Virus record (IMG/VR): IMGVR_UViG_3300025120_000659
Location: 1 to 21,557 of that record
DNA from: a virus
Strand: one strand, 5' to 3'
DNA: 21,557 nt
Shown: in pieces, positions 1 through 21,557 of the stretch
Numbering within the stretch: the first letter of the stretch is position 1
Layout: each line of letters opens with the position of its first letter
The notes under the pieces: generated by a model
Seen by the model: the letters and a program-made list of their open reading frames with translations, nothing else
What the model was told of the DNA's origin: nothing
Databases searched by the model: none
Made by a program: the position numbers and the translations under genes

Positions 1-2
1 CG

Positions 3-107
3 AAAAAGCTCGAAGAGCTGATGATTAATGCTATCGAACTGGTCGTTCCGAGCAAATGCGACATCGAACTCGGGCCAAGCTGGGGAGAAGCAAAGGAGAT
101 AGAATGA
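3..107 (+). CDS. DNA polymerase, family A (PolA-type), C-terminal end only
   Basis: Only the last 34 codons lie in the window; the reading frame is open from the left edge and ends at TGA 105-107. The peptide contains AIELVVPSKCDIELGPSWGE, which matches the conserved C-terminal end of bacterial and phage family A DNA polymerases: a hydrophobic 'A-x-x-L-x-V-P' strand, an acidic strand, then G-x-x-W-x-x-A. The gene would be the replicative polymerase of the phage. Its stop overlaps the start of the lipase gene as ATGA (104-107), so both are probably translated from one mRNA. The N-terminal exonuclease and the palm motifs are outside the window, so the assignment rests on the tail alone, but the match is characteristic. 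Confidence 0.8.
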   Translation, partial: KKLEELMINAIELVVPSKCDIELGPSWGEAKEIE

Positions 108-868
108 GCCTTATGAAATATTTGCCCCCATTAAATGAAGATATGTTAAAGGAGGCTTGTGAATATTCAATTCGTGCGTATGAAGAAGCTATCCCCGGTG
201 CGATTAAGATCGAATCTAAATTTACCTCGACTACCGCTTACTTTAAAAAGAGCGAGGACGAGTCTTTTGACATCCTAGCGTTCAGAGGCACATCCCAGAA
301 GCTCGATTGGGTAACGGACGCCTTGGTGGTTCCCGTACCTTATGCAGGACGGCTGTGTCACGGTGGATTTACCGCCGCCCATGCTTCAGTGTGGGGTAAA
401 ATCAAGAAACACATACGCATGGACCACCCTCTGTTGATCTGCGGACACAGTCTGGGCGGGGCTTTGGCCGAAATCTCAGCAGCGAAACTGCACAAAAAGC
501 ATCCGAGGCTATCCCTTTGCACATTTGGTAAGCCCAATACATTTTTCAAAGGTTTTAAACGGCCCATGGAACTGATACGGCAAGTGTCCTGCGTCTCCGG
601 TAGCGACATCGTCGCCCGTATCCCCCGGTTTTGTTACGGCCCAAGCGTCAGCCAGACTACCCTGTATTTTGCTAATGACGGCAAAGACCACGTCGATCCT
701 CCTGCGGAGCTTAAACGTGATGATTTCATGTCGGCTAAGAAAGAGGCGCTCTCGGATCATTTTATGGAGGGCTATCAACGTCGTCTGACGGCCTACCTCA
801 CCCCTCGGGCTCCGGTAACTAATTTGAAATCTAAAAAACAAAAGAAGCGAGGAAAGAAAAATGCTTAG
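104..868 (+). CDS. Class 3 (alpha/beta hydrolase) lipase
   Basis: A 254-aa protein with the features of the fungal-type class 3 lipase family. The nucleophile elbow is GHSLGG (residues 114-119, Ser116), the upstream oxyanion segment is AFRGTS (59-64), Asp168 lies in SGSDIVARIP and His219 in DHFMEGY, so a full Ser-Asp-His triad can be proposed. The C-terminus (about 242-254) is very basic (KSKKQKKRGKKNA). No signal peptide is visible. The start at 104 is chosen over the longer frame from 56 because AAAGGAG precedes it at about 5 nt and it overlaps the polymerase stop as ATGA. It is followed with an 8-nt overlap by a small lipoprotein-like gene, then holin and lysozyme, so a role in host lysis (phospholipid attack) is plausible. 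That role is inference; the fold and triad are read from sequence. Confidence 0.85.
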   Translation: MSLMKYLPPLNEDMLKEACEYSIRAYEEAIPGAIKIESKFTSTTAYFKKSEDESFDILAFRGTSQKLDWVTDALVVPVPYAGRLCHGGFTAAHASVWGKIKKHIRMDHPLLICGHSLGGALAEISAAKLHKKHPRLSLCTFGKPNTFFKGFKRPMELIRQVSCVSGSDIVARIPRFCYGPSVSQTTLYFANDGKDHVDPPAELKRDDFMSAKKEALSDHFMEGYQRRLTAYLTPRAPVTNLKSKKQKKRGKKNA

Positions 869-1079
869 ACTTTTTATCCTGGTTGGAATTATCGCCTTTC
901 AGGGGTGTGCTGTGTCCGAAGAAGCTATTAAAAACAAGGAGTTATACTGCTCTGGGGTGTACAAGGGTATCCGCGCTGTTGGACGGGTAGCTACTGAGGT
1001 CACCACGGGGGTGTCTGTTCCTGATATATGCGATACTATAGATACCGTTGTGGAGGAAAGCACCGAGGGAAAGTCGTAA
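861..1079 (+). CDS. Small lipoprotein-like or secreted protein in lysis cassette
   Basis: A 72-aa protein with a hydrophobic N-terminus (MLRLFILVGIIAFQGC) ending in Gly-Cys. This looks like a short lipoprotein signal peptide, although Phe-Gln at -3/-2 makes a poor lipobox. The remainder is short and mostly hydrophilic, with two further cysteines (CSG and ICD), and ends in an acidic tail. GAGG lies about 10 nt before the ATG and the start overlaps the lipase stop by 8 nt. Its place between lipase and holin recalls outer-membrane spanins (o-spanins), which are short lipoproteins, but no proline-rich segment and no obvious inner-membrane spanin partner is present. Function is therefore open; I am fairly sure that it is a real exported protein. 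Confidence 0.6.
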   Translation: MLRLFILVGIIAFQGCAVSEEAIKNKELYCSGVYKGIRAVGRVATEVTTGVSVPDICDTIDTVVEESTEGKS

Positions 1080-1118
1080 CGAACCTCGAAGCTTTGATTA
1101 AACTTTGGCTGTTGTTCT

Positions 1119-1595
1119 ATGAAACTTAGCGGATTACTCAAGACCCTTGCACCAACGATCACCAAGACGATTGCTTCTAGCAATCCGGTGGCTGGCATGG
1201 CGGTGAAGATACTGGCTGACAAGCTAGGCATCGATGAGAAAAACCCCGTTAAGATTGAGAAGTTTCTGGAAAAGAACCCAGACCGGGTAGCCGACGTTAA
1301 AGAAGCAGATCGAGAGTTCGAGGACAAGATCCGCGAGATGGAGATCGACCTGGAAGCTTTCCAAACTGAGGCAGAGGACGCCAAAGACGCCCGTCGCCAC
1401 TTCAGCAAAGACCGAACGAGCAAAGCCTTTGCCTTGATTTCCCTTATTGGTTTTTTGGTATACTGCTTCTTCGTTACTTTAATGGGGGCAGATGTTGATG
1501 CTGCTACAACTAATTTGGTTATCGGGTATTTGGGCGGCCTCGTTTCATCCGCCGCATCCAGTTTTTACGGCCGAGAGAGCAGTGTCAGAAAATAA
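1119..1595 (+). CDS. Holin (GTA-type holin of 3 TMs family-like)
   Basis: A 158-aa protein. The first 100 residues hold an amphipathic start, then a charged, probably helical region (about 45-95) rich in Glu, Asp and Lys. Two hydrophobic segments follow: about 103-122 (ALISLIGFLVYCFFVTLMG) and about 128-149. The C-terminus is short and positively charged. This arrangement resembles the holin family first described in gene transfer agents (GTA_holin_3TM), though only two clear membrane segments are visible. It lies directly before the lysozyme gene (1 nt gap), as expected for a holin that triggers endolysin release. No clear Shine-Dalgarno sequence precedes the ATG; translation may depend on the upstream genes. 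Confidence 0.75.
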   Translation: MKLSGLLKTLAPTITKTIASSNPVAGMAVKILADKLGIDEKNPVKIEKFLEKNPDRVADVKEADREFEDKIREMEIDLEAFQTEAEDAKDARRHFSKDRTSKAFALISLIGFLVYCFFVTLMGADVDAATTNLVIGYLGGLVSSAASSFYGRESSVRK

Positions 1596-1596
1596 A

Positions 1597-2031
1597 ATGG
1601 AAAAGTTAATAGAAACACTCAAGCGCCATGAAGGCGTAAAATCCCACGCATATAAAGATTCTCTGGGTATATTGCACATTGGCTGTGGGCGAAACATCGA
1701 AGGCGCGGCAAGCCATCGAGGGCTCGGTTTAAGCGAGGACGAGATCGATTATATGTTGTCCAATGATATCCTGCGCACCATCAAGGAACTGTCGCGGGAA
1801 TATAAGTGGTTCGCTGAGTTAGAAGACGGTGCGCGGCGCGATGGCATTATCAATATGCACTTTAATCTGGGGCGGGTGCGCTTCGCCCAGTTTAAGAAAG
1901 CCATCGGGCATATGGAAAAAGGTGAGCATTCCAAAGCCGCCGTCGAGTTTCTCGATAGCCTGTGGGCGCGACAGGTAAAAGGTCGTAGTTTAGAAGTGAC
2001 CGACATGATAAAGACCAATACCTATGTCTAA
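1597..2031 (+). CDS. Endolysin, T4-type lysozyme (glycoside hydrolase family 24)
   Basis: A 144-aa muramidase that would cleave the MurNAc-GlcNAc bond of peptidoglycan at lysis. The start at 1597 is chosen because it follows the holin stop by 1 nt and puts the catalytic region at the usual place; the frame is open further upstream only inside the holin gene. Catalytic Glu12 (RHEG) and Asp21 (YKDS) match T4 Glu11 and Asp20 with identical spacing. The next catalytic position, T4 Thr26, is His27 here (LHIGCG instead of the common TIGxG). The downstream RGLGLSEDEIDYMLSNDI and FNLGRVRFAQFKKA segments are typical of the family. No signal peptide or anchor is seen, so export would depend on the holin. 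It overlaps the next gene by 8 nt. Confidence 0.9.
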   Translation: MEKLIETLKRHEGVKSHAYKDSLGILHIGCGRNIEGAASHRGLGLSEDEIDYMLSNDILRTIKELSREYKWFAELEDGARRDGIINMHFNLGRVRFAQFKKAIGHMEKGEHSKAAVEFLDSLWARQVKGRSLEVTDMIKTNTYV

Positions 2032-2446
2032 TCCGTACATTTTCAAAGCCACGGTTTCTAAAATCGTGGACGGAGATACCCTTTATGTTACCGACATTTC
2101 TCTTGGTTTTGGCAATTGGCACTGCGGCGATACTGGTCGGGGCATTTGTCTGCGCCTTAACTCGATTGACACTCCGGAATCTCGCACTAGAGACTTGGAA
2201 GAAAAGAAATATGGACTTGCAGCGAAAGCTTTTGTCCAGGCGTTCTCCCCCGTAGGCACAAAGGTAACCCTTAGAACCTACGAGAAGGGCAAGTACGGGC
2301 GGTGGCTGGCCGACATCAAGGTGGGCAACAAATGGCTCTGCTCAGAGTTGATCGCTCATCACCACGCTGTCGAATATCACGGGCAAAACAAAGACGATAT
2401 CCGGGCTGCTCATCTGGCTAACCGAAAACTGGTTGTTTTGGGCTAA
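2024..2446 (+). CDS. Staphylococcal nuclease (thermonuclease)-like protein
   Basis: A 140-aa SNase-fold (OB-fold) nuclease. Calcium-binding and catalytic positions of micrococcal nuclease can be matched: VDGDTL with Asp18 (nuclease Asp21), Arg44 (Arg35) in LRLNSIDTPES, Asp49-Thr50-Glu52 (Asp40-Thr41-Glu43), and Arg93 (Arg87) in KGKYGRWLA. All are present, so the enzyme is probably active on single- and double-stranded DNA and RNA. There is no signal peptide. It is translationally coupled to the lysozyme (8-nt overlap). Possible roles are degradation of host DNA or of nucleic acid released at lysis; the sequence does not decide between them. It is the last gene of the lysis-linked cluster. Confidence 0.88.
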   Translation: MSNPYIFKATVSKIVDGDTLYVTDISLGFGNWHCGDTGRGICLRLNSIDTPESRTRDLEEKKYGLAAKAFVQAFSPVGTKVTLRTYEKGKYGRWLADIKVGNKWLCSELIAHHHAVEYHGQNKDDIRAAHLANRKLVVLG

Positions 2447-2483
2447 ATAGTCCTATAAAATCCCATACATCAAAGGAGGATTT

Positions 2484-2708
2484 ATGGATCAGTCTAAGTG
2501 GAAGTCAGTTGTTGTGCCTCGGGAAACCTACCACGACATGAAACTTATCGCCCAGATCGAAGGGCGTACCATCTCACGACAGCTACGCATGATCGTCGAT
2601 CAGTGGAAAGACGACCACCTGACCGACAACGATTTGCAAAAGCTGGAAACGGAAAAGATTAAACTGGAAGTGGAATCAGGCGCTCACGCTACTAGCTTTT
2701 CGATCTGA
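2484..2708 (+). CDS. Ribbon-helix-helix (Arc/CopG-like) DNA-binding protein
   Basis: A 74-aa protein. Residues about 7-43 fit the ribbon-helix-helix pattern: a short beta strand (KSVVVPRETY), helix A (HDMKLIAQIEG), a turn RTIS and helix B (RQLRMIVDQW). The C-terminal half is a charged helix. Such proteins are dimeric repressors that read the major groove with the strand; in phages they are often early regulators. A strong AAAGGAGG lies 6 nt before the ATG. A weak promoter (TTGTTT, 15 nt, TATAAA at 2433-2459) may drive it. Its 3' end overlaps the convergent helix-turn-helix gene by 33 nt. The target operator is unknown. Confidence 0.75.
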   Translation: MDQSKWKSVVVPRETYHDMKLIAQIEGRTISRQLRMIVDQWKDDHLTDNDLQKLETEKIKLEVESGAHATSFSI

Positions 2709-2861
2709 GGCTCGTCGCCCACGGTACAACCAATCCCGCACCGTATCGATAGGTATGTTGAGGGTCTTTGCAATCCACGCTACCGACCGCTCCTCGTTGT
2801 TACGAAGATGGATAACGTGATCTACGACTTCTTGGGAATATTTTTTAGCGACCATACACAT
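2676..2861 (-). CDS. Small helix-turn-helix protein
   Basis: A 61-aa minus-strand protein of the homeodomain-like or transposase-type helix-turn-helix kind: helix 1 (SQEVVDHVIHLRNN), helix 2 (SVAWIAKTLN) and recognition helix (IPIDTVRDWLYRGR). The compact pattern and basic end support a DNA-binding role. Two starts are close together, ATG at 2859-2861 and 2853-2855; the first is used. Only a weak AGGG precedes it. A TGATATCAC box (minus strand, complement of about 2880-2888) could be an extended -10. It converges on and overlaps the ribbon-helix-helix gene by 33 nt, so each transcript is antisense to the end of the other. A transposase remnant is possible, but the gene is full for a single-domain protein. 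Confidence 0.6.
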   Translation of the reverse strand: MCMVAKKYSQEVVDHVIHLRNNEERSVAWIAKTLNIPIDTVRDWLYRGRRASDRKASSVSA

Positions 2862-2892
2862 AGTTTACCCTGAAAAAAATGTGATATCAACC

Positions 2893-2920
2893 TTGACTAC
2901 CAGGCGAACGGCGCTATACT
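2893..2920 (+). promoter_or_regulatory. Sigma70-type promoter of candidate small RNA
   Basis: TTGACT (2893-2898), a 16-nt spacer and TATACT (2915-2920) make one of the best promoter matches in the window. Transcription would begin near 2926-2928. The next downstream signal is a strong intrinsic terminator only about 30 nt on, with no start codon and open frame between them, so the product is a short RNA. Confidence 0.7.
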
Positions 2921-2924
2921 GAAC

Positions 2925-2997
2925 ATCCAAGTTAGCTCCTTGGGTTAAGTTGAAAGAAGCTCACTGGGGTTTATCCCCTCTCAGTGGGCTTTTTTTA
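2925..2997 (+). ncRNA. Candidate trans-acting small RNA, antisense to phage leader sequences
   Basis: The unit between promoter and terminator would give an RNA of about 70 nt. Hairpin 1 has stem CCAAG (2927-2931) with CTTGG (2939-2943) and the 7-nt loop TTAGCTC. A linker (2944-2957) follows, then the terminator hairpin. The segment GTTAGCTCCTTGGGTTAAG (2931-2949) is the reverse complement of the leader seen before several genes here (CTTAA box, then AGGAGCTAAC). Continuous pairing would be 10 bp at 6104-6113, 9 bp at 7043-7051, 8411-8419, 3129-3137 and 5065-5073, each covering the ribosome binding site. On the minus strand the same bases read as a leader followed by ATG and a 9-codon frame, so an inverted leader relic is the main alternative. 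Confidence 0.55.
2958..2997 (+). terminator. Strong intrinsic terminator of the candidate small RNA
   Basis: AGCTCACTG (2958-2966) pairs with CAGTGGGCT (2982-2990) with one G-T pair. An inner GGG/CCC extends the stem, and a run of seven T follows (2990-2996). It ends transcription from the promoter at 2893-2920. Confidence 0.85.
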
Positions 2998-3040
2998 TTT
3001 TCGAGCAAGGGCATTTAGTCATCCCCTTCTCAGCGGTTCC

Positions 3041-3068
3041 GGCCTGTCCGTGGCTCACCAATCAGGCC
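3041..3068. repeat. GGCCTG/CAGGCC inverted repeat in gene-free stretch 2862-3139
   Basis: GGCCTG (3041-3046) pairs with CAGGCC (3063-3068), with a small inner GTG/CAC pairing. There is no T run behind it, so it is not a clear terminator. Together with the small RNA unit and the leader of the next gene it is all I can identify in the 278-base stretch 2862-3139. Confidence 0.3.
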
Positions 3069-3100
3069 ACTTGTTTACCCTTCCTCTACACATATAACTC

Positions 3101-3137
3101 TGATATCATGTTGATTCCAACAACTTATAAGGAGCTA
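3101..3137 (+). promoter_or_regulatory. Extended -10 promoter and AAGGAGCTA leader of the 3140 gene
   Basis: TGATATCAT (3101-3109) is an extended -10 type box; no good -35 is seen. It is followed by CTTATAAGGAGCTACT up to the ATG at 3140. This is a variant of the leader shared by the accessory-block genes, here with CTTATA in place of CTTAAC. Confidence 0.45.
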
Positions 3138-3139
3138 CT

Positions 3140-3382
3140 ATGTACATAGGTAAAAACGACGGGGTATGCCCCATCTCCCAAGCAGAAATCGACCGCGACA
3201 AACCCGAGATCCGCGAATACGAAGTAGATCCCGATGCCGCCTACGACGCCGAACAATCACGGCTCATCGCCCATGACCAAGAGGCCATCTCCAAGATCCT
3301 GGTAGAAAACATCCATGCGACCAAGGATTTGGTAGATGAACTCGTCGAGTATGTGCGAAAGGCACGCCGGGGGTTGGTGTGA
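3140..3382 (+). CDS. Hypothetical acidic protein
   Basis: An 80-aa protein that I do not recognise. It is acidic (many Asp and Glu in residues 15-45) with a predicted helical second half (HDQEAISKILVENIHATKDLVDELVEYVRKARRG, quoted only to show the heptad-like pattern in parts: ISKILV, LVDELVEYV). Neither membrane segments nor cysteine pairs are present. AAGGAGCTA stands directly before the ATG. The stop overlaps the start of the alpha-CTD-like gene by 4 nt (GTGTGAAA region), so the two are probably co-translated and may act together. Confidence 0.7.
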   Translation: MYIGKNDGVCPISQAEIDRDKPEIREYEVDPDAAYDAEQSRLIAHDQEAISKILVENIHATKDLVDELVEYVRKARRGLV

Positions 3383-3837
3383 AATACGAACTGGACGAAG
3401 ACGCCGTTGCGGTACTTTTAGAGTATGTCGAAGAAGCTCTCGTTGAGATTGCCGAGGTTTTGGACGGGCCTCAACACCAAGAGGGCCTCAACTGGACTAC
3501 CTCTGGTATGCACATGGGTCGCGCACCGCGTTTTGCTTTAAACAAACAAAGAAAAACTCTTGTAGATATGCGCCGTGCGTTACGCAACCCTATTAGGTGT
3601 AAAGACGATGTCTTGGCATGGCCCTTGGAAAAGCTTGGATGCAGCCAGAGAATCTTAAATGCCTTGAGAAATAAATGTTATCAGACAGAAGATCACAGCT
3701 TGGACTTTATTCGCACCGTTGGACAATTAATTGAGATGACCGAGTACGAACTGAGTAAATATCCCGAATTGGGCAAAAAAAGCATAACCGAGATAAAGGA
3801 TTATTTAGCTACCCATGATCTTTACCTATCGGGCTAG
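3379..3837 (+). CDS. Protein with C-terminal RNA polymerase alpha-CTD-like domain
   Basis: A 152-aa protein that starts with GTG. Residues about 81-152 resemble the C-terminal domain of bacterial RNA polymerase alpha: PLEKLGCSQRILNAL, then LIEMTEYELSKYPELGKKS and ITEIKDYLATHDL. The E. coli residues that contact UP-element DNA can be matched: Arg265 (Arg91 here), Asn268 (Asn94), Gly296 (Gly132), Lys298 (Lys134), Ser299 (Ser135) and Glu302 (Glu138). About 10 extra residues lie between the first two helices. The N-terminal 80 residues do not resemble the alpha N-terminal assembly domain and I do not recognise them. The domain can be expected to bind DNA minor groove; a role in redirecting or imitating host polymerase is inference. 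It precedes the repeat-rich region 3838-4107. Confidence 0.75.
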   Translation: MKYELDEDAVAVLLEYVEEALVEIAEVLDGPQHQEGLNWTTSGMHMGRAPRFALNKQRKTLVDMRRALRNPIRCKDDVLAWPLEKLGCSQRILNALRNKCYQTEDHSLDFIRTVGQLIEMTEYELSKYPELGKKSITEIKDYLATHDLYLSG

Positions 3838-3873
3838 TTACTTAGTTCCCTATATAGGAACCATTTCTGAGAA

Positions 3874-3900
3874 TATATTTTATTTTTTTTTTAAAATATA
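3874..3900. repeat. 9-bp all-AT inverted repeat
   Basis: TATATTTTA (3874-3882) and TAAAATATA (3892-3900) are perfect inverted copies separated by nine T. The block should melt easily and could form a hairpin. Confidence 0.7.
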
Positions 3901-3903
3901 GGC

Positions 3904-3983
3904 GTAACTGCCGTAACCGTGTAACCATCGGGCTAAGGACCACGGCTCATGGGGCTTGTAGCGGTTACGGCAAGGTTACACGG
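3904..3983. repeat. GTAAC iteron-like repeat cluster, two opposed arrays
   Basis: GTAAC occurs at 3904, 3913 and 3921 on the + strand, spaced 9 and 8 nt, and as GTTAC at 3964 and 3975. TGCCGTAACCG (3909-3919) has a perfect inverted copy at 3962-3972, and CCGTGTAACC (3917-3926) at 3974-3983. The order of the two halves is not that of a simple hairpin, which suggests protein binding sites rather than only an RNA structure. Confidence 0.7.
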
Positions 3984-4091
3984 GTATACACTAGTCAATA
4001 GCTTGCCCTTAATTCGCAAATTCCGTTAAGGGGGGTAGAAAGTTTTTTTTATTTTTTTTTATTTTTCCCCCTATATACAGAATACGACTTT

Positions 4092-4120
4092 TTGACATCT
4101 GGGCTGGATGCACATAAACT
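4092..4120 (+). promoter_or_regulatory. Promoter of the small terminase gene
   Basis: TTGACA (4092-4097), 17 nt, TAAACT (4115-4120). Transcription would start near 4127, directly before the ATG at 4129, so the mRNA might be nearly leaderless; no ribosome binding site is visible. Confidence 0.5.
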
Positions 4121-4128
4121 TCCGCAAC

Positions 4129-4692
4129 ATGACAGAAATAAAGAAAAAGAGGGGTAGACCGAAAGGCTCTGGGAAAATAGGGGTCAATCGCCTTTTGACG
4201 CGCAAGCAAGAATTGTTTGTTAAAGAGTTTGTGAGTAAGGACGGTCAAATAACTAAACGACAAGCGGCAATCAACGCTGGTTATCCCGCAGGGTCGGCTC
4301 ACACTAAAGCTTACGATCTGACCAACCCGAAAACCCATCCCCATGTCTGCCAAGCTATTCGCAAATTCCAAATGGAGTTGGACGAAAAGTTTGGGATTGA
4401 TTTCAAAAGACACATTCGAGACTTAAAAGTGATTCGTGATAAAGCTTTGGACGACGGGGCTTATTCTGCAGCTACGCAGTGTGAAATCGCTAGAGGTCGA
4501 GCGCATGGTGATATTTACGTTAATAAGTCAGAAGTACGCCACGGTTCTATCGATCAAATGGACAGAGATCAAGTTATGAAGGCACTGGAGGAACTCAAGA
4601 GTGAATTTGGAGCTTCCATGGGAAACGTCATCGACGTCACGCCCGAAAAAGAAGAAAAAGATACGGGAAAGCACGCTCTGGCAACACATTAA
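4129..4692 (+). CDS. terS: Terminase small subunit
   Basis: A 187-aa protein of the Terminase_2-like family; it recognises phage DNA and delivers it to the large subunit for packaging. An AT-hook-like basic start (KKKRGRPKGSGK) is followed by the helix-turn-helix region LTRKQELFVKEFVSKDGQIT with KRQAAINAGYPAGSA (about residues 23-58). A helical oligomerisation region follows, then the IYVNKSEVRHGSIDQMDRDQ segment seen in many phage small terminases. The frame also has ATG at 4108, but the promoter at 4092-4120 would place that codon upstream of the transcript start, so 4129 is preferred. Unusually, the large subunit gene lies almost 6 kb away. The 3' end overlaps the next gene by 92 nt. Confidence 0.85.
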   Translation: MTEIKKKRGRPKGSGKIGVNRLLTRKQELFVKEFVSKDGQITKRQAAINAGYPAGSAHTKAYDLTNPKTHPHVCQAIRKFQMELDEKFGIDFKRHIRDLKVIRDKALDDGAYSAATQCEIARGRAHGDIYVNKSEVRHGSIDQMDRDQVMKALEELKSEFGASMGNVIDVTPEKEEKDTGKHALATH

Positions 4693-5035
4693 GAAAGCCA
4701 TTGCTCTGCATAAACCTACCTGGACACACACTCGAATCGAAACTTGGGCTATGCCCGGTGTTCCCGACGTCATGGTCTGTGATGATAAAGGCTTGTTCCA
4801 TCTGATCGAACTCAAAATAGTCACAGGTTATGCCGTCAAGTTAAGCCCTCACCAAGTTAGTTTTGCCCAAAACCATGCGCACGCCAGTGTTTGGCTGTTA
4901 GTCTGGAAGGCCGAAGAATATTACTTATATCCCGCCAAGGATGTCGTCGATGTAGCCAAAAAAGGTCTACGGCATATCCCTCTGTTAAAAACCCAAGATT
5001 TAAATAAACTTCTTAGCTTGCTCTCTACACATTAA
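4601..5035 (+). CDS. VRR-NUC-like endonuclease (PD-(D/E)XK fold)
   Basis: A 144-aa protein. The catalytic core is visible: Glu24, GVPDVMV (53-59, Asp56), IELK (69-72, Glu70 and Lys72) and LSPHQVSF (81-88, Gln85), the pattern of the VRR-NUC family of the restriction-endonuclease fold. Related phage enzymes act on branched DNA. A run of five lysines precedes the core. The start used is GTG 4601 with GGAGGA 8 nt before it, although this means a 92-nt overlap with the small terminase; later ATG starts are missing, so the true start is uncertain. The placing beside the terminase suggests a part in clearing DNA junctions before packaging, which is inference. Confidence 0.78.
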   Translation: MNLELPWETSSTSRPKKKKKIRESTLWQHIKKAIALHKPTWTHTRIETWAMPGVPDVMVCDDKGLFHLIELKIVTGYAVKLSPHQVSFAQNHAHASVWLLVWKAEEYYLYPAKDVVDVAKKGLRHIPLLKTQDLNKLLSLLSTH

Positions 5036-5045
5036 TTTGCTAGAG

Positions 5046-5073
5046 TTATATGTGTACTTAATTAAAGGAGCTA
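5046..5073 (+). promoter_or_regulatory. Promoter-like box and AAGGAGCTA leader of the 5076 gene
   Basis: TTATAT (5046-5051) is a possible -10, then CTTAATTAAAGGAGCTA (5057-5073) and the ATG at 5076. The CTTAA box and the ribosome binding site have the same 4-nt spacing as in the reverse complement of the candidate small RNA. Confidence 0.4.
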
Positions 5074-5075
5074 TT

Positions 5076-5324
5076 ATGGAAATCGATTTAAATGAAACTG
5101 AAATAAAACTCTTGGTCGGGTTGGTTAAAAGCGCCTATGCGGATGTTAACGAAGCGTTGGATCAATATGACGAATGTGGAGATCCTCTGCGTTTGGGCCA
5201 TTATCCTGCACAAATCTTGTCGAATGAGTTGTCTGTTTTAAGAAAAATGGAGCTGAAGTTAAACCCAATAACTTTTGGGGGACAGGGGCATGGGAAAAAG
5301 CGCATCACAACGGAGGTAGCTTGA
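5076..5324 (+). CDS. Hypothetical protein
   Basis: An 82-aa protein that I do not recognise. It begins MEIDLNETEIKLLVGLVKSA, a helix typical of many short phage proteins, and continues with a second helix-forming part (LSNELSVLRKMELKLN). No cysteine pair suggests metal binding and no membrane segment is seen. The start at 5076 is chosen for the AAAGGAGCTATT leader; the frame is open from 5037 but without a ribosome binding site. Its stop overlaps the ATG of the next small gene (TGATG, 5322-5326), so they form a two-gene unit closed by the terminator at 5436-5462. Confidence 0.7.
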   Translation: MEIDLNETEIKLLVGLVKSAYADVNEALDQYDECGDPLRLGHYPAQILSNELSVLRKMELKLNPITFGGQGHGKKRITTEVA

Positions 5325-5452
5325 TGCTATTTTTGATGAGCCGTTTTGAAAAGAAGATGAACCAGGACAAGAAAAAACGTGCGCAGGAGCGAATGGTTCA
5401 GCAGTTAAAGGAGTTAAAACGGAGGAAAGAGAACGAAAAAAAAGGGGCTTAA
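5324..5452 (+). CDS. Short, very basic helical protein (42 aa)
   Basis: A 42-aa frame, MLFLMSRFEKKMNQDKKKRA and onwards to KKGA, rich in Lys, Arg and Glu and likely one long helix. GGAGG lies 8 nt before the ATG and the start overlaps the previous stop, both good signs of a real gene. The stop codon falls inside the loop of the terminator hairpin. Nucleic-acid binding would fit the charge but is not shown. I do not recognise a family. Confidence 0.6.
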   Translation: MLFLMSRFEKKMNQDKKKRAQERMVQQLKELKRRKENEKKGA

Positions 5453-5462
5453 CGCCCCTTTT
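5436..5462. terminator. Bidirectional intrinsic terminator between convergent genes
   Basis: AAAAGGGGC (5440-5448) pairs with GCCCCTTTT (5454-5462), loop TTAAC. Read on the + strand it ends in four T; read on the minus strand it is followed by eight T (A 5436-5443), so it is stronger for the minus-strand operon. Both neighbouring stop codons lie in the loop. Confidence 0.8.
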
Positions 5463-5577
5463 CCTCATCCTCAAGTGGAAATATAATTCGACAGTAGTCG
5501 TCTTCGTGCTGGACTACCTCCCATTTATGAGTTGGGCAAGTGTCCATCCATTTCCAGAAGTCTTCATTATCCATCAT
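5449..5577 (-). CDS. Short hypothetical protein (42 aa), third gene of minus-strand operon
   Basis: A 42-aa frame beginning MMDNEDFWKWMDTCPTHKWE, acidic and rich in aromatic residues, with two cysteines but no zinc motif. AAAGGAG stands 4 nt before the start, which supports a true gene. The TAA stop is inside the terminator loop and overlaps the convergent + strand gene by 4 nt. It follows the 77-aa gene by 15 nt on the same strand. I recall similar short proteins in phages, without known function. Confidence 0.6.
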   Translation of the reverse strand: MMDNEDFWKWMDTCPTHKWEVVQHEDDYCRIIFPLEDEEKGR

Positions 5578-5592
5578 CGTTCTCCTTTTTAG

Positions 5593-5826
5593 TTAGTAAC
5601 CTTGTTTTTGCGCCCATTTGAGGGCCATGTTAAGAATAGATCTGGGAACATTTATGGTGTCATCTCCATCCACTATTTCTCCAAAATCTTCCACAAAAGC
5701 TAAACTTCCTGAATAAATTTTGTATCCAACCTTCTTGGACAAATAAGCATTGTTAGTATCCCCATTAATGGGATCTTCAAACTCCATAAAGTCTATAAAA
5801 AACCCATCTGCGATTTCTTTAGTCAT
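5593..5826 (-). CDS. Hypothetical protein (77 aa), second gene of minus-strand operon
   Basis: The frame is open up to 5937, but the likely start is the ATG at 5824-5826, which overlaps the end of the preceding gene by 8 nt and has GGGGA upstream. The protein begins MTKEIADGFFIDFMEFEDPI and is acidic, with alternating hydrophobic stretches (KVGYKIYSGSLAFVEDFGE) that suggest a small beta-rich fold and a C-terminal helix (SILNMALKWAQKQGY). I do not recognise it. Co-transcribed with its two neighbours. Confidence 0.6.
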   Translation of the reverse strand: MTKEIADGFFIDFMEFEDPINGDTNNAYLSKKVGYKIYSGSLAFVEDFGEIVDGDDTINVPRSILNMALKWAQKQGY

Positions 5827-6034
5827 CCCAATTCCCCGAAAATGAGCTATGCAAAGCTTTCTGTAAATCCTCATCAGTATGGCCTTGCGCTTGGTTGAAC
5901 ATATCCGCAAATTCCTTGTTGTGGCGCGTAACTTCATCCAGCGAGTTGTAGCCCGTCTCGCCCTGCCGAATTAAAACAAACTCGACTTTATCCCCAGAAC
6001 ACGCGGGTTTTTTTACTATGTATTGGCTCCTCAT
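5819..6034 (-). CDS. Hypothetical protein (71 aa), first gene of minus-strand operon
   Basis: A 71-aa protein beginning MRSQYIVKKPACSGDKVEFV. The first part looks like a short beta hairpin, the second (SLDEVTRHNKEFADMFNQAQ) is helical and polar. AAAAGGAGC lies 6 nt before the ATG, and the leader is TATACTGTCAACTCTTAAC, a minus-strand copy of the leader type used by the + strand genes. The promoter is shared back-to-back with the 6115 gene. Function unknown. Confidence 0.65.
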   Translation of the reverse strand: MRSQYIVKKPACSGDKVEFVLIRQGETGYNSLDEVTRHNKEFADMFNQAQGHTDEDLQKALHSSFSGNWDD

Positions 6035-6056
6035 TTTTTGCTCCTTTTGTTAAGAG

Positions 6057-6086
6057 TTGACAGTATACACATAAAAGCCCTATACT
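6057..6086 (+). promoter_or_regulatory. Promoter of the 6115-6991 genes, overlapping a divergent promoter
   Basis: TTGACA (6057-6062), 18 nt, TATACT (6081-6086); then CTTAATCGATAGGAGCTAAC (6094-6113) and ATG 6115. The whole promoter is overlaid by a minus-strand promoter of identical geometry at 6062-6091. Confidence 0.75.
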
Positions 6087-6091
6087 CACAA
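6062..6091 (-). promoter_or_regulatory. Promoter of the minus-strand operon (6034-5449)
   Basis: On the minus strand: TTGTGA (complement of 6086-6091), 18 nt, TATACT (complement of 6062-6067), then a CTTAAC box and AAAGGAG before the ATG at 6034. It shares almost all bases with the + promoter, so the two probably compete. Confidence 0.65.
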
Positions 6092-6114
6092 GACTTAATC
6101 GATAGGAGCTAACA

Positions 6115-6384
6115 ATGGCTAATTTTATATGGCATACAGATCCAAGCCACGCTTGGTTAGAAGTAACTCGAAAACACTTAAAAGTTTTAGGAATTCACAA
6201 CAAAGTTTCTAAGTATAGTTATCAATTCGGTGACCGCATTTATTTAGAAGAGGATTGCGACGCGCCTCTTTTTTTTAAGGCAGCAGACTCTGCCGGATTT
6301 ACTGTTAACAGTTTAGCCCTTCCTGAAATACATACTGATAATGAATCTGAGGTAAGAAGCTATGAGAGTTATTCCAATGATTAA
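6115..6384 (+). CDS. Conserved phage hypothetical protein (WHTDPSHAWLEV type)
   Basis: An 89-aa protein. The segment WHTDPSHAWLEVTRKHLK with GDRIYLEEDCDAPLFFKAA is a pattern I know from many short phage proteins (DPxHxWLxV, then YLEEDCDA); no function is established for them as far as I know. Acidic, no membrane part. AGGAGCTAAC lies directly before the ATG; this leader gives the longest (10 bp) match to the candidate small RNA. Its 3' end overlaps the next gene by 23 nt. Confidence 0.75.
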   Translation: MANFIWHTDPSHAWLEVTRKHLKVLGIHNKVSKYSYQFGDRIYLEEDCDAPLFFKAADSAGFTVNSLALPEIHTDNESEVRSYESYSND

Positions 6385-6991
6385 AATCAGTGAAATGACG
6401 GGTAAACTAACAGATATTCCCGCCATCAATACCAACACGCTAACCAATTCATTCTGCACCAAAATGCACGCAAAAAAACATCCTAAGAATATTTGTGGTG
6501 TGTGCTACTCGCAGCGTATGCTCAAAACGTATCGAGCTAATTGTGCTGAGTCCTGGCAAGGAAATTCTGATTTACTAAGTCATTCCATTATCGACGAAGA
6601 AGATCTGCCAGTTATCAATTCGCATTCATTCCGTTTTAATGGGCATGGTGAGCTGATTAATCTTACTCACTATTTCAATATTGTGCGGATATGTAAACGC
6701 AACCCTAATTGCAGCTTTGCATTGTGGACTAAACGATTAGATATCATTAAACGAGCTTTTAATACCATCAATCCGAATGGCATCAAACCGGATAATCTCA
6801 TTTTGATTTACTCGAACCCTCGGGTTGATTCCATTCTCGAACATCCGCCGGAATACTTCGACAAAGTGTTTAATAATACGTCTACCATTTCAGACCAAGA
6901 TAATTGCTCCGGCCGAAAATGCATGGATTGTTTGCAATGCTATCGCACGGACTCCGGCGTCAACGTAATAGTGGAAGCTATAAAGAATTAG
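6362..6991 (+). CDS. GP88-like cysteine-rich phage protein
   Basis: A 209-aa protein. The cysteine pattern is notable: CGVCYS (about 45-50), RICKRNPNCSFALWTKR (108-124) and the cluster CSGRKCMDCLQCY near 182-194. The segment FRFNGHGELIN (about 90-100), followed by ICKRNPNCSFALWTKR, resembles the GP88 family of phage proteins, where a similar order is seen (FRW/FN..G, then a WTxR motif). Function of that family is unknown; the C-terminal cysteines could hold zinc or an iron-sulfur cluster. The start at 6362 follows GAGG by about 9 nt and overlaps the previous gene. The stop TAG is the first part of the next promoter module. Confidence 0.6.
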   Translation: MRVIPMIKISEMTGKLTDIPAINTNTLTNSFCTKMHAKKHPKNICGVCYSQRMLKTYRANCAESWQGNSDLLSHSIIDEEDLPVINSHSFRFNGHGELINLTHYFNIVRICKRNPNCSFALWTKRLDIIKRAFNTINPNGIKPDNLILIYSNPRVDSILEHPPEYFDKVFNNTSTISDQDNCSGRKCMDCLQCYRTDSGVNVIVEAIKN

Positions 6992-7051
6992 GTGTATGTG
7001 ATAAATATGCGGTATACTTGGGTTTCTTAACTAACGACAATTGGAGCTAAC
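6987..7051 (+). promoter_or_regulatory. Promoter and leader module of the methyltransferase gene
   Basis: ATTAGGTGTAT (6987-6997), GATAAATATG, TATACT (7013-7018), CTTAAC (7026-7031) and GGAGCTAAC (7043-7051). It closely matches the module at 8366-8419. The -35 is poor (TAGGTG with an 18-nt spacer). Confidence 0.6.
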
Positions 7052-7054
7052 AAG

Positions 7055-8383
7055 ATGTCATATTCATACTACAAGATTGGTTCAAATCGGAATCGAAAAC
7101 GTATCTTTCTGGAAGCTAATTTAGAGGTCGCGGGTTTTAATTGCGGAGATCCGTATAAACGGGTGAACGATGTCGAATCTGGGATTATCACCTTGTTTCG
7201 TCTTGAGGAATCGGAATCGCTTCCCAGTGATAGACGGGTGACGAAAGGCAAACGAAAAGGTCACGACCGCCCAATTATCGATTTATGCGACAAGACAATT
7301 GAAGAAGTATTCGGGAATACTGAGAGGGTTCGAGTAAGTTTTTTACGCCATAAGATAATCATTGAAATACACCCGGAAGAATTTAATAAATCCAAGAGAG
7401 AAGAATCCTTCAAGGACAATATGAAAACGGGTGAATTAACGCACGCCAGTTTATTTACTGGTGGCGGCATTTCCACAGATGCAATTCATTGTGCGCTTGA
7501 TGAAGACGGCTTGATAGCCGAGGGCGCCAAATGGGTTTGCGAAGCAGATTTGAAATATATTGAAGAAGCTAAACAACATTGTCTGGCTGTCACGGATGAG
7601 ACAGTAATCATCAACGGCTTGGTCGAAGAGGTCGAGCCAAATCTTTTTACGAGCGTAAATATTTTGAGCTTGTCGATGGAGTGCGCCGGATTTAGTAAGG
7701 CGGGTGTGGTCAAGCATAAAAAATCCGCCGAAGAGCATAGCGGCACAGCATTGTTTGGTGTCGTAAATGCAATCCGAAATGCAAATCCCGCCATTGTTAT
7801 TTCCGAGAATGTGTTGGAGGCTAAACGGAGCAGTATTTATGCGCTGTTAACAAGTGAATTGAATCGACTCGGTTATAAAATATTCGAGCTTGAATTGTCG
7901 AATGAGCATACCGGCAGTATAGAAAAGCGCCGTCGTTATTGGATGGTGGCTATTAGTGAAAACCTAGCACCGGAATGCATCGAGCTTCCATTAGTCGAGC
8001 AAAATCAAAATCCGCTTAATTCCTTTTTACAAGAGGTTGAAGAATCGGTCTGGGGTGAAAACCAATACTTGAAAGACAAATCTATTAGAGACGCGGCAGC
8101 GGGTAAAGGGTTTGCAAAACGTCAGCTTTTATCTGGCGACGAAACCAATGTTGGGACAATTGGTCGTCATTATGCGAAGCGCAGATCAACCGAACCTTTC
8201 ATAGTTCGGGCCGATGGTAAAGAACGATTGTTAACACCGGTTGAGCACGCGATTGTTAAATCAATTCCGACTCGATTAGTGCCGGATGGAGGTATTACAC
8301 TCGCGCATCAAATTTTGGGACAGTCGGTTGATTATCTGCAACCCTATAAGTTAATGCAGAACGTGATTAGGTGTATCGGATAA
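7055..8383 (+). CDS. C5-type DNA cytosine methyltransferase, divergent motif IV
   Basis: A 442-aa protein. Residues 1-130 form an N-terminal extension (KGKRKG and other basic parts). Motif I is ASLFTGGGISTDAI (131-144) for S-adenosylmethionine; motif IV is SMECAGFSKAG (207-217) with catalytic Cys210; motif VI is ENV (251-253); motif VIII is KRRRYWMVAI (291-300). The C-terminal part RLLTPVEHAIVKSIP and AHQILGQSVDYL corresponds to motifs IX-X. The usual Pro before the catalytic Cys is Glu209. The protein would methylate cytosine at C5, probably to protect phage DNA from host restriction; no restriction enzyme is next to it. The target sequence cannot be read from the protein. It has its own promoter, and the next promoter begins inside its last codons. 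Confidence 0.8.
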   Translation: MSYSYYKIGSNRNRKRIFLEANLEVAGFNCGDPYKRVNDVESGIITLFRLEESESLPSDRRVTKGKRKGHDRPIIDLCDKTIEEVFGNTERVRVSFLRHKIIIEIHPEEFNKSKREESFKDNMKTGELTHASLFTGGGISTDAIHCALDEDGLIAEGAKWVCEADLKYIEEAKQHCLAVTDETVIINGLVEEVEPNLFTSVNILSLSMECAGFSKAGVVKHKKSAEEHSGTALFGVVNAIRNANPAIVISENVLEAKRSSIYALLTSELNRLGYKIFELELSNEHTGSIEKRRRYWMVAISENLAPECIELPLVEQNQNPLNSFLQEVEESVWGENQYLKDKSIRDAAAGKGFAKRQLLSGDETNVGTIGRHYAKRRSTEPFIVRADGKERLLTPVEHAIVKSIPTRLVPDGGITLAHQILGQSVDYLQPYKLMQNVIRCIG

Positions 8384-8419
8384 ATATGGGTTATACTGGT
8401 GTTTCTTAACAGGAGCTAA
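8366..8419 (+). promoter_or_regulatory. Promoter and leader module of the 8422 gene
   Basis: ATTAGGTGTAT, GATAAATATG, TATACT (8392-8397), CTTAAC (8405-8410) and AGGAGCTAA (8411-8419). The first 18 bases are also coding for the end of the methyltransferase, whereas in the sister module at 6987 they begin at the stop codon. Confidence 0.6.
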
Positions 8420-8421
8420 TT

Positions 8422-8943
8422 ATGGATATTGATAAATACAGATGGGAGACACCAGACTCATACGGAGGATTTAATCCGGTAGGCGATATTGTCGTTTATT
8501 CTCGAAATCGGGATAGCTCGATTTTAGAGGAAAGTAATTACGAGCAGATTTTTAAACATCTAAAAGAGACGATTAAAAATTTGGATAGCCCTATTTATAT
8601 CGAAGATGATGAGAGAAGTGAATTCGATTGGGTATACGATTTTCGCGCTGGCCATTGGGCGTGTGGATGGGTTGAATATATCTTGGTTCGTAAAGATGCA
8701 CCGCAGTCGGTTATCGATGCCGCCGTCGAAGTAATCGATGGAATTGAAGACTATTGTATTTTTGACGAATCGCATTATTCAGAAATGCAATGGGAAGCTA
8801 CCGAAACATTCTGGCAAGAATGTTCTATTGCTGATCGGGTGCATTATTGTAAGGAAATGGAAGTATCTATTTTTGCTGCACGCCGTGATTATACGCCCGA
8901 ATCGAATAATCCTCTGAGCGAATATGTGGATTTTCTGCACTAA
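8422..8943 (+). CDS. Conserved phage hypothetical protein (HWACGWVE type)
   Basis: A 173-aa acidic protein. The segment YSRNRDSSILEESNYEQIFK and the core FRAGHWACGWVEYILVRKDA (about 75-94) follow a pattern I know from widespread phage proteins of unknown function, with HWACGWVE as the hallmark; DYCIFDESHYSEMQWEATE follows. No catalytic set is evident. It is transcribed from its own leader module and is followed by a structured gene-free stretch. Confidence 0.7.
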   Translation: MDIDKYRWETPDSYGGFNPVGDIVVYSRNRDSSILEESNYEQIFKHLKETIKNLDSPIYIEDDERSEFDWVYDFRAGHWACGWVEYILVRKDAPQSVIDAAVEVIDGIEDYCIFDESHYSEMQWEATETFWQECSIADRVHYCKEMEVSIFAARRDYTPESNNPLSEYVDFLH

Positions 8944-8994
8944 TCATTGGATACCCGATTTATCGTATATCGTCAAATTTGCAGAGTTAAATAA

Positions 8995-9066
8995 ACGGGG
9001 GGTGGTCACTGGGTCATGGGTCATAATCCTATCAGTTTGCACCATGGCCCATGGTCGCTCCTCCGT
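8995..9066 (+). other. Long imperfect hairpin in the stretch 8944-9156
   Basis: An outer stem ACGGGGGG (8995-9002) with TCCTCCGT (9059-9066, two G-T pairs) encloses an inner 13-bp stem, 9012-9024 with 9044-9056 (three G-T pairs). Six T follow. It may be a first terminator for the 8422 gene or a structured 3' end. Confidence 0.35.
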
Positions 9067-9074
9067 TTTTTATG

Positions 9075-9098
9075 AAACCCCGCTATTTGGCGGGGTTT
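9075..9098 (+). terminator. Hairpin terminator
   Basis: AAACCCCGC (9075-9083) pairs perfectly with GCGGGGTTT (9090-9098), loop TATTTG. The following T run is short (TTTGTGT), and the -35 of the next promoter begins inside its 3' arm. Confidence 0.6.
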
Positions 9099-9149
9099 GT
9101 GTATACGATAAATGAGTGTATAATGGAATCTCAACTTAACTGATAGGAG
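9097..9149 (+). promoter_or_regulatory. Promoter and leader module of the 9157 gene
   Basis: TTGTGT (9097-9102), 16 nt, TATAAT (9119-9124), then CTCAACTTAACTGATAGGAG (9130-9149). The last part is nearly identical to the leader of the 9630 gene. Confidence 0.65.
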
Positions 9150-9156
9150 ATTTACC

Positions 9157-9480
9157 ATGTTAGACACTTTTGAAACCCAAGCATACGCGCAGGTCTGGAC
9201 TTCATCATTGAATCGATATATTGAAGAAGGTCGTGAAATGAACGACTCGGATATCAGTTTGTATTCCGGCGGATTGCCGGAAGATTACTCAGAACATTAC
9301 ACGTATATTCCGGTCGGGAAAATCAAGGTCAAGATACCCACCCAAGAACAGCGACACCAAACTGAGCTTGCAGCATTAGAGCTTGAAATTACCCGCCATG
9401 ATGAGCGGTCGCAGGAACATCGAGAGCGATTGCTAGAGCGCCGCTCCCAATTGTTAGCTTTGCCCCATCTGGCAGAGTGA
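9157..9480 (+). CDS. Hypothetical protein with C-terminal coiled coil
   Basis: A 107-aa protein I do not recognise. Residues 1-60 are mixed and acidic (YSGGLPEDYSEHYTYIPVGK). Residues about 62-105 form a long charged helix with heptad-like leucines (ELAALELEITRHDERSQEHR, then ERLLERRSQLLALPHL), so a coiled-coil dimer is likely. It is a single-gene unit with its own promoter and terminator (9486-9511). Confidence 0.7.
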   Translation: MLDTFETQAYAQVWTSSLNRYIEEGREMNDSDISLYSGGLPEDYSEHYTYIPVGKIKVKIPTQEQRHQTELAALELEITRHDERSQEHRERLLERRSQLLALPHLAE

Positions 9481-9485
9481 CACCA

Positions 9486-9511
9486 AACCCGCCACTCGGC
9501 GGGTTTTTTTT
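9486..9511 (+). terminator. Intrinsic terminator
   Basis: AACCCGCC (9486-9493) with GGCGGGTT (9498-9505), 4-nt loop, then eight T (9504-9511). Confidence 0.85.
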
Positions 9512-9518
9512 GGGCCGC

Positions 9519-9564
9519 CGCACGCCCCCAAATGCAATGATCCCGCTAGGGATGGGGGCGTGCG
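9519..9564. repeat. 46-nt hairpin with perfect 11-bp outer stem
   Basis: CGCACGCCCCC (9519-9529) pairs perfectly with GGGGGCGTGCG (9554-9564). Inside, ten unpaired bases lie on the 5' side only (9530-9539), then an inner stem ATCCC/GGGAT (9540-9553, loop GCTA) abuts the 3' arm. The same layout and length recur at 10335-10380. It stands between a terminator and the next promoter, so it may not be transcribed on this strand, which makes a DNA site possible. Confidence 0.7.
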
Positions 9565-9567
9565 ATA

Positions 9568-9620
9568 TTGGTATATGTGCTTGATATGTGTATAATTAGG
9601 GTTCAACTTAACTGATAGGA
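9568..9620 (+). promoter_or_regulatory. Promoter and leader module of the 9630 gene
   Basis: TTGGTA (9568-9573), 17 nt, TATAAT (9591-9596), then TTCAACTTAACTGATAGGAG. The best -35/-10 pair among the leader modules. Confidence 0.75.
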
Positions 9621-9629
9621 GCGCGACCG

Positions 9630-10037
9630 ATGGAATTAGTAAAGGACACGACGAAAGACGATCTTCGTAGAATGTGCAAGTCAATGCTCGACGAAGTTTG
9701 CGACGGGATTTTGCTCACGGAAGAGAATATAGAAGAATGGGCAGTGCATGATATTCCCGATATGGTGGTGGTGGGCGAGTATTTGCCCTGTCACGAGTGG
9801 ATATCTCGAAACGTCTATTCTGAGCGGTATTTGATTGACAGCGATGGCGAATTAATCGAAGTGCAGATGATGGTGGCGGGTGGTGGGCCCACTATCTGGG
9901 TTCATTGTTCGGCCAACTCTGTCGAGGTTCACGGGTATTGGGGTGGTGACCACGTAAGACAAAATGCCCTCATTGAGGACGGGATGGGAATCTGGGATTA
10001 TTATAGCGAAATGCCAAGGTTTCGGAGGGATTACTAA
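9630..10037 (+). CDS. Conserved phage hypothetical protein (GGPTIWVH type)
   Basis: A 135-aa protein. The central segment VAGGGPTIWVHCSANSVEVH with GYWGGDHVRQNALIEDG resembles a phage protein type I remember by its GGPxIxV and GYWGxD signature, with no known function. The N-terminal part is helical and acidic; there is no membrane segment. Promoter, CTTAAC box and AGGAG lie directly upstream. The stop overlaps the ATG of a small membrane protein (TAATG), so they form an operon ended by the terminator at 10210-10235. Confidence 0.7.
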   Translation: MELVKDTTKDDLRRMCKSMLDEVCDGILLTEENIEEWAVHDIPDMVVVGEYLPCHEWISRNVYSERYLIDSDGELIEVQMMVAGGGPTIWVHCSANSVEVHGYWGGDHVRQNALIEDGMGIWDYYSEMPRFRRDY

Positions 10038-10189
10038 TGGATAAAGAGCATTTAAATATTCACGATCCGCACAATCAACACGTTTGGGCGGATGAAGACA
10101 AGGCCCCGTCGCCAGTGAAATTTGTAGCACTGGCAATCGGCGGAGCGATTGCCGCATATGTGTTTGTGGTCTGGATCTTCAGCCAGTGA
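10037..10189 (+). CDS. Small single-pass membrane protein (50 aa)
   Basis: A 50-aa frame beginning MDKEHLNIHDPHNQHVWADE; residues about 28-48 (VKFVALAIGGAIAAYVFVVW) form one hydrophobic segment. The N-terminus is polar and rich in histidine and acidic residues. GGAGGG lies about 7 nt before the ATG and the start overlaps the stop of the previous gene by 1 nt, both supporting a real gene. A role such as an inner-membrane anchor or superinfection factor is possible but not shown. Confidence 0.65.
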   Translation: MDKEHLNIHDPHNQHVWADEDKAPSPVKFVALAIGGAIAAYVFVVWIFSQ

Positions 10190-10209
10190 CCGGGACACAT
10201 GAGTGACCA

Positions 10210-10235
10210 AACCCGCCTCGATGGCGGGTTTTTTT
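10210..10235 (+). terminator. Intrinsic terminator closing the accessory block
   Basis: AACCCGCC (10210-10217) with GGCGGGTT (10223-10230), loop TCGAT, seven T (10229-10235). Its stem is identical to that of the terminator at 9486-9511. Confidence 0.85.
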
Positions 10236-10311
10236 ATGCCCCGAGAAAATGCCGCCGCTCGATGGGCTGAGTACACATGGCACCTTTGGCCGCCGTAGGG
10301 GTCGCGTGTCC

Positions 10312-10333
10312 CACAAGCCGTATGGGGCTTGTG
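10312..10333. repeat. 8-bp hairpin
   Basis: CACAAGCC (10312-10319) pairs with GGCTTGTG (10326-10333), loop GTATGG. It directly precedes the larger hairpin at 10335. Confidence 0.65.
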
Positions 10334-10334
10334 T

Positions 10335-10380
10335 GCCCCCTCCCAGTAAAACGACCCGTGCTTCACGGGGGGGAGGGGGC
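10335..10380. repeat. 46-nt hairpin with 10-bp GC outer stem
   Basis: GCCCCCTCCC (10335-10344) pairs perfectly with GGGAGGGGGC (10371-10380). Ten unpaired bases follow on the 5' side (10345-10354), then CCCGTG/CACGGG (10355-10360 and 10364-10369) with loop CTT; one G is unpaired on the 3' side. Same length and layout as 9519-9564 although the sequences differ. Confidence 0.7.
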
Positions 10381-10515
10381 AAAGTAGGTAAGAGTCCCAG
10401 AATAGAGGCTAGACAGAAGGTTAGAGAAGTAAGGGAAGCTTTGTGCGTTTGTAGTAGGGGATTTCCCTCAGACAGGGCTAAAGTGTATGTTTCTCACTAA
10501 CATTATAGTAAAAAA

Positions 10516-11994
10516 ATGTTATCATACACTCAAATGTCATATAACAAGCCAGTTGATGAAGTTTCCGATAAAGCCTTGAGGCTCCAGTTGCGGTTAGCGC
10601 AGTTGGATCGTATAGACGCCTGTAGCGGTAGTTTCTTAAACTTTGTCCGTGCGATGTGGCCCGAGTTCATTACGGGTAAACACCATAAAATTATTGCCGA
10701 GAAGCTTGAGCGGGTGGCGAAGGGCGAGCTAAAACGCCTGATTATCAATATGCCGCCGCGTCATACCAAGAGTGAGTTTGCTAGTTTCCTGTTTCCTGCC
10801 TGGATGATAGGAAAGAATCCTAATATGAAGATCATCCAAGCCACGCACACCACGGAGCTTGCGGTAGGTTTTGGCCGTAAAGTAAAGAATCTGCTGGAAC
10901 GGGATGATTATATGGAAATTTTTTCAGATTCTAAGTTGTCGGCGGATTCAAAAGCCTCTGGGCGATGGGACACGGCCCGTGGAGGAATGTACTACGCCGT
11001 GGGTGTGGGTTCTAACCTAGCGGGACGTGGTGGTGATTTAATTATTATTGATGACCCGCACTCTGAGCAGACGGCGATGTCGAATAACGGGTTTGACGAT
11101 GCATGGGATTGGTACACTGGGGGCCCCCGGCAGCGTTTGCAACCGGGCGGAGCGATAGTTTTGGTCATGACGCGGTGGTCTGAGAAGGATTTGACGGGGC
11201 AGTTGATACGTTCTCAGGGTAGGGATAAAAATGCGGACCAGTGGGAAATTGTGGAGTTACCGGCGATCATGCCCAGCGGATCATCGTGTTGGCCTGAGTA
11301 TTGGCCTTTGGTGGATCTGGAGGCGGTTAAGGCGTCGATTCCGGTTTCCAAGTGGAATGCGCAGTATCAGCAGAATCCCACGGGCGATGAGACGTCTATT
11401 TTGAAGCGTGAGTGGTGGAACGTGTGGGAGGAGGATAAGGTTCCTCCGTTGTCTTATGTGATACAGAGTTATGATACGGCGTTTAGCAAGAAGGAGACGG
11501 CGGACTTTAGTGCGATAACGACGTGGGGTGTTTTCTATCCAGAGGAGGGAGGGACCCCTAATTTAATATTGTTGGATTCGCAAAAAGATCGTTGGGATTT
11601 TCCGGAGTTAAAACAGGTTGCGTTTGATTTGTATAAGTTTTGGGACCCCGAAACAGTAATTATTGAGGCGAAAGCTACGGGAATGCCCCTGACCCACGAA
11701 CTACGGAACATGGGAATCCCGGTTGTTAACTTTACCCCTAGTCGTGGAAATGATAAATTGTCGCGGGTACACAGTGTTGCTCCGTTATTCGAGAGCGGGA
11801 TGATATGGGCTCCAGATGAGCAGTGGGCTCATGAGCTAATTGAAGAGTGTGCGGCCTTTCCTAATGGGGAGTATGACGACTTGGTGGATAGTACGACACA
11901 GGCGTTGATGCGGTATCGTCAAGGTAACTTTGTACAGTTGCCTTCTGATGATTGGGACACTCCGGAACCTTCACAGATACAGTATTACGGTTAA
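10516..11994 (+). CDS. terL: Terminase large subunit
   Basis: A 492-aa packaging motor and nuclease. ATPase: a Walker A-like MPPRHTKSE (79-87, Lys85), Walker B LIIIDDPHS (175-183) and the coupling motif VMTRW (217-221). C-terminal RNase H-like nuclease: Asp320 in SYDTAF, Glu384 in VIIEAKATG, and the acidic EYDDLVDS (452-459), as expected for two-metal cleavage of concatemeric DNA. The start is uncertain: ATG 10516 and ATG 10534 (MSYNKPVDEV) are both without a ribosome binding site. A 7-bp inverted repeat TAACATT/AATGTTA (10498-10521) covers the first ATG. It heads the late gene block, separated from the small subunit by about 6 kb. Confidence 0.95.
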   Translation: MLSYTQMSYNKPVDEVSDKALRLQLRLAQLDRIDACSGSFLNFVRAMWPEFITGKHHKIIAEKLERVAKGELKRLIINMPPRHTKSEFASFLFPAWMIGKNPNMKIIQATHTTELAVGFGRKVKNLLERDDYMEIFSDSKLSADSKASGRWDTARGGMYYAVGVGSNLAGRGGDLIIIDDPHSEQTAMSNNGFDDAWDWYTGGPRQRLQPGGAIVLVMTRWSEKDLTGQLIRSQGRDKNADQWEIVELPAIMPSGSSCWPEYWPLVDLEAVKASIPVSKWNAQYQQNPTGDETSILKREWWNVWEEDKVPPLSYVIQSYDTAFSKKETADFSAITTWGVFYPEEGGTPNLILLDSQKDRWDFPELKQVAFDLYKFWDPETVIIEAKATGMPLTHELRNMGIPVVNFTPSRGNDKLSRVHSVAPLFESGMIWAPDEQWAHELIEECAAFPNGEYDDLVDSTTQALMRYRQGNFVQLPSDDWDTPEPSQIQYYG

Positions 11995-11999
11995 CTACT

Positions 12000-14159
12000 A
12001 TGAAACTTAACAAGTTTTTTGCGCTTAGAACTAACTTTGAGTTCGATCAATCAGATCCTGACGCAATTCGCAGCGGCGGTGGAACGAGCAGCGGTGGCGC
12101 TTCTAGCGGAAGGAGCCAAGTTAGCAGGGCGGCGGATAAGGTTAAATCAGCTATTTCATCCCCCGGTATGTTAAGCCGCGATGAAGTGCTGAAGCAGTTA
12201 AATTTTTTGAATACGCAGATAACCGATGGCGTAGGTGTTAAAGCGGGTAAGAGTAAGACTCAGGCTAAAGAAGATGCCTATGCCAAATGGATAGAGACAA
12301 ATCGGGACCAGATAAAATTGGTCGATGTGGCGGCTTTTTTTAACAATCCTGGTTACGGGGTAGATGAGGTTACACGGGACTATATCGATGGTCCGGGTGG
12401 CAGAGGTTATCAATACCAGGAAGCAGCCGATTTTGGCGAGTTAGATTTTACGGGCGAAGGCGGTCGGCCTCCTGTCATTACCAATACTGGCACGTTTGCA
12501 AACATTGACGATGCTTTTGACAATATGCTGGATAGGTACGCTCAAGTTGGCAATCTTGAGGATACGGTCGATGAGGACGGGAATATTGTAGAAGGCATTA
12601 TGCGCCCGTCTAGCTTTAACGCCGCCGATTACGCCCGAGGCGGAAAATACGACTATGTGGCTCCTAGCGCAGCGCAAGACTTCCGCAACCTGGACGTTAC
12701 TAAATACGACACTGTGGGCGATTTGATAACGCAGGGCAAAATTGCAAAAGGTTTGTTTGATCCTCAGACGTTTAACACGCGGGACATAACCCGTGGGACC
12801 CCCGCTGTGACTCGGGGTCTGGATGCGCAGGGCAATCCGACAACGGCGATTACCATGGGGGATACGACGGCGACGGGTACAGGCCCTAACATTGGTCAAT
12901 TGACCACGGATCTTACGTTCCCGAGCACGGGCATGGGGATCAACGCTGACGGCACAGGGACCACGACCACCGGCACAATGGACACCACGGGCAACATCGT
13001 CAAACTTGATCCGGATGTGACCGGGCTTAATTTATTGCAATCTTCGGCAGGGGACACTAGCACCTTGGACCCCAATGCGGTAACTGGCGGCAATGTGGCG
13101 GTTAACCAACCGACGATGGGTTTAACTCCAAGCACTGCTCCTGCTCAACCGACGATGCCTCAACCGGTAACACCACCTACACCTACACCTACACCCGCCA
13201 AGACTCAAGCACAGATTATTCAAGACTTGTTTAACAGTTCCCCTACCAAAGATGTGGCCGCAATACGCATTGGCGATTACGCTAGGTCTGTCGGCGGGAT
13301 TACGGCGCAACAGATTGCAGACGCGGTACAGCCGATTGTGGGCGGTAGGCCGGACTTTGGTATTGATCCTTTTGATGCCGGAACAGGTGGCTCCGAAGTA
13401 TTGCAAGCGGTAGCAGACGGTGGTTATGGCGGTGGTTTTATTACTGAAACAGCGGATCAAATATCTGTGCCGCAGCAGACGTACAATACTTTAGCGCAAC
13501 AACAGCAACAATTACGCAGCGGTTTTGGTGATGATCAGCGGGTAGGGGATGCGGATTACACGCCTCAAGAAGCGGCCTACCGCATGTTGGATTTTGCCCA
13601 GCGCAACAATATGAGTTTAGATCAAGCAGCGCAGTCTTTTGGCCTAACCGAAGCGGATGCTAGAACAAGGGCTGGCGAGTTAGACGTTGACCTTACTCAA
13701 TTTGGCTTTGCCGATGGAGGCGAGGTTGATAGTCCACAGCAAAACGTAGTCGAACAAATCGGGCAGATTATGAAGGGCGTACAGAACTCTTTGCAAAGTG
13801 GTTCTACTGGAGCGGATAAAAGCGGCGCTTTAAATCAAGCAAGATCGCAATTTATTGCTTTAGGTTTAGCCACGCCCGGAGGTATAAGTGAGGGGCAGTT
13901 GGCTGCTGGCAATCAATTAAGCCAAGGCCCTTATATGGAAGAAGAATCTGTGTCTGTGTTTAACCAAGGCGGCGGGGTAACCGAACCGGCTGATGCCTAT
14001 GAAGAATTTACCCTGTCTGTTCGCAAAGGCCCCAATGATATTGCTTTGGAAAAACGGCAACAGGGCGTACAAAACTTAATGAATTCCAAGTCTGGGATTC
14101 AGCCTAACGAAAAAATGTTATCGGCTTTAGATCGCATAATGGGAAGAAATAATGGCTGA
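12000..14159 (+). CDS. Large low-complexity phage protein between terminase and portal
   Basis: A 719-aa protein of unknown function. Start 12000 follows the terminase stop by 5 nt and is preferred to the frame from 11952, which overlaps the terminase. Segments in order: a Gly/Ser-rich stretch near residues 25-42; a mixed region; Thr/Gly-rich stretch about 270-360 (TTATGTGPNI, TGTTTTGTMD); a proline hinge QPVTPPTPTPTP near 400; a Gln-rich part (TYNTLAQQQQQLRSGFG); and FADGGEVDSP near residue 573. ADGG-type motifs of this kind are familiar to me from large uncultured-phage proteins next to the portal. A virion or internal head protein is plausible from position; no enzymatic motif is seen. It overlaps the portal gene by 8 nt. 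Confidence 0.75.
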   Translation: MKLNKFFALRTNFEFDQSDPDAIRSGGGTSSGGASSGRSQVSRAADKVKSAISSPGMLSRDEVLKQLNFLNTQITDGVGVKAGKSKTQAKEDAYAKWIETNRDQIKLVDVAAFFNNPGYGVDEVTRDYIDGPGGRGYQYQEAADFGELDFTGEGGRPPVITNTGTFANIDDAFDNMLDRYAQVGNLEDTVDEDGNIVEGIMRPSSFNAADYARGGKYDYVAPSAAQDFRNLDVTKYDTVGDLITQGKIAKGLFDPQTFNTRDITRGTPAVTRGLDAQGNPTTAITMGDTTATGTGPNIGQLTTDLTFPSTGMGINADGTGTTTTGTMDTTGNIVKLDPDVTGLNLLQSSAGDTSTLDPNAVTGGNVAVNQPTMGLTPSTAPAQPTMPQPVTPPTPTPTPAKTQAQIIQDLFNSSPTKDVAAIRIGDYARSVGGITAQQIADAVQPIVGGRPDFGIDPFDAGTGGSEVLQAVADGGYGGGFITETADQISVPQQTYNTLAQQQQQLRSGFGDDQRVGDADYTPQEAAYRMLDFAQRNNMSLDQAAQSFGLTEADARTRAGELDVDLTQFGFADGGEVDSPQQNVVEQIGQIMKGVQNSLQSGSTGADKSGALNQARSQFIALGLATPGGISEGQLAAGNQLSQGPYMEEESVSVFNQGGGVTEPADAYEEFTLSVRKGPNDIALEKRQQGVQNLMNSKSGIQPNEKMLSALDRIMGRNNG

Positions 14160-16602
14160 AGAAAATGATCCTATAACCACGATGGTTGAGCGTCTCGATG
14201 AGACGATGATGACGCCTGAATTAACCATCGAAGAGCAGGTCGAAGTCGCTATTCCGGGTTCTTTGCGTCCCAAAGAAATAGATGGGTCGGTCATCGAAAT
14301 CATTACTGAGGACGACGGTAGTGCTGTAGTAGACTTTGATCCGCAGCCGGAGATAGCTATAGACGAAGGCGATTTTTATCGTAACTTAGCCGAAGAGCTA
14401 GACGATACGGCGCTAGGGACTTTATCGAGCGATCTTTTAGCGCAGTACGAAAACAACAATGAGACGCGCAAAGATTGGCGCGATAACTATGAAAAAGGTT
14501 TAGAACTTTTAGGTTACAAGTACGAAGACCGTACCATGCCGTTTAAAGGCGCAAGCGGGGTAACCCACCCTTTGCTTGCGGAAGCGGCCACCCAGTTTCA
14601 AGCGCAAGCATTCAATGAGCTTTTACCCCCTAATGGCCCAGTGCGCACGGTAGTAATGGGGGCGGTGGACAAAGAAAAAGAACAACAAGCCCATCGCGTT
14701 AAAGAATTTATGAATTATTATTTGATGAACGTGATGCAGGAGTACACCCCTGAGTTTGATCAAATGCTGTATTACTTACCCCTAGCAGGGTCCGCCTTCA
14801 AAAAGGTGTACTACGATGCAGGTTTGGACAGGCCCGTTTCTACGTTTGTTCAAGCTACTGATTTGGTTGTGCCTTATGAGACGTCGAACCTAGAGACGTG
14901 TCCGATTATTACGCACAGGATTGACATGAACGTCAACGATCTGCGTAAACAGCAGATTGCTGGCTTTTACCGAGACGTAGATATTCTGCCTAGCCAAAGT
15001 ACGCCGAGCGAAGTTCGAGCGGAAATGAACAAGATTTCTGGGGTGAGCCCTTCACAAGGCGATTACGACACCACTTTGCTAGAGTTTCACGTGGAACTAG
15101 ACCTCGATGGCTTTGAGCACAGAGATGAGGACGCCGAAGAGACGGGTATCAAGCTTCCGTACATTGTGACCATTTGCGAAGACATGAATACGATTTTGTC
15201 CATACGTCGTAATTACCTGGAAGACTCAGAGAATTTTGAGAAGATTGAATACTTTATTCATTACAAGTTTTTACCCGGATTTGGTTTCTATGGCCTTGGT
15301 CTAATAGACACGATTGGTGGTTTGGCTACCACGGCTACAGCGTCGTTGCGTCAACTGATAGACGCGGGTACGTTGTCTAACTTGCCAGCAGGGTTCAAGG
15401 CCCGTGGCCTACGGGTCAGGGACGATGCCGATCCTTTGCAACCGGGTGAGTTTAGAGACGTGGATGCTCCGGGCGGTGCGATTCGGGATAGCTTGATGCC
15501 GTTGCCGTTCAAAGGTCCTGATACGACGTTGTTCCAGTTACTGGGGTTTGTGGTTGATGCCGCACAACGGTTTGCCACGATTACTGACATGAAGGTAGGT
15601 GATGGTAATCAGCAAGCAGCGGTAGGTACTACGGTAGCTATGCTTGAGCAAGGTGCTCGGGTGATGAGCGCCATCCACAAGCGTTTGCATTATGCCATGC
15701 GAAAAGAATTTAAGATTCTGGCTAGGGTGATGCACGAATTTTTACCCCAAGAATATCCTTACGAAGTGGCGGGTGCTACTCCAGAGGTTATGGCACAGGA
15801 CTTTGATGACCGCATAGACGTGGTTCCAGTGTCTAACCCCAACATTTTTTCACAGGCGCAGCGTATTGCATTAGCGCAAAGCCAGTTAGAGCTTGCTATG
15901 CAAGCGCCTGATTTGCATAACTTGCCTGAAGCGTATCGCCGGATGTACGAAGCCTTGGGTGTCCGTGATATAGACAGCATTTTAAATGCGCCGGAGTTAG
16001 CTGCACCCCAGCCTAAAGATCCAGCACAGGAGAATGTAGACGCTTTGGACAATATTGATCTTAAAGCTTTTGAAGGGCAGAACCATGAAGCGCATATCCA
16101 AGCGCATTTAGTGTTTATGGCTTCTGGAGTGGTGCAAGCTTCTCCTGCCGCTGCGATAGCTTTGCAGAAGCACATCATGGAGCACATAAAATTATTGGGT
16201 CAAGAGACAATAATGACCGCGTTTATGCAGCAAAGCCAAGGGCAAGAGCCCAATGAAGAGCAGATTATTCAAATTGAAGGCGATATAGCGATGTTTATTG
16301 CAGAAAAGATTGCCGAAGTCCGTATGCAGAGCCAGAGCATTATGGGACAAGGGCAGGGAGAAGGCCCTGATCCGTTAGTTGCCCTTAAAGAACAGGAGTT
16401 AGGCATCAAAGAACAGAAGACCATGGCTGATATTGGCAACGATCAAGCTAAGTTAGGCTTAGAAGAGGCTAAATTAGCAGAAAGAAGCCGTCAGTTTGAC
16501 GATAGGTTAGACTCCCAAGAGATGCAGACCAAGCAACGTATAAATGCGTCGAATATGCGCGAAAATATGCGTTTACGTGAAAAACAAGGAGAAACACCAT
16601 GA
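14152..16602 (+). CDS. Portal protein (head-tail connector)
   Basis: An 816-aa protein. The region about 100-300 carries the portal pattern: DWRDNYEKGLELLGYKYEDR, PFKGASGVTHPLLAEAATQF, FNELLPPNGPVRTVVMGAVD and YLPLAGSAFKKVYYD. The C-terminal 250 residues are helical and rich in Gln and Glu, with EEAKLAERSRQFDDRLDSQE near the end, as in the barrel/crown of large portals. Twelve copies form the DNA channel at one head vertex. Size and sequence resemble portals of podovirus-like marine phages, but I cannot name a Pfam family. GGGAAGA precedes the ATG. The 3' end overlaps the next gene as ATGA. Confidence 0.88.
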   Translation: MAEENDPITTMVERLDETMMTPELTIEEQVEVAIPGSLRPKEIDGSVIEIITEDDGSAVVDFDPQPEIAIDEGDFYRNLAEELDDTALGTLSSDLLAQYENNNETRKDWRDNYEKGLELLGYKYEDRTMPFKGASGVTHPLLAEAATQFQAQAFNELLPPNGPVRTVVMGAVDKEKEQQAHRVKEFMNYYLMNVMQEYTPEFDQMLYYLPLAGSAFKKVYYDAGLDRPVSTFVQATDLVVPYETSNLETCPIITHRIDMNVNDLRKQQIAGFYRDVDILPSQSTPSEVRAEMNKISGVSPSQGDYDTTLLEFHVELDLDGFEHRDEDAEETGIKLPYIVTICEDMNTILSIRRNYLEDSENFEKIEYFIHYKFLPGFGFYGLGLIDTIGGLATTATASLRQLIDAGTLSNLPAGFKARGLRVRDDADPLQPGEFRDVDAPGGAIRDSLMPLPFKGPDTTLFQLLGFVVDAAQRFATITDMKVGDGNQQAAVGTTVAMLEQGARVMSAIHKRLHYAMRKEFKILARVMHEFLPQEYPYEVAGATPEVMAQDFDDRIDVVPVSNPNIFSQAQRIALAQSQLELAMQAPDLHNLPEAYRRMYEALGVRDIDSILNAPELAAPQPKDPAQENVDALDNIDLKAFEGQNHEAHIQAHLVFMASGVVQASPAAAIALQKHIMEHIKLLGQETIMTAFMQQSQGQEPNEEQIIQIEGDIAMFIAEKIAEVRMQSQSIMGQGQGEGPDPLVALKEQELGIKEQKTMADIGNDQAKLGLEEAKLAERSRQFDDRLDSQEMQTKQRINASNMRENMRLREKQGETP

Positions 16603-16805
16603 GTAGAACAGTAAGAACGGGTGGAGCAAAGCCACCAAACCCACCAAAAGCCAGCAAAAGGGAAGTAATTAAGAGCCAAGGCAGTGTTCCCTTTGGAGAT
16701 TACAAAGAAGTGCCTACCCCTAACACTGCAAAAGGTACAGTAACTACTGGAACTTGCCGTGGTATGGGTGCAATGCTTCGCGGTGGAAAATTTACCATCA
16801 ATTAG
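16599..16805 (+). CDS. Small basic protein of the head gene cluster
   Basis: A 68-aa protein, rich in Lys, Pro and Gly, ending GTCRGMGAMLRGGKFTIN. This ending (RGMGAxxRGGKF) is one I know from short genes just behind portals in uncultured marine phages; no function is known. It begins in the portal stop (ATGA) with AAGGAG 8 nt before it, so it is translated with the portal. Likely disordered. Confidence 0.7.
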   Translation: MSRTVRTGGAKPPNPPKASKREVIKSQGSVPFGDYKEVPTPNTAKGTVTTGTCRGMGAMLRGGKFTIN

Positions 16806-16812
16806 GTGATCT

Positions 16813-16959
16813 ATGCCCCTTAAAAAAGGCAAAAGCAAGAAAGCAGTAAGTAGCAATGTTAAAAAATTGCGCGGGGAAGGGTATCCCCAACGTCAAGCGG
16901 TAGCGATAGCTCTGAGCACAGCGGGTAAAAGCAAAAAAAAGACTCGCAAACGCTCGTAG
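16813..16959 (+). CDS. DUF6496-like short basic protein (48 aa)
   Basis: A 48-aa frame beginning [20 protein letters not shown], followed by [20 protein letters not shown] and a basic tail KKKTRKRS. The pattern (KGKSKK, N-x-x-K-L-x-x-E-GYPQ-x-QAVAIAL, K-rich end) fits DUF6496, common in phages and some bacteria. The core looks like a short helix-turn-helix with basic ends, so nucleic-acid binding is possible. It starts 7 nt after the previous stop; AGGTGAT is the only upstream ribosome-binding-site-like sequence. Confidence 0.75.
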
Positions 16960-17003
16960 ATATACTATCATACGCAACAATATCGGACTTATGAGGTATA
17001 GTT

Positions 17004-17204
17004 GTGGACATTGACGCGATAAGACTTGTGCAATTCGTTCAAAGCACAATCAAAGATAGGCAAGAAGGAGTGATGTCTTGCCTTGAAGGGAATGGAATTA
17101 AAAATATGGAGCAGTATCAGCACTGCATGGGTGAATTGAACGCCTTGAGCTACATAAACCAGGAAATCTCAAACCTGCTAGAAAAACAGGAGCAAATAGT
17201 ATGA
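17004..17204 (+). CDS. Hypothetical helical protein (66 aa)
   Basis: A 66-aa protein with a GTG start; GAGG lies about 7 nt upstream and a TATACT box (16961-16966) may serve as promoter -10, though no -35 is seen. It is helical throughout (IRLVQFVQSTIKDRQEGVMS, then ELNALSYINQEISNLLEKQE), with two cysteines. Short helical proteins of this kind often sit between portal and scaffold genes; the role is unknown. The stop overlaps the start of the GroES-like gene (ATGA). Confidence 0.7.
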   Translation: MDIDAIRLVQFVQSTIKDRQEGVMSCLEGNGIKNMEQYQHCMGELNALSYINQEISNLLEKQEQIV

Positions 17205-17653
17205 AGTCATCACCGGACGTTTCGTCCAAAAAGTCTAATTCCGCTAAAAACCCAGTCGAAAGTTCGTATATTTCGGCGGAAGACCGCGTGTTAGACCCCA
17301 GCAAATTAGAGTTGTCTGTTATCGAAAGGATGCCACAACCCGCAGGATGGAGGCTTTTGGTCCTTCCTTATCGAGGTAAAGGGCAAACAGACGGCGGTAT
17401 TCTGTTAACAGATCAAACGCTTGTAGAGGATCAACTACAGACTGTAGTGGGTTATGTCGTAGCGCAGGGTCCATTAGCCTATGCAGATACGGACAAGTTT
17501 CCATCAGGGCCGTGGTGTAAGGAAAAGGATTGGGTGATTTTCCCTCGGTACGGTGGCACGCGGTTTAAGATCGAAGGCGGCGAAGTTCGCATTATCAATG
17601 ATGATGAGATTATCGCTACGATTGCAGACCCCGACGATATTCTAAGCTTGTAG
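17201..17653 (+). CDS. GroES-like co-chaperonin
   Basis: A 150-aa protein. Residues about 46-146 follow the Cpn10 fold: PQPAGWRLLVLPYRGKGQTD, mobile loop GGILLTD (65-71, E. coli GroES GGIVLTG), VVGYVVAQGP, KDWVIFPRYGG, and RIINDDEIIATI at the end. The N-terminal 45 residues are an extra Ser/Lys-rich extension. It would cap host GroEL and could replace host GroES in folding of the capsid protein, as gp31 does in T4; that function is by analogy. An insertion (about 92-108, DTDKFPSGPWCKE) enlarges the dome region. It lies just before scaffold and capsid genes. GGAG precedes the ATG. Confidence 0.8.
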   Translation: MKSSPDVSSKKSNSAKNPVESSYISAEDRVLDPSKLELSVIERMPQPAGWRLLVLPYRGKGQTDGGILLTDQTLVEDQLQTVVGYVVAQGPLAYADTDKFPSGPWCKEKDWVIFPRYGGTRFKIEGGEVRIINDDEIIATIADPDDILSL

Positions 17654-17662
17654 GAGGCCCTG

Positions 17663-18616
17663 ATGGCTAAAAATGAACATAAAGCAGATGACGGTAATGT
17701 TGAATTAGATTTTGATAATTACGAAGAAACCGAAATTGAGCTAAAAGACACTAAAGAAGAATCTTCTCCCGAATCCGCGATTACGGTGGAAGAAATACCA
17801 GAAAGCCCTAAAGAAGAAGTTTTGTCTGTTGAGGACGAACATGCGAAGGAAGTTAGCAATTCTCAAAAGCGGATTAATCAGTTAACGCGTAAAATGCGTG
17901 AAGCAGAGCGTCAACGGGAAGAAGCAATTAGCTATGCCCAAGCTCAAAAAGCGGAAGCAGATAAGCTTAAAAGCCGCGTTAGCACTTTAGATCATGGGTA
18001 TTTAAACGAATACGGTGGTCGTATTAAAGCCGAGCAGACGCAAGCGCAAGAAGACCTCAAAAAAGCAATGCTGGACAATAACCCTGACGGGGTAGTTCAA
18101 GCGCAAACTAAAATTGCTCAATTAGCTGTCTCTGCCAACGAGTATGCTAAAGCTTCTCAACAGCAAGAGTTACGCACTCAACAGGCTCAACGGGTAGCGC
18201 AACAAGCCACTCAACAAGCTCCTCCGCCTCAAAGACAAGTCGCCCCTCCTCAACCACAGGCTGACCCTAAAGCAGAAGAGTGGGCTTCTAAGAACGATTG
18301 GTTTGGGAAAGATGAGGCTATGACCTTTGCTACTTTCGGCATTCACAAGAAAATGGTGGAAGAAGAAGGGTTTGACCCACAAAGCGATGAATACTATGAT
18401 GAAATAGATAACCGGCTTGCTCAGACTTTTCCTGGGAAAGCAGGGACAACAAATTCCGGAAGCAACAGAAAACCCGTCCAGACTGTTGCTAGTGGTTCCC
18501 GCAGTACAAGCACTGGACGCGGTAAGAGTAAGAAGGTTCGCCTCACATCAAGCCAAGTAGCGATAGCCAAAAGATTGAATGTGCCCGTAGAAGAATACGC
18601 GAAATACGTCAAATAA
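17663..18616 (+). CDS. Scaffolding (capsid assembly) protein
   Basis: A 317-aa protein. Residues 1-65 are very acidic; about 65-110 form a coiled coil (NSQKRINQLTRKMREAERQR); about 165-200 are Gln/Pro-rich (QQATQQAPPPQRQVAPPQPQ). Then DPKAEEWASKNDWFGKDEAM with a predicted small domain, and a basic C-terminus (GRGKSKKVRLTSSQVAIAKR) that may bind the coat protein, as in other scaffolds. Composition and position directly before the capsid genes support scaffolding. No protease motif is visible. TAGGAGG lies before the ATG. Confidence 0.8.
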   Translation: MAKNEHKADDGNVELDFDNYEETEIELKDTKEESSPESAITVEEIPESPKEEVLSVEDEHAKEVSNSQKRINQLTRKMREAERQREEAISYAQAQKAEADKLKSRVSTLDHGYLNEYGGRIKAEQTQAQEDLKKAMLDNNPDGVVQAQTKIAQLAVSANEYAKASQQQELRTQQAQRVAQQATQQAPPPQRQVAPPQPQADPKAEEWASKNDWFGKDEAMTFATFGIHKKMVEEEGFDPQSDEYYDEIDNRLAQTFPGKAGTTNSGSNRKPVQTVASGSRSTSTGRGKSKKVRLTSSQVAIAKRLNVPVEEYAKYVK

Positions 18617-18628
18617 TAGGAGAACGAG

Positions 18629-19111
18629 ATGTCATCAACTAAGAAAGGTTTTGAGGGCACTAAGACTCCTCGCGCAGAACTTACTAGAGAAAAAACAGCC
18701 AAGCGGAAGCCTTGGGCTCCTTCCTCTAGTTTAGACGCACCACCTGCACCTAACGGTTATAAACACCGTTGGATACGATCAGAAGCACGCGGATTTTCTG
18801 ACACCAAAAACGTGTCAGCAAGATTGAGGGAAGGGTACGAGCTTGTAAGAGCCGAACAATACCCGGATTTCGAGGCTCCTGTAGTAGATTCAGGTAAATA
18901 TGAAGGTGTAATAGGGGTAGGTGGGTTGTTGTTAGCTAGGATACCCGTAGAAACTGTGGAAGAGCGAAATGCTTATTATCAAGGCCGTGCAACGGACTTG
19001 CAAGACGCAGTTGATCAGGATCTTATGCGAGAAAACGCTCATAATTCAATGTCGATCAGCAAACCTGACCGGCAAACGCGTGTAAAATTTGGTGGTCCTC
19101 TTAAAGAGTGA
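18629..19111 (+). CDS. Conserved phage head-cluster protein of unknown function
   Basis: A 160-aa protein. The segment NGYKHRWIRSEARGFSDTKN, then SARLREGYELVRAEQYPDFE and GVIGVGGLLLARIPVETVEE are features I know from a protein that lies between scaffold and capsid genes in uncultured marine phages. The N-terminal 45 residues are basic and probably unstructured, the rest mixed. A part in capsid assembly is inferred from location alone. TAGGAG lies 7 nt before the ATG. Confidence 0.7.
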   Translation: MSSTKKGFEGTKTPRAELTREKTAKRKPWAPSSSLDAPPAPNGYKHRWIRSEARGFSDTKNVSARLREGYELVRAEQYPDFEAPVVDSGKYEGVIGVGGLLLARIPVETVEERNAYYQGRATDLQDAVDQDLMRENAHNSMSISKPDRQTRVKFGGPLKE

Positions 19112-19137
19112 CCCTAACCTTTTAGGAGATTAGTCTT

Positions 19138-19791
19138 ATGGCAAATCAAGAAACAGCCTATGGCCTACGTCCTATTGGTATGGTGGGAAGCGGCGCAAAT
19201 TCAACTGGTATTACAGAATATGAATTAGCCAATAACGACACTAACGTCATTTTTAATGGTGAAATTGTTGTTCCACTTGCTACAGGATTTATAGGTCAAG
19301 CCGGTGCTACAAACGGCGGTACAACTCAAGCATTAGGCGTGCTTACTGGAGTTATGTACCATGATGCAACTCAAAAGAAGCCTGTGTGGCTTAATTACTG
19401 GCCCGGTTCGGGCGGTGTAAGTGTGGACACAAACCATCCTGTCCGTGCTTATGTTGCTGATAACCCAAACCAGTTGTTCCAAATAGCTTCCGATGCAAGC
19501 ACAACAGACCGAGCAACTGCTCAAGGTCTTGTTTTCGCTAACACGGACCTGGGAACGTCGGCTCGTACTGGGTCAACAGACACAGGGTCATCTACTTCTC
19601 AAATGAGTGTGGCTAATGCAGCAGTAACTGCAACGCTTCCACTTCGTATTGTTGGGTTGGTAGACGATGTTGCAAATAGCGACTACACCGTAGCGGGTAT
19701 CCCGTTTGTGGTGCGGTTAAATGCTCACTTTAACGCTGGAACCCGTAGTTTTGATTCTCAAACTACTGCGGATTCTACCGGACTTAACTAA
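19138..19791 (+). CDS. Putative virion structural protein (possible capsid decoration)
   Basis: A 217-aa protein, rich in Thr, Ser, Ala, Gly and Asn with few charges, hence a beta-rich secreted-type or virion composition. It opens ETAYGLRPIGMVGSGANSTG, a start typical of structural proteins beside the major capsid gene in many marine phages. A Ser/Thr-rich loop (ARTGSTDTGSSTSQM) lies near residue 142-156. Lying just before the major capsid protein it is a candidate decoration or stabilising protein; that role is inference. TAGGAG precedes the ATG. Confidence 0.7.
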   Translation: MANQETAYGLRPIGMVGSGANSTGITEYELANNDTNVIFNGEIVVPLATGFIGQAGATNGGTTQALGVLTGVMYHDATQKKPVWLNYWPGSGGVSVDTNHPVRAYVADNPNQLFQIASDASTTDRATAQGLVFANTDLGTSARTGSTDTGSSTSQMSVANAAVTATLPLRIVGLVDDVANSDYTVAGIPFVVRLNAHFNAGTRSFDSQTTADSTGLN

Positions 19792-19802
19792 GGAGGCTGA
19801 TT

Positions 19803-20708
19803 ATGACTATTTCTCGCGCTCAATTAGCGAAGGAACTAGAACCCGGCCTGAATGCCTTATTTGGGTTGGAGTATGACCGGTACGAAGATGAAGCCGCAGA
19901 GATTTTTTCTGCTGAAAGCTCTGACCGAGCTTTTGAAGAGGAAGTAATGCTTTCTGGCTTTGGAACTGCACCGGTTAAAAGCGAAGGTAGTGCAATTAAT
20001 TTTGATGACGCGCAGGAAACTTATACTGCACGTTACACAATGGAAACGATTGCTCTAGCTTTCTCTATAACTGAAGAAGCTGTAGAAGACAATTTGTACG
20101 ACAAGTTAGCTACTCGCTACACCCGTGCATTGGCTCGATCTATGGCTCAAACTCGACAAATTAAAGGGGCTACGGTTTTAAACAATGCGTTTTTAGCTAC
20201 TTCTCCTATTGGCGATGGGGCTGCACTTTGTTCAGCCGCTCACCCAAGTTTGTCTGGTAATCAACGGAACCTTTTACAGACTCCTGCTGATTTGAACGAA
20301 ACGTCTCTTGAGGACATTTTAATTCAAATTGCTGGATTTACTGATGAAAGAGGCTTAAAGATTGCCGTTCGTGGTACTAAGTTAATGATTCCTAAAGAAC
20401 TTCAGTTTATTGCTGAAAGAATTATTAACTCTAACCTGCGTCCTGGTACAGCCGATAATGACATAAACGCAATGAAATCAATGGGAATGCTCCCTGAAGG
20501 CGCGGTTGTAAACCACTTCTTCACTGATGCCGATGCGTATTTTGTTAAAACCGACTGTCCAAATGGTTTTAAAGTCTTCAACAGAACGCCTTTAACTACA
20601 GGCACTGAAGGAGATTTTGACACGGGTAACCTACGATTCAAGGCTCGTGAAAGATACGCTTTTGGCGTTTCTGATTGGCGTTGTGTCTATGGAACACCGG
20701 GCGCATAA
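19803..20708 (+). CDS. Major capsid protein
   Basis: A 301-aa protein. It begins MTISRAQLAKELEPGLNALF and has the course of a HK97-fold capsid subunit: an N-terminal helix, an extended region (FGTAPVKSEGSAINFDDAQE), a central helix (LARSMAQTRQIKGATVLNNA), and the C-terminal FKARERYAFGVSDWRCVYG. Related major capsid proteins of uncultured phages have the same start and ending, and the gpT-like head subunit group is the closest family I can suggest. TAAGGAGG lies before the ATG. A terminator follows the gene, consistent with very high expression that is cut off behind it. Confidence 0.88.
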   Translation: MTISRAQLAKELEPGLNALFGLEYDRYEDEAAEIFSAESSDRAFEEEVMLSGFGTAPVKSEGSAINFDDAQETYTARYTMETIALAFSITEEAVEDNLYDKLATRYTRALARSMAQTRQIKGATVLNNAFLATSPIGDGAALCSAAHPSLSGNQRNLLQTPADLNETSLEDILIQIAGFTDERGLKIAVRGTKLMIPKELQFIAERIINSNLRPGTADNDINAMKSMGMLPEGAVVNHFFTDADAYFVKTDCPNGFKVFNRTPLTTGTEGDFDTGNLRFKARERYAFGVSDWRCVYGTPGA

Positions 20709-20728
20709 GTAACTTTGTTGTTACAGCG

Positions 20729-20758
20729 AAAGGGCGGCATTCTTGTCGCCCTTTTTTT
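20729..20758 (+). terminator. Intrinsic terminator behind the major capsid gene
   Basis: AAAGGGCG (20729-20736) with CGCCCTTT (20747-20754), 10-nt loop, then a run of T to 20758. Confidence 0.85.
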
Positions 20759-20771
20759 ATTGGTTTATACT
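20743..20771 (+). promoter_or_regulatory. Promoter of the last gene, overlapping the terminator
   Basis: TTGTCG (20743-20748), 17 nt, TATACT (20766-20771). The -35 lies in the 3' arm of the terminator. It would start a new transcript about 55 nt before the ATG at 20833. Confidence 0.55.
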
Positions 20772-20832
20772 AAGTACGTTACCTGACTATTGCATCCCGC
20801 AGTAGACACTAGCCACGACAGGAGAACACTAC

Positions 20833-21557
20833 ATGGCTACTCATTTTAAAGGCCCGATTCTTTATTCGGCAGCCCAGAAAGGGCTGGAAAATTTAAACAT
20901 AGGCGTATGGCCTGATCAATGTTCCAAATGGGACGACTTTGTTGATGAACTAGACACTGGCTGGACTGTTGTAAAAGACAGTGGAGCAACGGTAGCTATT
21001 GCGGCAGACGTGGCTAACGGAGTATTGGTCATTACTTCTGCGGCAACGACAGACAACGATGGTGGATCTATCCAAGCCAACGAAATTTTTCGATTGCCTA
21101 ATGTACAAGGCGAAATGGTTTATTTTGAAACAAGGATCTATGTAGACAGCACCTCTGGTTCAGGTGTTGGTCAAATGGATGCTTTTTGGGGAATGTGCGA
21201 AAACTTTGCTACTAATCCCGAAGCTGGCTTTGCAGCGTCTAATCGTATTGGTTTTCAAATGGATGACGGAAGCTCTAGTCTTCGATTGATTACTGAGAGT
21301 GGAGACACTGAGACAGAAACTGTCTTGACAAGCACTCACGACTTGACTGACGGAACTTTCGTTACATTAGGCTTTACTGCAACCAAAGGTAAACTTACTG
21401 GCGGAACTGAAGTAGTTAAATTCTTTGTAGATAAGCAGTTGGTAGGTACTCATACCGCGAATGTACCCACTGCAAACATCACTCCAGCGATTATATCGGT
21501 TAGTGGAGATGCTACGGGAACCAAAAGCATGGGCGTAGACTATGTTTTGGCAGCGCA
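20833..21557 (+). CDS. Putative structural protein, beta-sandwich type, cut by the window end
   Basis: 241 codons are visible and the frame is still open at the right edge. It begins MATHFKGPILYSAAQKGLEN. The sequence is rich in Thr, Gly, Ala and Asp with alternating hydrophobic residues (VYFETRIYVDSTSGSG, NRIGFQMDDGSSSLRL, VVKFFVDKQLVG), which suggests a concanavalin-like jelly roll; proteins of this start are known to me beside capsid genes in uncultured phages. A head fibre or surface-binding role is possible. ACAGGAGAA lies about 8 nt before the ATG. It has its own promoter, unlike the upstream head genes. Confidence 0.7.
   Translation, partial: MATHFKGPILYSAAQKGLENLNIGVWPDQCSKWDDFVDELDTGWTVVKDSGATVAIAADVANGVLVITSAATTDNDGGSIQANEIFRLPNVQGEMVYFETRIYVDSTSGSGVGQMDAFWGMCENFATNPEAGFAASNRIGFQMDDGSSSLRLITESGDTETETVLTSTHDLTDGTFVTLGFTATKGKLTGGTEVVKFFVDKQLVGTHTANVPTANITPAIISVSGDATGTKSMGVDYVLAA

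Follow-up and report, generated by a model that had tools for sequence, protein, structure and literature searches.

Organization of the RNA locus

A short noncoding locus is flanked at one end by a 74-aa gene with a divergent HTH-like gene and at the other end by an 80-aa gene (3140), in a window that comprises the whole linear IMG/VR virus record IMGVR_UViG_3300025120_000659 (21,557 bases). Its features are as follows (groups A to E are defined below):

2484-2708, plus strand: 74-aa gene, a synteny marker 5' of the RNA in groups A-D
2676-2861, minus strand: 61-aa HTH-like gene, next to the RNA promoter and divergent from it, with a match to Sigma70_r4_2 (E = 2e-4) below the Pfam cut-off
2893-2920, plus strand: sigma-70-type promoter of the RNA, TTGACT-16-TATACT; -35 and -10 retained in group B, TTGACA..TATTAT in group C
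2926-2996, plus strand: predicted small antisense RNA, its start placed from the -10 box and its end from the terminator
2927-2943, plus strand: 5' hairpin CCAAG-TTAGCTC-CTTGG (17 nt), with stem covariation
2944-2954, plus strand: second antisense box GTTAAGTTGAA, the reverse complement of the leader box TTCAACTTAAC
2958-2996, plus strand: intrinsic terminator of the RNA, from the predicted fold, with seven T at 2990-2996

A sequence-only reading of this DNA had proposed a promoter of the type TTGACT, 16 nt, TATACT, followed by a terminator with no gene between them, and both elements are present. The promoter matches 10 of the 12 consensus positions; the number of such promoter-like sites in the window shows no excess over shuffles. 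The 3' hairpin runs into the seven T, and the interval is free of ORFs: no ORF of at least 40 aa was found on the plus strand in 2920-3000, and no ATG in 2926-2997. The terminator was not detected by a standard terminator scan, because its loop and bulge lie beyond the limits of that scan. The predicted transcript of about 70 nt has an MFE fold of -30.7 kcal/mol (z = -4.2; none of 200 shuffles was as low), and no Rfam family scored above its gathering cut-off at the locus. As would be expected of a trans-acting sRNA, this is a free-standing noncoding gene with its own promoter and intrinsic terminator, and it is conserved in relatives.

The loop of the 5' hairpin (2932-2938) forms the putative seed against GAGCTAA in the leaders. 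The CCAAG/CTTGG hairpin with loop TTAGCTC, also part of the sequence-only reading, exists but is only one of two competing 5' folds in the window copy. In the MFE structure of that copy UUAGCUC is paired with GGGUUAA, which hides the loop and counts against the model, whereas the CCAAG/CUUGG hairpin is the MFE structure in group B and an equivalent hairpin is that of one group E copy.

Concerning the neighbouring genes, the start of the HTH-like gene (2840-2865, minus strand) is situated about 7 nt past a -10-like TAAACT; its mRNA may be leaderless and thus beyond the reach of the RNA. The gene at 3379-3837, also adjoining the RNA, encodes a 152-aa protein that matches the RNA polymerase alpha C-terminal domain (PF03118, E = 2e-11), which is unusual for a phage.

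Leaders complementary to the RNA

Bases 2931-2949 are the reverse complement of CTTAACCCAAGGAGCTAAC, as had been read from the sequence, and the perfect pairing runs given there hold at their full length: 10 at 6104-6113, and 9 each at 7043-7051, 8411-8419, 3129-3137 and 5065-5073. The second box (2944-2954), only partly noticed before, is longer and pairs perfectly with TTCAACTTAAC at 9602-9612 (11) and with TCAACTTAAC at 9131-9140 (10). The following leaders are involved:

3119-3139, plus strand: target leader of the 80-aa gene 3140-3382, with AAGGAGCTA at 3129-3137
5056-5075, plus strand: target leader of gene 5076-5324, with a CTTAA box and AAGGAGCTA at 5065-5073
6040-6060, minus strand: probable target leader, with both boxes (TCAACTCTTAACAAAAGGAGC), of the 71-aa gene 6034-5819 on the same strand
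6094-6113, plus strand: target leader of gene 6115-6384, with CTTAAT at 6094-6099 and AGGAGCTAAC at 6104-6113
7026-7051, plus strand: target leader of the C5 cytosine DNA methylase gene 7055-8383, with CTTAAC at 7026-7031 and GGAGCTAAC at 7043-7051
8405-8419, plus strand: target leader of gene 8422-8943, with CTTAAC and AGGAGCTAA
9131-9149, plus strand: target leader of gene 9157-9480, with TCAACTTAAC at 9131-9140 and AGGAG
9602-9622, plus strand: target leader of gene 9630-10037, with TTCAACTTAAC at 9602-9612 and AGGAGC

The RNA is antisense to nearly the entire consensus leader TTCAACTTAACTGATAGGAGCTAA, apart from a short mismatch mid-way. In genes 9157 and 9630 the GAGCTA match is weak and the second-box match strong, whereas the opposite is found in genes 3140 and 5076; the strongest duplex energy of all leaders is that of gene 9630 (-30.7). 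In front of genes 9630 and 9157, TTCAACTTAAC and TCAACTTAAC are situated just 3' of -10 boxes, approximately where the mRNAs should begin, and the promoter-proximal leaders are 20-25 nt long if transcription starts 6-8 nt past the -10 box. At least seven target leaders have separate promoters. A gp88-like gene (6362-6991) comes after gene 6115-6384, and no antirepressor was found among the family matches in the window.

The block promoters contain a TATGTGTAT-like motif or have it immediately upstream, and the HTH-like gene has it at its start (2854-2862 on the minus strand, 5049-5057, 6065-6073 on the minus strand, 6989-6997, 8368-8376, 9096-9104 and 9585-9593). With one mismatch allowed there are 12 matches, against 3.9 ± 1.6 expected, and the motif resembles an operator or activator site common to the genes of this regulon. 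It is absent from the promoter of the RNA itself, and RNA and targets are therefore probably timed differently; a shut-off of the accessory genes by the RNA would be one example of such timing.

Outside the accessory block, the leader of the capsid gene (19771-19802, GGACTTAACTAAGGAGGCTG) pairs strongly with the RNA (-26 kcal/mol), unlike the leaders of the other structural genes. Here ACTTAACTAAGGAGG overlaps the end of the gene preceding 19803, and the box is also found in L130 (group C), but not in L128. The capsid gene is possibly a late target, or the match possibly arose by chance. Just 3' of this gene (19803-20708, capsid by homology), an Rfam match to the Mu-gpT-DE RNA is situated at 20781-20835 (RF03012, 53.2 bits, E = 6e-10); by eye, it is also present in L128 and L130.

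Significance of the complementarity

For the seven promoter-proximal leaders of the accessory block, duplex energies were compared with those of shuffled RNAs (400 trials per shuffle type). The observed mean was -24.2 kcal/mol. Dinucleotide shuffles of the RNA had a mean of -10.8 ± 1.6, and shuffles in which CTCCTT was kept fixed had one of -13.5 ± 2.1; in both cases none of the 400 trials reached the observed value. The same test was also significant in the relatives L128, L214 and L132. Leaders of structural and upstream genes gave -14.2, like the shuffles keeping only the anti-SD core; part of the pairing is explained by the anti-SD sequence alone.

When the cost of opening both molecules was subtracted (structure-aware cofolding), the block leaders had a mean of -13.5, compared with -2.6 and -3.2 for the controls. 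Ranked in this way, the top nine of the 39 SD-bearing starts comprise all seven block leaders together with gene 6034 and the capsid gene 19803. The operonic second genes 3379, 6362 and 10037 do not rank among these nine, which agrees with an RNA that acts on the first cistron. All seven leaders are also among the best sites in a scan of every third position on both strands, in which many other high sites are intracoding. A search blind to the RNA, in which over-represented leader words were taken and their complement was sought before a terminator, recovered the RNA in the window and in L127, L132 and L214, together with a few chance-looking matches elsewhere. As in trans-acting sRNAs, imperfect complementarity to distant translation-start regions thus exceeds chance; the complementarity is not accidental, and it is restricted to the accessory leader class.

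The RNA in related phages

The large terminase (TerL) of this marine phage shares 56-62% identity with those of 023Pt_psg01, HTVC027P, DSL-LC04 and HTVC023P. Whole-window megablast against annotated phages gave 0 matches; relatives were collected by TerL protein search and IMG/VR scans. Two published accounts of HTVC023P/HTVC027P-type phages do not mention a small RNA. The A/B-type RNA pattern was absent from the bacterial genome contigs searched, and the TerL search in such contigs found three MAG contigs labelled Verrucomicrobia and Maricaulis, labels that do not amount to a host assignment.

Seventeen syntenic copies of the RNA were found, and four more in L133-type phages; all possess the 5' hairpin, NTAGCTC and the terminator, and the CTCCT core is invariant across all groups. 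Group A consists of the window and a near-identical contig (L002/L208). In group B (L207, L209-L216), CCAAG-TTAGCTC-CTTGG, T(A), GTTAAGTTGAA and the terminator are kept, and the stretch from promoter to hairpin varies. Groups C and D (L217-L223, including L132) have CCAAAGATAGCTCCTTGG, a different terminator and a better promoter, and the GTTAAG box is missing.

In group E (L133-type phages) the leaders are mostly TAGGAGCTAG, and the loop CTAGCTC was therefore predicted before the RNA was found. The L133 contig begins too late to contain the RNA, which is carried by the overlapping contigs L418, L420 and L421 and by the diverged L422 as TTCTAG-CTAGCTC-CTAGAA, followed by a terminator. It is situated somewhat further upstream, ahead of a lipase gene, and its promoter is weak relative to the consensus. 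The ORFs directly 3' of the RNA in L207, L209-L216, L418 and L420-L422 show no evident SD, and they may be translated by read-through or as leaderless ORFs in groups B and E.

In the leader of a small gene of L422 (7660-7690, CTATTACCAAGGAGCTAACTAATG), about 18 nt are complementary to a composite of the group B and C RNAs (GTTAGCTCCTTGGTAATA). The RNA of L422 itself has a loop unlike the one that this leader matches, and the leader is perhaps a relic of an older RNA sequence. In groups B and E, palindromes (GGTTCCACGTGGAACA, TGTTTCACGTGGAACA), which we take to be close to parS (ParB) sites, are found ahead of small genes in the vicinity of the RNA, namely upstream of a 112-116-aa gene in L207/L214 and at about 85-110 in L133.

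In distant relatives with upstream sequence (L138, L142, L170, L172), no such RNA was found at the corresponding place. The intergenic region 1700-1800 of L172 has a strong terminator and several hairpins, with TATCTCCTCAAA in single-stranded form, and leaders of this phage are often TTTGAGGA. This region is possibly an analogous RNA; the candidate, with TATCTCCTCAAA before the terminator, was rejected, as it pairs weakly with its own leaders (only about -9 to -19). Matches to the loose pattern TTAGCTCCT..GTTAAG were mostly due to chance, and the real new finds were four contigs in the same context, two of them near-identical. A scan with the leader pattern returned just the same phage groups and unrelated phages, and a search for relatives through the small basic gene adjoining the RNA had no yield.

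Joint change of loop, leaders and stem

A loop that changes in related phages without a matching change in the leaders had been named beforehand as an observation that would speak against the pairing; in the relatives, loop and leaders changed together, most weakly in group C. In group E the loop TTAGCTC is replaced by CTAGCTC and the leaders by GGAGCTAG (window-type counterpart GGAGCTAA); in group C the loop is ATAGCTC, with GGAGCTAT in three of the four corresponding leaders. The first loop base and the opposite leader base are thus U/A in groups A and B, A/U in C and C/G in E, and the base after GGAGCTA in the leaders is most often A (A/B), U (C) and G (E), respectively.

Of 21 GGAGCTAN leaders, taken from one genome of each group and from L214, 16 match the loop of their own RNA (label permutation, p = 1e-5, a value that overstates the case, since the leaders of any one genome resemble copies of a single module and only three loop states exist). 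The loop-leader covariation rests on few independent evolutionary events.

In every set of leaders, the longest unbroken pairing is obtained with the RNA of the leaders' own group, alone or in a tie, with A and B counted as one. By cofolding, group E is clearly self-specific, its RNA reaching -13.9 on its own leaders as against -9.0 or weaker for the others, and the A/B RNAs are specific with respect to C and E. Perfect swap specificity would be expected, and group C departs from it: its own RNA gives -9.9 on C leaders, whereas the A/B RNAs give -11.5 to -12.1.

In the stem, three of six pairs are changed on both sides between A/B and E, in a comparison of only five sequences. The CTTAA box occurs in six of seven leaders in the window, 2/6 in L214, 6/7 in L128, 0/6 in group C and 0/8 in group E; groups C and E lack the second box in the RNA as well as in the leaders. 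Compensatory change that preserves pairing between RNA and target, as is typical of trans-acting sRNAs, is therefore present with three loop states, of which that of C is the weakest case.

Proposed function and alternative explanations

The sequence elements, the complementarity, the conservation in relatives, the stem covariation and the joint change of loop and leaders are observed features, and the reading that best fits all results is the one first proposed from the sequence, a trans-acting RNA with a loop-presented seed against phage ribosome-binding sites. We consider it quite likely that a phage-encoded trans-acting antisense RNA of about 70 nt represses translation of accessory genes of the same phage. 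That the RNA is transcribed, where it starts and stops, that its effect is repressive, when it acts and whether it depends on Hfq are all matters of inference. The RNA would be driven by its own sigma-70 promoter and ended by the intrinsic terminator; the 7-nt loop (NUAGCUC) of the 5' hairpin would nucleate on GAGCUAN at the Shine-Dalgarno sequence of the leader, and pairing would then extend into the CUUGG arm. In the group of the window, the linker box GUUAAGUUGAA may additionally pair with UUCAACUUAAC at the extreme 5' end of the mRNA, such that the duplex would span almost the whole leader of about 25 nt and block binding of the 30S subunit. Occlusion of 30S is the simplest effect to assume, because the SD, and frequently the 5' end as well, lies within the paired stretch.

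A cis-acting leader or attenuator, whose hairpin and terminator govern read-through into the next gene, appears improbable: an ORF with its ATG directly after the T run of the terminator in groups B and E looks as if read-through or a leaderless start mattered, but groups A and C have no ORF starting there, and the gene 3' of the terminator is not the same in all relatives (a small basic protein in B, a lipase in E). Moreover, the seven distant complementary leaders and the joint change of loop and leaders would be left unexplained. It is quite improbable that the RNA instead stabilises the mRNAs, or that these titrate, as a sponge, an RNA aimed at the host. Pairing is symmetric, so its sign cannot be read from the sequence, and some phage RNAs act on host targets (PMC12197685); against this, the pairing covers the SD in short leaders, which offer little inhibitory fold to melt.

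A general anti-SD decoy, which would mimic the 3' end of 16S rRNA (CUCCUU) and lower all SD-led translation of host and phage, is very improbable. It would agree with the invariant CTCCT core, but shuffles with CTCCTT fixed fall well short of the observed mean (-13.5 ± 2.1 vs -24.2), structural-gene leaders with good SDs are not preferred, and the bases flanking the core covary with one leader class. No more credible is a DNA element without functional RNA (an operator or inverted copy of the promoter-leader module), since, although the leaders form part of a recurrent promoter module that includes the TATGTGTAT motif, so that repeated DNA motifs do exist, this motif is missing from the promoter of the RNA, compensatory stem changes and a retained terminator are expected of an RNA and not of an operator, and unrelated flanks of RNA and leaders in C and E make a recent inverted copy unlikely.

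Translational repression in trans would explain why unrelated accessory genes have one common leader, and it makes targets predictable from sequence alone. The phage would then contain an RNA-run regulon with a legible code of seed and address, which newly acquired genes can join by carrying the leader. A DNA methylase gene and several unknown genes are among the targets, so the timing of such genes could be controlled by the RNA. A further step, which we put forward tentatively and regard as rather doubtful, is that the RNA is a master translational switch for dispersed, interchangeable accessory genes whose leader serves as an 'address', and that loop and addresses drift into partly orthogonal codes between sister phages; such codes are clear for group E versus A/B.

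Comparison with known RNAs

Among bacterial sRNAs, the 'cuckoo' RNAs of alpha-rhizobia and RsaE of Staphylococcus use a CU-rich hairpin loop as a seed against the SDs of several mRNAs. The phage RNA shares with these anti-SD-loop sRNAs the hairpin-loop seed against SD regions of several mRNAs; unlike in them, its loop is supplemented by a second box in groups A and B. The cuckoo/RsaE-type sRNAs are chromosomal and have host targets, whereas the 7-nt loop NUAGCUC of the phage RNA is directed at one phage leader family.

VpdS of phage VP882 and PreS of lambda are phage regulatory RNAs, and VpdS alters phage and host mRNA levels (PMC12197685). In the available text of that source they are said to depend on Hfq and to have targets that include host genes or host sRNAs, and a shared leader class with a co-evolving loop is not reported there. 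The sar RNA of P22 and the lambda RNAs OOP and aQ are antisense RNAs that control phage genes post-transcriptionally, each described in the same text as antisense to a single target gene (ant, cII and Q, respectively); unlike in these, the targets of the present RNA are unlinked, up to 7 kb away, and the pairing is short and imperfect.

The closing remark of the sequence-only reading, that no case with this layout was described, is too strong: the c4 RNA of P1 and P7 has loop sequences complementary to a ribosome-binding site, against one gene. According to PMC12197685, its loop segments pair around the RBS of a phage mRNA and block translation. Like c4, the present RNA is phage-encoded and has a loop-presented sequence complementary to phage RBSs; unlike c4, which targets one mRNA, ant, it is one free-standing RNA facing at least seven separate leaders. 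The Rfam C4 covariance model gave no match up to E = 1 in the whole window and up to E = 5 at the locus. If the doubtful orthogonal-code reading were true, a co-infecting relative could have its accessory genes silenced, or left alone, by the RNA of the other phage, as in c4 heteroimmunity but for several genes at once. Known phage antisense RNAs acting on phage genes mostly concern one gene each. A trans-acting antisense RNA of a phage is of a kind already known, and what would be new here is the multi-gene phage regulon together with the co-evolving seed.
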